A stretch of 64,000 bases of DNA from the NCBI RefSeq assembly GCF_026427715.1, contig NZ_CP107558.1:3317001-3381000 (forward strand), read 5' to 3'. Each line of letters begins with the position of its first letter. The first letter of the stretch is position 1. Origin of the DNA: Methylocystis sp. MJC1. GTDB lineage: Bacteria; Pseudomonadota; Alphaproteobacteria; Rhizobiales; Beijerinckiaceae. Positions 1 to 64,000 of this stretch are shown here, piece by piece. A program made the position numbers and the translations under genes. The notes under the pieces are model-generated. The model was not told the origin of the DNA, ran no database searches, and was given only the letters and a program-made list of their open reading frames with translations.

Positions 1-215
1 GAGCCGCGCAAAGGAGTCTGATTGACGAGCGTGAACGTTCCCTCTCCAAGAATCGCGCCCGCGTAAACGCCGGCATAGCCCCCCTGCCAGCTAAAGACCG
101 GTGGCGGCGGCGGAGGCGGCGGCTCCTTGGTTTTCGGAAGGTCGGCCGCCGTCGCCGCCGTTGCGATCACGGAAGCGGTCGCAAGGACCAGATAGGAAGC
201 AATGTTCTTTTTCAT
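1..215 (-). CDS. Outer-membrane beta-barrel protein, 5' part only
   Basis: The gene starts at 215 and runs off the left edge, so only about 71 residues are visible. They show a Sec signal peptide (MKKNIASYLVLATAS...) cleaved near the ATAADLP segment, then a run of eight prolines, then W-x-G-x-Y-A-G-V-Y-A-G. That last pattern opens the barrel of Omp25/Omp31-type proteins. The complete barrel gene at 33201-34121 has the same layout, so the two are probably paralogues. The start lies 40 bases after the stop of the TonB receptor on the same strand, so the two are probably co-transcribed. Function is inferred only as an outer-membrane porin-like or structural protein. Confidence 0.75.
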   Translation of the reverse strand, partial: MKKNIASYLVLATASVIATAATAADLPKTKEPPPPPPPPVFSWQGGYAGVYAGAILGEGTFTLVNQTPLRG

Positions 216-254
216 CCCAACACTCCTCAATTTGTAGCAGCGCAAAGCCGTTTC

Positions 255-2726
255 TCAATAGAGCTTGATGCGCAGAGTCGCGCCGAAGGTGCGCGGGTTG
301 TAGGCGTCGAAGGTGACGGTGGAGGGCGTCGGCGTGAGGCCCGTAGAAGCGATCGTTTGTGCGACGATGATGCGCTCGTTGAGGAGATTGCGGACCCAGA
401 GATTGAAGCTGTAAACGTCGTCGTCGGTCTTCAGACCGACGCCCGCGTTCCAGACCGCGTAAGCCGGCATGAACAGCGGATAGACGGAAAGCGGATTGGA
501 AAGTTGCGTCCGCGCCCGCCAGGCGGCATTGGAATAGCTGAAGAGCGTCACCGGCCCCGCGTATCCGGCGTCGCGGAAGATCGAGCCAAGCGGATATTCG
601 TGATTGAAGCCGAGGTTGAAGGAGAACGGCGCAACAGGATTGTTGCCCGAAACGCCGCCGGTGATGCTGTGTCCCGAGAGGCTCATATAGGCCGGCGCCG
701 CCACGCCGCCGATATTGCTCGAGACCGGCCACAGGAATTCCGGCGACGGCGACGCCTTGGGGTAATCGACATATTGGGCGTTGGTATAGGCGCCCGAGAA
801 GGTCAACCATAGGCGATCGATCGGGCTCCAGCGGCCGTCGATTTCGAAACCGCGCAGACGCACATGGCCGATGTTGCCGAGATAGTTCTTGCGAATGGGC
901 ACGCCGGAGACGTCGGTGTAGTCCGTATTCACGAGCACCGATTGGAAGTTGTAAATATCATTCCAATAGGCGTTAGCGTTGAGGATGAGTCGGTTGTCGA
1001 ACCAGTTTGTCTTGACGCCGATTTCATAGTCCCATGAGACTTCCGGCTTGGTGATGACGGGCTGCCACGCCTGGAAAACGCCTGTGCTGTTGAGAATCGG
1101 CAAGGCCTGGGTGTTGACCGCGCCGGATTTTTCGCCGCGCGCCACCGAGCCATAGGTCATGACGTTTTCGTTGAGGCGATAGGAGGGATTGATGAGTCCC
1201 GAGATCGAATTGACGCGTTTCTGCTGTCCGCCCGTGTCAAAGAACGACGTGCCGCCGGTCGCCTGCCTGACTGCGGCGAGCTGCGTCAGGCTGGAAAGAC
1301 CCTGAATCCAGCCGAAATCAGATCCTTCACGTATCTCGTAAGTGTCGCGCAACCCGGCCGTCAGCGCCCATTTTTCGTCGATGTGCCAAGTGCCTTGGCC
1401 GAACGCCGCCGTGCTGAAGGTGCGCGCGACGCCGTCGTTGCGATAGGAGAGGCCCCAGAGATTATAGGGGTTGGCGTTGAAGTTATTTGCAAACCACTGG
1501 CTCGCCTGTGAACCGAAGTCGACGTGGTTATACGACCAGACATGTTCGTAGAGATTATAATTGCCGATCGTCCATTCGAATTCCTGGCCCTGCGGCGAAG
1601 CGAGTCGCGTTTCATGCGAGAACTGATCGACTTTCACGTCAAAGGCGTTGCTGCTGATGTCGGTCAGATTGTTGCCGGTCGAGTTGTTGGGATGCAGAAT
1701 GAATTGGCGCCAGGCGGAGACGCCAGTCAGCGTATTCTCGCCAAGGGTGTAGTTGAATTCGTTCGAAACGCCGGTCGTGCGCTGATCGAGCTTGCCCTGT
1801 CGCGTGAGATAAGGCTGGTAGGGATTAAACGTGAGGATCGGCGTGTGCAGGCGCGTCCACAGGTTTTGCGCATAGGTCTTCGCCAGAGCGCCGTTCGCCC
1901 ATAGCGGGAAGGAGTTTCCGGCGACACCACTGTAGTTGTTGTATTCATCGGAGCGCAGCCGATCGAAAATCAGGCGGTCGGTAAAGTTCTCGCCGACATA
2001 GAGCAGCTGCCCGCGAATGCCCCAGCGATTGTTGTCCAGGAGCTTCTGGCTGTTGAACTGATTGTTGATCCAGCCGTCGCCCCGATCGTAATAGAGCGTC
2101 ACGCGATAAGCGAGCTTATCGTCGATGATGGGACCGGTGATATTGAGCTTCTGCGTCACGCGATTATAGGCGCCGATGGTCGTTTCGGACGTCGCCGAGC
2201 GCGCGAAGGATGGCAATTGCGTGCGGATGACGACGGCGCCGACCGTGGTGTTTTTGCCGAGCAGAGTGCCTTGCGGGCCGCGCGCAACCTCGAGCGACTG
2301 GAGATCGACGAAATCGGCCCATTGGAAGCCGACGTGGGTATAAAAGACATTATCGACGATGAGGCCCACCGCCGACTCGGACCCGTCGGCGCCCCCGGAG
2401 ATGCCGGAAATGCCGCGAATGGACATGGCCGAAGTGCGCGGATTGTTGATCGAGGGCACGAAATTCGGGACTTTCTGAGCGAAGTCCTGCAAGCGCTCGA
2501 GACGCTCTCTCTCCTGCGTCTTGGCGCCCACCACGCTAACGGGCAGCGGCACGTCCTGCGCCTTTTCCTCGCGCTGGCGCGCCGTGACCTTTACCTCCTC
2601 GACTTGCGCATCCTCGGCTCGGGCGCCGTCGGCGGGAAGGAGCGCTGCGAAGGCGCCAAGTGACAGCGGCGCCAGCGCGGCGCTGGAGAGAAGCATCTTA
2701 CGAAACGCTGAGCCGTTACGGCGCAT
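255..2726 (-). CDS. TonB-dependent receptor
   Basis: An outer-membrane active transporter of about 823 residues: a signal peptide ending near AEDAQ, an N-terminal plug with the VEEVKVTAR stretch (TonB-box-like) and the plug signature VARGPQGTLLGKNTTVGAV, then a long barrel ending in the aromatic residue Tyr (RIKLY). Length fits the family. ATG at 2726 is preferred; an in-frame GTG at 2738 would add four residues. No FecI/FecR pair and no siderophore gene lie nearby, so the ligand is unknown. It follows the nine-gene redox cluster but is separated from it by a strong hairpin (2887-2918) and has its own upstream inverted repeat. It may import a ligand or metal for that system; this is inference from position only. 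Confidence 0.9.
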   Translation of the reverse strand: MRRNGSAFRKMLLSSAALAPLSLGAFAALLPADGARAEDAQVEEVKVTARQREEKAQDVPLPVSVVGAKTQERERLERLQDFAQKVPNFVPSINNPRTSAMSIRGISGISGGADGSESAVGLIVDNVFYTHVGFQWADFVDLQSLEVARGPQGTLLGKNTTVGAVVIRTQLPSFARSATSETTIGAYNRVTQKLNITGPIIDDKLAYRVTLYYDRGDGWINNQFNSQKLLDNNRWGIRGQLLYVGENFTDRLIFDRLRSDEYNNYSGVAGNSFPLWANGALAKTYAQNLWTRLHTPILTFNPYQPYLTRQGKLDQRTTGVSNEFNYTLGENTLTGVSAWRQFILHPNNSTGNNLTDISSNAFDVKVDQFSHETRLASPQGQEFEWTIGNYNLYEHVWSYNHVDFGSQASQWFANNFNANPYNLWGLSYRNDGVARTFSTAAFGQGTWHIDEKWALTAGLRDTYEIREGSDFGWIQGLSSLTQLAAVRQATGGTSFFDTGGQQKRVNSISGLINPSYRLNENVMTYGSVARGEKSGAVNTQALPILNSTGVFQAWQPVITKPEVSWDYEIGVKTNWFDNRLILNANAYWNDIYNFQSVLVNTDYTDVSGVPIRKNYLGNIGHVRLRGFEIDGRWSPIDRLWLTFSGAYTNAQYVDYPKASPSPEFLWPVSSNIGGVAAPAYMSLSGHSITGGVSGNNPVAPFSFNLGFNHEYPLGSIFRDAGYAGPVTLFSYSNAAWRARTQLSNPLSVYPLFMPAYAVWNAGVGLKTDDDVYSFNLWVRNLLNERIIVAQTIASTGLTPTPSTVTFDAYNPRTFGATLRIKLY

Positions 2727-2748
2727 TGTGACACCCACCCGTTTTTAA

Positions 2749-2764
2749 TTAGTATATCTACTAA
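2749..2764. promoter_or_regulatory. Inverted repeat upstream of the TonB receptor
   Basis: TTAGTA-TATC-TACTAA is a perfect 6-bp inverted repeat in an AT-rich patch 23 bases before the receptor start. Another related half-site (CTAAGTATAC) follows at once. Its place near the start suggests an operator or promoter element; the regulator is unknown. Confidence 0.4.
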
Positions 2765-2886
2765 CTAAGTATACTTCTCTGAGGCGGTCAAGCTGACAAT
2801 CGCTCGCCAGCCGCTTCTCTGCGCCGGCGCGCGGCCAATATCGCTGGATGTTGCAAAACGGCAACAAAGCATTGGCTAAAGCAAAT

Positions 2887-2918
2887 ATGGCCGCGATCCT
2901 CGAAGGGATCGCGGCCAT
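2887..2918 (-). terminator. Terminator hairpin at the end of the redox cluster
   Basis: A perfect 13-bp stem (ATGGCCGCGATCC with its complement) and a 6-base loop lie 69 bases after the cytochrome b561 stop. On the minus strand it is followed by ATTTGCTTT rather than a clean T run. It probably separates the cluster from the TonB receptor. Confidence 0.6.
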
Positions 2919-2986
2919 GTCAGCCACGCAGGAGAACGCGAGAGAACCTGCCTAGCTAATCCCTTGTTTGTGACTGTGGTTAAAGG

Positions 2987-3733
2987 TCAGAAAGCGGCAA
3001 CGTCGAGCTGCGCCGAGGGCGCAAAGTGAAGGCCGATCGCGAGCGTCGCGACGATCGCTATGAAAAGGAGAAAGGCGACCGCCCCGCGAGACGATCTCAG
3101 CGTTTCCTCGGCCGGAACCAAATGGCTCGGTTTATGTCCCGTCACCATGGCGCGAATAATCGGCTCCCGCATCACGACGACATGCGCGAGGACTGCGGTG
3201 ACATGCACGATAACCGCTGCGACAAGGACATAGAAAAGCTTGCGATGAAGCGACGTCAGTAGAAGGCTCGCCTCCTTGCTCACAAAAGGCGCGAGCGGAC
3301 CGGCATTGTATATTTCGTCGTCGCCGAAGAGGCCAAAGGCCGCCTGTGCGCCGAGCGACGCAAGCAGGGCCAGCACCATCAACGCGCCGAGCGGATTATG
3401 GCCCACATAACGGGTATGCCGCCCGCTCCCAACCGCGCTCACATAGTGCAACACCGCGCGCGGCCCTTTCAGAAAATTGGCGAAACGCGCATGTCTGGGG
3501 CCGATGAAGCCCCAAACAATGCGGAACGTCACCAAGACGATGACGGCGTAGCCAAAAAACAAATGCAGCGAGAAATAATCGGCGCCGAGCTTATTCGACA
3601 CATAGGCGCCGATGAAGGCGGCGACGAGGCTCCAATGGAAGAACCGTGTCGGCCAGTCCCAAACCTTACGATAAGTTCGCGTCTCGCTATAGGACTCGAC
3701 AGAAGAGAGACGGTCATTTTCGATGGTGGTCAT
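2987..3733 (-). CDS. Cytochrome b561-type membrane cytochrome
   Basis: A 248-residue integral membrane protein of the bacterial cytochrome b561 / hydrogenase-type b family (Ni/Fe-hydrogenase b, thiosulfate reductase b). It begins with the typical KVWDWPTRFFHW motif, which supplies a haem-ligand His, followed by LHLFFGY, HRKLFY and VHVTAVLAH in later helices, giving the pairs of His expected for two b haems. Four or five hydrophobic helices are visible. It is the last gene of a nine-gene run, 24 bases after the cytochrome c' gene. Proteins of this family pass electrons between the quinone pool and periplasmic c-type cytochromes, so it is the likely membrane link of this cluster. The partner is inferred. 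Confidence 0.85.
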   Translation of the reverse strand: MTTIENDRLSSVESYSETRTYRKVWDWPTRFFHWSLVAAFIGAYVSNKLGADYFSLHLFFGYAVIVLVTFRIVWGFIGPRHARFANFLKGPRAVLHYVSAVGSGRHTRYVGHNPLGALMVLALLASLGAQAAFGLFGDDEIYNAGPLAPFVSKEASLLLTSLHRKLFYVLVAAVIVHVTAVLAHVVVMREPIIRAMVTGHKPSHLVPAEETLRSSRGAVAFLLFIAIVATLAIGLHFAPSAQLDVAAF

Positions 3734-3757
3734 GTTGGCCTCGTCGCCGCTCGAGTT

Positions 3758-4252
3758 TTATTTGGCCTTATAGGTCTCGTGGCAGCCCTTGCAGTCTCCC
3801 GCGAGCGCCGCAACGGCGGCCTTGAAAGCGTCGGTGGCGCCTTTCTCTTTCGCATTGACTTCAACGAGCGCCTGGGCGTGCGTCTGGAAATCTTTCAGCT
3901 TCTTGTCGAAATCGGCGCGATTGCTCCAGACGTCGGCCTTGGCCTTGGATTCCGGCTCGCCAGGGTTCGAGCCTTCGGGAAAACCGTCTTCGACAATCGT
4001 CGAGAGGAAAGCGATTCTCGCGGCGCGTTTTGTCGCCTCGGCTTCGTCATAGGCGGCGGCGCCCTTCGAAACAGCCCCGAAATAGCGGAAGTTATTGCCG
4101 ATCAAGAGGAAGCCGGCCTTGCGGTTCTCGACGGCCTGCTTGCCCGGCGCGGGCGCGTTCTGCGCCTGAGCGCCAGCCACAATGGCGACGCTCACGAGAG
4201 CAACGACGCCGGCGATCGTGAGCGGCGCAGCGCGGTGAGATAGACGAGACAT
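3758..4252 (-). CDS. Cytochrome c' family protein
   Basis: A periplasmic four-helix-bundle cytochrome of 164 residues. A signal peptide ends near AGAQAQN, and the single haem c site CKGCH sits at residues 154-158, six residues from the end, as in cytochromes c'/c556. The first helix (ENRKAGFLLIGNNF) has no methionine where low-spin relatives carry their sixth ligand. A five-coordinate, high-spin haem is therefore likely (inference). The start at 4252 is chosen because it begins the signal peptide; a longer frame to 4357 would run into the peroxiredoxin gene. The downstream neighbour is cytochrome b561. Cytochromes c' commonly bind NO or donate electrons; the role here is unknown. Confidence 0.85.
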   Translation of the reverse strand: MSRLSHRAAPLTIAGVVALVSVAIVAGAQAQNAPAPGKQAVENRKAGFLLIGNNFRYFGAVSKGAAAYDEAEATKRAARIAFLSTIVEDGFPEGSNPGEPESKAKADVWSNRADFDKKLKDFQTHAQALVEVNAKEKGATDAFKAAVAALAGDCKGCHETYKAK

Positions 4253-4301
4253 ATGCAACGAACTCCATTTGCGATGGGAAACAGTGGTGGAAACAGCCGG
4301 C

Positions 4302-4856
4302 TTATGGCTTGTGTTCTTCACGCCATTTGCGAACGAACTCGAGCGTGCTCTCGACATGCCGGCTCGGGTTGGAGTCGGTCAGCGAGAAAGCGACTTTTCC
4401 GTCGGGCAGGATCACATAAGAGATTCGATCGGCGACCGTATCTCCCGAGGCGCTCGGCTTGAGGCGCTTGGCGTCATAGGCGTTGATCACCTTGAAGGCC
4501 GGGTCCGCCGCAACGGGAAATTTGTCGCGACACTCTTTCGTCGAGAACTCGCGCTGGGTCTCGATCGTGTCGCTCGATACGCCGATGAGAGACGCGCCGG
4601 CAGCGGCAAAACTGTCGTAGCTCTCGGCGAATTCATGCGCTTCGATCGTGCAGCCGCGCGTGAATGATTTTGGATAGAAGTAGAGGACGACGGGCCCCTT
4701 CTTCAGCGCCTCCGTGAGAGAGAAGTTGAAATCCTTGCCGCCGATCGCCGCTTGCGCGGCGAAGTCCGGCGCCGCGTCGCCAGGCCTTAGCGAGGCGTTG
4801 GCCGCGCTGGCCGACAAGGCGAGAAACAGCGAAATGATGACGCTCTTGATGCTCAT
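4302..4856 (-). CDS. Exported peroxiredoxin (AhpC/TSA, BCP-like)
   Basis: A 184-residue peroxiredoxin with a Sec signal peptide (about 22 residues), which is unusual since most BCP-type enzymes are cytosolic. The peroxidatic Cys69 sits in FTRGCT, close to the family pattern T-P-G-C-T but with Arg in place of Pro. No Cys lies five residues later as in two-cysteine BCPs. Cys109 (TKECRDKF) is the only other clear candidate to resolve the disulfide. The gene lies 49 bases before the cytochrome c' gene and 17 bases after the rhodanese-like gene. It may remove peroxide formed by the redox proteins of this cluster (inference). Confidence 0.85.
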   Translation of the reverse strand: MSIKSVIISLFLALSASAANASLRPGDAAPDFAAQAAIGGKDFNFSLTEALKKGPVVLYFYPKSFTRGCTIEAHEFAESYDSFAAAGASLIGVSSDTIETQREFSTKECRDKFPVAADPAFKVINAYDAKRLKPSASGDTVADRISYVILPDGKVAFSLTDSNPSRHVESTLEFVRKWREEHKP

Positions 4857-4873
4857 TTCGACCAGCCTCTTTC

Positions 4874-5410
4874 CTATTTTGCCTGTTGCGCGGGTGCCGC
4901 CGTAGCCGTTTGCGTGGCGCTGGGCGCGGCTGCGCTCTGCGCGGGCGGCGCGATCTTCAAGAGGGAGCCGCCCTCATCTTCGTAATCGCGCACGCCAATG
5001 GCGCCGACAACGTGGAACCCATAAGACGAAAGGAGGTCGCCCACAGCGCCGGCGCGATGCGCGCGGTTTGAAACGACGACGATCAAGCGATCGCGGGGAA
5101 TATAGGCGAGGCTATTCTGCACTTCTTTGGTCTGAATGCTGAGATAGACAGGAAAGCCCCCCACTTTCGTAAGCTCATCGGGCCGGCGCACATCGAGCAC
5201 AAGAAATTGCTCGGGGCGCGAAGCGAGGGAATCGAATGCCGCGCGGTTGAGGCGTAGCGTCTTATAGGTATAGGCAGGGTCGTTTGCGGGCGTAACAGGC
5301 GCAGGGCTCGCTGCTGCGGGTTGCGACGCGGCCGCTGGGGCTGGAGGAGTATCCGCGGCCAAAGCCGTGGTTGCCGCCAACAGTGAAGCAAGAAAAAGCA
5401 GTGTCTTCAT
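4874..5410 (-). CDS. Exported rhodanese-like protein without catalytic Cys
   Basis: 178 residues: a signal peptide (about 19 residues), a Pro/Ala-rich linker (20-45), then one rhodanese domain (50-150) with the VLDVRRPDEL motif at 71-80. The active-site loop reads VVVSNRAHRAG, so Ser114 stands where sulfurtransferases have Cys. Thiosulfate sulfurtransferase chemistry is therefore not expected, and the domain is more likely a binding or regulatory module. The C-terminus is a second Ala/Gln-rich tail. It sits in the middle of the nine-gene cluster with short gaps on both sides. Confidence 0.8.
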   Translation of the reverse strand: MKTLLFLASLLAATTALAADTPPAPAAASQPAAASPAPVTPANDPAYTYKTLRLNRAAFDSLASRPEQFLVLDVRRPDELTKVGGFPVYLSIQTKEVQNSLAYIPRDRLIVVVSNRAHRAGAVGDLLSSYGFHVVGAIGVRDYEDEGGSLLKIAPPAQSAAAPSATQTATAAPAQQAK

Positions 5411-5434
5411 GACTTGTTTCCTTCGGAAGCTCTG

Positions 5435-6325
5435 TCAGCCGCGCAGATGGGCGTTGAAGAAATCGATGGTGCGTCCCCAGGCGAGTTTCGCCGCAGCCTC
5501 GTCGTAGCGAGGCGTCGTGTCATTGTTGAAGCCGTGCTGCACGCCGGGATAGATGAAGGCCTCATAGGAGATCTTCGCGTCTTTCAGCGCCGCCTCATAT
5601 GCGGGCCAGCCAGCGTTGATGCGATCGTCATTGCCGGCGTAATGGAGCAGCAGAGGCGCCTTGATGTTCTTGACGTCCTCCGCCTTCGGCTGTCCGCCGT
5701 AGAAAGGCACGGCCGCGGCAAGGTAGGGAGTTTTTGTCGCCAGGAAATTGGAGACGCCGCCGCCGTAGCAGAAGCCTACGACGCCGACCTTGCCATTGCC
5801 GTCCGGCAGCTCCTTGAGCGCCGAAACCGCTGCAATGAAATCCTTGCGGGTCTTTTCCTGATCGAGTTTTTGGAAGAGCTCACGCGCTTTATCTTCATCG
5901 CCGGGGTAGCCGCCGAGCGGCGCGAGCCCGTCGGGCGCAAAGGCGATGAAATTGGCAAGCGCCAGGCGGCGCGCAATATCTTCGATGTGCGGATTAAGCC
6001 CGCGGTTCTCGTGCACGACGAGAACAACAGGGAGCTTGCCCGTAGATTTCGCCGGCTTTACGAGATAGCCCTTCACCGTCCCGTTGCCTTCCGGAGAAGG
6101 ATATTCGACCGTCTGCCCCACGATGCGGGAGTCGTCCTTCTTGACCTGTTCGGCTTCGGCGAAGCGTGGGCTCAAAGCGTCGAGCGTCGCCGCTGCGCCA
6201 GCGGCTCCAAGGCCCAGCCTGCCGACGCGGTCGAGGAAACCGCGTCGATCGATGTCGCCGTGGACGTAAAGATCGAATGACTTCAGGACCTCGGGACTGA
6301 AGTCCTTTGCCGTCTTGCGAGTCAT
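5435..6325 (-). CDS. Exported dienelactone hydrolase family protein
   Basis: An alpha/beta hydrolase of 296 residues. A twin-arginine-like leader is visible (DRRGFLDRVG at 26-35 followed by an Ala/Gly-rich stretch), so export is likely, unlike classic cytosolic carboxymethylenebutenolidase. The Cys-Asp-His triad is present: Cys186 in GFCYGGG, Asp233 or Asp234 in GNDDR, and His264 in GVQHGF; Glu106 in VHENRG is also conserved. The start at 6325 has an AGGGAA ribosome site eight bases upstream; a longer frame reaches 6439 but overlaps the neighbouring cytochrome. It may hydrolyse a lactone or ester substrate of the cluster; the substrate is unknown. Confidence 0.85.
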   Translation of the reverse strand: MTRKTAKDFSPEVLKSFDLYVHGDIDRRGFLDRVGRLGLGAAGAAATLDALSPRFAEAEQVKKDDSRIVGQTVEYPSPEGNGTVKGYLVKPAKSTGKLPVVLVVHENRGLNPHIEDIARRLALANFIAFAPDGLAPLGGYPGDEDKARELFQKLDQEKTRKDFIAAVSALKELPDGNGKVGVVGFCYGGGVSNFLATKTPYLAAAVPFYGGQPKAEDVKNIKAPLLLHYAGNDDRINAGWPAYEAALKDAKISYEAFIYPGVQHGFNNDTTPRYDEAAAKLAWGRTIDFFNAHLRG

Positions 6326-6353
6326 ATTGTTCCCTTTGGCGTTGGGTGAAAAT

Positions 6354-6767
6354 TCAGCGCGCCAGGCGCGGCTTGTAGATATCGTGACAGGATTTGCAGA
6401 GATCGGGGGCGCCGCGCGCAGCGGCGGCCGCCGCATCAAAGTCGTTGCCGTCGACGCTCGCGATCACGTCGCTAATCAGCTTCACGCCTTTGCGCGAAAT
6501 CTCGACCGCATCGGCGGCGTCCTTTTTCTTGAAATAGGACTCGGTATATTTGAAGCCGTCGAGCAGCACCTGCGCGTCTTCTTTCGCCGCATCGGCGTTC
6601 TTGGCAGTGATGTCGGGCTCGAAATATTTGACCGTCTTTTCCAGATCGCGCATCAAATCATTGTCGTAATCGCGCAGATCGATTGCCGCGATGACAGGCG
6701 CGCTGAAGAGAACAGCGACGCAGGCAATCATAAGGTCGACGCGCAGGGTTTTCAGAAACTCGATCAT
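6354..6767 (-). CDS. Small periplasmic cytochrome c (c'/c556-like)
   Basis: 137 residues with an N-terminal signal or anchor (MIEFLKTLRVDLMIACVAVLF) and one CKSCH haem site at 124-128, close to the C-terminus, as in four-helix cytochromes of the c' class. Met39 in the first helix could be the sixth ligand, which would make it c556-like, in contrast to the cytochrome c' gene at 3758. The start overlaps the cupredoxin stop by four bases, so the two are translationally coupled. It is a likely electron partner of that copper protein (inference). Confidence 0.8.
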   Translation of the reverse strand: MIEFLKTLRVDLMIACVAVLFSAPVIAAIDLRDYDNDLMRDLEKTVKYFEPDITAKNADAAKEDAQVLLDGFKYTESYFKKKDAADAVEISRKGVKLISDVIASVDGNDFDAAAAAARGAPDLCKSCHDIYKPRLAR

Positions 6768-7108
6768 TTTGCCACCGTGATTTTCCCTCTCATGCCCGAG
6801 TGCAGGTCGCAGAAATAAACGGCATCACCCGGGGTCGAGAGCACGACCGCAAAGGTCTCACCCTCGTCGAGCTGTTCCCTGGAACGAAAGGTCTCGCCAT
6901 TCGGCGCTTCGAGGACAACCGAATGCGGAATCTGGTCGTTGTTGGTGAATTCGATCCGGTCTCCTGCTTTCACGCTGATCGTCGGCGGATCGAATGCATA
7001 ATGTTCGATAGCGATCTTTGTCGGAGCGCCTTGCGCCCCGGCTGCGGAAGGACTGGCGGCGACCGCCAGTCCCATGATGAGGAAAAAAAATCCGCGACCT
7101 GGCAGCAT
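6764..7108 (-). CDS. Cupredoxin (plastocyanin/amicyanin-like)
   Basis: A type 1 copper protein of 114 residues with a signal peptide (about 26 residues). All four copper ligands can be seen: His62 in QIPHSV, and Cys100, His103 and Met106 in the C-terminal loop FCDLHSGM. It is expected to carry single electrons in the periplasm. It lies 10 bases after the DUF1501 stop and overlaps the following cytochrome gene, so it belongs to the same transcript. The mix of a blue copper protein, c-type cytochromes and cytochrome b561 is the main reason to read the cluster as an electron-transfer system. Confidence 0.9.
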   Translation of the reverse strand: MLPGRGFFFLIMGLAVAASPSAAGAQGAPTKIAIEHYAFDPPTISVKAGDRIEFTNNDQIPHSVVLEAPNGETFRSREQLDEGETFAVVLSTPGDAVYFCDLHSGMRGKITVAK

Positions 7109-7118
7109 AAAGCGACGC

Positions 7119-8573
7119 CTAGGTGAGGATGTCTTTGACGACCTTGCCGTAAACGACCGTTGGCCTTTCGGCGCGGCCGGCGCGCAAGTAGATCGTCTTC
7201 AGGTGATCGAGACCGAGAAGCTGGAGCACTGTCGCGTGGACGTCATAGGTGTCCACCGGATTCTCAACCGTCTTCAAACCAATCTCGTCGGTCTGGCCAT
7301 AGGTGAAGCCATGCTTCAGGCCGCCGCCAGCGAGCCATTGCGTATAGCCCCACGGATTATGGTCGCGCCCGTCGCCGCTCTGGCCATAGGAGGTGCGGCC
7401 GAATTCCGACGTCCAGATGACGAGCGTCTGATCCAGCAGGCCGCGCGACTCAAGATCGGCCAAGAGCGCGCCGATCGGCTTGTCCACTGCTCTGACATGC
7501 AGGCTGTGGTTCTTTTCGAGTTGGCGATGCGCGTCCCAGTTCGAGTCGTCGCCGACGCCCGAGCCTTCGATCGGCCCCGACACAACCTGGATGAAGCGCA
7601 CGCCGCGCTCGACGAGGCGACGCGCGCGCAGAAGCACGGTGCCATAGTCCTTCGTGGCGTCTTCATTGAGGCCGTAAGCCGCTTTGGTGGCGTCGGTCTC
7701 CTTGGAGAGATCCACAGCCTCCGGCGCCGTCGCTTCCATGCGATAAGCGAGATCATAGGAGCGCGTGCGCGCCTCGAGCTCGGTGTCCTCTGGACGCGAG
7801 GCCCCGCGCAGATCGTTGAGCTTCTTCAGCAGATCGAGGCTTTCGCGCTGCTGCTGCAAGCCGATGAGATCCGGCGGCGCCTGATGCAGGATGGGTTGCG
7901 CGCCGGGACGGAAGGCCGTGCCCTGATAGATCGCCGGAAGGAAGCCGGAACTCCAGTTCACGGAGCCCGCACGCGGCTCGCGCTTGCCGCTGTAAAGCAC
8001 GACATAGGGCGGAAGATCGGGATTGGCGGAGCCGAGCGCATAGGTGACCCAGGCGCCGAGCGACGGACGGCCCGGCGAGAGATCGCCCGTGTTCAGCTTC
8101 AGGATCGAGATGTCATGCGTTGCGCCGACGGTGACGCTGGATTTGATGAAGGTAAGCTTATCGGCATGCTGCGCGATATTGGGGACCCAGTCTGAGAACC
8201 AGGCGCCGCTCTGGCCATATTGCTTCCAGCTGCGGTTGGTGGCGAAGAGCTTGCCGACGCCGCCCTGGGTCGAGGTCTTGATGCCCTTGAGGAAGGATTC
8301 CGGCACTTCTTGCCCCGCGAGGCGCACGAGCTCCGGCTTGTAGTCGAAGAGATCGAGCGTCGACGGCGCGCCGTCCATGTGAAGCCAGATGACCGATTTC
8401 ACTTTCGGCTCGAAATGCGGGGCCTTCGGCGCCAGCGGGTCGACGAAACTGGCGGCGTTGGCGTCGGGGACGCCGAACCAGCCGCCGCCCGGCATCATGC
8501 CGCTGACGGCGTAGCCACCCAGACCATAAGCGGCGCTGCGCAGCCAGTCGCGACGAGAGGTCTTGATCAACAT
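7119..8573 (-). CDS. DUF1501 family protein, Tat-exported
   Basis: 484 residues. A twin-arginine motif (SRRDWL, residues 6-11) and a Gly/Ala-rich leader show export of a folded protein. The body begins VIWLHMDGAPSTLDLFDYKP, the DUF1501 signature, and later carries WTSEFGRTSYGQSGDGRDHN, a metal-site-like segment of the alkaline-phosphatase/sulfatase fold. In planctomycetes and related bacteria DUF1501 genes usually follow DUF1549/DUF1553 genes, as here with a 21-base gap. The biochemical role of the pair is not established. Its presence in an alphaproteobacterium next to copper and haem proteins is the striking point. Confidence 0.9.
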   Translation of the reverse strand: MLIKTSRRDWLRSAAYGLGGYAVSGMMPGGGWFGVPDANAASFVDPLAPKAPHFEPKVKSVIWLHMDGAPSTLDLFDYKPELVRLAGQEVPESFLKGIKTSTQGGVGKLFATNRSWKQYGQSGAWFSDWVPNIAQHADKLTFIKSSVTVGATHDISILKLNTGDLSPGRPSLGAWVTYALGSANPDLPPYVVLYSGKREPRAGSVNWSSGFLPAIYQGTAFRPGAQPILHQAPPDLIGLQQQRESLDLLKKLNDLRGASRPEDTELEARTRSYDLAYRMEATAPEAVDLSKETDATKAAYGLNEDATKDYGTVLLRARRLVERGVRFIQVVSGPIEGSGVGDDSNWDAHRQLEKNHSLHVRAVDKPIGALLADLESRGLLDQTLVIWTSEFGRTSYGQSGDGRDHNPWGYTQWLAGGGLKHGFTYGQTDEIGLKTVENPVDTYDVHATVLQLLGLDHLKTIYLRAGRAERPTVVYGKVVKDILT

Positions 8574-8594
8574 GACGAAGTTCCTTTCGAAGGA

Positions 8595-10946
8595 TCAGAA
8601 ACGATAGACAAAATCGTTGGAGTTCATGACCGTGTGCACGAGGTCGACGAAGGCCGAGGCGCGCAACGGATCGGCGGGCTTTTCCTTCGCGCCGATCGGC
8701 AGAGCGATGGCGAGCTTTCCGTCTTCCGCCTTTTGCGCGATGGTCTTCTGGTGCTGGTCAAGGAAGGCGTGCAACGCCTCCTTCTCGGAGTCGGTGGCCC
8801 TGCGCGAGAAGAGGATCTGATAGAGCCGGTCGATGCGCGCGGTTTCATCGGGACCAGCTTCATTGATCACGCGTCCCGCGAGCGCCTGCGACCATTGGAA
8901 GAACTGATCGCTGTTGTAGAGCGTCAGCGCCTGCAACGGCGTCGTCGTCACATCTCGCTTGCTGTGAATCTGCTGCGCATTCGCCATGTCGAAGGTTTCG
9001 AGCAGCGGATAGGGCAGACTGCGGCGCGTGAAGATATAGAGGCTGCGACGCGTATGGTCCTTCGGATCTTTCGACGTCGTCCAGGCGGGATCGGCGTTGA
9101 AGTTGTTGCCGCCGCTGACATTGGCGGGAAGCGGCGGGAAGACGCTGGGTCCGCCGACCTCCTCATTCAGCCTGCCCGAGGCGACGAGAACCGAGTCGCG
9201 AATCTCTTCGGCCTCGAGGCGCTTGCGCGGAAAGGCGGCGAGGAGCTTGTTCTCCGGATCGACCTTGGCGACGTCCTCGCGATAATCGGAGGATTGACGA
9301 TAAGTCGACGAGAGCAGGATGTCGCGATGGAGTTTTTTGACGCTCCAGCCATCCTTCACGAAACGATCGGCGAGATAGTCCAGCAGCTCCGGATTGGTCG
9401 GCTTGTCGCCCGCCTTGCCGAAGTCCGAGACCGTCACGACAATGCCCTTGCCGAAATACTGGTTCCAGATGCGATTGACGAAGACGCGCGCGGTGAGCGG
9501 GTTCGTCGCGCTCGTCAGCCAGTTCGCCAGAGCCGTGCGACGGCCGGAGGATGTCTCCGTCGGCTTGATGTCGGGCTTCTCGCCCGTCATCGCCTCGGGG
9601 AAAGCGGGCTGTACTTCCTCTAGCGGCCTTTCGTGATTGCCGCCGAAGAAAACATAGGTTGGCGGGGCGTCGGGATGGCCGAGCTCGGTCGCCGTCGTGA
9701 AGGTATTGGCGCCGCGCGACGGCTTTTTGTCCACGAATTTTTGAAGCTCGCGCTGGAGTTTCTGATACTCCTCGAACTTCTGCACGGCCTCCGGGCTGTG
9801 CTCGGGCGCCGATTTATCCTCGGCGGCGTAACGCAGGAAGGCGGCGAGCTGCGGCTGGTCGGTCACCGCGTTGAGACGGTGATTGACCCAGCGGTCGAGC
9901 GCGTTCCATTGATCTTTCGGCTTGAAGATGGAGTCGCGGCTGTCGGTGAGATAACGCTCCTTGTGATATTTGAGCGCAGCGTCATAGACCGTGTCGATGA
10001 TGGCCTTCTGCCTGGCGCGAATATCCTTCGTCGCCTCATCGTAAATCGCCTGGGCCTTTTCGTATGCGAGCTCCTGCTCGCCCTTCTTGGCGGGGGCCTT
10101 CTCTTGGAAGGCCGTATTGGCGAAGAAGGCCTGCAGCGAGAAATAGTCTTTCTGGGTGAACTTGTCGCTCTTGTGATTATGGCAACGGGCGCAGCCGACC
10201 GTCGTGCCGAGAACGGCCTGGCCAATCGTGTCGACGATATCCGTGGAGATCTGATACTTGCGTTGGACGAGGTCGCGCGAATTGCTGTTGTCGGGATAGC
10301 CGGCAAGAAAACCGGTCGCGACGAGGATGTCCTGATCGTTGGGCGCAATCTCGTCGCCGGCGATCTGCTCCTGAATGAAGCTCGAATAAGGCTTGTCCTC
10401 GTTGAACGCCTTGATGACGTAATCGCGGTAGCGGAACAAATTCGGCCGCGTATTGTCATTCTGGAAGCCGGTCGAATCCGCATAACGCGCGAGATCGAGC
10501 CAGAGGCGCGCCTGACGCTCGCCGTAGCGCGGCGAGGCGAGAAGACGGTCGACGAGCTTCTCATAGGCGTTGGGCGCGGAATCATTCACAAAGGCGTCGA
10601 CGTCCTCAGGCGTCGGCACAATGCCCCAGGCGTCGAGCGTGGCGCGCCGGATGAAGGTGGCGCGGTCGGCGTCCTTGGACGGCGAAAGATTCTTGCCTTC
10701 GATTTTGGCGAGCACAAAGGCGTCGAGCGGCGAGCGCACCCACTCCTTCTGCTTCACATTAGGAAGGAACTGCGCCTGCACCGGCTGCCACGCCCAATGC
10801 GGCTTCGACGACGGGCTTGCGGCCTTCGGGGCGTCGGGCGTCGCCGTGGCGGATTCATTCGGCTTCACCTCGGCGGCGACGGCGAGCGCGCCGATGGATA
10901 CGCTCATGAGCATCGCAAGGTAGGCTTTTTTTGCTGTCGTCTTCAT
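8595..10946 (-). CDS. DUF1549-DUF1553 protein (planctomycete-type, one haem c motif)
   Basis: 783 residues: a Sec signal peptide (about 25), a linker, then DUF1549 (about 65-270), a middle region, and DUF1553 (about 460-760, with RTALANWLTSATNPLTARVFVNRIWNQ near its start). One CARCH haem-binding motif lies at 252-256 inside DUF1549, followed by NHKSD, the usual CxxCHxHK pattern. The separate N-terminal PSCyt1 cytochrome domain found in many planctomycete homologues is missing. It is the first gene of the nine-gene run. A periplasmic haem protein acting with DUF1501 is likely; the substrate is unknown. Confidence 0.9.
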   Translation of the reverse strand: MKTTAKKAYLAMLMSVSIGALAVAAEVKPNESATATPDAPKAASPSSKPHWAWQPVQAQFLPNVKQKEWVRSPLDAFVLAKIEGKNLSPSKDADRATFIRRATLDAWGIVPTPEDVDAFVNDSAPNAYEKLVDRLLASPRYGERQARLWLDLARYADSTGFQNDNTRPNLFRYRDYVIKAFNEDKPYSSFIQEQIAGDEIAPNDQDILVATGFLAGYPDNSNSRDLVQRKYQISTDIVDTIGQAVLGTTVGCARCHNHKSDKFTQKDYFSLQAFFANTAFQEKAPAKKGEQELAYEKAQAIYDEATKDIRARQKAIIDTVYDAALKYHKERYLTDSRDSIFKPKDQWNALDRWVNHRLNAVTDQPQLAAFLRYAAEDKSAPEHSPEAVQKFEEYQKLQRELQKFVDKKPSRGANTFTTATELGHPDAPPTYVFFGGNHERPLEEVQPAFPEAMTGEKPDIKPTETSSGRRTALANWLTSATNPLTARVFVNRIWNQYFGKGIVVTVSDFGKAGDKPTNPELLDYLADRFVKDGWSVKKLHRDILLSSTYRQSSDYREDVAKVDPENKLLAAFPRKRLEAEEIRDSVLVASGRLNEEVGGPSVFPPLPANVSGGNNFNADPAWTTSKDPKDHTRRSLYIFTRRSLPYPLLETFDMANAQQIHSKRDVTTTPLQALTLYNSDQFFQWSQALAGRVINEAGPDETARIDRLYQILFSRRATDSEKEALHAFLDQHQKTIAQKAEDGKLAIALPIGAKEKPADPLRASAFVDLVHTVMNSNDFVYRF

Positions 10947-11351
10947 TTCTTCGGCCTCGATCCAATGGCTCTCTGCGGATTGGCTTTTGGGATGGGCGGT
11001 CCCGAATGAAGGAAAGCTATCCCACTTAAACTATGAAGTCTACCTATATTGTATGTTTTAAATCCAGATTCTTCGGCGCGGAGGAGAAGCCGTTTTTCCG
11101 GCCTAACTTACGGATTCAGCTAGCACTTCGCGCAGACGCGAAGCTCCGGTACATGAGATCGCGTCCGCTTGAAGGGAGTCGCGTCTCTTTCCGGGCGGGC
11201 TGAAAGCCCTACGGGGAAATTAGAGGAAAAATAGCGCTGGTGTTCGCCCGGGATTCCCGATCCTTCGCTTGGCGAGTGTCGGGAATAACGACGCAGCGAC
11301 CGAGCCCATTCGTGTGAAAGTGCGACCGGAACTTAAACTGGCAGAGTCGCC
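10947..11351. promoter_or_regulatory. Intergenic region upstream of the redox cluster
   Basis: No gene is supported here. The AT-rich patch at about 11020-11080 (TATATTGTATGTTTTAAA) is the probable promoter zone of the cluster, though I cannot assign clean -35 and -10 boxes. Two inverted repeats are visible: a 7-bp hairpin at 11126-11143 (CTTCGCG/CGCGAAG) and ATTCCCGA/TCGGGAAT at 11253-11286. They could be a terminator for the regulator gene or binding sites. Confidence 0.4.
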
Positions 11352-11987
11352 TCAGACCGCTCCGTCGCAAGGGCAGAATTCATAGGACATCACTAGATAA
11401 AGCGTCGCAGGGGCCGCGCCGAGATTTCGATAGAGGTGCGGCACGTCCGCCAGGAAATCGATGGCGTCGCCTTCCTGCAGAATCTGCGGGCTCTCGCGGC
11501 CCACGGCGATCTCGATTGTCCCCTTTGCGACCACCAGATTTTCCTTCGTCCCGGGCGCATGCGCCTCGACATGCTGGCAATGATGGGGCGCGAGCACGAT
11601 CTCGTAGAATTCGGCCATGCGCGCCCCGTCATAGGGAAAGAGAGGCCGCGTGCTGAATTTCCCATCCTGCGACGTGACGCTTTGGCGCGCGTTGTTGCGC
11701 AAAACCTGGACGCCGCGGCGCGCCGACGAGGCGACGAGACGGCCGAAGGGCACGCCCAGCGCGTTGGCGATGCGCCAGAGGTGGTTGATCGTCGGCGCCA
11801 CCGCGCCGGCTTCGATCCGCAGAAGCTCGGAAGGGTCTATGCCGCTCAGCTTTGCGAGCCTCTCGAACGAGCGCCCCTCGAGAGCGATGAGCTGCTTCAG
11901 ACGATCGGCGACAAGCGCGGCAAGCGTGTTTTCCACGGCGGCGTCGCGCTTCGGGGAATGCTTTTCCATCTCTATAGACCCTATCAT
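11352..11987 (-). CDS. XRE-family regulator with C-terminal cupin
   Basis: 211 residues: an N-terminal helix-turn-helix (about 22-85, with LAKLSGIDPSELLRIEAGAVAPTI) and a C-terminal cupin (about 120-200, with HVEAHAPGTKENLVV and LQEGDAIDFLADVPH). Such regulators bind DNA through the XRE part and sense a small ligand or metal with the cupin. A second start at 11969 has AGGG ten bases upstream and may be the true one. It lies directly upstream of the nine-gene cluster in the same direction, and divergent from the haem-binding-like gene. It is the obvious candidate to control either (inference from position). Confidence 0.85.
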   Translation of the reverse strand: MIGSIEMEKHSPKRDAAVENTLAALVADRLKQLIALEGRSFERLAKLSGIDPSELLRIEAGAVAPTINHLWRIANALGVPFGRLVASSARRGVQVLRNNARQSVTSQDGKFSTRPLFPYDGARMAEFYEIVLAPHHCQHVEAHAPGTKENLVVAKGTIEIAVGRESPQILQEGDAIDFLADVPHLYRNLGAAPATLYLVMSYEFCPCDGAV

Positions 11988-12170
11988 CTAAGCATTTATG
12001 TCCTTAGACCAGCCGCGGTCAAGGGCGTTTTGGCGGCCTCAATCCCCCATACCGACAAGCGATTTGACGTAGCCTGCGTGATTTTCCTCCGCTGCTTGAC
12101 GGATTAAAATACATAATCCTAGTATGAATATGCTCGCCGACCCTGTCGGCCTCAGTTTGGAGCTGAATGT

Positions 12171-12677
12171 ATGACGTTCCGTCTTGCCAACCTCGTCGTC
12201 GCCGCGACGACCGCCACAACGCTTGGCGCGTCCCTCGCGCAGCCGGCGCACGCCGAGCTTCTCTCGCTCAAGGCGCTTTCGACGCCCATCGCCTTGAGCA
12301 TTGCCCAGACCGCTTATGATTCTTGCTTGCAGCAGGGCTATCATGTGTCGGTGACCGTCGTCGGTCTCGAAGGCCAGCCGCTGATCTCGCTTCGCGGCGA
12401 CAGTACCTCGCCTCACACCATCGAGAATAGTCTCCGCAAGGCCTATACCTCGCGCACCTTCCGCATCCCCTCCGGCGAGTTTGCGCAACGCGTGAAGGAC
12501 AATCCGACATCGGGGCAGGTGCATCTCGCCAATGTTGTCGCCGCCCAGGGCGCCCTGCCGATCAAGACCGGCGATACGGTGATCGGCGCCGTTGGCGTAT
12601 CGGGCGCCCCGGGAGGGGAGAAGGACGAAGCCTGCGCCAAGGCGGCGATCGACAAGGTTTCGGATCAACTGAAGTAA
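12171..12677 (+). CDS. Exported GlcG/HbpS (DUF336) haem-binding-like protein
   Basis: 168 residues. A signal peptide ends near AQPAHAE, then one GlcG/HbpS domain with the typical AYDSCLQQGYHVSVTVV opening and VIGAVGVSGAPGGEKDEACAKAAI ending. HbpS members bind haem, while GlcG relatives have unclear roles, so the haem link is from the family only. A GGAG site stands upstream of the ATG. It is divergent from the XRE-cupin gene, across a 183-base gap with AT-rich sequence, suggesting shared control. Confidence 0.8.
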   Translation: MTFRLANLVVAATTATTLGASLAQPAHAELLSLKALSTPIALSIAQTAYDSCLQQGYHVSVTVVGLEGQPLISLRGDSTSPHTIENSLRKAYTSRTFRIPSGEFAQRVKDNPTSGQVHLANVVAAQGALPIKTGDTVIGAVGVSGAPGGEKDEACAKAAIDKVSDQLK

Positions 12678-12845
12678 TTTGAGGCCATGCATTATTCTTA
12701 AGGAAACGAGGCCGCGCACGCGCGTCCTCTAAAATTAGGCAATTTGCCCGACCTCGAGTCGCGCGGGCCAAAAGCGCGATGCTCATATTGCGTCCGGTCA
12801 AATTACTGATCTAATGGGCCCTCTCCCTCGTGCTGCGATCCGAAC

Positions 12846-13499
12846 ATGAGCGCTGTGAGAATTCTTCTCGTCGACGACCATCCTGTTGTTCGGGAGGGCT
12901 ATCGCCGTCTCCTCGAGCGCCACGCAGGCTTCTCGGTGGTCGCGGAAGCGGAGGACGCCATCGCCGCCTATCGCCTCTATCGCGAAACATCGCCCGATGT
13001 CGTCATCATGGATCTGTCGCTCCCTGGCGCGGGCGGCATAGAGGCGGTGCGCCATATCCGGCAATGGGACAAGCAGGCGCGCATCCTCGTTTTCACCATG
13101 CATAGCGCCGCCGCTTTCGCGCTCAAGGCATTTGAAGCGGGCGCCGCCGGCTATATCACCAAGAGCAGCGACGCCGCCGAGCTGTTGCGGGCCGTGTCGA
13201 CCGTGGCCCATGGCGGGCGCGCCCTCAGCGACGACATTGCGCGCGAAATCGCCGCCGAGCGCCTCGCCGAAGGCCGCTCGCTCGCAGACGAGCTCGGCCC
13301 GCGCGAAACGGAAATCCTGCGTCTCGTGGCGTCGGGACGAACGAGCGAAGAAATTGCCGCGCTGCTCAATCTCAGTTGCAAGACGGTTCAGAATTATCAC
13401 TATCAGATCAAATCCAAGATCGGCGCCAAGACCGATGCGCATCTCGTCTGGCTGGCGATCGGCGCAGGGCTCGTCGGCGACGCCGACGTGAGGTCTTGA
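12846..13499 (+). CDS. NarL/FixJ-type response regulator
   Basis: 217 residues: a receiver domain (about 4-120) with acidic pocket Asp10/Asp11, phospho-acceptor Asp56 in VVIMDLSLPG and Lys106 in GYITKSS, then a LuxR-type helix-turn-helix (about 150-205, LGPRETEILRLVASGRTSEEIA). No histidine kinase is adjacent, so the partner is elsewhere. The next gene, DUF3280, runs in the same direction 115 bases on. I recall similar pairs in methylotrophs, including MxaB-like regulators; that is memory, not shown by this sequence. Confidence 0.9.
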   Translation: MSAVRILLVDDHPVVREGYRRLLERHAGFSVVAEAEDAIAAYRLYRETSPDVVIMDLSLPGAGGIEAVRHIRQWDKQARILVFTMHSAAAFALKAFEAGAAGYITKSSDAAELLRAVSTVAHGGRALSDDIAREIAAERLAEGRSLADELGPRETEILRLVASGRTSEEIAALLNLSCKTVQNYHYQIKSKIGAKTDAHLVWLAIGAGLVGDADVRS

Positions 13500-13614
13500 G
13501 CCGCAGGAATTTTGCCCGGGCTGCGCCGGGAAGGACGCCGAGGCCGGCGGCAAAGGCCCTCTCCTAGAATAGCGACGCAAACGCAAAGTTTTTGCACCTA
13601 TTCAGGAGACGCCG

Positions 13615-14181
13615 ATGCGCAGCCGCGCTTTCAAAATGGCCTCGCTGGCCAGAATTTTCGCCTTTGGCTTGTTTCATTGGGCCTTGCTCGCGCCCTCGGT
13701 GGGGCGCGCCGAAACCCCGCGCCCGATCAAGCTTGCCGTATTCGATATGGAGCTGGACGATTTCAGCGCCGGCGGCCCGCTCGCGGGCGAAAGTCCCGCG
13801 GAGACCGAACGGCTCCAGCGCATGAACCGTTTGGTGCGCGACTTATTGGCCCGCTCCGGCCTGTTCGAGATCATCGACGCAAGCGGCTCGAGTCACCCGA
13901 TGGCGAAAGACCATTGGCTGCGAAAATGCAACGGATGCGAAGCGGACGCTGCCCGCGAGCTTGGAGCCGACATGTCGTTCATCGGCTTCTTCCGCAAGAT
14001 CAGCGTCATGGAGCAAAATCTGGAGTTTCGAATTCGCGACGCCAAAACCGGCGCGCTCGTCAATGTCTCGCAAACTGACTTGCGCAACGAAACCGACGAA
14101 TCCTGGAGCCGGGCGCTGAAATTTCTGATCCGCTACAGTCTCGTGGAACCGGAGCTCGCCAACAGAAAGAACGAGCGCTGA
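13615..14181 (+). CDS. Exported DUF2380/DUF3280-type protein
   Basis: 188 residues. A signal peptide (ending near VGRAETP) precedes a domain starting IKLAVFDMELDDFSAGG. This is the DUF2380/DUF3280 pattern, distantly like the TolB/CsgG fold used in envelope proteins. A CNGC pair of cysteines occurs mid-protein (KCNGCEADAA). An AGGAG ribosome site lies seven bases before the ATG. The function is unknown; the upstream response regulator may control it. Confidence 0.75.
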   Translation: MRSRAFKMASLARIFAFGLFHWALLAPSVGRAETPRPIKLAVFDMELDDFSAGGPLAGESPAETERLQRMNRLVRDLLARSGLFEIIDASGSSHPMAKDHWLRKCNGCEADAARELGADMSFIGFFRKISVMEQNLEFRIRDAKTGALVNVSQTDLRNETDESWSRALKFLIRYSLVEPELANRKNER

Positions 14182-14272
14182 CGGCCCCTGATTCAAACGC
14201 GCAACGGGAGCAGAATCGCCGCCAGCATTGGTGGCGAACGCCTGTCGTCTTACCGCACGATCCTTGAAGAGA

Positions 14273-14357
14273 TGGTGCCCAGGAGAGGACTCGAACCTCC
14301 ACGGCTTTCACCACTGGTACCTGAAACCAGCGCGTCTACCAATTCCGCCACCTGGGC
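14273..14357 (-). tRNA. tRNA-Leu (CAG)
   Basis: Read on the minus strand, the acceptor stem GCCCAGG pairs with CCTGGGC, followed by A and an encoded CCA. The D-loop (GAATTGGTAGACGC), an anticodon stem CTGGT/ACCAG with loop TTCAGGT giving anticodon CAG, a long variable arm (TGGTGAAAGCCGTGG) and a T-arm GGTTCGAGTCC are all present. The long variable arm is typical of class II tRNA-Leu. Confidence 0.95.
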
Positions 14358-14558
14358 ACGTGGGACGCTCTCTTAGGGGCGCCGCATGGCGTCTGTCAAT
14401 GCGGCTCTGTGGGAAAATACGCCACGGAGCGGAAAAAGAGCGTCGCCGGGGCGGCCAACGCCTCGCGGCGCATTTCCTTCCCTTGCGAATTTCGCTAGAG
14501 CACGGGCGACGAATTTTCCAGCCGGCGACGCCGGCGCGGCGAACGGAGCAAGAAAGCG

Positions 14559-15566
14559 ATGAGCGGCGTGAACGTTGGCGCGGGACGCGTTGTGACGGTA
14601 TTTGGCGGTTCGGGCTTCGTCGGGCGCTATGTCGTGCGGGCGCTGGCGCGCGACGGCTGGCGCGTGCGCATCGCCTGCCGCCGCCCCGACCTCGCCTTTC
14701 ATCTGCAGCCACAGGGCCGCGTCGGCCAGGTGATGGCGGTGCAGGCCAATGTCCGCCATCCCGAATCGGTCGCGGCTGCGCTGCACGGCGCTTCGGCGGT
14801 GGTGAATCTCGTCGGCATTCTGGCCGAGAGCGGAGCCCAGAAATTCTCCAAGGTGCAGGCCGAGGGCGCCAAGACCATCGCCGAGGCCGCCAAGGCCGCC
14901 GGCATCGACACTCTCGTGCATATTTCGGCGATCGGCGCGGACGCCACTTCGGCCTCGCAATATGCCCGCAGCAAGGCCGCTGGCGAAGCCGCGGTGCATG
15001 CCGCGGTTCCGACCGCCGTCATTCTCCGCCCCTCGGTGATCTTCGGCATCGAGGACCAGTTCTTCAACCGCTTCGCCACCATGGCGCGCTATTTCCCGGC
15101 GATCCCGGTCGTCGGCGCGGAGACGAGGTTCCAGCCGGTCTATGTCGGCGACGTGGCCGAGGCGGTCGCCGGCGCCATCGCCGGCCGCGCCAAGGCGGGA
15201 GCGGTCTATGAGCTCGGCGGCCCGGAGGTGCGGAGCTTCGCTGCGCTGATCGACTTCGTCCTGAAGGTCACCGAGCGCGAGCGGCATGTCGCCAAGCTCT
15301 CCTTCGCAACCGGCAAGCTCGTCGCCTCGATCACCAGCCTCTTCACCAAATTGTCGCTCGGGCTGTTCCCGACGCTGCTGCGCATGACCGCCGATCAGGT
15401 GGAGCTGCTGCAGCACGACAATGTGGTGAGCGCCGAGGCGATCAAGGAAGGCCGCACGCTGCAGGGGCTCGGCGTCGAACCGCAGTCCTTCGAGGCGATC
15501 GCCCCGACCTATCTCTATCGCTACCGCAAGACCGGCCAGTACCAGGCGCAGCGCCTGGAGGCGTAA
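14559..15566 (+). CDS. NDUFA9-like complex I NAD(P)-binding protein
   Basis: 335 residues of the atypical short-chain dehydrogenase fold. The Rossmann motif GGSGFVGRYVV lies at about 16-26, followed by NLVGILAES and HISAIGADATSASQYARSKAAGE. The usual YxxxK becomes Y-A-R-S-K, so the fold binds NAD(P) but catalysis is uncertain. Alphaproteobacterial members are annotated as homologues of the mitochondrial complex I accessory subunit NDUFA9. The gene stands alone here. The 3' end meets a palindromic repeat and a convergent gene. Confidence 0.9.
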   Translation: MSGVNVGAGRVVTVFGGSGFVGRYVVRALARDGWRVRIACRRPDLAFHLQPQGRVGQVMAVQANVRHPESVAAALHGASAVVNLVGILAESGAQKFSKVQAEGAKTIAEAAKAAGIDTLVHISAIGADATSASQYARSKAAGEAAVHAAVPTAVILRPSVIFGIEDQFFNRFATMARYFPAIPVVGAETRFQPVYVGDVAEAVAGAIAGRAKAGAVYELGGPEVRSFAALIDFVLKVTERERHVAKLSFATGKLVASITSLFTKLSLGLFPTLLRMTADQVELLQHDNVVSAEAIKEGRTLQGLGVEPQSFEAIAPTYLYRYRKTGQYQAQRLEA

Positions 15567-15625
15567 GGCGCGGGCGCGGTCATCCCCGTTGGGCCAAGGG
15601 CCCGGCTGGGACTCCCGAGCGCCCA

Positions 15626-15706
15626 CGTCATTGCGAGGAACAAAGCGACGAGGCAATCCAGAGCCACGTCGCGGCCCTGGATTGCTTCGCTTCGCTCGCA
15701 GTGACG
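15626..15706. repeat. Dispersed palindromic repeat, copy 1
   Basis: About 81 bases with imperfectly complementary ends: CGTCATTGCGAGGAACAAAG at the left and the complement CTTCGCTCGCAGTGACG at the right, around an internal AGGCAATCCAG/CTGGATTGC pair. It lies between the convergent ends of the NDUFA9-like and CysZ-like genes and may act as a two-way terminator. Confidence 0.85.
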
Positions 15707-15727
15707 GCGCCTTTGGATCCGGCGAGG

Positions 15728-16420
15728 TTACCGCCCTGCCCAACGCGCCTGCCGCTCCGGCGACAGCATTTTGTGGATGCGCGACATGAAGGCGACGCCG
15801 AAGAGCGGCGTCAGCACATTGAGGCCCGGCGTCACGACGAAGGCGGCCATGAAAAGGCCGGCGAGAAAGAGCTGCGGCGCGTAGCGCCGGCGCAGCTCCG
15901 TCGCCTCCTCGACCGAGCGGAAGCGCGTCGCCGCGAAGAGGAAATATTCGCGCCCGAGCAGATAGGCGTTGGCGAGCAGAAAGGCCACGGCGTTGACGCC
16001 CGGCAGAAGCAGCAGCAGCAGCGCGAGAAAATTCACGCCCGCCGAGACGGCCGCAAATTTCACGCCCATCATGACCGCCTGGGAGACGGGGATGGCCGTA
16101 CCCCGTTCGCCGGGCGGATAGAGATCGGCCTCAACGACATCGGCGAGATCATCGAGAAAAAGCCCCGTGACCAACACTGATATCGGGCCGATCAGGAAAG
16201 CCAGGAAGACAAACAGCCCGACGCCCGTCGCATAGGCGAGCACAACCTGCAGCCAGGAATGGTCGACGGAGATATAGGACAGCGCAAGCTTGTCGAGCCC
16301 GACCCACGCCAGCGCCAGCAGCAGGAAGGTCATCCCCAAGCTCTTGAAGAGCACATTGCGGAACGGCGGCGAGAGGATCTCGCGCAGGGAGGCGAGGGCG
16401 GCGTCGAACATGAAGGTCAT
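15728..16420 (-). CDS. CysZ/EI24-like membrane protein
   Basis: 230 residues with four or more hydrophobic helices (about 25-45, 55-80, 120-150, 185-215). The family covers sulfate-permease-like CysZ and EI24 proteins; the motif GREYFLFAATRF is typical of the alphaproteobacterial members. The start at 16420 has AGAGG upstream and gives the usual N-terminus (MTFMFDAALASLREI). No sulfate-assimilation gene is nearby, so sulfate transport is uncertain. Confidence 0.8.
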   Translation of the reverse strand: MTFMFDAALASLREILSPPFRNVLFKSLGMTFLLLALAWVGLDKLALSYISVDHSWLQVVLAYATGVGLFVFLAFLIGPISVLVTGLFLDDLADVVEADLYPPGERGTAIPVSQAVMMGVKFAAVSAGVNFLALLLLLLPGVNAVAFLLANAYLLGREYFLFAATRFRSVEEATELRRRYAPQLFLAGLFMAAFVVTPGLNVLTPLFGVAFMSRIHKMLSPERQARWAGR

Positions 16421-17284
16421 GCGTGGCCTCTTCTTGGAAGCGCGCCTTTGATGAAAACCGGCGATCGTTGTGCGCTCCGGCAGCCGCCCGCGCGGCGACC
16501 GCCCAGCAAATGGCGACGGAGCCACACGGACGCAAGGGGGCTTGCATCCAGCGTTTCATTACATGGGCCCGCGGTGGGGGGCGATGCAGCCAAGGCAACC
16601 TCTCTCCAGCAAATTCACCGACGCCGAACGCCCCGCCGTCTCTCGACGCGAGTCGTAAGGGAAGTCCGGAACGCCCCGGCCCCGTTCGGCCGAGATGTAT
16701 TTTGTTTATGCGCACCGGAGCTAAAGCGTCCCGGACACGGTCTTTATACACGCGCACCTTTTCCCGACGGAGTGACCTCGCTCCCGGACACGGCCCCTGA
16801 CAGGACCGCTTCTTTCCCGCCTGACGCAAAACGCCTGACGGGCGCGCGCTCGAACGCCGCGGGCAATGTCATTCCCGCAGTCTTCCAATGCCGTCTTCCT
16901 TGGGGCGCGGGCTCCCTTTTCAGGAGTGGCCGCGGCGCAGCCCGAAAGAATATTGAGGCCCAGCCTTTTGCGCGTGAGCGTTCACGCGCCCCCCGCCAAG
17001 GGGAAGCCCGACCGACGACCCGCCCACATCCGCCGAAAGGCCCGGCGGACGCTTGACCGGCCCCGCCGCGCCGCCGACCTTGACGACGCCCCTTAGGTGG
17101 CGAGGCGGGGGTAGCGTAAGGGCGAGCGAGGGGGGTGGGGATAGATTTATTTGACGAAGGCCCGCGCGCGCTGCTCTCCCCCCTCTTGGGCAGGGCGGGA
17201 GGGTCACATTCGTGAGGGGTTTTGAGAGATAAGTGGCCACACCGCCCACGCGTGTGTGCTGGTGCTGACACCTATGATCTGGAG
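16421..17284. other. Long GC-rich stretch without a supported gene
   Basis: Several frames are open here by GC bias only; none has a family signature, a good start and a plausible protein. The right half has tracts of G and C (for example GGCGGGGGTAGCG) and Pro/Arg/Gly-rich translations. I see no tRNA, riboswitch core or mobile element. Confidence 0.5.
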
Positions 17285-17692
17285 TCATTCCGGCAGGAGG
17301 CTCGCTTGATAAGCTCGGAACAAGAAAAGGAACAGTAAAGCTAGCAGACTCGCCACAAGAGCAAAAATTTGCTGTTTGGCCGCTGCCTGCTGATGACCTT
17401 CAACCGCCTCGTCTGGTCTGCTCTCCGGATAGGTCAGTATAACGGCTTCGCCCAGTGCGGGTTGCACACGGCGCATGGTTCGCCGTTGGTAGAGCTTGCC
17501 GTCCACTTCATATTCTACCTTACATCGAGTGACCCACCGCGAACCATTATCGTCCTGCTCGAGGAAGGGCTCGACTTCCGAAATCCTTCCCGCGACTTCC
17601 CGCCTCGCGCCCAGAAAAAAGCGCAGCTGTCGGCGAATCGAAAATCCAAAAACGACGATCACAATCGCGGCGACAAGAAGAAATTCCCACAT
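17285..17692 (-). CDS. DUF3592-like membrane protein
   Basis: 135 residues: an N-terminal helix (EFLLVAAIVIVVFGFSI), a soluble middle that reads like DUF3592 (RCKVEYEVDGKLYQRRT, then GEAVILTYPESRPDEAV) and a C-terminal helix (IFALVASLLALLFLFLF). The start at 17692 has AAAGGG eight bases upstream; a longer open frame to 17782 lacks such a site. It lies just downstream of the group II intron and reads in the same direction. Function unknown. Confidence 0.65.
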   Translation of the reverse strand: MWEFLLVAAIVIVVFGFSIRRQLRFFLGARREVAGRISEVEPFLEQDDNGSRWVTRCKVEYEVDGKLYQRRTMRRVQPALGEAVILTYPESRPDEAVEGHQQAAAKQQIFALVASLLALLFLFLFRAYQASLLPE

Positions 17693-17875
17693 AACACACC
17701 CTTTTTGGGGCAGCCTTCGGCGCGAAAGCGACCTGCCTCCACTTCGATCAGCCGTGATGATCATCGGGTCGGTCTTCGGCATCTATTGAGACGCATTCTT
17801 GAAAACGGCATCTCATAAGGTCTGTAGGTGGCCGTGTTCCCGGTAGGGACGCTCATTGCTGAGCGCCCCCCGGAC

Positions 17876-17909
17876 AGATCCGTACGAGCGGAATTCCCGC
17901 ATACGGCTC
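17876..17909 (-). ncRNA. Group II intron domain V
   Basis: A 34-base catalytic hairpin beginning GAGCCGTATG with a GAAT-type loop and the closing strand CGTACGGATC. It is the most conserved RNA part of group II introns and fixes the type of the element. The intron branch domain VI follows at once. Confidence 0.9.
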
Positions 17910-19388
17910 CTACCTCGGGTGTCTGGCGGCGAAGCGCGCGCTCGGCCAGGGATGAAGGATTCTCGGCTTGGGGAGAAATTCGTCGGCCAGTTTCCCCATC
18001 CGTTCCCACGGCACGTGCGCCCGCTGGCTGCGGCGCGAAAGCTGCCGACGCCAGAGCGCGGTGACGTGATAGCGGAACGCCGTCAGCGCCAACCCGTTGG
18101 TCGGCACGGCGTGATAGGCGAAATAGCCCGAGACGACGCTTGCAAGCCATTTACCCGTTTCCGAGATCGGCCTGTTGGTGCGCCGTCGCAACGCCTCCTT
18201 GATGTCTCGAAGCTTCGTCCGCATGCGGTCACCCCGCGACTTCCTTCTGACACGAAAGTCGCCGCGGCGGGTTTGGTCGCATATCAGCACGAAACCCAAG
18301 AACTTGAAGGTCTCCGGCTTGGAGCGCCCACGCTTCTTGCAGTTCTGCGCCGCAAAGCGCCCGAACTCGATCAGCCGGGTCTTGTCCGGATGCAGCGATA
18401 ACGAAAACTCCGCCAACCTGTCGCGCATCGCGTTCCAGAATCTCCGGGCGTCGCTCTCATGCTGGAAGCCGACGACGATGTCGTCGGCATACCGAACCAT
18501 GATCATGTCGCCCGTAGCCTCGCGCCGTCGCCAGCGTTCGGCCCAAAGATCGAAGACGTAGTGGAGGTAGACGTTGGAGAGCAGCGGCGAAATCACCGAG
18601 CCCTGACCCGTCCCCTTTTCCTCAACCGTCACGATCCCATCTTCGAGAACTCCAGCGCGCAGCCATTTCTGGACGAGCCGGATGATGCGCGGATCGCCGA
18701 TCCGATGCTCCAGGAAGCGGACGACCCATTGCTGGGAAACTTCCGTAAAGAACGATCGGATGTCGGCGTCGAGAATGAAGTTCACCTTCTTGCTGCTGAT
18801 CCCGACAATCAGCGCGTCCAGCGCATCGTGCTGGCCGCGATCCGGCCGGAATCCATACGAGAACCCGAGGAAGTCTTCCTCGTAAATCTCGCTCAGCACT
18901 GCGGCGACGGCTTTCTGTACGATCTTGTCCTCGAGAGCCGCAACTGCAAGCGGGCGCTTGCTCCCGTCGTCCTTCGGAATGTAGCTCCGACGCGACGGCT
19001 GCGCCCGATACGCCCCGCCGTGAACCCGCGCATGCAAATCCTCGATCCTGCGATCGAGGTCCTGCTCGTAGGTCCTCCACGTCATGCCGTCCACGCCGGG
19101 CGCGGCGGACCGCTTCAGCGCATGAAACGCCGTTTCCAGCATGGCGATGTCAACATGGTGCAGGAGCGCCGTGAACTTCTCCTTCTTCCTTTCCCCTGCG
19201 ACTTTCCGCACGCGGTCCAGCGCCTGTGACACGCTTCCCCGGTTCTGAGCCCGGCGAGTGCTTTGCTGGTCCGCGTTCCCCTCGGTCTCCGCCCTTGGCT
19301 CCGCCGGCTCCGCAGCGGATCGCTCCGCTTTGTTCGCCAGCTTCGCAGCTACTACGGCGGAGTCAGACTTCTCGGGCTCGTCCGTCAT
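17910..19388 (-). CDS. ltrA: Group II intron reverse transcriptase/maturase
   Basis: 492 residues. After a polar N-terminal tail, the fingers-palm RT domain runs from about 60 to 340: APGVDGMTW, PKDDGSKRPLAVAALEDKIVQ, FGFRPDRG-like segments, GTGQGSVISPLLSNVYLHY and the catalytic MVRYADDIVVGF. The maturase (X) domain follows at about 390-460. No HNH endonuclease domain is present, so target DNA use probably relies on replication forks or hairpins. The stop codon abuts domain V directly. The protein acts in splicing and reverse splicing of its own intron. Confidence 0.92.
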   Translation of the reverse strand: MTDEPEKSDSAVVAAKLANKAERSAAEPAEPRAETEGNADQQSTRRAQNRGSVSQALDRVRKVAGERKKEKFTALLHHVDIAMLETAFHALKRSAAPGVDGMTWRTYEQDLDRRIEDLHARVHGGAYRAQPSRRSYIPKDDGSKRPLAVAALEDKIVQKAVAAVLSEIYEEDFLGFSYGFRPDRGQHDALDALIVGISSKKVNFILDADIRSFFTEVSQQWVVRFLEHRIGDPRIIRLVQKWLRAGVLEDGIVTVEEKGTGQGSVISPLLSNVYLHYVFDLWAERWRRREATGDMIMVRYADDIVVGFQHESDARRFWNAMRDRLAEFSLSLHPDKTRLIEFGRFAAQNCKKRGRSKPETFKFLGFVLICDQTRRGDFRVRRKSRGDRMRTKLRDIKEALRRRTNRPISETGKWLASVVSGYFAYHAVPTNGLALTAFRYHVTALWRRQLSRRSQRAHVPWERMGKLADEFLPKPRILHPWPSARFAARHPR

Positions 19389-19750
19389 CGGCTACGACTC
19401 CTCGTCTTCCCGATGCGGGCCTGCGGCGTCCATCCGTAGGCCGAACCCGAGACCTCCCGGTTCCCGTTCAAGGAGCTTCCGCACATGCCAGGTTCTCCGA
19501 CCACGCCGGGCCGGACGAAGGCTCGCATAACGCCTCCGTTCGTGTCGCCTTCCGTGATTTTGACCACGTCGGCGCCCGGGACTATCAAGCTTTCGCGGCT
19601 CCATGGCTGGCCTATGCGCTCCCCTGCCGACGCTTCGCCGAAGCCCTCGCGGACGCCGACGCACGGCTCGGGGCCAATGCGGATTGCTACTCCTTCATTG
19701 CAGCGGACTTCCACCGCCTACTCCTTGCCGGTCTCCCGGCGCACCAAATA

Positions 19751-20230
19751 TCAAGACTTTTGCAACGCGGGCGGCCCCCCTTGCTTCTCATGCCTTTCCG
19801 ACGCGCAGAAGTCTGTCGCGAAACCCGAACTTCCCCTCTCCCCGCGCGCGGGGAGAGGCTGGGTGAGGGGCTTGGGTGATTGGCCGGAATTTTCGACCAA
19901 GACCGCAAGAATCGCTTCCGCCACGGCATCCGCATTCTCGTAAAGTTGCTGGTTGGTGAAGCGCATCACCGCGTAACCTTGCGCGTTCAGAAAAGCCGTT
20001 CGTCGGGCGTCCGCAGCAAGTTCCTCGTCTGTCGAATGCGTCTCGCCGTCGAGTTCGATAACAAGTTTTCGTTCGCGACAGGCAAAGTCGGCGATGAAAG
20101 GGCCGATTGGCTCCTGGCGGACAAATTTGAAACCGCCAAGGCCCCTGTTTCTCATCGAGCCCATAAGGTTTTTTCAGCAGGGGTCGCGTTTCGACGCAAT
20201 TCACGCGCGCGCCGGGTCTCGATGAAGCGA
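19751..20230 (-). pseudogene. DUF559 (Vsr-like) nuclease gene, frameshifted
   Basis: The intact 3' part (from 20153) reads RNRGLGGFKFVRQEPIGPFIADFACRERK-type sequence, the DUF559 core related to very-short-patch-repair endonucleases, with ELDGETH (about residue 38) as catalytic-site segment. The missing N-terminal helix is found in another frame just upstream (ETRRARELRRNATPAEK, then TLWAR and a stop). One base lost near 20155-20157 would explain this. The far 5' end has no convincing start. The C-terminus runs into a palindromic repeat and is low-complexity. The gene is flanked by inverted copies of that palindrome, and the group II intron lies just downstream. Confidence 0.65.
19834..19873. 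repeat. Palindromic repeat 3' of the DUF559 gene
   Basis: CCTCTCCCCGC-GCGCGGGGAGAGG is a 24-bp near-perfect palindrome (19835-19858) followed by CTGGGTGAGGGGC. The same unit, inverted, lies at 20267-20306 on the other side of the DUF559 gene. Confidence 0.8.
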
Positions 20231-20266
20231 AGGCCGCGCAATATATGAAAGGCTCCAAATAATCCC

Positions 20267-20306
20267 CCGGCCCCTCACCCAACCTCTCCCCGCTAGCGGG
20301 GAGAGG
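20267..20306. repeat. Palindromic repeat between scpA and the DUF559 gene
   Basis: CCCCTCACCCAA precedes the perfect 24-bp palindrome CCTCTCCCCGCTAGCGGGGAGAGG (20283-20306). It sits 17 bases after the scpA stop and could also end that transcript. It is an inverted copy of the unit at 19834-19873. Confidence 0.8.
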
Positions 20307-20322
20307 AGTCAGGCGCGCCCAA

Positions 20323-22482
20323 TTACGCCTTTGCCGGCTCCCGCTGCGCATAGCCGAGCCGGATGTTCAGCTCATGCAGCAGCTTCTCGGCCGCGGCGGG
20401 AATATTCGTGCCGGGCGGGAAGATCGCCGCGGCGCCGAAGTCGTAGAGGGCCTGGAAATCATCCGGCGGGATGACGCCGCCGACGACCATCATAATGTCC
20501 TGGCGGCCCACTCCCGCCAGCGCGTCGCGCAGCTCGGGGGTCAGCGTCAAATGGCCGGCCGTCATGGTCGACACGCCGACAATATGGACGTCGGCTTCCT
20601 TGGCCTTCTGCGCCACTTCGTTCGGCGTCGCGAAGAGATCGCCGATGACGACGTCGAAGCCCATGTCGGCGAAGGCGGAGGCGATGACCTTCTGGCCGCG
20701 GTCGTGACCGTCCTGGCCCATCTTCGCGACGAGAATGCGCGGCTTGCGGCCGGTGTTTTCCTCGAAGTCACGGGTCATGCCGACGATGCGGCCGACCTGG
20801 GCGCTGTCCTTGCCGGCCTCCTTCGCATAGACGCCCGAAATGACATTGGCCTTGGGCTTGTGACGCGTGAAGACCTTTTCGAGCGCAAAGGAAATCTCGC
20901 CGACGCTCGCCTTGGCGCGCGCCGCCTTCACCGCGAGGTCGAGCAGATTGGCTCCCGAGGTCGCGCCCTCGGTCAGCGCATTCAGCGCGGCCTGGGTCGT
21001 CGGCTCGTCACGCTCACCGCGCAGGCGCTTCAGCTTGTCGAGCTGCGCGGCGCGCACGGCGGCATTGTCGACCTTGAGCACATTCGGCTTGGCGTCGTTC
21101 TCGGGCTGATATTTATTGACGCCCACGACGATCTGCGTCCCGCTGTCGATGCGCGCCTGCGTCTTGGCGGCGGCCTCCTCGATGCGCTGCTTGGGCACGC
21201 CCGCCGCAATGGCCTTGGCCATGCCCCCTAACGCCTCGATCTCCTCGATATGCGCCCAGGCCTTTTTGGCGAGCTCCGCCGTGAGGCGCTCGACATAATA
21301 GGAGCCGCCCCAGGGGTCGATCACGCGCGTCGTGCCGCTCTCCTGCTGCAACACGATCTGCGTGTTGCGGGCGATGCGGGCGGAGAAGTCGGTGGGGAGC
21401 GCCAGCGCCTCGTCCAGCGCATTGGTGTGCAGCGACTGGGTGTGGCCCTGCGTCGCCGCCATGGCCTCGACGCAAGTGCGGATCGAATTGACGTAGACGT
21501 CCTGCGCCGTGAGCGACCAGCCGGAGGTCTGGCAGTGCGTGCGCAGCGTCAGGCTCTTCTCGGATTTGGCGCCGAGGTCCTTCATGAGCCGCGCCCAGAG
21601 CAGGCGCGCAGCGCGCAGCTTGGCGACCTCCATGAAGAAGTTCATGCCGATGGCGAAGAAGAAGGAGAGACGCGGCGCGAAGGCGTCGATGTCGAGGCCC
21701 GCCGCGACGCCGGCGCGCACATATTCCACGCCGTCCGCGAGCGTGTAACCGAGCTCCAGATCGGCCGAGGCGCCGGCCTCCTGCATGTGATAGCCGGAGA
21801 TCGAGATCGAGTTGAACTTCGGCATGTTCTGCGAGGTATAGGCAAAGATATCCGACACGATCCGCATCGAGGGGTCCGGCGGATAAATGTAAGTGTTGCG
21901 GACCATGAACTCTTTGAGAATATCGTTCTGGATGGTGCCGGTGAGCTTGTCGGCCGACACGCCCTGCTCTTCCGCCGCGACAATGAAGAGCGCGAGCACC
22001 GGCAGTACCGCGCCGTTCATGGTCATCGACACGGACATCTGATCGAGCGGAATGCCGTCGAAGAGCGTGCGCATGTCGTAGATCGAGTCGATCGCGACGC
22101 CCGCCATGCCGACGTCGCCCATGACGCGCGGATGGTCGGAGTCATAGCCGCGGTGGGTCGCGAGGTCGAAGGCGACGGAGAGGCCCTTCTGGCCGGCGGC
22201 GAGATTGCGGCGATAGAAGGCGTTGGAATCCTCGGCCGTGGAGAAGCCGGCGTATTGGCGGATCGTCCAGGGCTGGGCGACATACATGGTGGAATAAGGC
22301 CCGCGCACGAAAGGCGCGACGCCGGGGAAGCCGTCGATGAAGGAAAGCCCCTCGACATCCCCCGGCCCATAGCCGCTTTTCACCTCTATGCCCTCGGGCG
22401 TCAGCCAGCTGCGCGGCGGCGCCTCCTGCGCGACTTTGGTGGCGGCGAAGGGGATTTTGGTGAAATCGGGGATGGCGGACAT
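20323..22482 (-). CDS. scpA: Methylmalonyl-CoA mutase, large subunit
   Basis: 719 residues, the full length of the catalytic MutB/ScpA type. It converts methylmalonyl-CoA to succinyl-CoA with adenosylcobalamin. The substrate TIM barrel fills residues 1-about 560 ([35 protein letters not shown]). The C-terminal B12-binding domain has DGHDRG at 591-596, whose His is the lower cobalt ligand. In serine-cycle methylotrophs this step closes glyoxylate regeneration through the ethylmalonyl-CoA pathway; that is context, not shown here. No second subunit or MeaB chaperone gene is adjacent. Confidence 0.97.
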
Positions 22483-22571
22483 CGTTTCCTCGGCTGCTTT
22501 CGGGGCGTTTTAGACCAGCCCAAGGGGAAGCGCAAAGTCCGCTTGGAAACGCTCGGCGCGGGATTCGAGGC

Positions 22572-22949
22572 CTATCGCTGGATCGACGCCAGATAAGCCA
22601 GCAGCGCCTCGATCTGCTTGGCGTCGAACTGAAACTGCGGCATTTCCGGCCCTTCATGGCCGACGAGTATGCCCTCGCCCAGCGCCTCCTCCAGATTGGA
22701 GAGCGGGTATTTGCGGGCAAGGTAACGGAAGGGTGGGGATTTGGGGTTCGCGCTCGCGCCTGTGCGGCCGACGGCATGGCAGCGGCTGCAGTTGGACTTG
22801 GCGATGCTGGCCCCAAGCCCCAGAAGCCCCCTCTCCGCCGCGCCGGCGGGCGCCGAGCCGCATGTGGCCGCAATAACGAAAAGGAGGGCGCCGGGGAGCG
22901 CGATTCGAACCAAGTTCGTCAATCTAGCCGCCGCTCCGGCGCCCGCCAT
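22572..22949 (-). CDS. Class I cytochrome c
   Basis: 125 residues. A signal peptide ends near APAGAAE; one haem site CSRCH follows at about 54-58 (SIAKSNCSRCHAVG), and a probable axial Met lies in GPEMPQF. This is a small soluble periplasmic electron carrier. It ends 89 bases before scpA, and its start lies only six bases after the universal stress protein stop, so these two are co-transcribed. Confidence 0.88.
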   Translation of the reverse strand: MAGAGAAARLTNLVRIALPGALLFVIAATCGSAPAGAAERGLLGLGASIAKSNCSRCHAVGRTGASANPKSPPFRYLARKYPLSNLEEALGEGILVGHEGPEMPQFQFDAKQIEALLAYLASIQR

Positions 22950-22955
22950 CCGCGC

Positions 22956-23384
22956 CTATTGCCGCACCACCAGCACCGAGCATTTGGCGTGGCGCACGAT
23001 CGTCTTGGCGTTGGAGCCCAGGAGATAGGTCGCCATGGTCGGGCGATGCGAGCCCACGACAATGAGATCGGCGCCCCAGTCTTCAGCCTCTGCGAGAACC
23101 TCGGGATAGACAGCGCCGAAACGCACCGTGGACGAGACGCGCCCGGCCGGCAGATCGACCTTGCCGGCGACATCCGACAAATCCTTCTCCGCTGCGACGC
23201 GCATCTCTTCGTCGAAATTCGGGGGGATATAGTCGACGAAAGCCACCGGCACGAGCGGCTGGACGTTCACGAGACGCAGCTGCGCCTCGCCGCCGGCCTT
23301 TGCCAGAGACAAGGCGGCGTCGAGCGCGATCCTGGTCATGTCGGACTCGCCCAGATCCACGGGCACGAGAATCTTCTTGTACAT
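22956..23384 (-). CDS. Universal stress protein (UspA family)
   Basis: 142 residues, a single Usp domain. It opens MYKKILVPVDLGESD and ends with a nucleotide-binding type motif GSHRPTMATYLLGSNAKTIV and VLVVRQ. The G-2x-G-9x-G(S/T) pattern of ATP-binding members is only partly kept. A family for stress tolerance, role unspecific. It lies upstream of the cytochrome c gene and next to a receiver gene with a general-stress promoter. Confidence 0.9.
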   Translation of the reverse strand: MYKKILVPVDLGESDMTRIALDAALSLAKAGGEAQLRLVNVQPLVPVAFVDYIPPNFDEEMRVAAEKDLSDVAGKVDLPAGRVSSTVRFGAVYPEVLAEAEDWGADLIVVGSHRPTMATYLLGSNAKTIVRHAKCSVLVVRQ

Positions 23385-23486
23385 CGCCGCCTCCCTCTAT
23401 GGTTTTGTCTCAAATCTTCCAGCCGTAATATAGGGGCTCGGCGATCCGCGCGCGAGCGGGCGGGTCGCCGCATCTCACAAAGATCT

Positions 23487-23978
23487 CTATTGCTTGCGGG
23501 TCAGGCGGCCGACCGCCGCTTTCGTCGCAAGTATGGTCTCGAGCGATTGCGCGCGCTTGGAGGTGGCCTGCGCCACAGCGGCTTTCACGTCCTCGACCGA
23601 ATAAGGCTTCGGTATCACCAGAACCGGCTCGAGGTCGCCTGTCTGAAGCCATTGGGGAACGGCCGTCACGAAGACCACGGCGGCGTCTATGCTCTTCAGC
23701 ATCTCGTTCACCGCGACGATTCCCGAGCTTCCATCGGCGAGCCTCACATCGGCGACCACAACCGCCGGCCGGGCTTTGAGGGCGAGCGACAGCGCCTCTT
23801 CCTGGGTGCGGGCGGGACCGATCACACGGTGCCCGAGGTCGCTGATGATCAGCTCTATGTCCTTGGCGATGATCGACTCATCCTCGACGACAAGCACGTC
23901 GAGGGCGCGTTGCTGGCGTTTCATTCGGGGGCGTGGCGCTGACTCGGGCGCCTGCGCTTCATCCAGGGGCAAATTCAC
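23487..23978 (-). CDS. Stand-alone PhyR-type receiver
   Basis: 163 residues with one receiver domain and no output domain. Visible are VVEDESIIAKDIE (acidic pocket), phospho-acceptor Asp in VVVADVRLADGSSG, and Lys in VIPKPYSV. The stretch GHRVIGPARTQEEAL and the LADGSSGIVAVNEML stretch closely match the C-terminal receiver of PhyR, the anti-anti-sigma factor of the alphaproteobacterial general stress response. The sigma-like N-terminal domain is absent; only a Pro/Glu-rich tail precedes the receiver. The GTG start at 23978 has GAGAGG upstream. It may drain phosphate from PhyR kinases or tune the response (inference). Confidence 0.85.
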   Translation of the reverse strand: MNLPLDEAQAPESAPRPRMKRQQRALDVLVVEDESIIAKDIELIISDLGHRVIGPARTQEEALSLALKARPAVVVADVRLADGSSGIVAVNEMLKSIDAAVVFVTAVPQWLQTGDLEPVLVIPKPYSVEDVKAAVAQATSKRAQSLETILATKAAVGRLTRKQ

Positions 23979-24089
23979 AGCGGAGCCTCTCTCGTCGCAG
24001 CAATCCTGCGGTTGCGGACGCCAATCTCCCGAGTAGAAGCGCGTCGAGTAACGACAAGCGCTCGCGCGCGGCTCAAGCAATGGATCGTT

Positions 24090-24114
24090 AACGCGCGTAA
24101 ATGCCGAGCGTTCC
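24090..24114 (-). promoter_or_regulatory. EcfG-type general stress promoter
   Basis: On the minus strand GGAAC, exactly 16 bases, then CGTT: the consensus for EcfG sigma factors. A transcript would start near 24083 and give a leader of about 105 bases before the receiver gene at 23978. Confidence 0.7.
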
Positions 24115-24326
24115 GAGGCGCTCGCCGCTTTCGCTCAGCGCTCCAGCTTGCGGCATTTTGTCCATTGTTGCGTTATCCGCCCAAAATGGGCGCGGCTTCG
24201 TTGAAGCAAGGGAAGCCTCCCAATAGATTTACAAACAGTCAGCTAACCTTCCTGCTGATCTTGCCCTTTTGGGCGTTCTCCCCCGACTTGGGCTGCTGGC
24301 GACGGCAGCCCATTTTTCTTGCGGGG
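24115..24326 (+). ncRNA. Candidate small RNA with intrinsic terminator
   Basis: No protein gene is visible between the receiver and the helix-turn-helix gene. On the plus strand a 7-bp hairpin (GGGCTGC/GCAGCCC, 24290-24311) is followed by ATTTTTCTT, the shape of a rho-independent terminator, yet no plus-strand gene lies upstream. The stretch before it holds CCTCCC and other C-rich single-strand candidates, common in alphaproteobacterial small RNAs. The 5' end is unknown. Confidence 0.3.
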
Positions 24327-24791
24327 TCAGATATAGGGCGCGAGCGCGCGCACCAGCTTCACGAGGCGGCGCATTTCCCGCTGCCAGAACTGCTCATAGT
24401 CCGCCCGGATGATCGGCTGCTGGTTGCGCAACGCCACCTGCCATTTGTCCTGCTCCACCTTTTCCAAAAGGCCGCGCTTCTGCAAGGCGAGCAGCTTTCG
24501 GCGTACCGTCTCGCGCGGGATTCCAGTAAGCTCCGATATTCGTGAGAGCGTCGGCGGCACGGCGCCAAGAACGTCCTGGTCCTGCTCCTGCTGGCGGCCC
24601 CGTTCTTCCCGCAGATAATAGCGGGAGATGAAAATGAAGATCAGCAGCTCGTCCAAATCGCCGTTGAAAATCTTGCGAAAGTCGATCAGCTGGGCGACCA
24701 GGAACTCGATGAATTCATGCTGAAACGTCACGTAATTTTCTTGGACGATCGTCTCGGGAAAATTCCTTTCATCGTCTGACATGGAAAGCAT
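24327..24791 (-). CDS. Helix-turn-helix transcriptional regulator
   Basis: 154 residues. The N-terminal part is helical and rich in Phe and acidic residues (ETIVQENYVTFQHEFIEFL); the middle holds a winged-helix segment (about 85-125, TLSRISELTGIPRETVRRKLLALQKRGLLEKV), typical of MarR/IclR/Crp-like DNA-binding domains. A ligand domain is not recognisable. A second start at 24782 is possible. It stands alone between leuA and the receiver gene. Target genes unknown. Confidence 0.75.
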   Translation of the reverse strand: MLSMSDDERNFPETIVQENYVTFQHEFIEFLVAQLIDFRKIFNGDLDELLIFIFISRYYLREERGRQQEQDQDVLGAVPPTLSRISELTGIPRETVRRKLLALQKRGLLEKVEQDKWQVALRNQQPIIRADYEQFWQREMRRLVKLVRALAPYI

Positions 24792-24920
24792 CCAGTTTGG
24801 CGGATTTGCGCGGAAAACAACGCGAATGGTCGGAGCGGATCGCCCATGCCCGCGAGGCAGACATCCTTATTTCCCCGCCAGGCGCGACGGCAAACGCCAG
24901 CGATATTTGTTCGATCATGA

Positions 24921-24955
24921 TAAAAAGCGTCCCTCAAGTGAGGTCGAGGGACGCT
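24921..24955 (-). terminator. Rho-independent terminator of leuA
   Basis: On the minus strand AGCGTCCCTC, a ten-base loop, GAGGGACGCT, then TTTTTA: a perfect 10-bp stem with a T run, starting 12 bases after the leuA stop. Confidence 0.9.
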
Positions 24956-24966
24956 CGCTGTTAGTG

Positions 24967-26535
24967 TCAGACCGCCTGCATCGCTTCGGGCTTGGAGCGA
25001 CCGCGCTTCACCATCAACTTATTGAGCGCCGAGACATAGGCGCGCGCCGAGGCGACGAGCGTGTCGGGATCGGCGCCGCGGCCAGTGACGGACTTGCCCT
25101 CCTCGGAGAGGCGCACCGACACCTCCGCCTGCGCATCCGTCCCCTCGGTGACGGCGTGGACCTGATACAGCTCCAGCGTCGCCTCATGCGGCGCGAGGGC
25201 CTTTATGGCGTTGAAGATCGCGTCCACCGGGCCGTTGCCCGTCGCTTGGTGCGTCACCTTGTCGCCGTCGATATCGAGCGTCAGCGCCGCCGACTGCGGA
25301 CCATGCGTGCCGGCCATGACCATCAAAGCGAGCACCTTGATGTGATCATGCGCCGAAACGATTTCATCGTCGACCAAAGCGACGAGATCTTCGTCGTAGA
25401 CGAACTTCTTGCGATCGGCGAGATCCTTGAAGCGGTTGAAGGCGTCCTGCAGCGCATTCTCGCCGAGATCGTAGCCCAGCTCTTTCAGCTTTTCGCGGAA
25501 GGCGTGGCGGCCGGAATGCTTGCCCATGACGAGCGAGGTCTTGGTGACGCCGACGCTCTCGGGCGTCATGATCTCGTAAGTATGCGCGTTTTTGAGCATG
25601 CCATCCTGATGGATGCCGCTCTCATGCGCGAAGGCGTTACGACCGACGATCGCCTTGTTGTATTGCACCGGGAATGACGTCACCGCCGAGACGAGCTTGG
25701 AGGCGCGCGTCAGGAGCTTCGCGTCGATGTTGGTGTAATAGGGCAGAACGTCGTGACGCGTCTTCAGCGCCATGACAATCTCTTCCATGGCGGCGTTGCC
25801 CGCGCGTTCGCCGAGACCATTGATCGTGCACTCCACCTGCCGCGCGCCGCCGCGCACGCCGGCGAGCGAATTGGCGACAGCGAGACCCAGATCGTCGTGG
25901 CAGTGGACGGAGAAAACCGCCTTATCGGAGTTGGGCACGCGCTCGCGCACGGTGCGGAAGAGCCGCTCATATTCCTGCGGCGTCGTATAGCCGACGGTGT
26001 CGGGGATATTGATCGTCGTCGCGCCGGCGTTAATTGCGGTTTCGACGCAGCGGCACAGGAAATCGATCTCGGTGCGCGTGCCGTCCTCCGCCGACCATTC
26101 GACGTCGGCGACATGATTGCGCGCGCGCGTCACCGACGAGGCAATCAGCTCCAGAACCCGCTCCGGCTCCATTTGGAGCTTGTATTTCATGTGAACCGGC
26201 GAGGTGGAAATGAAAGTATGGATACGCGCCCTCTTCGCCTCGCGCAGCGCCTCGGCGCAGCGGTCGATGTCCTTCTCAGATGCGCGCGCCAGGCCGGCGA
26301 CCGTCGCATTCTTCACGCGCCGCGCGACCTCACAGACGCTCTCAAAATCGCCAGGGCTCGCAATGGGAAAGCCCGCCTCGATGATGTCGACGCCCAATTG
26401 GTCGAGCAGATCGGCGACTTCCAGCTTTTCTTCCAGTGTCATGGAGGCGCCTGGCGATTGCTCGCCGTCGCGCAGGGTCGTGTCGAAAATGACGACGCGC
26501 TCGCCGTCCTGGGAGCTATTTGCGATATTGGTCAT
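24967..26535 (-). CDS. leuA: 2-Isopropylmalate synthase
   Basis: 522 residues, the long LeuA type. It condenses acetyl-CoA with 2-oxoisovalerate in the first committed step of leucine synthesis. The catalytic TIM barrel (about 10-290) has [25 protein letters not shown] and [14 protein letters not shown]. The C-terminal part (about 390-510) is the LeuA dimer domain that gives feedback inhibition by leucine. A leader peptide with four Leu codons in a row lies upstream (26627-26695), and a clean terminator lies downstream, so leuA is a single-gene unit under leader control. Confidence 0.97.
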
Positions 26536-26720
26536 GATGAAACTTTCTGAAGCTGCTGCGCCCTATGTCGGGGCTTGTCCGGGTTTCGTCGAGCCCCTGA
26601 TCGCCTGGGCGCAAGCCCTGCGGGCGTCAGGGGCGACGAAGAAGCAGCAGACCGGCGCGCGCAAAAGTTGCGCGAGAGCTGAGCCCCCACGCCATTTTGC
26701 CTTCATATGTGGCGGTATCG
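26536..26720 (-). promoter_or_regulatory. leuA leader region with alternative hairpins
   Basis: The leader RNA contains a short Leu-rich reading frame and three complementary segments. TCAGGGGC/GCCCCTGA (26593-26600 with 26627-26634) forms one hairpin. The middle segment can instead pair with GGGGCT at 26570-26575. The two are mutually exclusive, as in ribosome-mediated attenuation. No T run follows, so the effect may be on leuA translation or on rho-dependent ending. Confidence 0.55.
26627..26695 (-). CDS. leuL: leuA leader peptide
   Basis: A 22-codon frame: M-A-W-G-L-S-S-R-A-T-F-A-R-A-G-L-L-L-L-R-R-P. Codons 16-19 are CTG CTG CTT CTT. GAAGG stands five bases before the ATG. The stop lies inside the first strand of the leader hairpin, 91 bases before leuA. 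A run of Leu codons in this place is the hallmark of leucine attenuation peptides. Stalling on Leu codons when charged tRNA-Leu is scarce would change the folding downstream. Confidence 0.65.
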   Translation of the reverse strand: MAWGLSSRATFARAGLLLLRRP

Positions 26721-26932
26721 GCAGCCACCTTCCGACGTCCTCGCTTCGACGGCCTTCTCAAGGCCGCAATCGGCCAAGGATAAGCAAATACGCTCCGGCA
26801 GGCAAGCGACCGCCCGCGCGTTCGGCGTAAATCGAGGCTATCAAAAGTCTATCCGGAGCGCATTTGTTTTTTTACGCTTTCCGCCTTTCAGGCCTCTTGC
26901 CCAAAGGCCGATATGAGCCCTAACATCCTGCT

Positions 26933-27454
26933 ATGGTCAAAACCGCCTTCTCGATCCGCCACGCACGCCCCGGCGACGCCGAGGAAATCGCACGCGTTCA
27001 TGATGCTTCCTGGCGCGACGCGTATCGCGGCGTCATTCCTGGCGTGGAGCTCGAACGCATGATTGCGCGGCGCGGGCCAGCTTGGTGGCATTCGGCGATC
27101 GTTCGTGGCACCGGCCTGCTCGTGCTGGATTTCGACAAGCAGATCGCCGGCTATTCGACCTATGGCCGCAACCGCGTCCCGTCGATGCCCTATTCGGGCG
27201 AAATCTTCGAGCTGTATCTGGCGCCGCAGCATCAGGGGCTCGGCTTGGGCCGGCGCCTGTTCAACGCGGCGCGGCGCGAGCTTGCCGAGCACGGCTATCT
27301 CTCGACGATCGTCTGGGCGCTCGCCGATAATGAGAAGGCTCTGTCTTTCTACCGTAGCCTCGGCGGCCAGACCGTGCGTCGCGCGGAAGAACGCTTCGGC
27401 TCCGATATGCTAACCCGCGTCGCCTTCGGTTTCGTCTCCGCGCCCGTGCGCTGA
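26933..27454 (+). CDS. GNAT family N-acetyltransferase
   Basis: 173 residues, one GNAT domain: FSIRHARPGDAEEIARVHDASW at the start, FELYLAPQHQGLGLGRRLF (the acetyl-CoA pyrophosphate loop Q-x-x-G-x-G) at about 92-110, and the ALADNEKALSFYRSLG stretch, typical of the family's last strands. The substrate cannot be told from sequence. It reads away from leuA across about 240 bases and ends at a palindromic repeat. Confidence 0.9.
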   Translation: MVKTAFSIRHARPGDAEEIARVHDASWRDAYRGVIPGVELERMIARRGPAWWHSAIVRGTGLLVLDFDKQIAGYSTYGRNRVPSMPYSGEIFELYLAPQHQGLGLGRRLFNAARRELAEHGYLSTIVWALADNEKALSFYRSLGGQTVRRAEERFGSDMLTRVAFGFVSAPVR

Positions 27455-27460
27455 CCACCC

Positions 27461-27542
27461 CGTCATTGCGAGCGTAGCGAAGCAATCCAGAGCCATATTG
27501 ACGCTCCCGGATCGCTTTGTCGCTCAGCGCCTCACGATGACG
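27461..27542. repeat. Dispersed palindromic repeat, copy 2 (diverged)
   Basis: CGTCATTGCGAGCGTAGCGAAGCAATCCAG starts at 27461 and a degraded complement ends CACGATGACGG near 27542. It lies between the convergent ends of the acetyltransferase and the transglycosylase genes, as copies 1 and 3 do for their neighbours. Confidence 0.75.
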
Positions 27543-27551
27543 GGCCGGCGC

Positions 27552-28757
27552 TCAACGTTCTCTCAACCTCACAAGGATTTCCTTTGTCGCGAAGCCGTCC
27601 GCGGGCTGTATCCCCTCCGCGATCTGAAAGGCATGGATGGCGTTGCGGCTCGTGCGGCCCAATTTCCCGTCGATCGTCCCGCGATAATAGCCCTTGGCTG
27701 TCAGCAGCTGCTGCATCGCCTTGACGTCGTTGGTGGGAAGCGGCGCGACGCGCGGCCACGCGGCTAAGGGCGTCTCCCGTCCGGCGATGCGATCCGCGAG
27801 AATAGCAACCGACATCGCATAGGCGTCCGAAGTATTATATTGCCGTATGACCTCGAAATTATCCGAGATCAGAAAGGCTGGCCCGTTCGCGCCAGCCGGC
27901 AAGTAAAGGCTTGCCGCGCCTCCCGGGGGGAGCGCCTCGCCGTCCGCCCGCTGAACGCCCAGCGACCGCCAACGGCCGAAATCGAGATCGAATGTTGCGA
28001 AATCGAACCCGTCGGGCAGCCGGACCTCGACGACCGCCGGAAGGCCGGCGGCCCACCCCGACTTCTCGAGGAAATTTCCGATCGAGGCGACAGCGTCCGC
28101 GTGGGAGCGCCATATGTCCGGCGCGCCGGCGCCGTCGTCGCTTTCGGCATATTTGAGATAGGCCGACGGCATGAACTGCGGCTGGCCCATGGCGCCGGCC
28201 CAGGAACCGCGCAATTGGGCGCGCGTCGCATAGCCCTTTTCCAGCATCATCAAGGCGCTGACGAACTCCTCGATGAACGTCTCGGCGCGGTGGCCCTTCC
28301 AGGCAAGCGTCGCCAGCACCCTCAGCGCATCTGCGCCGCCGGTCGCCGTCCCGAAATTGCTTTCGACGCCCAGAATGGCGGTAATGATCTCGCCTGGAAC
28401 GCCGTGCCGCGCGGTCGCGCGGCGCAAGGGGCCGGCGAGCTCCGCCGCGACGGATTGGCCGCGCGCGACGCGGCTGCTCGTCACCGTTCCAGCGAGATAG
28501 GCAGGGATGGAAATGGTGAATTCCGCCTGCGCCTTAGGCTTGGCGAGGACGCCTGGCTCCGGCGCGAGGCCCGAGATCGCGGCCTCGAAAGTGGCGCGCG
28601 AAACGCCGGCCGCCTGGGCTTGCGGCCAGAGGTTTTGCAGGAATTGCGTAAAATCCTCGGCGCGGGCCGGAAGGGCGAGCGTCGCCAAGCTCAGAGCCAA
28701 ACCCTGCAGCGCGCGGCGGCGATCGAGGAAGCCAAAGCGGCTTTTGCTGTGTCTCAT
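27552..28757 (-). CDS. Lytic murein transglycosylase (MltB family)
   Basis: 401 residues. A leader with DRRRALQGLALSLA ends near PARAED. The SLT_2 catalytic domain (about 36-320) has Glu132 in ILGVESNFG as acid catalyst and GAMGQPQFMPSAYLKYA. A C-terminal peptidoglycan-binding domain (about 340-400) reads VKAMQQLLTAKGYY and GKLGRTSRNAIHAFQ. It cleaves glycan strands of murein in the periplasm with formation of the 1,6-anhydro end. The triple Arg in the leader may indicate Tat export. Confidence 0.92.
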   Translation of the reverse strand: MRHSKSRFGFLDRRRALQGLALSLATLALPARAEDFTQFLQNLWPQAQAAGVSRATFEAAISGLAPEPGVLAKPKAQAEFTISIPAYLAGTVTSSRVARGQSVAAELAGPLRRATARHGVPGEIITAILGVESNFGTATGGADALRVLATLAWKGHRAETFIEEFVSALMMLEKGYATRAQLRGSWAGAMGQPQFMPSAYLKYAESDDGAGAPDIWRSHADAVASIGNFLEKSGWAAGLPAVVEVRLPDGFDFATFDLDFGRWRSLGVQRADGEALPPGGAASLYLPAGANGPAFLISDNFEVIRQYNTSDAYAMSVAILADRIAGRETPLAAWPRVAPLPTNDVKAMQQLLTAKGYYRGTIDGKLGRTSRNAIHAFQIAEGIQPADGFATKEILVRLRER

Positions 28758-28883
28758 GACCTCCTCAGGCCTTGCTTGTTTGGAAATCTTTCATATTGCA
28801 GCATTTGACAGGCCGGCTGCGCTGCCGTCTACTGAGGACAACAGAGTTTCGAGGGGCGAGATTGCTCGCTGGCGGTCCTTAAA

Positions 28884-29357
28884 ATGACGCATCAAGCTGT
28901 ACCCAGAAGCTTCAACGACGCCCGCCGCCTGCGCGAGCAGCCCGCAGGCGTGCCGCTGGATCCGAAGACCAAGCTCCGCAACGCCGGCCTTCGCCCGACC
29001 GTGCAGCGCCTGGCGCTCAGCAAGCTTCTCTTCGGCAAGGGCGATCGCCATGTCAGCGCTGAGGCGCTTCATGCCGAGGCGCGCGAAGCCGGCCTCACAA
29101 TGTCGTTGTCGACTGTCTACAACACGCTGAACCAATTCGCGCAAGCGGGCCTTCTGCGCGAGATCGCGGTCCAGGGGCCGCGCACCTATTTCCACACCCG
29201 CACCTCGCCGCACCACCATTTCATGGATGAGGCAACTGGCCGCATGTTCGACGCGGCGGATGGCTCGGTGGAGTTCTCCCGCCTGCCGGCGCCGCCTGAG
29301 GGCATGGAGATTGTTGGCTGCGACGTGATCATCCGCATTCGCCCGAAGAAGGGCTGA
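28884..29357 (+). CDS. irr: Irr-type Fur-family iron regulator
   Basis: 157 residues. The winged helix (about 30-105) has LRNAGLRPTVQRLALSKLLF, HVSAEALHAEA and STVYNTLNQFAQAGLLREI. The HHH cluster in TSPHHHFMDEATG is the haem/metal site found in Irr of Rhizobiales and their kin. Irr represses or activates iron genes under iron limitation by direct binding to haem-synthesis complexes. The N-terminal GCP haem motif of some Irr proteins is not seen. This gene is single, divergent from the transglycosylase. Confidence 0.9.
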   Translation: MTHQAVPRSFNDARRLREQPAGVPLDPKTKLRNAGLRPTVQRLALSKLLFGKGDRHVSAEALHAEAREAGLTMSLSTVYNTLNQFAQAGLLREIAVQGPRTYFHTRTSPHHHFMDEATGRMFDAADGSVEFSRLPAPPEGMEIVGCDVIIRIRPKKG

Positions 29358-29369
29358 GCGGTCCCGGAT

Positions 29370-29430
29370 GCGCGCCTGAAGGCGCGCGGTCCAGGCGCGC
29401 CACCATTGGACCGCGAGCCTTCAGGCTCGC
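29370..29430. repeat. Pair of hairpins between irr and galU
   Basis: GCGCGCCTGAAGGCGCGC at 29370-29387 and GCGAGCCTTCAGGCTCGC at 29413-29430 are two hairpins between convergent genes; they may end both transcripts. The first, with the following GGTCC, recurs at 52762-52779. Confidence 0.75.
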
Positions 29431-29438
29431 CTTGATCA

Positions 29439-30323
29439 TCAGCCCAGAAGCTTTTTCAGCTCCGCCCTCAGCCCGTCCGCCACATCCGCCCGCGCGAGGC
29501 CGAAAGCGACATTCGCCGCGAGGAAGCCGAGCTTCGAGCCCGTGTCATAGGTGCGGCCGTCGAAGCGCACGCCATGGAACGGGCGCTCCTTGGCGAGATG
29601 GATCATGGCGTCGGTCAGCTGGATCTCCCCGCCCGCGCCCTTCTCGCCCTTCTCGAGCAGCGCGAAAATCTCCGGCTCGAGAATGTAACGCCCAGAGATG
29701 ATCAAATTGCTGGGCGCCGTGCCCTGTGGCGGCTTCTCCACCATGCCGGTGATCTCGAAAGTTTCGCCGAAATCCTTACCCTTGGCGACGATGCCATATT
29801 GGTGCGTCTCCTCGGGCTTCACCTCCTCGACGGCAATGATGTTGCCGCCGTGCTTCTCATAGGCCTCGACAGCCTGCGCCATGCAGCGCGAGGTCTTGCC
29901 GGCAGCCGGGAGGGTGATCATGTCGGGGAGCAGCACCGCGAAGGGCTCGTCGCCGATGATCTCGCGCGCGCACCAGACGGCGTGGCCGAGACCCAGCGGC
30001 GCTTGCTGGCGCGTAAAGCTCGTGGCCCCCGCCTTCGGCAGATCAGCCATCAGACTTTCGTATTCTTTTGTCTTATTGCGGCGCTTGAGGGTGTCCTCAA
30101 GTTCATAGCCCATGTCGAAATGATCTTCGATCGTTCCCTTGCCGCGTCCCGTGACAAAAACGAAATGCTCGATGCCGGCCTCGCGCGCCTCGTCGACGAC
30201 GTGCTGGACTACAGGGCGATCGACGACCGTCAGCATTTCCTTCGGCACCGCCTTGGTTGCCGGCAAGAAGCGCGTGCCGAGGCCCGCCACGGGTAAAACA
30301 GCCTTGCGAATGCGTCTGGTCAT
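29439..30323 (-). CDS. galU: UTP-glucose-1-phosphate uridylyltransferase
   Basis: 294 residues. It opens with [26 protein letters not shown], the nucleotide-binding signature, with [15 protein letters not shown] and [12 protein letters not shown] later. It makes UDP-glucose for exopolysaccharide and glycolipid synthesis. It is divergent from galE across 133 bases, so the pair would supply UDP-glucose and UDP-galactose together. Confidence 0.96.
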
Positions 30324-30456
30324 GTGGGTCCGACTTCGAGTGGGTTAGGTTACGAGAAAGCCAATCTCGCGTAAAAGAATGTCAAATTCTTACGCGCTTG
30401 GCCTCGATTTTAAGTTCGCGGCGTTAATTTGGGATGAGGAACGAGGGAACGGCAAG

Positions 30457-31431
30457 ATGGCGGTTTTGGTCACAGGCGGCGCCGGCTACATTGGCAGTCA
30501 TACGGTTCTCGAACTCCTCGACGCAGGCCAAAAACCGGTCGTGCTGGACGATCTCTCCACTGGCTTCCGCTGGGCGGTGCCCGAAGGGACGTCGCTGATC
30601 GTCGGCGACGACGGCGATGGAGATCTCGTCGCAGGGCAGATCCGCGACCATAAAGTCGACGCCGTCATTCATTTCGCCGCCAAGATCGTGGTCCCCGAGT
30701 CGGTCGCCGATCCTCTGGGCTACTATCTTAACAATACGGCGAAAGCGCGCTCGCTGATCGCGACCGCGGTCCACTGCGGCGTGAAGCATTTCATCTTCTC
30801 CTCGACCGCCGCCGTCTATGGCGACCCCGAACATCTGCCCGTGACCGAAGACGAGCCCTTGAAGCCCGTCTCCCCCTATGGCCGCTCCAAGCTCATGGTC
30901 GAATGGATGCTGGAGGATACGGCGCGGGCGCATGATTTCGCTTATGTAGCGCTACGTTATTTCAACGTCGCTGGAGCCGACCCCAAAGGGCGCTCCGGCC
31001 AATCCACGCCCAACGCCACCCATCTCATCAAGGTCGCGGCGCAGGCGGCGCTCGGCAAGCGGCCGAAAATGCAGGTCTTCGGCACGGATTACCCTACTCC
31101 CGACGGCACCTGCGTTCGCGATTATATCCAGGTCACCGACCTCGCCCGCGCCCATCTCGACGCTTTGCGCTATCTGCGGGAGGGCGGGAAGAGCCTCGTC
31201 GCCAATTGCGGTTATGCGCATGGCTTTTCGGTGCTCGAGGTCATCGAGGCGGTCAAGCGCATATCGGGCGTGGATTTCCCGGTCGAATACGCCCCGCGCC
31301 GCCCGGGCGATCCGGCGGCCATCGTCGCCGCCAACGAGCGGGCGCGCAATGTGCTCGGCTGGACTCCGGAGCACGACAACCTCGACGAGATCGTGCGGCA
31401 GGCGCTCGATTGGGAGAAGAAGCTCGGCTGA
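30457..31431 (+). CDS. galE: UDP-glucose 4-epimerase
   Basis: 324 residues. The Rossmann motif GGAGYIGSH lies at about 7-15, and the catalytic YGRSK (Tyr/Lys pair) with upstream SSTAAVYG at about 120-150. It interconverts UDP-glucose and UDP-galactose. The start at 30457 has GAGGGAA upstream and gives the standard N-terminus (MAVLVTGG). It is divergent from galU. Confidence 0.95.
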   Translation: MAVLVTGGAGYIGSHTVLELLDAGQKPVVLDDLSTGFRWAVPEGTSLIVGDDGDGDLVAGQIRDHKVDAVIHFAAKIVVPESVADPLGYYLNNTAKARSLIATAVHCGVKHFIFSSTAAVYGDPEHLPVTEDEPLKPVSPYGRSKLMVEWMLEDTARAHDFAYVALRYFNVAGADPKGRSGQSTPNATHLIKVAAQAALGKRPKMQVFGTDYPTPDGTCVRDYIQVTDLARAHLDALRYLREGGKSLVANCGYAHGFSVLEVIEAVKRISGVDFPVEYAPRRPGDPAAIVAANERARNVLGWTPEHDNLDEIVRQALDWEKKLG

Positions 31432-31463
31432 GCCTTGTTAGAGTCGTCCCGTCCGTGCGGGCA

Positions 31464-32945
31464 TTACGCTTCCAGCCGTTCGACGATGGTTCGCAGCACC
31501 TTGAGCCGAGCGAACTTCTTGTCATTGGCCTCAACCAGCGTCCAGGGCGCGAGCCGCGAGCTGGTACGGTCGACCATGTCGGTCATGGCCTGTTCGTAAA
31601 GGCCCCATTTCTCGCGGTTGCGCCAATCGTCGGGGGTCAACTTGTAGCGCTTGAACGCCTTGGCCTCCCGATCCTCGAAACGGCGTAGCTGCTCCTCTTG
31701 CGAGATGGCGAGCCAGAATTTCACGACAAGATAGCCAGTCTCGCTGAGCTGGCGTTCGAAATCATTGATCTCCTGATAGGCGCGCATCCAGTCCTGCGAG
31801 GCGGCGAAGCCCTCGACGCGCTCGACGAGCACGCGCCCGTACCAGCTGCGGTCGAAGATGGCGACGTCCCCCCTGCGGGGTAGATTGCGCCAGAAACGCC
31901 AGAGATAAGGCCTTGCAAGCTCTTCGTCGCTGGGCGCGGCGACGCCATGGACGCGGAAGCGGCGCGGATCGAGCGCCTCGCGCACGCGGCGGATCGCCCC
32001 GCCCTTCCCTGCTGCGTCATTACCCTCGAAGAGGAGCACGAGACCCTTGTTGCGGAAGCTCTTCGCGGTCGTGGCCTCGGTAAGGCCCTGCTGCAAATCC
32101 CGCAGCTCCTGGCTGTAGGTCTCCCGGTCGGCCGTTTTCGTCAGGTCCAGCGTGGAAACGAGGCTCGGCCGCGGCAAAGCGCTCTCCGGCGTGGCGACGG
32201 CCTGCGTGTTCGGCGCGGCTGGCGCCCCCTCGACGGCGCTTTTCAAGGTCTGCAACAAGAGATCGCCCACGGCGGCGTCGCGGTAATGCGGGTCGGACGC
32301 CGGCACCACGGCCCAGGGCGCATTGCCGGTGGAAGTCTTCTCGATCATCTCGAGCGCCGCGTCAGTGAGACGGGACCGAGCCTTGCCGCCGTCGATCTCG
32401 TCCCATTCGATGACAGCGGGGCGGCGTAGCGCACCATGCGCCTCGCGCAGCTTCTCGAGCCGTTTCTGCGCCTCGCGATCGTCCATATGGAGCCAAATCT
32501 TCAGGAGATGCACGCCCTCGCGGCGCAGCATCTCCTCGGAGCGGATCATGTCCTCCAGGGCGTTATCGTAAGCGTTTTTATCCAGCCGCCCCAACGCACG
32601 GTTGCGCAACAGGCGGTGATGCCAGGACCCGAGCACGAGCGCGATTCGTCCCTTGGACGGCATGTCGCGCCAATAGCGCCACGAGCCCGGGCGCGCCCGC
32701 TCTTCGTCCGTGGGCTTGCCGTAGGAAAGCGTCTCGACGAGGTGGTCGTCCAGCCAATCATAGAGCCGGTTGACGACCTCGCCTTTGCCGGCGCCGTCCG
32801 AGCCATTGATGAGCACCATAATCGCGGCGCGCTTCTGCTCCGCGACCTCGAATTGCGCATCGAGCAAAAGCTCGCGCAGCCGCGTCTCGGCGGCCTCGAA
32901 TTCGTCCTTGGTCATGACATGCGGCAGGTTGGCGGATTCGAACAT
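31464..32945 (-). CDS. pap: Polyphosphate:AMP phosphotransferase (two-domain PPK2)
   Basis: 493 residues with two PPK2 domains. The first (about 15-240) has Walker A GSDGAGKGE, but the lid/Walker B segment reads VLGSWHHRLLRNR instead of the usual FDRSWYGR. The second (about 270-490) has GNDAAGKGG and IFDRSWYGRVLVERVEG, so only the C-terminal half looks fully active. The enzyme uses polyphosphate to make ADP from AMP. The gene stands alone between galE and tRNA-Arg. Confidence 0.93.
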   Translation of the reverse strand: MFESANLPHVMTKDEFEAAETRLRELLLDAQFEVAEQKRAAIMVLINGSDGAGKGEVVNRLYDWLDDHLVETLSYGKPTDEERARPGSWRYWRDMPSKGRIALVLGSWHHRLLRNRALGRLDKNAYDNALEDMIRSEEMLRREGVHLLKIWLHMDDREAQKRLEKLREAHGALRRPAVIEWDEIDGGKARSRLTDAALEMIEKTSTGNAPWAVVPASDPHYRDAAVGDLLLQTLKSAVEGAPAAPNTQAVATPESALPRPSLVSTLDLTKTADRETYSQELRDLQQGLTEATTAKSFRNKGLVLLFEGNDAAGKGGAIRRVREALDPRRFRVHGVAAPSDEELARPYLWRFWRNLPRRGDVAIFDRSWYGRVLVERVEGFAASQDWMRAYQEINDFERQLSETGYLVVKFWLAISQEEQLRRFEDREAKAFKRYKLTPDDWRNREKWGLYEQAMTDMVDRTSSRLAPWTLVEANDKKFARLKVLRTIVERLEA

Positions 32946-33009
32946 GGGTCTCTTTCCGGCAAAGGCAACTTTTCAAACGGGCGAGCTGTGGTAGATGTAG
33001 CGGCGAGCG

Positions 33010-33086
33010 GGTCCCGTAGCTCAGCAGGATAGAGCAGCGGTTTCCTAAACCGAAGGTCACAGGTTCGAATCCTGTCGGGACCGCCA
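33010..33086 (+). tRNA. tRNA-Arg (CCT)
   Basis: Acceptor GGTCCCG pairs with CGGGACC, then G and encoded CCA. The D-arm (GCTCAGCAGGATAGAGC), the anticodon arm CGGTTTCCTAAACCG with anticodon CCT, and the T-arm CAGGTTCGAATCCTG are all complete. No integrase or 3' end duplication follows, so it is not acting as an insertion site here. Confidence 0.95.
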
Positions 33087-33136
33087 TAAGCTCCAAAGAA
33101 AATCGGCGTCCGGCAATAATCTTTGACGACCGCTCG

Positions 33137-33167
33137 CAAAAAGAAAAGGCCCGGCGCGAACCGGGCC
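33137..33167 (-). terminator. Rho-independent terminator of the outer-membrane barrel gene
   Basis: On the minus strand GGGCCCGGTTCGCGCCGGGCC is followed by TTTTCTTTTT. It begins about 34 bases after the stop at 33201. Confidence 0.88.
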
Positions 33168-33200
33168 CTCCCTTGACGAAACCGGCCGGATTTCGCTCGA

Positions 33201-34121
33201 TCAAAAACTCGCGAGGACCGGCGCCGAACCCCAGTTGAAATGGTAGTTCAGGCCAGCGCGCACGATATTACCGCGAATGGGCGCGGAGACCACAGGCGTT
33301 GTCGCCGCGAAGCTCCAAGCCGGAACGGGGGTGAAATTGATGCCCGCGCCGCCAAAAGTGTGGATCGTGCCGAGGTCGTAATAGAGATATTCGACCTTCG
33401 CGGACCAGTTGGGCATGAACATCCATTCGAGGCCGCCGCCCGCCGTCCAGCCCGTCGCCGTGTCGGAGAAGCTCGAGAATCCGGCCCCGAACAGGCCGGT
33501 CGGGTTGAGGATTTGAAGCGTGCTCGCGTTGAGGGTCACGCCGCCATAGGCGAAGCCGCCCGTGCCATAGAGCAAGAGAGTCGGCATGAAGAGCCAGCCC
33601 AAGCGGCCACGAACCGTGCCGAGATAGTCGAGGCTGCCTGAAAGCCGCGTGAACTGGCTGACGCTGAAGCCCGAGGGGAGCGGCAGAACGCCAAAAAGAG
33701 TGGTGTCGCCGCCGCTGCTGGCGACGCCCTGGATGTCCGCTTCCAGGCCGACGAGGAAGTTCTGGTAGAACTGGTAATTATAGCCGACCTGGCCGCCGCC
33801 GATGAAGCCGGAGCGGTTGCCAATCCCGGCGAATCCCTGGCCGCCGCTGAACCAGGCCCACTGGCCGGGCGCAGGCTGGACGCCGCCCAACTGCTTGGGC
33901 GCAGACGTCACGAGGACGCCGTCGAACTGGGTGAGCGTCGCCGTCCTGTCGGAGGCCCATGTGCCGCCGGCGTTCACGCCAGCATAGAAACCTGTCCAGG
34001 TCGGCAAGGGCGCCGCCGCCGGCGGAAGGGCAGGCGGAGCCTTACGGGACGGAAGGTCCGCCGCAAAGGCGGAGCCCGCCATCAGCGCCGAAGCCGCAAC
34101 CGAAAGACAGAATTTTTTCAT
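33201..34121 (-). CDS. Omp31-type outer-membrane beta-barrel protein
   Basis: 306 residues. A signal peptide ends at FAADLP, then a Pro-rich linker (PALPPAAAPLP) and a barrel opening WTGFYAGVNAGGTWAS. Alternating strands and Gly-rich turns continue to the end, with NYHFNWG near the C-terminus. The start at 34121 (MKKFCLS) is preferred because GAGGAGG lies nine bases before it; an ATG directly after that site would be too close. Members are abundant immunogenic porin-like proteins in Rhizobiales. Strong ribosome site and terminator suggest high expression. Confidence 0.88.
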   Translation of the reverse strand: MKKFCLSVAASALMAGSAFAADLPSRKAPPALPPAAAPLPTWTGFYAGVNAGGTWASDRTATLTQFDGVLVTSAPKQLGGVQPAPGQWAWFSGGQGFAGIGNRSGFIGGGQVGYNYQFYQNFLVGLEADIQGVASSGGDTTLFGVLPLPSGFSVSQFTRLSGSLDYLGTVRGRLGWLFMPTLLLYGTGGFAYGGVTLNASTLQILNPTGLFGAGFSSFSDTATGWTAGGGLEWMFMPNWSAKVEYLYYDLGTIHTFGGAGINFTPVPAWSFAATTPVVSAPIRGNIVRAGLNYHFNWGSAPVLASF

Positions 34122-34516
34122 AATGATCATCCTCCTCGAGTCATCCCTCTAGTGACCGCGGGGAATAGATCGCACGCATAGTTTTATGAGAAGATGGATA
34201 TTACGGTAGAGAGGTTCTTTATTCGCATATGTATCAAATCTGCAACAAATACTGTAGATAATACACTCAAGACACGGGTAACTTCGGCAGTTTTACTTAA
34301 GATAATCTACGTACGTGTAGCTACGTACAGGACGATATGCTTTGCTGTGCGCCGATGGCAGGGATGGCCGCGCGGCCATGTATGCGAGGATGCCCACGAT
34401 GACATCGCGTCGGAGCCATCCTGGCGCCTCTTTTCACAGGGAGGCTTTCACCGAACGATGAGCTGTGGCAACGATGCCTGCCGTACGCTCTCGCCCCTTT
34501 TGATGGATTTTCGGAT
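34122..34516. promoter_or_regulatory. AT-rich intergenic region upstream of the barrel gene
   Basis: About 390 bases, clearly richer in A and T than its surroundings at 34190-34340. CTACGTAC occurs twice (34307-34314 and 34321-34328), and AGATAAT- and TATCAAA-like motifs are frequent. This looks like a promoter/operator zone, probably for the barrel gene. A plus-strand frame across it shows no protein-like features. Confidence 0.4.
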
Positions 34517-34918
34517 ATGCGCCGCCGCCCAACAGCTTTCCTTGCCGCTGCGATCATCATGCTCGCTGCGGGGTGGGCCCATGCGCAAGATCGACCCTCC
34601 CACGCAAGGAAATCCAGCGCCGAAAAGCGACAGACGCCGCCCGTGAGCGAGCCGGCGCCCTGCCCCCGCGCCACATGGAAGGACGACCCCGTCTGCTTCG
34701 GAGAAGGAGACCGAGACGCTTTGCCGGTCCCTTCCGCCACGTCGATCCAACACGAGCGGACCGCCGACGGCATCGAGATCAAGCCGACGGCGAAGCTCAA
34801 CCCCCGCCCGACCGGCCCCGGCGGCAGCGCCTATCAATCGGAAAACACCTACCAATCGAACGGAAACTCGGTTACGTCGAATTACGGCGGCGGCCTCAGC
34901 CTGCATCTTCCCTTCTGA
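34517..34918 (+). CDS. Small exported protein, unknown function
   Basis: 133 residues. A signal peptide (MRRRPTAFLAAAIIMLAAGWAHAQ) is clear. The mature part is polar with two Cys (APCPRATWKDDPVCFGEGD) and ends in a Tyr/Asn/Ser-rich stretch and SLHLPF, whose C-terminal Phe could suit outer-membrane or surface targeting. Not recognised. The frame has codon usage like its neighbours. Confidence 0.55.
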   Translation: MRRRPTAFLAAAIIMLAAGWAHAQDRPSHARKSSAEKRQTPPVSEPAPCPRATWKDDPVCFGEGDRDALPVPSATSIQHERTADGIEIKPTAKLNPRPTGPGGSAYQSENTYQSNGNSVTSNYGGGLSLHLPF

Positions 34919-34975
34919 AACTGGCGTCGGAGACGCGCCCGCCGGCTTAACAGCCGATTATTCCGGAGCCTGATC

Positions 34976-35449
34976 ATGGCCGATGAAGCCCGCCCGCCGC
35001 TGCCGCCCTTCACCGATGAAACAGCGCGGCAGAAAGTAAGGCTTGCCGAAGACGCCTGGAACAGCAGGGACCCGGCGCGAGTCGCCCTGGCCTATACCTC
35101 GGACAGCCAGTGGCGGAATCGGTCCCGATTCATTTTTGGCCGCGCCGAAATCATCGCCTTTCTCGAAGAAAAATGGGCGGCCGAACAAGACTATCGGTTG
35201 ATCAAGGAGATTTGGGCGCATCAGGGCAATCGCATCGCCGTGCGCTTCGCTTATGAATATCGCAATGCTTCCGGCGAGTGGTTTCGCGCCTATGGCAACG
35301 AGAATTGGGAATTTGCCGAAAACGGCCTCATGCGGCGGCGCATCGCCAGCATCAACGATCTGGCCATCGACGAAAATGCGCGCAAGCTGACGTTCCCGCA
35401 AGGGCGTCGTCCCGACGATTTCCCCGGCCTCACCGAGCTCGGTCTCTGA
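34976..35449 (+). CDS. DUF1348 / NTF2-like protein
   Basis: 157 residues of the SnoaL/NTF2-like alpha-beta cone fold. [22 protein letters not shown] and [17 protein letters not shown] are the DUF1348 pattern, and [21 protein letters not shown] is the strand-rich ending. Cytosolic, single domain. The function of the family is unknown. Confidence 0.85.
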
Positions 35450-35464
35450 TCGGAAGCTTCCCCT

Positions 35465-35900
35465 TCATACAGGGAAGCAGGACGACGCGCGGATGCTGAG
35501 GCTCGGCAGATTGAAATAGGGCGCGAAATTCGGAAATGCGTAGCTCGCCGAGACGAGATTGCCGCAGGACGATTGGCTGAACGAGAAGGTCGAGGCAGGC
35601 ACGTTCAGACCAAAAGCCTGATTGACCGCGAACTGCTGGATGGCAGCGGGTGAGCTGCAGACCACCGTATTGATCGTCGCGCAGCGGTCGCCACAACGGC
35701 GGTCGCCGAGGCGCAACCGCAATAGAGCTGCGGCTGCGGAGAGGCGCTGACGCCTGAATAGGTCGTGGCGCTGAGAATGGCGTTTGTCGTTCCATTCTGC
35801 GACGGATAAGTCCGCACTTTACTTTTACGATGAAGACGACGCCGATGATTGCACCAACGGGGAAGACGACTCGACAGGGCAAAAGCTTCCCCCTCGCACC
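35465..35900 (-). pseudogene. TadE-like pilus protein remnant
   Basis: Two frames on the minus strand read as parts of one protein. The upstream one has NGTTNAILSATTYSGVSASPQPQLYC, and the downstream one ATINTVVCSSPAAIQQFAV-type sequence with VSASYAFPNFAPYF and LPSLSIRASSCFPV at the end. This resembles the C-terminal half of TadE-like pilus proteins. The frames change near 35690-35710. The N-terminal membrane helix expected for TadE is not clearly kept. No other tad gene is near. Assignment is tentative. Confidence 0.4.
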
Positions 35901-35924
35901 GCGAGAGTGGGATAAGCAGCGTCA

Positions 35925-36675
35925 TTATTTCCCGCCGCCGACAGCCTCGTGATAGTTTTCGATGTTCGTCTGAAAATCAGCGATGCATTTCGGCGGAATT
36001 TTATCAGCAATCGCCGGCCGCTTGTCGGAGCAGCGTCCGAGCATGTCCGGTCCGGGTTTGAAGCCCTTGCAGAGTTCGGCGTAGATATCGTTGCACTCGT
36101 TCGACAGCTTTTCCTCGGCCGCAGCGCCGGCGCCGAGAACGCCGTCGATGAGCTTGCGCGCTTCCTCATTGGTCGCCGCTGAGCCAATGAAGGCCGGTTC
36201 GCCGCGCAGATCAAACACGAAGAGCGCCGAGCCAGAGGCGCCAGGCTTATCCGTGCGCTGATAGGAGACGCGCACGATCAATCCCCCCCGCCTTACCATT
36301 GGCGTCAAGCCGCCACTCGGCTTGTTGCGCTCCCGAGACATTGGCAAACTCTCCGAGCTTGAAATCGGAGACCAACGGTTTTTCCAGGGAGAAAAGCTTT
36401 CCGCCTCGCCCCAGAACCAGAAAGCTGCGCGGATCGTCCTCGATCACATAGACAGAATAGTTGTCGATCCCCTTGCAATGAAAAACGCCCGTGCCGGCGC
36501 CTTTTTCCAGTGTGCGTCCCGGCAGCTTCAGGCGTTCGAGCGTCTCGCAATTTTGGAGAGAGCTATATTGCGATTTGAGCGCTTCGGCGCCTGCTACGTT
36601 AGAAGCGAAAATCCAGGAAGCGAAAATCCAGGCGGAAAACATGAGCCCACGCGCAAAACTTCTGTCGATTGCCAA
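35925..36675 (-). pseudogene. Exported protein of unknown function, frameshifted in a G run
   Basis: The 5' frame (36675 down to about 36285) has a signal-like N-terminus, then SQYSSLQNCETLERLKLPGRTLEKGAG and ends EWRLDANGKAGG. The 3' frame (to 35925) continues as LIVRVSYQRTDKPGASGSALF and ends NIENYHEAVGGGK, with six Cys in total. They meet at seven Gs (36283-36289); six would restore one frame of about 250 residues. This may be a true lesion, a slippery tract or a sequencing error. Family not recognised. Confidence 0.6.
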
Positions 36676-36709
36676 GTTTGCTTCCTTTCAATGAAAACCC
36701 AGGCTTCCA

Positions 36710-37495
36710 CTAACTATGCGCCAGAGCGTCGCGCATCTCGACGATGGGCGCGGGATCGACAGTGACGCCGCCGCGGAACGGATTATCGAGCGCTGCGATC
36801 AGAAAAATGACGGCGCCGAGGAAGAGCGCGGTGGTCGCCCCAAGCAGGAGATGCACATGCATCTCCATGTCGAAGAGGCACATAAGCAGCATGTAGAGAA
36901 AGGCGCCGAGATAGACCACGGCCCACATCGGGGCCGGAATGCCATTACCCTCGCTCGACAACAGCTGGCGGCGCTGCTCGATAAGCGTGTTGATCTGGCG
37001 GAAGGCCTCGCCGTAAACGAGCTCCTCGCTCTTGGTCGAGGGCTGGAAGGCGAAAAGCTTTCTGAGCATGCGGCGCAAGGTCGGCGAAGGGCCGGTCGGC
37101 GTCGGCGCGCTCACATCCTTGGGCCAATGGGTCTCGAGCGCCTCGACGGTGTAATCCTGCAAATCCTGCTGCAGCTGCGCGCTCAAGGGCGCGGGCAGGC
37201 CATCGAGATCATGGCGCAGCGTCGCGAGCGTCAGCGCCTTTTTGGAGACGGCGTCCTTGACGCTGGAGAAATCCTGATAGGCCTCGACGGCGAGCAGGCC
37301 GAGCAGAATGCCATAAAGCGCCGCGAAGCTTTGAAGCGAGAAGCCGATCATGTCATTGGCGTTGCGCCTCCCATGAATCCATCGCAGCGAGTAAGGACGG
37401 CAGACGAAGATTCCGGCGATGGCGACCGCCGCGAACCCGGCGCAAAAAACCAGAGCCAATTGCATTGTCGAAAGGCCTTTGAACAAATCGAGCAT
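36710..37495 (-). CDS. DUF4239-like membrane protein
   Basis: 261 residues: hydrophobic helices at about 10-30 and 48-66, a long soluble domain (about 70-190) and two C-terminal helices (about 195-240). The bestrophin-like DUF4239 family has this layout (NDMIGFSLQSFAALYGILLG near the start). The start at 37495 opens the first helix; a longer frame to 37702 would overlap the next gene. No function is established. Confidence 0.7.
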   Translation of the reverse strand: MLDLFKGLSTMQLALVFCAGFAAVAIAGIFVCRPYSLRWIHGRRNANDMIGFSLQSFAALYGILLGLLAVEAYQDFSSVKDAVSKKALTLATLRHDLDGLPAPLSAQLQQDLQDYTVEALETHWPKDVSAPTPTGPSPTLRRMLRKLFAFQPSTKSEELVYGEAFRQINTLIEQRRQLLSSEGNGIPAPMWAVVYLGAFLYMLLMCLFDMEMHVHLLLGATTALFLGAVIFLIAALDNPFRGGVTVDPAPIVEMRDALAHS

Positions 37496-37554
37496 TGCCG
37501 TCCCCCGTGCGATCATTTGGCGACGGGAGCGGCGCTTTGTCAAAAGGCGCGGCT

Positions 37555-37755
37555 CTATCGGCTGAAAAGCCAGAAGATCACGCTCAATAAGACGCTCAGC
37601 AGCAGCGACGTTGCAAGCGGAACATAGACGCGCAGATTGCCGCGCTCGAAGACGATATCGCCCGGCAGGCGTCCGAGGCCGAGACGCTCGGCCGCAAGCC
37701 ACGCCAGGCCGAGCCCAATGAGCGCGATCCCCACCAAAATCAACAATCTAGGCAT
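37555..37755 (-). CDS. DUF2905 small membrane protein
   Basis: 66 residues with two transmembrane helices around GLGRLPGDIVFERGN, the DUF2905 signature. Small, widely conserved, function unknown. It lies upstream of the DUF4239-like gene in the same direction. Confidence 0.88.
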   Translation of the reverse strand: MPRLLILVGIALIGLGLAWLAAERLGLGRLPGDIVFERGNLRVYVPLATSLLLSVLLSVIFWLFSR

Positions 37756-38427
37756 CTATCTCCCCTCCTCCGCGCGTGGCCCCCACGAGGCGACATATTG
37801 TCGCGAAAGGCCAAATCGCGAGCCCCTTCGCTTGCAAAAGAGCGGGCGCGCCGATACGTCGCCTGTCGGGTTTCGAGCAGCGAAGGAGCGCGCCAAAGCG
37901 CGACGAAATCGCTCAGCCGAATGAAGGCGCCGTGGCGCGTCTTTCGCAAGGGCCCGTCGAGACGCGGACGCCCTGAACCCGAAGAACAAAACGTCTCTTC
38001 TTCACTACTAGCGAAGGCGCGGGCGCCATGCGCTCTATCGAAAAAGGCAAAGTAAAATGATGAGGCCGGATCATCTCTTTATCGCAATGACCATGGTGAA
38101 GCACGGCACGCTCGCCGGCGCGTGCATCTTCGCATTCAAGATCCTGCGCTTCGCTTTGGTCCACTGACGCGATTTCCGCATGAACGGCTGGCACTGGGGT
38201 TGCCATGCGGGGCGGGCCGGACACCCGAGGCCAAAATAGCCTGATTCAACTCTGGGCCCCCTCGCTCGCGTCGCAAACGCCGGGGTAACGATCCAACCCT
38301 TCAAGCGGGTGTCGCGTGGCGCCCGCTGACCTCGCGCGCCGGCGCCGATTTCTTGGGCGTCGTCGCCTCTTGACCTCGGCGCGCGAACCCGTGACAGCTA
38401 ATCTGTCAAAAAAGGGGAGCGCGACAA
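37756..38427. other. Stretch without a supported gene
   Basis: Several short overlapping frames exist but none has a recognisable domain. The best is a 36-codon plus-strand frame at 38057-38167, listed separately. The right part (38300-38427) is the upstream region of the esterase gene. Confidence 0.5.
38057..38167 (+). CDS. Possible small hydrophobic peptide (36 residues)
   Basis: ATG at 38057 with AAGGCAAAG upstream opens MMRPDHLFIAMTMVKH followed by a hydrophobic stretch and a stop at 38167. One amphipathic or membrane helix could form. There is no homologue I can name, and chance is a real alternative. Confidence 0.2.
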   Translation: MMRPDHLFIAMTMVKHGTLAGACIFAFKILRFALVH

Positions 38428-39114
38428 ATGGCTGCGGCGATCGACGGTCCGAGAGTTGGGGCGAAATCGGGCAAGGCCCGCCAGCTTGTCGTTTTCCTGC
38501 ACGGCTTTGGCGCTGATGGCGCCGATCTCATCGAGGTCGGGCGCCAATGGCGCGCCTTCCTGCCCGACGCCGATTTCATCGCGCCCCATGGGCCGGAGCG
38601 CTGCGCGATGTCGCCCATGGGGCGGCAATGGTTCCCGCTCACCATGCGCGATCCGGATGAGCGCTGGCGCGGCGTGATCTCCGCCCGCCCGACGCTCGAC
38701 GCCTTTCTCGACGCAGAGCTCGAAAAGCGCGGCTTCGATGAACGCTCGCTGGCGCTGGTCGGATTCAGCCAGGGCACGATGATGGCCCTGCATACGGGCC
38801 TGCGCCGCAACGTCGCGCCGCGCGCTATCCTCGGCTATTCCGGCATTCTGGTGCTGGGCCCCAATCAGCCGGGGGCCGAACGGCCGCCGCAGAACCCGCC
38901 GCCTTCCGTGCTGCTCGTACACGGCGAGGAGGATGACCTCATCCCCATAGACGCCATGATGCTCTCGGCCAATTCGCTTGCCGACATGAGCGTGCCGGCG
39001 CAATGGCATATGTCCGCCGGGCTCGGACACGGCATCGATAACGCCGGGCTGATCCATGGGGCGCTGTTTCTGGCGCAGGCTTTTGGGGTGAAGGTGGAAT
39101 ACGGGCGGCGGTAG
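38428..39114 (+). CDS. Phospholipase/carboxylesterase-type hydrolase
   Basis: 228 residues, an alpha/beta hydrolase of the YpfH/carboxylesterase family. VVFLHGFGADGADL forms the oxyanion side, GFSQGTMMAL (Ser) the nucleophile elbow at about 111, HGEEDDLIP (Asp) and GLGHGIDN (His) complete the triad. Likely acts on short acyl esters or thioesters; substrate unknown. Convergent with the methyltransferase. Confidence 0.9.
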   Translation: MAAAIDGPRVGAKSGKARQLVVFLHGFGADGADLIEVGRQWRAFLPDADFIAPHGPERCAMSPMGRQWFPLTMRDPDERWRGVISARPTLDAFLDAELEKRGFDERSLALVGFSQGTMMALHTGLRRNVAPRAILGYSGILVLGPNQPGAERPPQNPPPSVLLVHGEEDDLIPIDAMMLSANSLADMSVPAQWHMSAGLGHGIDNAGLIHGALFLAQAFGVKVEYGRR

Positions 39115-39125
39115 GGCGCGGTCCC

Positions 39126-39872
39126 TCACGCCGGCTCTGCCCCATCCGGCTCCAGCGCCGGGTCGAGCACCGGCTCGACGAACCGCGGAATCCGCCGCAC
39201 GGCGCGGCGGACGATCGGGCGGTAGAGCTGCTTCGTCGCCTCCACCACATGCACGCCGCCGCCCGGCAGCGAGAAGCGCCCCGCGATGCGCTCGAAGGCC
39301 GGAGCCGAGCGCAGTAGCGTCACGCGCTGGAAGGGCGGCACGTAAAGCGCCTCGCCCCAGAAAACCGGCAGGAATTGCGCCTCCTGCAACAGCGTCTGCA
39401 GCTGACCGCGCGAATAGGGATGTCCATGGCCGAAAGGCGTGGTGTCGAGGCGCGCCCAGAGGCCGGTGCGGCTCGGCGCGACGATCACCACCCGCCCGCC
39501 CGGCGCCAGAATGCGCCAGACCTCATCCAACAAATCCTGCGGATGCTCCTCGACCTCCAGCGCATGCACGAGCAAGATGCGGTCGATGCTGGCGTCGGGC
39601 AGCGGCGTCATCGAGGCCTCGACCAGCGCCGTGGCCGAGCGGCCGTCGAGCGGCCAATGCATCACGCCCTGGGTCGCCGGCATGAAGGCTAGCACGCGCT
39701 GGGCTTTTTCGCGGAAATTGTCGAGATAGGGCGGGGCATAGCCCATGCCGAGCATGCGCAGGCCGGCATGGTCATCCCAGCGCGCGCGCAGCAGACGCCC
39801 GACGACGCGGCGGGCAACCTCGCCCAAAGCGGTTTCGTAAAAGGCCCGCAGCTCGACCACGTCCAACGCCAT
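39126..39872 (-). CDS. SAM-dependent methyltransferase
   Basis: 248 residues, class I methyltransferase. The N-terminus (VELRAFYETALGEVARRVVGRLL) and the core segment LPDASIDRILLVHALEVEEHPQDLLDEVWRILAPGG-type motif (broken here as LVHALEVEEHP and EVWRILAPGGRVVIV) match the alphaproteobacterial family. It is divergent from gloB across about 130 bases. In many alphaproteobacteria this gene sits next to gloB; its substrate is unknown. Confidence 0.9.
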   Translation of the reverse strand: MALDVVELRAFYETALGEVARRVVGRLLRARWDDHAGLRMLGMGYAPPYLDNFREKAQRVLAFMPATQGVMHWPLDGRSATALVEASMTPLPDASIDRILLVHALEVEEHPQDLLDEVWRILAPGGRVVIVAPSRTGLWARLDTTPFGHGHPYSRGQLQTLLQEAQFLPVFWGEALYVPPFQRVTLLRSAPAFERIAGRFSLPGGGVHVVEATKQLYRPIVRRAVRRIPRFVEPVLDPALEPDGAEPA

Positions 39873-40003
39873 GGCCGGATCATCCCCTTATTCGCGCGGA
39901 GGTGCAAGGGAGCCGCCGGTCGCATTTTTGCATTGGGAAGCTATGATGTCCGCGACAGGCGCGCTTTCCGACCGCATGGAAACCGCTCACGGAGAGAGAG
40001 CTC

Positions 40004-40780
40004 ATGTCCATAGAGGTCGCCCAGTTCATTTGCCTCACCGACAATTTCGGCCTGCTGATCCACGACCGCGAGACCGGCGCGACGGCCAGCATCGACGCGC
40101 CCGAGGGCGAGGCCATTGCGGCTGAGGCCGAGCGTCGCGGCTGGCCGCTCACCCATCTGCTCATCACCCATCACCATCTCGACCATATCGAGGGCTGGGA
40201 GGTGCTGAAAAAGCGTTTCCCCGGCATGAAGATCGTCGGCTCCGCCAAGGACGCCCATCGCCTGCCGCCGCTCGACCAAGCGGTTTCGGACGGCGACGAG
40301 GCGCTCCTCGGCGCCTCCCGCGCGCTTGTCATCGCCACGCCCGGCCATACGGCGGGGCATGTCTGTTATTATTTCCCGGACGACGCGGCGGTCTTCGTCG
40401 GCGACACGCTGTTTTCCTTGGGCTGCGGGCGCGTTTTCGACGGCACGATGGAGCAAATGCGCCACTCGCTCGAAAGGATCGCCAATCTGCCGCGCGAGAC
40501 CCGCGTTTATTGCGGCCACGAATATACCCAGGCGAACGGCCGCTTCGCCGTCACGGTCGATCCGCAGAACCCCGCCTTGCGGGAGCGGATCGAGGAGGTC
40601 GCGCAATTGCGCGCGGCGGGCCAGTTCACCCTGCCCTCGACGGTGGCTCTCGAAAACGCGACCAATCCCTTCCTGCGCGCCCAAGACCCGAAGGTGAAGG
40701 AGGCGATGGGCATGGCCGGCGCCGATCCCTTCGCAGTCTTCGCCACGATGCGCGAACGCAAGAACAGCTTCGCCGGATGA
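40004..40780 (+). CDS. gloB: Hydroxyacylglutathione hydrolase (glyoxalase II)
   Basis: 258 residues, metallo-beta-lactamase fold. THHHLDH at 55-61 supplies the zinc ligands, with GHTAGHVCYY and VFVGDTLFSLGCGRVFDG later, and the C-terminal helical domain (YCGHEYTQANGRFA). It hydrolyses S-lactoylglutathione to lactate and glutathione. In methylotrophs this also bears on formaldehyde-linked thiol chemistry (context). Overlaps the next gene by four bases (ATGA). Confidence 0.95.
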   Translation: MSIEVAQFICLTDNFGLLIHDRETGATASIDAPEGEAIAAEAERRGWPLTHLLITHHHLDHIEGWEVLKKRFPGMKIVGSAKDAHRLPPLDQAVSDGDEALLGASRALVIATPGHTAGHVCYYFPDDAAVFVGDTLFSLGCGRVFDGTMEQMRHSLERIANLPRETRVYCGHEYTQANGRFAVTVDPQNPALRERIEEVAQLRAAGQFTLPSTVALENATNPFLRAQDPKVKEAMGMAGADPFAVFATMRERKNSFAG

Positions 40781-41214
40781 GCGCGCTCAATCGCCTCTCC
40801 GCAGAAGAGGTCGCGCGGCTGCTCCACCTCGCCCCGCATCCGGAAGGCGGCTTCTACCGCGAGACCTTTCGCGATCCGCGCCTCATCGCCGGCCGGTCGG
40901 CGTCGACCGCGATTTACTATCTGCTGCCGGCCGGGCAAATCTCGGCCTGGCACCGGGTCGACGCCGCCGAGATCTGGCACTGGCACGCCGGCGCGCCCTT
41001 GGCGCTCTCTCTGTTCGAAAACGGCCGCCGCACCGACATCCGGCTCGGCGCCGATCTTATCGGCGGCGACCGCCCGCAGGGGATCGTGCCCGCCGGGGTC
41101 TGGCAATCGGCCGAGAGCCTCGGCGCCTGGACGCTTGTCGGCTGCACCGTCGCGCCGGGCTTCGAGTTCGCCCATTTCGAGATCGCCGAGCCGGGCCTGA
41201 TCCCGCTCGCTTGA
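40777..41214 (+). CDS. DUF985 cupin
   Basis: 145 residues, a single cupin of the DUF985 family: LHLAPHPEGGFYRETFRD, ISAWHRVDAAEIWHWHAGAPL and IVPAGVWQSAES are the typical segments. The His residues suggest a metal site. The ATG overlaps the gloB stop, so the two are translationally coupled. Function unknown. Confidence 0.9.
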   Translation: MSALNRLSAEEVARLLHLAPHPEGGFYRETFRDPRLIAGRSASTAIYYLLPAGQISAWHRVDAAEIWHWHAGAPLALSLFENGRRTDIRLGADLIGGDRPQGIVPAGVWQSAESLGAWTLVGCTVAPGFEFAHFEIAEPGLIPLA

Positions 41215-41298
41215 GGCGAGTCGGAGAGCGGGGCTTTTTGCAGGCCTCGGGATAGTGTATCGGGGCGCATAACAACATTTCACGAGGAAACCGCGCCC

Positions 41299-42111
41299 AT
41301 GTGCTGGAGTGGGGAAGCTTCTACTGTCTTGGCGGCGACTGGCATCGCCGGCGCGGCCTATTCCGCGCTCAAAAAGAATCCCGAGCCGCTCGCGCTATGG
41401 GTATGCCTTCTCTATTTCGCGAGCATGGAGTCGCTGCAGGCGGTCGCCTATTCGGTGCTCAACCAATGCGACTCGCCATTAAATCAGGTGATGACCCTAT
41501 TCGGTTATCTGCACATCACTTTTCAGCCCTTCTTCATCAACGCCGTGGCGCTGTATTTCATGCCGAAGGACAGCGCCCGGATGGTCGCGCCCTGGGCCTA
41601 TTTCGGCTGTTTCGTCGCGGCGATCCTCATGCTGATCCAGCTTTATCCCTTCGCCTGGGCGGGCCATTGCGCCATCGGCCGTCCGCTCTGTGGCGACGTG
41701 CTCTGCACGGTGAGGGGCGAATGGCACATCGCCTGGCTGCTGCCGACGAACGGCATCGGCAATTCCATGGCCGATAACGCCTGGCTCGGCCGCGGCTTTA
41801 TCGGCTATCCGATGATGGCCTTCTTCATCCCCACGCTCTACGGCAGCTGGCGCTTCATCCTGTTCTCCTGGCTGGCTGGCCCGTTCCTGGCGGGGCTCAC
41901 GACGAGCAATATCAATGAATGGCCGGCGGTCTGGTGCCTGTTCTCGATCGGCCTGGTGCTCGCCATCATCAAGACGCCGCTGCGCTACCATCTGCATGTC
42001 GGCGATCCCTGGTGGATGATGCTGTGGAAATGGCGGAAGGCGCGCAAGACGGCGCAGACGCCCGTCGTGGCGGCGCCGGAGGCGAGCTTCGTCAAGGAGC
42101 CGGCGGAGTAA
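41299..42111 (+). CDS. DUF5765-like multi-pass membrane protein
   Basis: 270 residues with about seven hydrophobic helices. It starts MCWSGEAST and carries MESLQAV, QPFFINAVALYFMP and GEWHIAWLLP, which fit the DUF5765 family. Several Cys, His and Trp residues lie near helix ends. The role is unknown. It ends at a palindromic repeat, convergent with pxpC. Confidence 0.8.
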   Translation: MCWSGEASTVLAATGIAGAAYSALKKNPEPLALWVCLLYFASMESLQAVAYSVLNQCDSPLNQVMTLFGYLHITFQPFFINAVALYFMPKDSARMVAPWAYFGCFVAAILMLIQLYPFAWAGHCAIGRPLCGDVLCTVRGEWHIAWLLPTNGIGNSMADNAWLGRGFIGYPMMAFFIPTLYGSWRFILFSWLAGPFLAGLTTSNINEWPAVWCLFSIGLVLAIIKTPLRYHLHVGDPWWMMLWKWRKARKTAQTPVVAAPEASFVKEPAE

Positions 42112-42118
42112 CACCCGC

Positions 42119-42200
42119 CGTCATTGCGAGGAGCAAAGCGACGAAGCAATCCAGGGCAGCTATAGCGGCTCTGGATTGCTTCGCTTCGCTCGCAATGACG
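42119..42200. repeat. Dispersed palindromic repeat, copy 3
   Basis: The best kept copy: CGTCATTGCGAGGAGCAAAG to CTTCGCTCGCAATGACG, with AAGCAATCCAG/CTGGATTGCTT inside. It lies between the convergent ends of the DUF5765-like gene and pxpC. Confidence 0.9.
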
Positions 42201-42225
42201 GCATGGCTTCCCCGCAGACTTCTTA

Positions 42226-43224
42226 TCACCCCCTCGCGCTCACGACCCCGCCGATCAAATTCACGGCAAGCAGCTTCTCTGTAGAGACCTCGGCGGCGAC
42301 GGGCGTCAAAACGGCCCCCGCCGCCAATTTGTTTTTCAGCGCCGCCCGCGCCGCAACAGCCTCCGCCCACCCCACCTTCCTGAACCGCAAGGTCTCCCCG
42401 GGGCGCAATTGCGCGAGCCGCCCGAGGTCGGCGCCGATTGCCGTCGCAATCTTCGGGTAGCCGCCGGTCGGCTGACGGTCGGCCATCAGCACAAAAGGCG
42501 CGCCGGAACCTGGGACCTGGATGGCGCCGATGGCGGCGCCGTCGGATACGATGTCATGGCCGCGCGAATGGGTAAGTTTCGGCCCCTCCAGCGCATAGGC
42601 CATGCGGTCGCTGCGCGCGCCGACCCGCCACTCCGACGAGAGAAAAGCCTCGATGGCCTCGGGCGCGAAATAATCGTCCTGCGGCCCAAGCATCACGCGA
42701 ATCGGCGCGTCGTCGCGCGCGAGCCAAGGCGCGTCGATCGCTTGCGCGCCATCCGGCGTAGGCGCCACGTCGAGAAGCTCGAGGGCCTCGCCGGCCGCAA
42801 GCGGCTTGGGGCCGATACCCGAGCGGGCGTGGGTCGAAAGCGAACCGAGCGCCAAGGGCAGATCGAAGCGCGCGCCAATCGCGACATAGCACCAGGCGCC
42901 GAAAACACCCGCGCGTATCGTAAGCCGAGCGCCGGGCGTCAGCGCAATGATGCAGGCGGGCGGGAGTTTCTGCTCATCAAGCCGGGGGTCGAAGGCACCG
43001 CCCGCGATGGCGACCGCGAGCGAGGCGCCTTCGCTCTCCAGGGTGACGCCGCCGAGCGACACTTCGATCGCCGCAGCGGCGCCGACGGCGCGGGTCGCCG
43101 TATGGAAGGCCGGTGCGTCCATCGGCCCCGCGGGCGTGACGCCGAAGCGCGAATAGCCGAAGCGGCCGGCGTCTTGCACGGTGACGCCCGGCCCCGCGGC
43201 GCATATGTGCAACCGCGCGCTCAC
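42226..43224 (-). CDS. pxpC: 5-Oxoprolinase subunit C (biotin-dependent carboxyltransferase-like)
   Basis: 332 residues, the PxpC/KipA type. GPGVTVQDAGRFGYSRFGVTPAG-type motif opens the protein (split here as GPGVTVQDAG and GYSRFGVTPAGPMD), with VLMADRQPTGGYPKIA near the end. With PxpA and PxpB it hydrolyses 5-oxoproline to glutamate using ATP. GTG start at 43224 overlaps the pxpB stop (GTGA), so these are coupled. Confidence 0.9.
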   Translation of the reverse strand: MSARLHICAAGPGVTVQDAGRFGYSRFGVTPAGPMDAPAFHTATRAVGAAAAIEVSLGGVTLESEGASLAVAIAGGAFDPRLDEQKLPPACIIALTPGARLTIRAGVFGAWCYVAIGARFDLPLALGSLSTHARSGIGPKPLAAGEALELLDVAPTPDGAQAIDAPWLARDDAPIRVMLGPQDDYFAPEAIEAFLSSEWRVGARSDRMAYALEGPKLTHSRGHDIVSDGAAIGAIQVPGSGAPFVLMADRQPTGGYPKIATAIGADLGRLAQLRPGETLRFRKVGWAEAVAARAALKNKLAAGAVLTPVAAEVSTEKLLAVNLIGGVVSARG

Positions 43225-44006
43225 GCCCTCGCCTCGCGCCGCGCGAGGATTTCGCCCTGCGCCGCGCGGGCGTCGAGCGCCGCGAAAGTCGCGGCGTCGA
43301 TGGGTTCGAAACGCAGCGCCTCGCCGGGCGCGATGAGGAAAGGCGGGTCGCGGGTGAGCGAAAACAGCCGTTCCGGCGTGCGGCCGATGACATACCAGCC
43401 GGTCGGCATCGGGTTGGTCGCGATAAGCGACAACCCGCCGCCGATCAGCACGGCGCCCTCGGGCGTCGGGCCGCGCGGCGCCAGGCGACGCGGGACAGCG
43501 AGCGCCTCTGGCAGGCCGCCGAGATAGCACCAGCCCGGCGCGAAGCCATACATGAAGGCGCGGTAGTCCGCCGCGGCGTGTTTTTCGGCGAGCGAGCGAG
43601 CGGAAAGATCGACGAGAGACGCCGCCTCTTCAATGTCCTCCGCGATGGCGGGATCGTAGCAACAAGGGATGACCCATGCCCTGCCGTCATTGCGAGGAGC
43701 GTCAGCGACGACGCAATCCAGCGCTCCCGCAGCGGCTCTGGATTGCTTCGCTTCGCTCGCGATGACGGGAAAGCGCTGCTCGATCCAGCCGATGAGCGCC
43801 TGGCGCGAGATCTCCAACGGCTCGTAATGCACGAGCAGCGAACGGTAAGTCGGCGTGGTTTCCCGCACGCCCTGCAAACGCTCCCGGAGAAAAGCGTCGT
43901 CGAGCGCGAGAACCAGCGCATTGAGCTCGGCGTCGACGGCGTCGCCGAACTCCACTGTTAGCGCCGCTTCGCCCTGGTCGAGAAAGCGCGGACGATCGTA
44001 GCGCAT
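43221..44006 (-). CDS. pxpB: 5-Oxoprolinase subunit B with repeat-derived insertion
   Basis: 261 residues, the PxpB/KipI type: RFLDQGEAALTVEFGD at the start, IPCCYDPAIAEDIEE in the middle and MYGFAPGWCYLGGLPE later. Residues about 80-108 (IASEAKQSRAAAGALD... to NDGR) are encoded by a copy of the dispersed palindromic repeat, inserted in frame where relatives have a variable linker before IPVCYD. The reading frame is open throughout, so the protein is probably made. Start at 44006, directly after the pxpA stop. Confidence 0.88.
   Translation of the reverse strand: MRYDRPRFLDQGEAALTVEFGDAVDAELNALVLALDDAFLRERLQGVRETTPTYRSLLVHYEPLEISRQALIGWIEQRFPVIASEAKQSRAAAGALDCVVADAPRNDGRAWVIPCCYDPAIAEDIEEAASLVDLSARSLAEKHAAADYRAFMYGFAPGWCYLGGLPEALAVPRRLAPRGPTPEGAVLIGGGLSLIATNPMPTGWYVIGRTPERLFSLTRDPPFLIAPGEALRFEPIDAATFAALDARAAQGEILARREARA
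43685..43767. repeat. Dispersed palindromic repeat, copy 4, inside pxpB
   Basis: CGTCATTGCGAGGAGCGTCAG to CTTCGCTCGCGATGACG, about 83 bases, clearly the same element as copies 1-3. It lies wholly within pxpB and is translated on the minus strand without a stop. Confidence 0.9.
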
Positions 44007-44007
44007 G

Positions 44008-44784
44008 TCAGCCCTCGACGAAGGGACGCAGCCGGTACCCGTCTTGCGCCAGCGCCGCGCGCAGGCGCTGCGCCATCTCCACCGCATGGGCCGTATCGCC
44101 ATGCACGCAGATAGAGTCGATCTTCGTCGGCAGGCGCTTGTCGGTGACCGTGACGAGAGCGCCCTCGCTCAGCATCTCGCGCAGGCGCGCAATGGCCGCG
44201 TCGCAATCGGTGATCACCGCGCCGGGTTCCGCGCGCGGTTGCAGCCTCGCGTCGTCGAGATAGGCGCGGTCGGCGAATATCTCATGGGCGATTTGCAAGC
44301 CGGCCCGTTCGCCCGCCCGAGTCTGTTCGGAAAGCGCGATCGCGAGGAGAATAAGAGAGGGATCGACCGCGCGCGTCGCGCGCGCCAGAGCGTCGGCGAC
44401 GTCCGCGTCCTTCTCCGCGATATTGGCCAGCGCGCCATGCGCCTTCACATAAGCGATGCGATGGCCCGCATAAGCGGCGAGCGCCTGCGCGGCGCCGATC
44501 TGATAGGCGACAGCATGCTCGATCTCCCTCGGCGTCATCGTCATCGGGCGGCGTCCGAAGCCGGCGAGATCCGGAAAGCCCACATGGGCGCCGATCGCGA
44601 CGCCTTTCTCCCGGGCGAGCGCGAAGGTTCTGGCCATAATGTCGGGATCGCCCGCGTGAAAGCCGCAGGCGACATTGGCGCTGGTCACGGCATCGAGCAT
44701 CGTGGCGTCGTCGCCCATGCGCCAAGGGCCGAAGCCTTCGCCAAGGTCTGCGTTGAGATCGATTCGCTGGGGCGTCGTGGCCAT
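44008..44784 (-). CDS. pxpA: 5-Oxoprolinase subunit A (LamB/YcsF family)
   Basis: 258 residues. IDLNADLGEGFGPW, ANVACGFHAGDPDIM, GAHVGFPDLAGFGRR and VKAHGALAN are the family motifs. First gene of the pxpABC operon. The reaction recycles 5-oxoproline, a spontaneous product of glutamine and glutathione turnover, to glutamate. Confidence 0.95.
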   Translation of the reverse strand: MATTPQRIDLNADLGEGFGPWRMGDDATMLDAVTSANVACGFHAGDPDIMARTFALAREKGVAIGAHVGFPDLAGFGRRPMTMTPREIEHAVAYQIGAAQALAAYAGHRIAYVKAHGALANIAEKDADVADALARATRAVDPSLILLAIALSEQTRAGERAGLQIAHEIFADRAYLDDARLQPRAEPGAVITDCDAAIARLREMLSEGALVTVTDKRLPTKIDSICVHGDTAHAVEMAQRLRAALAQDGYRLRPFVEG

Positions 44785-44902
44785 CGGTGCGATCTTAACG
44801 CGCAGCGCCGCGGCGCGACAGCGTCACCTCGCGCATTTGCGAGCGCGCCTCAATTGTGCTCGGCTCAGCTCGCGCCCGCTCCAGGGCGTAGGGAGAACGA
44901 AC

Positions 44903-45256
44903 ATGCGCATACCAGCAATGGCCTTCGCGGCCGTCCTTGCTTTCGCTCCTGCCGCCTTGGCGGGCGACCCGGTTGGCAAATATGCCGCTGAGGGAACCAA
45001 TCCCGACGGCAAGTCGGCCTATTCGGGGACAGTTACGGTGGAAAAGACCGGCGACACCTACAAGGTCACCTGGAACGTTGGCGGGACGATCTACGTCGGC
45101 ACGGGATTGGGCGACAAGAACTTCCTCGCGGTGAGCTACAAATCCGGCAGCGACACCGGCCTCGCGCTCTACGGCGAAGATGGGGACAATTGGGCCGGCA
45201 TCTGGACCTATCACAACGGCAAGAAGGTCGGCGCGGAGAAGTGGACGCGGAAGTAA
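44903..45256 (+). CDS. Small exported protein, unknown function
   Basis: 117 residues: signal peptide ending at ALAGDP, then a mostly beta domain (GTNPDGKSAYSGTVTVEKTG, YKVTWNVGGTIYVGTGLG, GIWTYHNGKKVGAEKW). The repeated strands with Gly turns suggest a small beta-barrel or sandwich. I recall similar proteins in Rhizobiales without function. Divergent from pxpA, convergent with leuB. Confidence 0.75.
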   Translation: MRIPAMAFAAVLAFAPAALAGDPVGKYAAEGTNPDGKSAYSGTVTVEKTGDTYKVTWNVGGTIYVGTGLGDKNFLAVSYKSGSDTGLALYGEDGDNWAGIWTYHNGKKVGAEKWTRK

Positions 45257-45294
45257 ATCCGCGCGGTGGGCGGACCAGCCACGGTCAATTGACA

Positions 45295-45327
45295 GAAAAG
45301 GCGCTCGCCGAGCTCACGGCGAGCGCC
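45295..45327 (-). terminator. Rho-independent terminator of leuB
   Basis: On the minus strand GGCGCTCGCC, GTGAGCTC, GGCGAGCGCC, then TTTTCT: a perfect 10-bp stem with a T run, 42 bases after the leuB stop. Confidence 0.9.
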
Positions 45328-45369
45328 TCAATTTTCCTCAAGCCAGGCGCACGCGTGCGCCGGGCGGCA

Positions 45370-46479
45370 TTACGCCAGGATCGTCTTCAGCTCGGCGACG
45401 ATGGCGTCGCCCATCTGGGCGGTCGAGATGGAGGTCGGCGCGTCGCCCTTGATGTCGATGGTGCGCAGGCCCTTGGCCAGCACGCCGGCGATGGCGTTGT
45501 CGATCGCGTCCGCCGCCTTGGCGTTGTCGAAGGAATAGCGCAGCGCCATGCCGAGCGAGCCGATCATGGCGATCGGATTGGCGATGCCCTTGCCGGCGAT
45601 GTCCGGCGCCGAGCCGTGGCAGGGCTCATACATGGCGTGCCGCTTGCCGTTGGCGTCGGCGGCGCCCAGCGAAGCGGACGGCAGCATGCCGAGCGAGCCG
45701 GTGAGCATGGAGGCGACGTCCGACAGCATGTCGCCGAAGAGATTGTCGGTGCAGATGACGTCGAACTGCTTGGGCCAGCGCACCAGCTGCATGCCGAGCG
45801 CGTCGGCGAGCATGTGCTCGAGCTTCACGTCCGGATATTCGCGCTTGTGCAGCGCGGTGATGACTTCGCGCCACAAATGGCCCGACTTCATCACATTCGC
45901 CTTTTCGGACGAGGTGACCTTGTTGTTGCGCTTGCGGGCGAGCTCGAAGGCGACGCGGCCGATGCGCTCGATCTCGTGGGTCGTGTAGACCTGCGTGTCG
46001 ACGGCGCGCTTCTCGCCGTTTTCGAGGGTGACGACCTCCTTCGGCTCGCCGAAATAGACGCCGCCGGTGAGTTCGCGCACGATCATGATGTCGAGGCCGT
46101 CGACCAGCTCGCGCTTGAGCGACGAGGCGTCGGCGAGCGCCGGATAGCAGATCGCCGGGCGCAGATTAGCGAAGAGGGCGAGATCCTTGCGCAGGCGCAG
46201 GAGGCCCGCTTCCGGGCGCACGTCATAGGGCACGCCGTCCCATTTCGGCCCGCCGACGGCGGCCAGCAGCACGGCGTCGGCGGCCTGCGCCAGCGCCATG
46301 TCGCCTTCGCTGATCGCGACGCCATGAGCGTCATAGGCGGAGCCGCCCACGAGGCCGCGCTCGATCTCGAATGACGCAACGCCCGCCTGCCCCAGGAAGT
46401 CGATCACCTTCTCGGCCTCGGCGGAGATTTCGGGGCCGATCCCGTCGCCGGGCAGGAGCAGGAGCTTATAGGCGGACAT
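45370..46479 (-). CDS. leuB: 3-Isopropylmalate dehydrogenase
   Basis: 369 residues. [19 protein letters not shown] opens it, with [13 protein letters not shown], the catalytic Lys/Asp region and [15 protein letters not shown]. It oxidises and decarboxylates 3-isopropylmalate with NAD in leucine synthesis, downstream of LeuA in the pathway though 19 kb away here. Start at 46479 with AGAGGG upstream. leuCD are not in the window. Confidence 0.97.
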
Positions 46480-46771
46480 GAAACCCTCTTCTTTGCGTTC
46501 GAGAAGCCTGCGCCGCTCAATAGAGCGGCGGGGCGAGCGGCGCAACATGGCGACGCGCCCGGCTTTCCGTGCGACAATTCGCGCGGGCGCGCCGCTCTTG
46601 CCGGAAAGGGCGAAGCCGTGCAGCTTGAAAAATGTCAAAAGCGTTGCGGTTCGAAGTCGACGCCATTTCCAATGCGCGAATTTTGCTGGGCAATTCCGCC
46701 CGAGCCGAAAGCGCGCTAAACGAGCGTCGATCGTTCGCAACGCCGAGGGCGGAACGAGGGAGACGCTACTC

Positions 46772-47239
46772 ATGAAGCTTATCAAGATTGTCGCGCTGGC
46801 GGCGTTCGCAGCCTTTGCCGGGGCCATGCCCGCCAAAGCTTTCTGCCTGTTCAACTGCGAGCCAAAGCCCGAGGATGCGCGCAAGGTTTTCGAAAATCTG
46901 ATCAAGAAGAGGTTCGACCCGGACGCGACCATCGAGAAGTTCGACGTCACCCGGTACTGGCCGCTCGACGTCGAGGGCGCGGGTCACAAGGGCTACGAGT
47001 TTTATTTCACCGCGAATGTGCGCTTCCCCAAGGGCGCCAATCTGGAATGCAAACCCGACAGCGCCGGCCACGTGAAGGAAGGCTGCTCCGCGAGCACCTA
47101 TTATTCGACCACCGTCCAGAACCAGATGGTCAAGGAAAAGCAGTATATCGAGCCCGGCAAGGTCGTCGAGTTCAAGGACGAGACCCGCTTCGACCAGAGC
47201 GGCGGCAAGTGGAAAGGCCAGGACGGCAATCTCTACTGA
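46772..47239 (+). CDS. Exported protein, unknown function
   Basis: 155 residues: signal peptide ending near AKAFC, then [15 protein letters not shown] with two close Cys, a helical start and a mixed body ([33 protein letters not shown]). Four Cys in the mature protein may form disulfides. GAGGGAGA lies before the ATG at 46772; a terminator follows. Not recognised. Confidence 0.75.
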
Positions 47240-47264
47240 GCCGGAGCGCCGGAGAAATCGAGAA

Positions 47265-47289
47265 GCGGGCCCGAGCGGCCCGCTTTTTT
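47265..47289 (+). terminator. Rho-independent terminator
   Basis: GCGGGCC-CGAGC-GGCCCGC followed by six Ts, 26 bases after the stop of the exported protein gene. Confidence 0.9.
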
Positions 47290-47331
47290 GTTGGGCGATG
47301 CGATTGCAGATTCCGCGGCGTTCGCCTAACT

Positions 47332-47348
47332 TTAGCTAAGTTAGCTAA
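47332..47348. promoter_or_regulatory. Double TTAGCTAA site before the Phd/PIN pair
   Basis: The palindrome TTAGCTAA occurs twice, at 47332-47339 and 47341-47348, ending 11 bases before the antitoxin start. Antitoxins of this family bind such repeats to repress their own operon; binding is inferred. Confidence 0.5.
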
Positions 47349-47359
47349 GGAGAGGTTCC

Positions 47360-47608
47360 TTGCTGGTCAATATCCACAAAGCGAAAACGCAGCTTTCGAA
47401 ATTGATCGAGGCAGCGCTCGCCGGCGAGGACGTGGTCATCGCCAGGGGCGACAAGCCGGTCGTTCGGCTCGTCGCGGTTGAGCAAGGCGCATTCAAGATC
47501 GGCGTGCTGAAGGACAAAAAGCTCGGGTCCGGGCCGGATTTTCTCCAGCCGCTCGATGAGGATGAGCTTGGTCTTTGGGAGGGCGGCGGGCCGTCGCAAG
47601 CGTTCTGA
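47360..47608 (+). CDS. Phd/YefM-type antitoxin
   Basis: 82 residues. VNIHKAKTQLSKLIEAALAGEDVVIARGDKPVVRLV is the Phd/YefM DNA-binding fold (cited in parts: NIHKAKTQLSKLIE, then ARGDKPVVRLV). The C-terminus (DEDELGLWEGG) would neutralise the toxin. TTG start with AAGGAGAGG upstream. It overlaps the PIN gene. Confidence 0.88.
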   Translation: MLVNIHKAKTQLSKLIEAALAGEDVVIARGDKPVVRLVAVEQGAFKIGVLKDKKLGSGPDFLQPLDEDELGLWEGGGPSQAF

Positions 47609-47988
47609 GCGCTCTCCTGCTCGATACGCATGCGTGGGCATGGAGCCTGACGGACGATCCGCGACTCTCCGAAGCGGCCCGTCGTGCGATCGGATCGGCG
47701 GGCGTGGTCTATGTGAGCCCGATCACCTTCTATGAGATCGCCCAAAAGGTGCGTCTCGGCAAATGGCCCGAGATGGCACCACATATCGAGGCTCTGCCTG
47801 ATCTGCTCCTACAGCAGGGTGGGCACGCGGCGCGGTTTGATCCCGCTGTCTGCACTTTGGCGGGCGCGATGGATTGGGCGCATCGCGATCCTTTCGACCG
47901 TCTGATCGCGGCGACAGCGATCCTCGACAGGCTGACGCTCGTTTCCACCGATCCGGCGTTCGACGGCGTTTTACGGCGGCTCTGGTAA
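47575..47988 (+). CDS. PIN-domain toxin (VapC-like)
   Basis: 137 residues or slightly fewer. PIN nuclease residues are visible: Asp in LLLDTHAWAW, Glu in FYEIAQKVRLGKW, Asp in HRDPFDRLIAA and Asp in LVSTDPAF. Such toxins cut RNA until bound by the antitoxin. No ATG precedes the domain; the TTG at 47575 overlaps the antitoxin by 34 bases and is the best start I see. Confidence 0.88.
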   Translation: MGGRRAVASVLSALLLDTHAWAWSLTDDPRLSEAARRAIGSAGVVYVSPITFYEIAQKVRLGKWPEMAPHIEALPDLLLQQGGHAARFDPAVCTLAGAMDWAHRDPFDRLIAATAILDRLTLVSTDPAFDGVLRRLW

Positions 47989-48102
47989 AAAAGCCGGCGA
48001 AACAGGCCCCTTCCTTGCGCCTTCCGCATAGTGTAGAAGCCGCCCAGGGATTAGGCGTCGAGCCCGGCCAAGCCGGGGCTCCGCTTGGGAAGAAGGTCGA
48101 AA

Positions 48103-48750
48103 ATGCAGCAGGTCATTATCGCGATCCACCTGATGGTGGTGACGGCGCTCGTTATCCTCGTTCTTTATCAAAAGTCGGAGGGCGGCGCGCTCGGCATGGG
48201 CGGCAGCGGCGTCTTTACGGGGCGCGGCCAGGCCAATGCGCTCACCCGCGCGACCGGCATTCTCGCGACGATCTTCTTCCTCACCAGCATCGCGCTCACC
48301 GTGCTGCCGGCCTGGGAGCGCCGCGCCGCGGGCGGCGACGACTGGACCAAGGCGATCGACCAGGGCGACATCAAGCTCAAGGAAGTGAAGCCCGGCGAGA
48401 AGGCGCCGGAGGCCGGGAAAGACTCGGTCTTCGAGCAGCTGCAGCGCGCCCAGCAGAAGCGCCAGCAGAGCACGCCGGTCGCTCCGGTCGAGGAAACGCC
48501 GGCCCTCCGCCCGTCGCAGGAACCGCCGAAGGCCGAGGCCCCGAAATCCGAGCCGGTGACGGAAGCCCCCAAGGCTGAGGCGCCGAAGAGCGAAACGCCG
48601 GCCGCGGAGGCGCCGAAAGCCCCGGTGGCCGCCGAGCCGCCGAAGGCTGAAACGCCCAAGCCGGAAACCGCCGCCCCTGAGGCGCCGAAGGCCGAGGCGC
48701 CCGCCGACAAGCCGGCGGCTCCGACGCAGTGGAAGTCGCCCACGCAATAA
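48103..48750 (+). CDS. secG: Preprotein translocase subunit SecG with long tail
   Basis: 215 residues. The SecG core (1-about 75) has two membrane helices around GGALGMGGSGVFTGRGQAN. It is followed by about 140 residues of Pro/Glu/Ala/Lys-rich repeats (units like APKAEAPKSE, PPKAETPKPE), far longer than E. coli SecG (about 110). The tail is probably flexible. GAAGG stands before the ATG at 48103. Upstream of pyrG in the same direction, an arrangement common in Rhizobiales. Confidence 0.92.
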   Translation: MQQVIIAIHLMVVTALVILVLYQKSEGGALGMGGSGVFTGRGQANALTRATGILATIFFLTSIALTVLPAWERRAAGGDDWTKAIDQGDIKLKEVKPGEKAPEAGKDSVFEQLQRAQQKRQQSTPVAPVEETPALRPSQEPPKAEAPKSEPVTEAPKAEAPKSETPAAEAPKAPVAAEPPKAETPKPETAAPEAPKAEAPADKPAAPTQWKSPTQ

Positions 48751-48848
48751 GCGCGCGGCTCCTTCACTAAGCACATAAGAAAATCCGCTGGGGAAGACTG
48801 CTTCCCCGGCGCATTTATGCGCTACCAAAATCCAGCGAAAGGCGTTAG

Positions 48849-50488
<1,640 letters not shown>

Positions 50489-50489
<1 letters not shown>

Positions 50490-51799
50490 TGCCCATAATT
50501 GGGGACTTCAGGGACTTGCTCGGGAGAAAACCCTCAGGGAGAACTAACGCAGTTGCTTTTCCTCGTTCACTAGCCCGCTTGGTAGCGGATCGTTGGTATA
50601 ACCTCGTGAGCGGCGACTATGAGCATCCTCCTTGTCCGCCGCTTCGTTTACTTATTAGACTATTTGAAGCTTGCTATATCGCCTCAACTCTGACTGAAGA
50701 AGGGCGGTATATTCCATTCAACGTTGTAATGCACCGTCGTGGGGATGAGCCTGCTGAGCGGTCAGTACGGTTCCGCCAAACAAGGCTTTTGAACACTCAA
50801 GAACTAAGGCGGCTAGCGCCGACGGTTGACTTAAGGAAAAGTGCAATACTCGTTGAATGGGCAGAATCTGAACTCGCAATTTCAGGATTAATTGATATTG
50901 GGACCTCTTGGTACAGAGCAAGAGCGGGCCTTTCCCTCAAATTCGAGAGCCCGAATGCGCTGATAGCTCAGATTGAACGGCCGGGGAGAATAGCAGTTTA
51001 TTAAGGCGTATACAGAATCGCCGCTCTTTCGGACGGTACTCTGGAACAACCTTTTGGTAGAGATATCGATTTATTTCTGCACAAAATCTGCAGCCACGGA
51101 ATGCGGGCCGTCCATAGCGAAATAGATTATCCAGAGTATGAGCCTGAATATGAGTCCAGCTCTTTTCAGTTTATCTGCTTATGGAACACCTACGCTGCAA
51201 TTGCAAACGCGATCAGCGCGAATGGTCATGGTGGTATGTTAATAATACTGCCGGATACAGTCGTGGACTCCGAACTTGTCAGGTGTAAATACACTTGCTG
51301 CTCTAACATATTGAGGGATGCGTTCACTCGCTTCATGAACGCACGTCATCTTGTTGGCGATTATACAGAACTAACAGAAGATGGATTTAACATACCCGAG
51401 CAATTCAAAATACGTGCCGAATGGAACATGGTAGAATATTATGACGCGCTTGTAGAGGCGACACGGTTTGTTGCTGGCCTTTCGGGATGCGACGGCGCAC
51501 TCGTCTTGTCTAGCGATCTGCGCTTGCTCGGATTTGGAGGCGAAATTCGGGCTGAGTTGCTAGCAGACATAAATGTCTCTGAGGTAAAGAACGAAGCGAG
51601 GCGCGAATACTCCGAGTGTGACATAGAGCAATTTGGTATGAGGCACCGTTCAGCGATCAAGCTTGCCAGTAAAAGTCGAGAAAGTCTCGTGCTAGCCATT
51701 TCGCAAGATGGCCCGATAAGCGCCGTTTGGTGGCAGGACGACAGGGTGCTAGTCAAGAAAAACGTAAGGTTGACCAATCTAAACATGCCTTACGCCTAA
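50489..51799 (+). pseudogene. DisA_N/DAC-like sensor gene with one in-frame stop
   Basis: Two frames in the same phase, 50489-51004 and 51005-51799, are split only by TAA at 51002-51004; joined they give about 436 residues. The second part holds GCDGALVLSSDLRLLGFGG (a DGA motif, bases 51491-51499) and FGMRHRSAIKLA (an RHR motif, 51641-51649), then LVLAISQDGPISAVWW. These are the two active-site motifs of diadenylate cyclases; I recall a DACNV sensor family with this pattern. The region is poorer in G and C than its neighbours, so it may be acquired. If the stop is real, an ATG at 51101 could still give a 232-residue C-terminal protein. Confidence 0.6.
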
Positions 51800-51867
51800 C
51801 GGCAGGGCACCATTGCGGATGGGTAATTTTTAAGTTATATATACATATAATTCTTTGGGACATCATC

Positions 51868-52125
51868 ATGCACACAACCTCTCTTCGCAAAGTCGGCGGC
51901 TCCGTCATGCTTGCCGTCCCGCCCGCGATCCTCGACCTTCTCGATCTGAAGGCGGGCGCGACGGTCGGCGTCTCGGTCGAAGACGGCAAGCTCGTCATCG
52001 CTCCCACGACGAAATCCCGCTACAAGCTCGCCGAACTTCTCGCGCAATGCGACGCCTCGGCGGAGCCGTCCGAGGAGGATCGCGCGTGGCTCGGCGACAA
52101 GCCGCAAGGCTCGGAGCTGCTCTGA
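51868..52125 (+). CDS. AbrB/MazE-type antitoxin
   Basis: 85 residues. SLRKVGGSVMLAVPPAILDLL and VGVSVEDGKLVIAP are the swapped-hairpin AbrB/MazE DNA-binding domain; the C-terminal part (LLAQCDASAEPSEEDRAWL) is acidic, as needed for toxin binding. One base separates its stop from the toxin start. AT-rich upstream sequence (TTATATATACATATAATTC) is the likely promoter. Confidence 0.88.
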   Translation: MHTTSLRKVGGSVMLAVPPAILDLLDLKAGATVGVSVEDGKLVIAPTTKSRYKLAELLAQCDASAEPSEEDRAWLGDKPQGSELL

Positions 52126-52126
52126 C

Positions 52127-52459
52127 ATGGAGCGCGGCGACATCTATCTCGTCTCGCTCGACCCGACCTCGGGGCACGAGCAGCGAGGCGCGCGGCCGGT
52201 GCTCATCGTCTCGGCGACGGCCTTCAACAAGATAACGAAAACGCCCATCGTCCTGCCGATCACGAGCGGCGGCAATTTCGCGCGCACGGCCGGCTTTGCG
52301 GTGTCTCTCATGGGCGCTGGCACGCAGACGACGGGCGTCATCCGTTGCGACCAGCCGCGCGCCCTCGACCTCGGCGCACGCCACGCCCGCAAGCTCGAAT
52401 GCGCGCCGCCGGAGATCGTCGACGAAGCGCTCGCCAAGCTCGCCGCCATCTTCGAATAG
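52127..52459 (+). CDS. MazF/PemK-type toxin
   Basis: 110 residues. ERGDIYLVSLDPTSGHEQRGARPVLIVS is the family start (key residues GDI, P-x-x-G-H-E-Q-x-G and RPVLI), with VLPITSGGN and GVIRCDQPRALDL. An endoribonuclease that cuts mRNA. Paired with the AbrB/MazE-type gene upstream. Confidence 0.92.
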   Translation: MERGDIYLVSLDPTSGHEQRGARPVLIVSATAFNKITKTPIVLPITSGGNFARTAGFAVSLMGAGTQTTGVIRCDQPRALDLGARHARKLECAPPEIVDEALAKLAAIFE

Positions 52460-52486
52460 CGCCGCCACGTGCTCGAGCGCCAAGTC

Positions 52487-52792
52487 TCAGTCGGCGGACG
52501 ACTGGCCCTCCATCGCCCGCTCCAGCACGAACACACGCAGCGCGGACGACAGATTCGCCTCCCCGCGCTCGGCGTCCACACGGGCAACCAGCCCGGCGAG
52601 CGAGACGCCATCCTTCGTCGCAATGTCTTTCAATGCGCGCCAGAAGGCGTCTTCCAGCGAGACGCTGGTGCGGTGGCCCGCGATGACGATGGAATGTTTG
52701 ACAACCCGGATGCTGGACTTGCGGCCTTCCGGCTGCGGACCTTCACCGAAGCCATCCGCGTGCGCGCCTGAAGGCGCGCGGTCCGTGCTCAT
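52487..52792 (-). CDS. Ribbon-helix-helix protein
   Basis: 101 residues. VVKHSIVIAGHRTSVSLEDAFWRALKDIA contains the RHH_4 pattern (strand RTSVSLED, helix FWRALKDIA), then NLSSALRVFVLE. The N-terminal 20 residues are encoded by the repeat at 52762-52779 and may not be original. Third gene after sspB and DUF4169, overlapping the latter by four bases; this order is common in alphaproteobacteria. It may bind DNA. Confidence 0.85.
   Translation of the reverse strand: MSTDRAPSGAHADGFGEGPQPEGRKSSIRVVKHSIVIAGHRTSVSLEDAFWRALKDIATKDGVSLAGLVARVDAERGEANLSSALRVFVLERAMEGQSSAD
52762..52779. repeat. Hairpin GCGCGCCTGAAGGCGCGC
   Basis: The same 18-base hairpin with following GGTCC is found at 29370-29387. 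Here it lies in the start region of the ribbon-helix-helix gene and is translated. Confidence 0.75.
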
Positions 52793-52971
52793 GGGGTTTC
52801 TTCGCGCTTATGCGCGTCGAGCTTTGCGGCCTCTAACCGCTTTTGCGCGTCTGTCAGCTCCCGTTCCGCTTTCGTGCGGCCGAAAGCGACGCGATTCTCC
52901 TGGGCCTGCGCCTCTTTCTCGCGCTTCGCGCGGTCCTTGCGGGCGCGGCGGAGATTGACGACCTCGGCCAT
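52789..52971 (-). CDS. DUF4169 protein
   Basis: 60 residues, highly charged: VVNLRRARKDRAKREKEAQAQ and NRVAFGRTKAER match DUF4169. Probably one long helix. Sandwiched between sspB and the ribbon-helix-helix gene with overlaps on both sides, so all three are one transcript. Function unknown. Confidence 0.9.
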   Translation of the reverse strand: MAEVVNLRRARKDRAKREKEAQAQENRVAFGRTKAERELTDAQKRLEAAKLDAHKREETP

Positions 52972-53537
52972 CAGGTCTTTTTGCGGAATGCGTCGATGGA
53001 GACGACCTTGGCGTCGCCTTCGCCTTCCGCAGCTTCGGCGGCCGCAGGCTTGGGCCTATCCGCCTTCTCCAGCTTTTGGGGCTCTGGCTTTGCCTCGGCC
53101 TTCTCCTCGGCCGGGCGCGCGGCGACGAGACTCGGGCGCGCCGGCGAGACCTCTTCCTCCTCTTCTTCCTCCTCCATATCTGCCGCCTCGAAGCGCAGGC
53201 CGAACTCGACCGACGGATCGTAGAAGCCGGTGATCGAGGCGTAGGGGACGTAGAGACGCTCAGGGATCGAGCGGAAGGACAGGGTGACGCCGAAGCCCTC
53301 GTCGTCGACCTCGAGGTTCGTATATTGATGCTGCAGGATGATCGTCAGCTCCTGCGGCCATTGTTCGGCCAGACGCCGCGAGATTTTCACGCCGGGCGCG
53401 TCGGTTTTGAAGCTTATGGTGAAGTGATGGTCGCCAGGGAGATAGCCGCTCGCCGCCACATCTCCCAAAACCTTGCGCACCACGCTGCGCATCGCATCCT
53501 GAACGAGTAGATCGTAACGAATAAGATCAGTGGCCAT
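52971..53537 (-). CDS. sspB: SspB family ClpXP adaptor
   Basis: 188 residues. The substrate-binding domain (about 1-120) has IRYDLLVQDAMRSVVRKVL, GDHHFTISFKTDAPGV and YASITGFYDPSVEFGLRF. A run of Glu (residues 122-129) and a Pro/Ala/Lys-rich linker lead to the C-terminal ClpX-binding tail (VVSIDAFRKKT). It delivers ssrA-tagged and other proteins to ClpXP, as shown for alpha-type SspB of Caulobacter. Confidence 0.95.
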   Translation of the reverse strand: MATDLIRYDLLVQDAMRSVVRKVLGDVAASGYLPGDHHFTISFKTDAPGVKISRRLAEQWPQELTIILQHQYTNLEVDDEGFGVTLSFRSIPERLYVPYASITGFYDPSVEFGLRFEAADMEEEEEEEEVSPARPSLVAARPAEEKAEAKPEPQKLEKADRPKPAAAEAAEGEGDAKVVSIDAFRKKT

Positions 53538-54236
53538 GCGCTTTTCCCCGGCGCATGGTCTCGTCCCAAAAGGGGCGCCACGATCACGCGCCTGCGCCCG
53601 ACCTTCCGGCCAGCGCGAATAATGAAGTGGAGGCTTCTGTTGCCAGGCGCCTCCGAGCCCCGCCTAGAAGTGCTAACCCCTAGGGCTTTGATCCCAGTTT
53701 GAGCGCCGCATTACGCGGCGACGGCCACCGGAGCATAGTTGTCGTTGGCAACTATAAGGTTTGACCCGATAACGGCGGTATCATGCCGAGCGAAAAAGCA
53801 CCCTTTACGCCCCCGTCGATCCTATTTCGCCCCCGCCGCAGCCCGCCGTGACGCGCTGTGGTGGAGGCGCCGGGTACCGCCCCCGGGTCCGGATGGTTTA
53901 TTTCGATGTTCGTTTATCGCCATAGCCGGCGTGAACCGGCAGAACGAATATAGGGGTTTGGACGCGTTTGTGAAAGGGGAGCGACGAACTCCGTCGGATT
54001 ATCCTCTTCTAATAGAAGCCGAGCCGGGGCGAGAGCGCCTGCCGCATGGGCTCGGCCTCCCCCTGCGCCAAAATTAATCTCGACAGCCCGCCAAGTGGGC
54101 GCTTTCCGCCTTGTATGCGGGCGATCTTCCCAATAGTTTGGCGACCGCGAAAAATCGCGGCGCGAGAGCCCGGCTCCCCTTCGGGAGGCGGCGGCTCGCG
54201 CTTTCCGCGCCGCCCGTTCTCTTTAGGAATCGCTGC
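53538..54236. promoter_or_regulatory. Long intergenic region before sucD
   Basis: No gene is supported and no sucC remnant is seen. A perfect inverted repeat ATAGTTG/CAACTAT lies at 53735-53755. TTGGCA (53745) and GATAAC (53768) with 17 bases between could be a sigma-70 promoter. The last 190 bases form several GC-rich hairpins (for example CCGCGAAAAATCGCGG), so a structured leader before sucD is possible. Confidence 0.4.
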
Positions 54237-55121
54237 ATGTCCGTGCTGATCGACAAGAACACCAAAGTCATCACTCAAGGGTTCACCGGGAAGACCGCCA
54301 CTTTCCATTCGGAACAGGCGATCGCCTATGGAACCAAGATGGTCGGCGGCGTGTCTCCGGGCAAAGGCGGCTCCACCCATCTGGGCCTCCCCGTCTTCGA
54401 CACGGTCGTGGAAGCGCGCGAGAAGACCGGCGCCGAAGCCTCGGTCATCTATGTCCCGCCGCCCGGCGCGGCCGACGCCATTTGCGAGGCGATCGACGCG
54501 GAAATCCCGCTGATCGTCTGCATCACCGAGGGCGTGCCGGTGCAGGACATGATCCGCGTCAAGCGCTCGCTTTCGGGCTCCAAGTCCCGCCTCATCGGGC
54601 CGAACTGCCCGGGCGTCGTCACCGCGGGCGAGAGCAAGATCGGCATCATGCCCGGCAATATCTTCTCGAAGGGCTCGGTCGGCGTCGTGTCCCGCTCCGG
54701 AACTCTTACTTATGAAGCCGTCTTCCAGACCAGCCGCGAGGGCCTCGGCCAGACGAGCGCCGTCGGCATCGGCGGCGACCCGGTCAAGGGCTCCGACTTC
54801 ATCGAGATCCTGGAGCTCTTCCTCGCCGACGAGGCGACGAAGTCGATCATCATGATCGGCGAGATCGGCGGCTCGGCCGAAGAGGAAGCGGCCCAATTCT
54901 TGAAGGACGAAGCCAAGCGCGGTCGCAAGAAACCCATGGTGGGCTTCATAGCCGGCCGCACGGCCCCTCCCGGCCGTCGCATGGGCCATGCCGGCGCGAT
55001 TATTTCAGGCGGCAAGGGCGACGCCGAGAGCAAAATCGCGGCGATGGAGTCGGCCGGCATTCGCGTGTCGCCGTCCCCTGCCCGTCTGGGCAAGACTTTG
55101 GTCGAGGTGCTCAAAGGTTAG
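54237..55121 (+). CDS. sucD: Succinyl-CoA ligase, alpha subunit
   Basis: 294 residues. [26 protein letters not shown] begins the CoA-binding Rossmann domain (key parts [21 protein letters not shown]); [12 protein letters not shown] and [10 protein letters not shown], with the phospho-His, lie in the second domain. It acts in the TCA cycle with SucC. The sucC gene, normally directly upstream, is absent here. sucA follows after 144 bases. AGGA stands before the ATG at 54237. Confidence 0.96.
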
Positions 55122-55265
55122 GCGCAGCCGCGCCTCTTCTTATACCGCCTCGAGGAACTTAAATTAGAGGCGACGCCGCAAGTCGGCGGCGCCTCGAAAT
55201 CAGCCTTCGGCGGCGGGTTGCATGCTCGCAGACGCGCCCTCGTCGGCTCCAAGAGAAGCGAGACA

Positions 55266-58253
55266 ATGGCGCGTCTTGAAACTGATGGCGTGGCCGGACC
55301 GGCGGCTCCCGGCGGCCCGCGTTCTTCACAAAATAATAGTTTTGCAGCCACCTCATTTCTACAGGGCGCCAATGCGGCCTATATCGAGGGCCTGCTCGAC
55401 GCCTATGAGGCCGACCCTTCCTCGGTCAGCCCGGAATGGGCGAAGTTTTTCAGGGAAATGGGCGTAGCGCCAGACACGGCCCTGCCTCCTGCCTCCCCCT
55501 CTTGGGCGCGTCGTGACTGGCCGCCCGCCGCGAACGGCGAATGGGTGAGCGCGCTCACCGGCGAATATCCCGCTCCCGCGCAAAAGCCCGCCGCCAAAGG
55601 CGCTCCCGTTACGCCGCCCGCGGCCACGACGGCAGAGGACATCCAGCGCGCCACGCGCGACTCTGTGCGTGCATTGATGATGATCCGTGCCTATCGCATG
55701 CGCGGCCATCTCCACGCCAATCTCGATCCCTTGGGCCTCGAGCAGCGTCCCGACCATGGCGAACTGCATCCCGAGACATACGGCTTCAAAGACGAGGACT
55801 ACGACCGCAAGATTTTCATCGACGGCGTTTTAGGGCTGCAATACGCCAGCGTCTTCGAGATGGTCACGATCCTGCGCCGCACTTATTGCGGCTCGATCGG
55901 CTTTGAATTCATGCATATCTCCAATCCGGAGGAGAAAGCCTGGCTGCAGGCGCGCATCGAAGGCCCCAAAAAGGAAATCGTCTTCACCGACGAGGGCAAG
56001 CGCGCGATCTACAACAAGCTCGTCGAGGCCGAAGGCTTCGAGAAGTTCCTCGACGTGAAATATACGGGCACCAAGCGCTTCGGCCTCGACGGCGCGGAGG
56101 CGATGGTCCCGGCCCTCGAGCAGATCATCAAGCGCGGCGGCGCACTCGGCGTGCAGGAGATCGTCCTCGGCATGGCGCATCGCGGCCGTCTGAATGTTCT
56201 CTGCCAGGTGATGGGCAAGCCGCACCGCGCCCTCTTCCATGAATTCAAGGGCGGCTCCTTCCTGCCCGACGAGGTGGAAGGCTCCGGGGACGTCAAATAT
56301 CACCTCGGCGCCTCGTCCGATCGCGAGTTCGATAACAACAGGGTCCATCTCTCGCTCACGGCGAATCCGTCGCATCTCGAAATCGTCGACCCGGTGGTGC
56401 TCGGGAAAGTCCGCGCCAAGCAGGATCAGCATGGCGGCGACCGCCGAACGGTGCTGCCGCTGCTCATCCATGGCGACGCGGCATTCGCCGGCCAGGGCGT
56501 GGTGGCGGAATGTTTCGGCCTCTCTGGGCTCAAGGGCCATCGCACCGGCGGCTCGGTGCATTTCATCATCAACAATCAGATCGGCTTCACCACCTATCCA
56601 CGCTTCTCGCGTTCTTCGCCCTACCCTTCAGATGTCGCGAAAATGGTCGAAGCGCCGATCTTCCACGTCAATGGCGACGACCCCGAGGCCGTTGTCTTCG
56701 CCGCGCGCGTCGCCACCGAATTTAGGCAGCAGTTCCAGAAGCCGGTCGTCATCGACATGTGGTGCTATCGCCGCTTCGGCCACAATGAAGGCGACGAACC
56801 CGGCTTCACCCAGCCGCTGATGTACAAGAAGATCCGCGCGCATCGCACGGCGCTCGACCTCTATGGCGAGAAGCTCGTCAACGAAGGCCAGCTTACAAAG
56901 GCCGATGCGGACAGGATGAAGGAAGACTGGCGCGCGCGGCTCGAGGTCGAGTTCGAAGCGAGCGGGACCTATAAGCCCAACAAGGCGGATTGGCTCGACG
57001 GGCGCTGGGCGGGCTTGAAGCCCGGCTATCAGGCGTCCGAGGACGAACGCCGGGGCAAGACCGGCGCGCCGCTCGAAACCCTGCGCGACATCGGCGCGAA
57101 GCTCACGACGATCCCCCCGGATTTCAAGGCGCATCGCACCATCCAGCGTTTCCTCGACAATCGCCGCAACGCAATCGAGGAAGGGACGTCGATCGACTGG
57201 GCGACGGCGGAGGCGCTAGCTTTCGGCGCGCTGCTGATCGAGGGCTATGACGTGCGCCTCTCCGGCCAGGACAGCGAGCGCGGCACCTTCTCGCAGCGCC
57301 ACAGCGTGCTCATCGATCAGGAAACGGAAGCGCGCTACATTCCGCTCGATCATATCGCATCGAACCAGGGCCGGTTCGAGGTCATCAATTCGATGCTCTC
57401 GGAAGAAGCGGTGCTCGGCTTCGAATATGGCTATTCGCTCGCCGAACCGAACGCGCTCGTGCTGTGGGAGGCGCAATTTGGCGACTTCGCCAATGGCGCG
57501 CAGGTGGTCTTCGACCAGTTCCTGTCCGCCGGTGAGCGCAAGTGGCTGCGCATGTCCGGCCTCGTCTGCCTGCTGCCGCATGGCTATGAGGGACAGGGGC
57601 CCGAGCATTCCTCGGCGCGTCTCGAGCGGTATCTGCAGCTGTGCGCCGAAGACAATATGCAGGTGGCGAACTGCTCGACGCCCGCCAATTACTTCCACAT
57701 CCTGCGTCGCCAGCTGCATCGCAACATGCGCAAGCCGCTCATCCTCATGGCGCCGAAGTCGCTGCTGCGCCACAAGCGCTGCGTCTCGCGTCTCGGCGAG
57801 ATGGGCATGGCGTCGAGCTTCCAGCGCATCTTGCTCGACGACGGCGAGACGCATGAGACAGCGCTGCTGAAACCAGACGAGCAGATCCGCCGCGTCGTGC
57901 TGTGCGGCGGCAAGGTCTATTACGATCTGCTCGAAGACCGCGAGAAGCGCGGGATCGACGACGTTTATCTGCTGCGCGTCGAGCAGCTTTATCCTTTCCC
58001 GCTGAAAAGTCTCGTCACGGCCATGTCGCGCTTCAAAAACGCCGATGTTGTCTGGTGCCAGGAGGAGCCAAAGAACATGGGCGCCTGGTTCTTCGTCGAG
58101 CCTTATCTGGAATGGGTGCTCGCTCAGGTGGGCGGCAAAGCGAAACGCGCGCGCTATGTCGGACGGCCCGCCTCGGCCTCGACCGCCGCCGGCGCCATGT
58201 CGAAGCATCTCGCGCAGCTCAGGGCTTTCTTGGATGACGCTTTTGCGGCTTAG
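55266..58253 (+). CDS. sucA: 2-Oxoglutarate dehydrogenase E1 component
   Basis: 995 residues, full length. The N-terminal SucB-binding stretch is SFLQGANAAYIEGLLDAYEADPSSV; the thiamine diphosphate region has MAHRGRLNVL and GDAAFAGQGVVAE; PHGYEGQGPEHSSARLERYLQ lies in the transketolase-like second half. It decarboxylates 2-oxoglutarate and passes the succinyl group to lipoyl-E2. Start at 55266 with AAGAGAAG upstream; an earlier ATG at 55218 is possible. An operational E1 suggests a complete TCA cycle. Confidence 0.97.
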   Translation: MARLETDGVAGPAAPGGPRSSQNNSFAATSFLQGANAAYIEGLLDAYEADPSSVSPEWAKFFREMGVAPDTALPPASPSWARRDWPPAANGEWVSALTGEYPAPAQKPAAKGAPVTPPAATTAEDIQRATRDSVRALMMIRAYRMRGHLHANLDPLGLEQRPDHGELHPETYGFKDEDYDRKIFIDGVLGLQYASVFEMVTILRRTYCGSIGFEFMHISNPEEKAWLQARIEGPKKEIVFTDEGKRAIYNKLVEAEGFEKFLDVKYTGTKRFGLDGAEAMVPALEQIIKRGGALGVQEIVLGMAHRGRLNVLCQVMGKPHRALFHEFKGGSFLPDEVEGSGDVKYHLGASSDREFDNNRVHLSLTANPSHLEIVDPVVLGKVRAKQDQHGGDRRTVLPLLIHGDAAFAGQGVVAECFGLSGLKGHRTGGSVHFIINNQIGFTTYPRFSRSSPYPSDVAKMVEAPIFHVNGDDPEAVVFAARVATEFRQQFQKPVVIDMWCYRRFGHNEGDEPGFTQPLMYKKIRAHRTALDLYGEKLVNEGQLTKADADRMKEDWRARLEVEFEASGTYKPNKADWLDGRWAGLKPGYQASEDERRGKTGAPLETLRDIGAKLTTIPPDFKAHRTIQRFLDNRRNAIEEGTSIDWATAEALAFGALLIEGYDVRLSGQDSERGTFSQRHSVLIDQETEARYIPLDHIASNQGRFEVINSMLSEEAVLGFEYGYSLAEPNALVLWEAQFGDFANGAQVVFDQFLSAGERKWLRMSGLVCLLPHGYEGQGPEHSSARLERYLQLCAEDNMQVANCSTPANYFHILRRQLHRNMRKPLILMAPKSLLRHKRCVSRLGEMGMASSFQRILLDDGETHETALLKPDEQIRRVVLCGGKVYYDLLEDREKRGIDDVYLLRVEQLYPFPLKSLVTAMSRFKNADVVWCQEEPKNMGAWFFVEPYLEWVLAQVGGKAKRARYVGRPASASTAAGAMSKHLAQLRAFLDDAFAA

Positions 58254-58289
58254 CGCCGGCCGCCGTTCGAGACAGGCCGTCGTGTGCGC

Positions 58290-58404
58290 CCCCTCCCTGA
58301 CCCTCCCCCGCTTCGCGGGAGAGGGGACGCTCGCGATCGGCATTGCCGATGAAGGCCGCAATCTGCCCCCTCTCCCGCGCAGCGGGGGAGGGTTGGGGAG
58401 GGGG
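58290..58404. repeat. Inverted pair of GC-rich palindromes between sucA and sucB
   Basis: CCCTCCCCCGCTTCGCGGGAGAGGGG (58300-58326 core) and CCCCCTCTCCCGCGCAGCGGGGGAGGG (from 58366) are two hairpins in opposite orientation, about 40 bases apart. They resemble the units flanking the DUF559 gene at 19834 and 20267. Confidence 0.7.
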
Positions 58405-58461
58405 CCGCGCGAGCACGCTTAGAAAATTACCAACTCGGCTGAGCCATACGAGGAATTATCG

Positions 58462-59691
58462 ATGACTGAAATTCGTGTCCCGACCCTCGGCGAATCCGTC
58501 ACCGAGGCGACAATCGGCCGCTGGTTCAAAAAGGCGGGCGACACGGTGCGCGCCGACGAAACGCTCGCCGAGCTCGAGACCGACAAGGTGACACTCGAAG
58601 TCAACGCCCCGGCGGCGGGCGTCCTCGCCGAAGTTCTGGTCAAGGAAGGCGAGACGGTGCAGCCGGGCGCGCTGCTGGGGCAGATCGTCGCCGGGGGCGC
58701 GGCTGTTGCGCCGGCCCCCGCCGCAAAACCCTCTCCGGCGCCTGCCGCCGCTGCGCCCGCTCCCGCCGCGCCAAGCCAGCCGCCCACGGCCATGCCGCCC
58801 TCGCCCGCCGCCGCCAAGATTGCCGCCGAAAAGGGCATCGACGTCTCGCAGGTTGCGGGCTCCGGCAAGCGCGGCCAGGCGCTGAAGTCCGATGTGATCG
58901 ACTTCGCCGCCCGGGCCCCCGCGGCGCCGGCGCCAATCGTCGAAGCGCCGCCGCCCCCCATCCCGCGCGCCCCTGCCCCCCAGGAAGACGCCTCGCGCGA
59001 GGAACGCGTGAAGATGTCGCGCCTGCGCCAGACCATCGCCCGGCGCCTGAAGGAAGCGCAGAGCGTCGCGGCGATGCTCACGACCTTCAATGAGGTCGAC
59101 ATGTCGGCGCTCATCGCCCAGCGCAACAAATACAAGGATCTCTTCGAGAAGAAGCACGGCGTGAAGCTCGGCTTCATGTCCTATTTCGTGAAGGCTTGCT
59201 GCCAGGCCCTGGAGGAAATCCCAGCCGTCAACGCCGAGATCGACGGGACCGATATCATCTACAAGCGCTTCTGCCACATTGGCGTGGCAGTGGGCACGGA
59301 TAAGGGCCTCGTCGTGCCGGTTGTGCGCGACGCCGACCGCATGTCTCTGGCCGAGATCGAGAAAAGCATCGCCGCGCTTGGCAAGAAGGCGCGCGAAGGG
59401 GCGCTCGACATCGCCGATCTGCAGGGCGGCACCTTCACCATCTCGAACGGCGGGGTCTATGGTTCGCTGATGTCGACGCCGATATTGAACGCGCCGCAAT
59501 CCGGTATTCTGGGCATGCACAAGATCCAGGAGCGTCCAGTGGCGGTCGAGGGCAAGATCGAAATCCGCCCGATGATGTATCTGGCGCTCTCTTACGACCA
59601 TCGCATCGTCGATGGGAAAGAGGCGGTAACCTTCCTGGTGCGCGTCAAGGAGACGCTGGAGGATCCTGGCCGTCTGGCGCTCGCGCTGTGA
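58462..59691 (+). CDS. sucB: 2-Oxoglutarate dehydrogenase E2 component
   Basis: 409 residues: lipoyl domain (1-76, lipoyl Lys in ETDKVTLEV), an Ala/Pro-rich linker, the E1/E3-binding domain (about 110-150, [28 protein letters not shown]), a second linker and the acyltransferase core (about 180-409) with the active-site His in [13 protein letters not shown]. It transfers the succinyl group to CoA. The E3 gene lpd does not follow. Confidence 0.97.
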
Positions 59692-59903
59692 TCGAAGGGC
59701 GCGCCCGCTCGCCAGGCCTCACGGCTTTCGCGCGAGCGGGCGCCGCCCCAAGCCTCGGTCACGCTGCCCAGCAAAACCTCGGCCGCAGAATCGGGCGCTC
59801 CACCCTCTTTAAAACCGCTCCAAAGCGCCACACATCTAGCTGCAAGACGCGCTGCGCGGCAGGCGTCGACGGGCGGGTCGCAACGGACGCCGAGGAGGAG
59901 CAA

Positions 59904-60173
59904 ATGCAAGAAAAAATCGTTATCGAGCGCAGGGAGCCGCTCCTGACGCCGGAACAATTCGCCAATCTGGGCGACGGCATGATTGCCTATGTGAGGGCCA
60001 TGCGCTCGGAAGACGTGAACCGCCTCTATCCGCAGGCGCCCGAAATACAGCCGGGGCTCACAATTTTCGCCCTCATCGGCGCTGACGGAGCGCCGATCGT
60101 TCTCGCAGACTCGGAAGAGGGCGCCATTGGCAACGCCCGCGAAAACGATCTGACCATGGTCAGCCTGCACTGA
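59904..60173 (+). CDS. DUF1150 protein
   Basis: 89 residues. LTPEQFANLGDGMIAYVRAM and LFALIGADGAPIVLADSEE-like segments (here IFALIGADGAPIVLADS) are the DUF1150 pattern, a small cytosolic family restricted largely to alphaproteobacteria. GAGGAGC precedes the ATG at 59904. Function unknown; often found beside small heat shock genes, not here. Confidence 0.9.
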   Translation: MQEKIVIERREPLLTPEQFANLGDGMIAYVRAMRSEDVNRLYPQAPEIQPGLTIFALIGADGAPIVLADSEEGAIGNARENDLTMVSLH

Positions 60174-60320
60174 TGTCGCGCAGCATACCCGGCCCGCCGC
60201 GGGCCGGGGCGCGCCCTCGCCTTTCCTAGAAGGCCGCCGTTTTCCCTCCCGGCGGGAGGAAAGGCAGGGTTTTTGCTTCCATCTCGAAAAGGGGCCGCCA
60301 GCCCCGCCATGGAGGCATTC

Positions 60321-60752
60321 ATGCCGGCAACCGAGTTATTTGCTGTCTGTCACGTCAATGACGTCGCCAAGCGCGGCGCAGTCGGCTTCGTTCTGGCGCG
60401 CCGCGAGGGCGACAAGACCGTGGCTTTCCCGATTTTCGTCGTGCGGCAAGGGAAGGCTTATCACGCTTACGCCAACCGCTGCCCGCACCAGGGCGCGAGG
60501 ATCGACTTCCAGCCAGGCCATTTCCTCGACCAAGGCCACCGCGCCATCGTCTGCGGCAAGCATGGCGCGCTCTTTGATCCAGTGACAGGCAATTGTTACG
60601 ACGGCCCTTGCGCGGGCGCCGCGCTGGAGAAGATCGAGGTCGTCGTCGACGGTGAGGACGTCTGCATAACAGGGTTAGAGCTCGCCGAGGAGGATGGGCT
60701 CGATCGTCCGGAAAACGACGAAATGCCGCCGGTCATGGTGACGTCGGATTAA
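60321..60752 (+). CDS. Rieske [2Fe-2S] protein
   Basis: 143 residues, a small soluble Rieske domain. Cluster ligands Cys54 and His56 in NRCPHQGA and Cys78 and His81 in VCGKHGALF. This two-box spacing fits ferredoxin-type Rieske proteins. No membrane helix or oxygenase partner is nearby, so the redox partner is unknown. Start at 60321 with GGAGG seven bases upstream; longer frames to 60273 lack that. Confidence 0.9.
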   Translation: MPATELFAVCHVNDVAKRGAVGFVLARREGDKTVAFPIFVVRQGKAYHAYANRCPHQGARIDFQPGHFLDQGHRAIVCGKHGALFDPVTGNCYDGPCAGAALEKIEVVVDGEDVCITGLELAEEDGLDRPENDEMPPVMVTSD

Positions 60753-60758
60753 ATGGCC

Positions 60759-60791
60759 CCCTCCCCTTGAGGCGTCCGTCCAAGGGGAGGG
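60759..60791. terminator. Two-way terminator hairpin
   Basis: CCCTCCCCTTG and its complement CAAGGGGAGGG form an 11-bp stem with an 11-base loop between the convergent Rieske and PBP1A genes. Confidence 0.75.
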
Positions 60792-60802
60792 TGTAAATTC
60801 GC

Positions 60803-63109
60803 TTACCCCCCGAAGAGCTGCTCGAAGATATTCTTCTCCGCCGCCGCTGGCGCACGCCCGCGCCTTGGATTTGGCGGCGGGACAGCGCCAGCGTCGGGAA
60901 TGTCTTCGGGCGGCAGCAGGCCCTCGATATCGCGCGGACGGCTTGCGCGTCCACGCGGCGGGGGTGGTATCGTGGCCGTCTCGTCCGGCGCCAACGGCCT
61001 TTCCTCGGCGGCGCGATTTTCCGGCGGGAGCGGAGCCACTTGTTTTTGCGGTCTCGGCGGCGGCGCGGGCGCGGCCTGGTGGTCGGCGCCGGTGAAGATG
61101 CCGATCAGCTCGTCCAGAGGCTTGGCGATCACCTCCTCCGCGTCCGAGCGCCAGGAGCCCGTCGGAAGGCCCGCGACCGGCGCGCCCCGCAGAGCGATGC
61201 TCATATAGCGGCTCCAGATTTCCACCGGCAAATTGCCGCCCGAGGCCTTCTTGGTCGGTGAGCTGTCGTCATTGCCAAGCCACACGCCGGTGACGAGGCG
61301 GCTCGTATAGCCGATGAACCAGGCGTCGCGGAAATCCTGACTGGTGCCCGTTTTGCCGGCGGCCTGCCAACCCGGCAGCTCCGCCTTGCGCGCCGTGCCG
61401 GTCAGCAGGGTCTCCTGCATCATCGTGTTCATCATCGCCACATAATGCGGCTCGATCACGCGGCCGAAGGTGGAGCCCTTGCGCTGATAGAGCGTCTTGC
61501 CGCTCGCCGTCATCACGCGCGTGATGATATGCGGCTGCACGCCGACCCCGCCGTTCGCGAAGGGCGCATAGGCGGCGACAAGCTCCAGCGGCGTCACTTC
61601 CGACGTGCCGAGCGCGATGGAGGCATTGGGCTGAAGGTCGGATTGGATGCCGAGCCGATGCGCCGTCTTCACAACGGCCTTCGGCCCAACTTCCAGGCCG
61701 ACGCGCACCGCGACCGTATTGAGCGAGAGCGCCAGCGCCTTGGTGAGAGTGACGGGGCCGAAATATTGGTGGCTGTAGTTCTCAGGCGTCCAGCCCTTGA
61801 TGTTGAGCGGGCCGTCCTCGCGCACGGACTCCGGCGTCATGCCGTGTTCGAGACCCGCGAGATAGACAAAGGGCTTGAAGGCGGAGCCCGGCTGGCGCTT
61901 GGCGGAAACAGCGCGGTTGAACTGGCTTTCGGAATAATCGCGGCCGCCGACCAGCGCGCGGATCGCGCCATTGGGGTCGATCGACACGATGGCGCCTTGA
62001 GACACGCCATATTTCGCGCCCTTCTTGTCGAGCTCCTCCTTCAGCGCGCCTTCGGCGACGGCCTGCAGGCGCGGGTCGATGGTTGTGGTGACGACAAGGT
62101 CCTGGTCGATGGCGCCGATCGTGTCGTCGAGCATGTCCATGACGTAGTCTGCCGCGTAATTGGCCGAGCCCGCGCCCAGGCCTTTGGCTGCTTGCGCCGG
62201 ATGAGCGAGCGCCGCCTTGGCCATCGCCTCGCTGATATGGCCTTCCTGCGCCATGGCCGTGATGACCTGCGCGGCGCGCTCGGTCGCGCCTTCGGGATTG
62301 CGATCGGGGGCGAGCTTGCTCGGCGCCTTCATCAACCCCGCGAGCACGGCGGATTCGGAAAGCGTCGCGGTCCGCGCGCTATGGCCGAAATAACGCTGCG
62401 TCGCCGCCTCCACGCCATAGGCGCCGGAGCCGAAATAGACGCGGTTGAGATAAAGCTCGAGGATCTGGTCCTTCGAATATTTGTGTTCCAGCCAAAGCGC
62501 CAGGATGGCCTCCTGGATCTTGCGCGAGATTGTGCGCTCCTGCGTCAGGAACAGGTTTTTCGCGAGCTGCTGGGTGAGCGTCGAGCCGCCCTGCATGCCG
62601 CCATGGCCGGTGACATTGCGCAGCAAGGCGCGGGCGATGCCCTGCGGATCGACGCCCCAGTGCGAATAGAAACGCCGGTCCTCGATCGCGATGAAGGCCT
62701 TGGGCAGATAGGGCGGCAGGTCCAAGATGCGGATCGCCGCGCCGCCCGTGTCGCCGCGATTGGCGAGCAGCTCGCCGTCCGAGCCCATGATCGCGATATT
62801 GGGCGGGCGCTTGGGCACCGCGAGCTGGTCGATCGGCGGCAATTGCGAGCCGTAATAGACCGCGATCGCCCCGGCGCCCACCACGCCCCAAATGGAAAGG
62901 GTGAAGGCCCAGTAAAAGAGCGCGCCGATCATCGAACCGGACCGCCGTCGCTTCGGTTTGGCAGTTGCTTCAGCCTCGAAATCGTCCGGCTCCTCCGCGT
63001 CTCGCGCCTGACGGGCGCGGGGCGAAGGCCGTCTCTCGGCCCGCAATTCCCAGTCGTCGTCTTCGCCGTCGTCGAACCTTGGTTCCTGACGTTTGCCGCC
63101 GCGCGCCAT
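60803..63109 (-). CDS. Penicillin-binding protein 1A
   Basis: 768 residues, class A. After a charged cytosolic tail and one membrane helix (about 60-85), the glycosyltransferase domain (about 110-290) has IAIEDRRFYSHWGVDPQG, with the catalytic Glu, and GGSTLTQQLAKNLFL. The transpeptidase domain has PGSAFKPF (SxxK), SLN and KTGTSQDFRDAW (KTG). The C-terminus is Pro-rich (PAPPPRPQKQVAPLPPE). It builds and cross-links murein. Confidence 0.96.
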   Translation of the reverse strand: MARGGKRQEPRFDDGEDDDWELRAERRPSPRARQARDAEEPDDFEAEATAKPKRRRSGSMIGALFYWAFTLSIWGVVGAGAIAVYYGSQLPPIDQLAVPKRPPNIAIMGSDGELLANRGDTGGAAIRILDLPPYLPKAFIAIEDRRFYSHWGVDPQGIARALLRNVTGHGGMQGGSTLTQQLAKNLFLTQERTISRKIQEAILALWLEHKYSKDQILELYLNRVYFGSGAYGVEAATQRYFGHSARTATLSESAVLAGLMKAPSKLAPDRNPEGATERAAQVITAMAQEGHISEAMAKAALAHPAQAAKGLGAGSANYAADYVMDMLDDTIGAIDQDLVVTTTIDPRLQAVAEGALKEELDKKGAKYGVSQGAIVSIDPNGAIRALVGGRDYSESQFNRAVSAKRQPGSAFKPFVYLAGLEHGMTPESVREDGPLNIKGWTPENYSHQYFGPVTLTKALALSLNTVAVRVGLEVGPKAVVKTAHRLGIQSDLQPNASIALGTSEVTPLELVAAYAPFANGGVGVQPHIITRVMTASGKTLYQRKGSTFGRVIEPHYVAMMNTMMQETLLTGTARKAELPGWQAAGKTGTSQDFRDAWFIGYTSRLVTGVWLGNDDSSPTKKASGGNLPVEIWSRYMSIALRGAPVAGLPTGSWRSDAEEVIAKPLDELIGIFTGADHQAAPAPPPRPQKQVAPLPPENRAAEERPLAPDETATIPPPPRGRASRPRDIEGLLPPEDIPDAGAVPPPNPRRGRAPAAAEKNIFEQLFGG

Positions 63110-63243
63110 TTGCTCCGTCCAGAGGCTCTCCGCCCGCCGCCTCTCGCCATGGATTCAACTTAAGGAAGGCGCTTTAAGGGCTAGTTAAGAAATCGCGCGA
63201 GCGAGGGCTATTAATCCTTGTGATTATTTGAGAGCATTGCCGC

Positions 63244-63504
63244 ATGCGCACGATGACGATCTCTCTTTCCGACCAACAAGCCCAGCGTATCCAGCTCGCG
63301 GTCGAAACCGGCGCCTATGCCTCGAATAGCGAGGTGCTCCGCGAAGCGCTGCGCCTTTGGGAGCAACGCGAGGAACTCCGGGCGCTCGAACTCCAACGAC
63401 TCAAGCAGGCCTATGAGAACGGCCTGGCGAGCGGCCCTGGGCGCGAGGTGGAAGCAGATGCGCTGCTCGCCGAGTTCAAAAGGAAAGCCGGCCTGGGTGG
63501 CTAG
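63244..63504 (+). CDS. ParD-type antitoxin
   Basis: 86 residues. MTISLSDQQAQRIQLAVETG and SNSEVLREALRLWEQRE are the ribbon-helix-helix DNA-binding part of ParD (CC2985 family); the C-terminal helix binds the toxin. It overlaps the toxin start by eight bases. Confidence 0.92.
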   Translation: MRTMTISLSDQQAQRIQLAVETGAYASNSEVLREALRLWEQREELRALELQRLKQAYENGLASGPGREVEADALLAEFKRKAGLGG

Positions 63505-63790
63505 GGTCGCCCTTACGCCGGCTGCGGAATCTGCGCTTTTCGATATATGGGCGACGGTGGCGCTCGATAATGTTCGAGCGGCCGACGGCCTTTTTCAGCG
63601 CATAATGAAGAAAGCGCGACTTGCCGCGGAAAATCCGCTGATGGGCGCGCCACGACCCGAGCTGGGCCCTAACGCCCGCATCCTCATCGAGGGGCGCTAC
63701 CTGATAATTTACGAGCCTGCGGAGGACGGCGTCACAATCATCGCCATTGTTCATGGCGCAAGGGCCCCCGAAAGCTGGCTCGCAAGCTGA
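63497..63790 (+). CDS. ParE/RelE-type toxin
   Basis: 97 residues from GTG at 63497, overlapping parD. RVALTPAAESALFDIWATVAL, then NPLMGAPRPELGP and RYLIIYEPAEDGVTIIAIVHGAR are the ParE pattern. ParE toxins block gyrase, RelE relatives cut mRNA; the ParD partner favours ParE. Confidence 0.9.
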   Translation: MARVALTPAAESALFDIWATVALDNVRAADGLFQRIMKKARLAAENPLMGAPRPELGPNARILIEGRYLIIYEPAEDGVTIIAIVHGARAPESWLAS

Positions 63791-63896
63791 ATTCTCCACA
63801 CCCCCGACGCGCCACCCCTTGCGCTTCGTTCTCCAGCTTGCCAAAGTCTCCGCCCCCGGCGCGTCGCGCCCAATAAACGAGACGGTTCCCAAGGCG

Positions 63897-64000
63897 ATGA
63901 AGGTCACGATCGAGAGAGCGGCGCTGCTGCGGGCGCTCGGCCATGTTCATCGGGTGGTTGAACGGCGCACCACGATCCCCATTCTCGCCAATGTGCTGAT
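63897..64000 (+). CDS. dnaN: DNA polymerase III beta clamp, 5' end only
   Basis: Only the first 34 codons are in the window: MKVTIERAALLRALGH, then HRVVERRTTIPILANVL. This is the conserved opening of the beta sliding clamp (ALxxV...RRxTIPILxNVL). AAGG precedes the ATG. dnaA is not upstream here; a toxin-antitoxin pair occupies that side. Confidence 0.92.
   Translation, partial: MKVTIERAALLRALGHVHRVVERRTTIPILANVL

Follow-up and report, generated by a model that had tools for sequence, protein, structure and literature searches.

Nine closely spaced genes of the methanotroph Methylocystis sp. MJC1 were described in an earlier note as encoding only exported or membrane proteins, two of which carry domains (DUF1549 with DUF1553, and DUF1501) that Pfam lists as being of unknown function. 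The note pictured a single redox system in which these proteins are wired to a blue copper protein, haem carriers and a cytochrome b561, and whose purpose is a generic periplasmic oxidation or reduction. What such an operon is for is the question addressed here, starting from the window (the whole stretch of 64,000 nucleotides analysed) and extending to its own genome and to homologous loci elsewhere.

The operon and its products

The nine genes were confirmed as minus-strand ORFs at 2987-10946. With internal ATGs chosen as starts for the hydrolase (6325) and the larger cytochrome (4252), they are separated by 21, 10, -4, 28, 24, 17, 49 and 24 bases, within the range of -4 to 49 reported previously. 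A tenth gene on the same strand (255-2738), 248 bases from the nine-gene set, encodes an 827-residue TonB-dependent receptor (Pfam TonB_dep_Rec and Plug) with no cysteine and six methionines after the start (Cys+Met 0.73%). The receptor is equally placed in loci L001 and L003, and the locus comparison gave no match at L002. Proteins were assigned as exported by a crude signal-peptide rule.

The operon is built on an adjacent pair of genes, both products of which exceed their Pfam cutoffs. The first (8595-10946, minus strand) encodes an exported haem protein of 783 residues, including two cysteines and five methionines after the start, in which DUF1549 (PSCyt2, 269 bits) is joined to DUF1553 (PSD1, 324 bits); it is the single PSCyt2 match of the genome in a profile search. 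Its CxxCH motif (residues 252-256) and His258 are kept in 78 of 81 homologues, the remaining three having a gap there. The AF2 model (pLDDT 80) is mostly helical and gave no clear fold match in the PDB, where no relative was found by sequence at E<=0.001. The second gene (7119-8573, minus strand) encodes a cysteine-free DUF1501 protein of 484 residues (444 bits) with a twin-arginine start. DUF1501 shares the alkaline-phosphatase/sulfatase fold and is a putative metal enzyme, its hydrolytic activity being only predicted. Type I sulfatases carry the formylglycine motif C/S-x-P-x-R. In contrast to these enzymes and the wider alkaline-phosphatase superfamily, the sulfatase signature is absent from all 56 aligned DUF1501 rows and metal-ligand positions are altered: 19 of the 56 lack an Asp at the position of Asp67 on the first strand, and E390 and F391 occupy the positions of Asp and Gln or Asn in aligned sulfatases.

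The remaining products, all encoded on the minus strand, are smaller. The cupredoxin (6764-7108; Pfam Copper-bind/Cupredoxin_1) retains His62, Cys100, His103 and Met106, as noted earlier. Of the two cytochromes assigned to the c' type, the larger (3758-4252, ORF open to 4357) upholds that assignment, with 105 bits to Cytochrom_C_2 and CxxCH in 17/17 homologues scoring over 100 bits, whereas the 137-residue protein (6354-6767; CKSCH) reaches 20.8 bits against a cutoff of 26.5. In the latter, the cysteines and histidine of the haem motif and Met39 are invariant in 71/71 homologues, the spacing being CxxCH in 54 and CxxxCH in 17. Given the sub-cutoff match and the invariant Met39, this short cytochrome may be a Met-ligated, c556-like carrier. 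The YghX-like protein of the dienelactone hydrolase family (5435-6325, ORF open to 6439; Pfam DLH 170 bits; NCBIfam YghX 430.7 bits, below the cutoff of 460) has Cys224, Asp271 and His302 (long-ORF numbering) kept in 22/22 homologues. The exported peroxiredoxin (4302-4856; AhpC-TSA 97 bits) has Cys69 in 75/75 and Cys109 in 74/75 homologues, and the b561-type membrane protein (2987-3733; Ni_hydr_CYTB 85 bits) has six histidines invariant in 18/18 homologues over 200 bits. The exported rhodanese-like protein (4874-5410) owes its name to sequence and loop, no Pfam match being found at E<=0.01. As the earlier note observed, it is Cys-less, with neither cysteine nor methionine after the start; the catalytic cysteine of the CxxxxR loop is Ser114 in 41/41 homologues, which led to its rejection as a sulfurtransferase, and 38 of the 41 are cysteine-free beyond residue 15.

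Recurrence of the cluster

The comparison took the best 80 of 169 loci, ranked by their likeness to the window rather than drawn at random; two of them, L015 and L036, come from metagenome bins with titles outside the Proteobacteria. Judged by homology, most of the nine genes recur across Proteobacteria, and the single exported redox system proposed earlier, with DUF1549/1553 and DUF1501, haem carriers and b561, is found again in these 80 loci, although gene content and order vary. Full-locus counts were made on the subset of 62 loci of at least 20 kb found through DUF1501. DUF1549-1553 is kept in all 62, the short cytochrome in 58, the peroxiredoxin in 57, the TonB receptor in 44, the rhodanese in 37, b561 in 34, cytochrome c' in 31, the hydrolase in 22 and the cupredoxin in one; all seven other families are present in 10 and none in 2. 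The random subsets that, by the earlier note, would argue against one system were not seen. A central role for the cupredoxin is not supported by this comparison, since it occurs in one locus (L001) of the best 80 of 169 and is not part of the core. Copper acquisition was rejected as the role of the operon on the same count.

A sulfur-assimilation neighbourhood

In the own genome, a family-2A encapsulin with its cysteine-desulfurase cargo lies within the 20 kb to the left of the window, together with serine-acetyltransferase-like, CysK-like and arylsulfotransferase (ASST)-like genes and TonB/ExbB/ExbD. Two Rrf2 regulators also lie to the left, their best equivalog match, CymR, being below cutoff. 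As DUF1501 is rare in broad genome samples (matches in 2/398 and 3/300), the genomes of the compared loci were used instead to examine this association; they cover 50 of the 80 loci, leaving out alphaproteobacterial loci, some near-duplicates or short fragments. Encapsulin is present in 42 of these 50 cluster-bearing genomes and absent from eight, against 12/299 in a phylum sample (G000 among them). In 16 of the 42 it is no more than 42 kb from DUF1501, where 0.99 would be expected under uniform placement with contig breaks and relatedness ignored, whereas a phosphate-binding-protein (PstS) control is that close in 1/26 (0.69 expected). In another sample, encapsulin was found in 18/20 genomes with DUF1501 and 31/179 without, and within 25 kb of it in 11/18, against 0.38 expected on the same assumptions. 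The two genes can also lie far apart on one contig, as in G076, G126, G185, G857, G861 and G892.

At least one of 12 sulfur markers, a list chosen after some of the same loci had been seen, occurs in 22 of the best 80 of 169 loci and in 1/40 control windows, and none occurs in the other 58. Without the five loci that supplied the queries (L022, L028, L033, L041 and L070), the counts are 17/75 and 1/40 (p=0.003). For the full set, score thresholds of 0.3, 0.4 and 0.5 give 23, 22 and 19 of 80 loci against 2, 1 and 1 of 40 control windows. This selection weighs less on the encapsulin tests across whole genomes, although the choice of encapsulin was itself made from those loci. Neighbours above their NCBIfam cutoffs include SsuA, SsuD and SsuE at L033, CysK, an EpsC-type serine acetyltransferase and encap_f2a with cargo at L070, and sulfate-binding proteins at L020, L022 and L141. 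At L028 and L033, genes for an SsuA-like binding protein (92.5 bits at L028, under its cutoff), an ABC transporter and a porin lie divergently to the DUF1549/1553 and DUF1501 pair. True SsuD, the FMNH2-dependent alkanesulfonate monooxygenase, was found in 11/50 genomes, near DUF1501 in two to three of those 11. SsuD-type desulfonation was rejected for the own genome, where the best match scores 52.3 bits against a cutoff of 518.2.

Sigma-54 activators, presumably of SfnR-like architecture, occur in 18 of the best 80 of 169 loci and in 0/40 controls; no NCBIfam name was over cutoff among the 25 families listed. A motif search of 14 upstream regions from the island and its relatives yielded no stable motif: AT-rich palindromes exceeded a local-shuffle null, but each of four widths gave another one. 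Taken from sequence, the link between the cluster and sulfur supply is strong.

Depletion of cysteine and methionine

Most proteins of the operon have lost nearly all of their sulfur-containing residues. Together, the operon proteins contain 1.05% Cys+Met, compared with 2.50% in exported controls, a level as low being reached in 12 of 200,000 resamples. The controls came from cluster-bearing genomes, 39 of 40 windows being used; L119 was excluded beforehand for containing a sulfate-binding protein. Cysteines are retained in the haem and catalytic motifs, that of the rhodanese excepted. Among DUF1501 proteins, 61 of the window type have 0.42-1.47% Cys+Met and eight from other settings 2.29-4.36%. 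In some loci the depletion reaches ExbB, the porin and a GroEL paralogue, the last, in six loci, being 539-563 residues long with 0-1 Cys and 1-4 Met. Encapsulin (1.9-2.3%), its cargo (2.0-2.3%), TonB (2.68%) and ExbD (2.67%) of the own genome, and haem carriers with several ligands, are not poor in these residues. Together with the sulfur context, the depletion accounts for the Cys-less rhodanese. The same electron-transfer set occurs without depletion in Saccharobesus, among polysaccharide genes and nested inside the low-sulfur clade, and the core reaction thus need not involve sulfur.

Proposed function and alternative explanations

The exported redox system of the earlier note is supported, but its generic oxidation does not account for the sulfur neighbours and the depletion, both of which it had missed and which shift the likely purpose to sulfur supply under limitation. 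From gene context and composition, a role in sulfur limitation is very likely and, given such a role, scavenging is the likely form that it takes; overall, the operon is probably the periplasmic part of a sulfur-limitation system that frees sulfur from an organosulfur compound. Its induction, substrate and reaction are inferred as follows. The operon would be expressed under sulfur shortage, and the TonB receptor, powered by TonB/ExbB/ExbD, would import an organosulfur molecule too large for porins, which the haem protein and its DUF1501 partner would then attack. Electrons would pass to the small cytochromes (and, in this genus, the cupredoxin), then to b561 and from there to the quinone pool. 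The lactonase-like hydrolase and the peroxiredoxin would handle an ester or lactone co-product and peroxide; the ester or lactone step is plausible, and SMP-30, a second lactonase-like family, occurs in 20 of the best 80 of 169 loci. Released sulfate or a small sulfonate would enter via ABC transporters, and its conversion to cysteine and stored or mobilised sulfur would fall to serine acetyltransferase, CysK and the encapsulated cysteine desulfurase. A substrate of carbohydrate type is suggested tentatively; as relatives elsewhere sit among polysaccharide genes, a sulfur-bearing carbohydrate would be the likeliest. A bolder and rather doubtful extension is that the pair is an undescribed oxidative-hydrolytic system freeing sulfur from sulfated or sulfonated carbohydrates, around which freshwater and soil bacteria have duplicated much of the supply line in a dedicated form purged of sulfur. 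That copy would comprise the receptor, the enzymes and, to the extent that cofactors permit, the carriers, joined in some groups by ExbB, porin, binding proteins and even a chaperonin paralogue.

An operon induced by sulfur limitation could instead serve envelope redox protection or electron balance, through the peroxiredoxin, cytochrome c' and a b561 that acts like a superoxide oxidase. Such a job, which would likewise predict sulfur-poor proteins, accords with the frequency of the peroxiredoxin (67) and the short cytochrome (71) among the best 80 of 169 loci; peroxiredoxins are known sulfur-starvation proteins, and Pseudomonas responds to a lack of sulfur by inducing LsfA, Ohr and SodB (PMC12581299). 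However, the constant element is the DUF1549/1553 and DUF1501 pair, and this constancy, the TonB receptor in 52 of the best 80 of 169 loci and the transport genes of L028 and L033 point to substrate uptake, making the protective job unlikely. It is improbable that the system oxidises carbohydrates, as in planctomycetes and Bacteroidota, and owes its sulfur link to the ecology of the genomes that happened to be sampled: homologues do lie beside GH88, GH43, GH115, GH98, pectate lyase, FucP or SusCD-type genes, and PSCyt proteins with carbohydrate-binding modules and nearby sulfatases are described in PMC5615132, but in each of two separate samples the co-location with encapsulin clearly exceeds expectation, and the loss of Cys and Met would be left unexplained. 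A general periplasmic redox chain running through the blue copper protein to b561, with no tie to sulfur and perhaps one to copper, fits the gene content; with a cupredoxin in one of the best 80 of 169 loci, and with neither sulfur neighbours nor composition explained, it is very improbable. That the composition is a meaningless by-product of export and high GC is barely credible since, although exported controls fall below others (2.50% against 3.26%, pooled) and single ones can be very low (5th percentile 0.39%), these controls share the cluster-bearing genomes, the GroEL paralogue is also depleted, and the DUF1501 and DUF1549/1553 proteins of an acidobacterial second copy, Saccharobesus, Catenovulum, Haliscomenobacter and Singulisphaera have 2.0-4.4% Cys+Met.

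Relation to known systems

The organosulfur systems that sulfate starvation induces in Pseudomonas and E. coli (ssu, tau, msu/sfn and ats/sft, the last being the arylsulfate cluster) resemble some of these loci in their organosulfur or sulfate ABC transport genes; a peroxiredoxin and sulfur-poor proteins are common to both, and the sigma-54 activators offer a further likeness. In contrast to these systems, the core here is the exported pair with haem carriers, and SsuD is absent from 39/50 genomes. The encapsulin, cargo and serine acetyltransferase are those of the family-2A systems, in which encapsulin and cargo are upregulated during sulfur starvation in S. elongatus (PMC8049743, PMC8346489); what differs is the periplasmic uptake and redox operon near the encapsulin genes. 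The term TonB is absent from the main texts of both papers, and DUF1501 from that of PMC8346489. Sulfur-depleted proteins occur in sulfur-limited cyanobacteria and among sulfur-assimilation enzymes (Mazel and Marliere 1989; Baudouin-Cornu 2001; both cited by PMC5513900), where Cys/Met loss is likewise tied to sulfur supply, whereas here the loss extends over a gene neighbourhood, most of whose proteins are exported. Such neighbourhood-wide depletion may flag nutrient-limitation systems of unknown function. Titles and abstract openings in the CC-licensed PMC literature revealed no link of DUF1501, DUF1549 or DUF1553 to sulfur limitation. The sulfur-associated setting gives these widespread families a testable role and, their methanotroph hosts being cultivable, opens them to direct test under sulfur limitation; the operon may point to a source of sulfur, so far overlooked, for methane oxidisers living in soils and fresh water that are poor in sulfate.

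The same families form the planctomycete PSCyt2/PSD1 and DUF1501 pairs (PMC2754498, PMC5615132), which are adjacent in Singulisphaera. R. baltica has 41 copies each of PSCyt2 and PSD1 (PMC2754498), whereas the present genome has one PSCyt2 match, accompanied by small cytochromes, b561, a TonB receptor and sulfur depletion. Other DUF1501 proteins are partnered by DUF1800. Despite a weak Pfam match (E=0.0064), the reading of DUF1553 and DUF1800 as one family was rejected on profile comparison (0.35% probability), by which the two DUF1501 groups are themselves related (92.5%).

Conservation of the gene cluster

The nine minus-strand genes at 2987..10946 of the window were confirmed from their open reading frames and family matches to be as previously described: a DUF1549-1553 haem protein, its partner DUF1501, a cupredoxin, a short cytochrome, a hydrolase, a rhodanese, a peroxiredoxin, a cytochrome c' and a cytochrome b561. 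With internal ATGs chosen as the starts of the hydrolase (6325) and the larger cytochrome (4252), the gaps reported earlier are reproduced. A TonB-dependent receptor gene (255-2738) follows on the same strand, and the 4.54 Mb genome of Methylocystis sp. MJC1 contains one PSCyt2 match.

Species genomes were queried with DUF1501 and the best 80 of 169 loci were retained; these derive from alpha-, beta- and gammaproteobacteria and a few other bins, with methanotrophs and methylotrophs numerous. Methylocystis sp. MJC1 shares a genus group with the genome of locus L001, whose DUF1501 is 97% identical and has coordinates matching those in Methylocystis sp. Sn-Cys. Among these 80 loci, DUF1549-1553 is found in 78, the short cytochrome in 71, the peroxiredoxin in 67, the TonB receptor in 52, the rhodanese in 41, b561 in 36, cytochrome c' in 34, the hydrolase in 23 and the cupredoxin in one. 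The earlier note was right to propose one exported redox system, but the weight that it gave to the cupredoxin was misplaced, and it overlooked sulfur. Apart from DUF1549-1553, DUF1501 and the cupredoxin, all seven remaining families occur together in 10 of the 62 loci spanning 20 kb or more, and none of the seven in two. Gene order and strand are variable, and the genes therefore represent a conserved set rather than a fixed operon. Genes that recur beside the cluster in the 80 loci encode a c-type cytochrome containing two Cytochrom_C stretches (41 loci), proteins resembling SMP-30/gluconolactonase (20), PepSY membrane proteins (18), sigma-54 activators (16) and metallo-beta-lactamase (MBL)-fold proteins (14). 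The distribution of the cluster is patchy (20/199 family genomes, 2/398 of a phylum sample and 3/300 from another order). Smaller proteobacterial units of DUF1549-1553 and DUF1501, both with 0.39-0.85% Cys+Met, were also observed (L004, L137, L139 and L141); a TonB receptor adjoins the pair in the last three, L141 additionally holds a sulfate-binding protein, and L139 an MBL-fold protein.

Depletion of cysteine and methionine

We regard the operon as probably a sulfur-limitation system, organized around the DUF enzyme core. Low Cys+Met content was predicted from this hypothesis first and tested afterwards. The nine operon proteins contain 27 Cys and Met in 2579 residues (1.05%, start Met excluded), compared with pooled values of 2.50% for exported controls (87 ORFs) and 3.26% for other controls (328 ORFs); when nine exported controls were resampled, 12 of 200,000 draws were as low. 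In the window, the rhodanese has neither residue, the hydrolase has no Met and a single Cys, located within its catalytic motif, DUF1501 has no Cys and four Met, and the 827-residue TonB receptor has no Cys and six Met. Across loci, median Cys+Met is 0.00% for ExbB, sulfate-binding proteins, an OprP-type porin and the rhodanese, 0.20-0.47% for the MBL protein, SMP-30, the hydrolase, TonB and TonB receptors, 0.75% for DUF1549-1553, 0.83% for DUF1501, 1.05% for b561 and 1.54% for the peroxiredoxin. Depletion is absent from the short and other c-type cytochromes (3.9-4.6%), encapsulin (2.28%) and its cargo (2.04%) across loci, and from the TonB (2.68%) and ExbD (2.67%) of Methylocystis sp. MJC1. 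The sulfur residues retained in the sulfur-poor proteins are those that cofactors or catalysis require: the CxxCH of DUF1549-1553 is kept in 78 of 81 homologues, the other three being gapped, and a Cys is invariant in the hydrolase (22/22) and the peroxiredoxin (Cys69, 75/75). The Cys position of the rhodanese is Ser in 41/41. Precedents for sulfur-depleted proteins under sulfur limitation are described in PMC5513900.

Low sulfur content is not inherent to the two DUF families. An acidobacterial second copy has 3.71% Cys+Met in DUF1501 and 2.43% in DUF1549-1553, and DUF1501 proteins of planctomycete, Catenovulum and Haliscomenobacter relatives have 2.5-4.4%. At five proteobacterial loci (L137-L141) the second copies have low values. 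In the DUF1501 tree of 69 proteins, 61 window-type members have 0.42-1.47% and eight comparison proteins 2.29-4.36%. The marine Saccharobesus carries DUF1549/1553, DUF1501, a short cytochrome, cytochrome c', b561 and a TonB receptor amid GH88 and pectate-lyase genes; Cys+Met there is 2.06-3.95% in DUF1549/1553, DUF1501, c' and b561, and 1.63% in the receptor. Its DUF1501 is nested within the low-sulfur group (its clade of 13 has a support of 0.996), so depletion either disappeared in Saccharobesus or evolved on more than one occasion, and this lineage is evidence that the core machinery can operate without a sulfur role.

Two further observations concern composition. A GroEL paralogue (539-563 aa, 0-1 Cys, 1-4 Met), possibly a sulfur-free chaperonin for starvation, lies near the cluster in six Oxalobacteraceae-type loci of Duganella, Rugamonas and Pseudoduganella (L023, L052, L055, L056, L061, L062); CcmH, a gene for cytochrome c maturation, lies farther out. 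An exported 374-aa ORF devoid of Cys and Met occurs in a control window (L101, G857:C1:800001-820000); an SsuD gene, at 835777, is 16-36 kb away, and further sulfur-limitation proteins may thus be findable by composition alone.

Association with sulfur genes

Several loci carry sulfur genes scoring above NCBIfam cutoffs: SsuA, SsuD and SsuE in the island of a Gallionella MAG (L033), CysK, an EpsC-type serine acetyltransferase and a family-2A encapsulin with cysteine-desulfurase cargo in Methylomonas (L070), and sulfate-binding proteins in L020, L022 and L141. The 20 kb left of the window (L081) likewise encodes a family-2A encapsulin above cutoff (3302669-3303568), together with a cargo-type cysteine desulfurase (identified by its position and a match to class-V aminotransferases), a serine-acetyltransferase-like protein (hexapeptide match and position), a PALP-family cysteine-synthase-like protein, an exported 753-aa CxxCH protein, ExbD, ExbB and TonB (the latter two named by sequence and position only) and two regulators of the Rrf2 family, for which CymR is the best equivalog match, below cutoff. 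An exported arylsulfotransferase-family protein (L081 14281-15708; 0.42% Cys+Met) could perform a phenol-sulfate step within the same system; L015, L030, L063 and L067 have comparable genes close to the cluster.

Encapsulin is present in 18 of 20 family genomes with DUF1501 versus 31 of 179 without (199 genomes; Fisher p=9e-11, relatedness ignored), and within 25 kb of DUF1501 in 11 of these 18 (0.38 expected). Fifty of the genomes behind the loci were also tested, alphaproteobacteria being left out of the selection: encapsulin is found in 42 of 50, versus 12 of 299 in the phylum sample. Its distance from DUF1501 is at most 25 kb in 13 of these 42 (0.59 expected) and at most 42 kb in 16 (0.99 expected); contig breaks could have reduced such counts but not raised them. 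In G076, G126, G185, G857, G861 and G892, encapsulin and DUF1501 are on one contig, more than 100 kb from each other. Of 11 genomes with SsuD, three have it within 42 kb of DUF1501 (0.35 expected); for the control gene, phosphate-binding PstS, the count is 1 of 26 (0.69 expected). Any of 12 sulfur markers occurs in 22 of the best 80 loci versus 1 of 40 control windows (17/75 without the five query-supplying loci, p=0.003), and sigma-54 activators, which we take to be SfnR-like, in 18 of the 80 versus 0 of 40 (17/79 without the query locus, p=0.0005); both p-values are indicative only, because the marker list was compiled after some loci had been viewed.

Proposed mechanism

The tests covered gene association and composition, and we infer every catalytic step of the most likely scheme. 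An organosulfur molecule would be brought in by the TonB receptor and attacked by the haem/metal enzyme pair DUF1549/1553 and DUF1501, with electrons leaving via the small cytochromes to b561 and an ester or lactone co-product being hydrolysed. The freed sulfur anion would be imported by ABC transporters and converted to cysteine by SAT/CysK and the encapsulated desulfurase. The idea of a carbohydrate-like substrate arises mainly because the undepleted core set of Saccharobesus lies amid polysaccharide genes. The peroxiredoxin fits the known connection of sulfur starvation with antioxidant enzymes (PMC12581299), which also supplies the strongest rival reading, that the operon may instead have an antioxidant role under sulfur starvation.

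Other features of the window

An XRE-cupin regulator gene (11352-11987) lies on the operon strand, 405 bases upstream of the operon. A short gene pair at 51727-52459, judged from its sequence, putatively encodes an AbrB-type antitoxin-like and a MazF/PemK-type toxin-like protein. The tmRNA gene (53620-53953; tag ANDNYAPVAVAA) is of the permuted two-piece form that is usual in Alphaproteobacteria.
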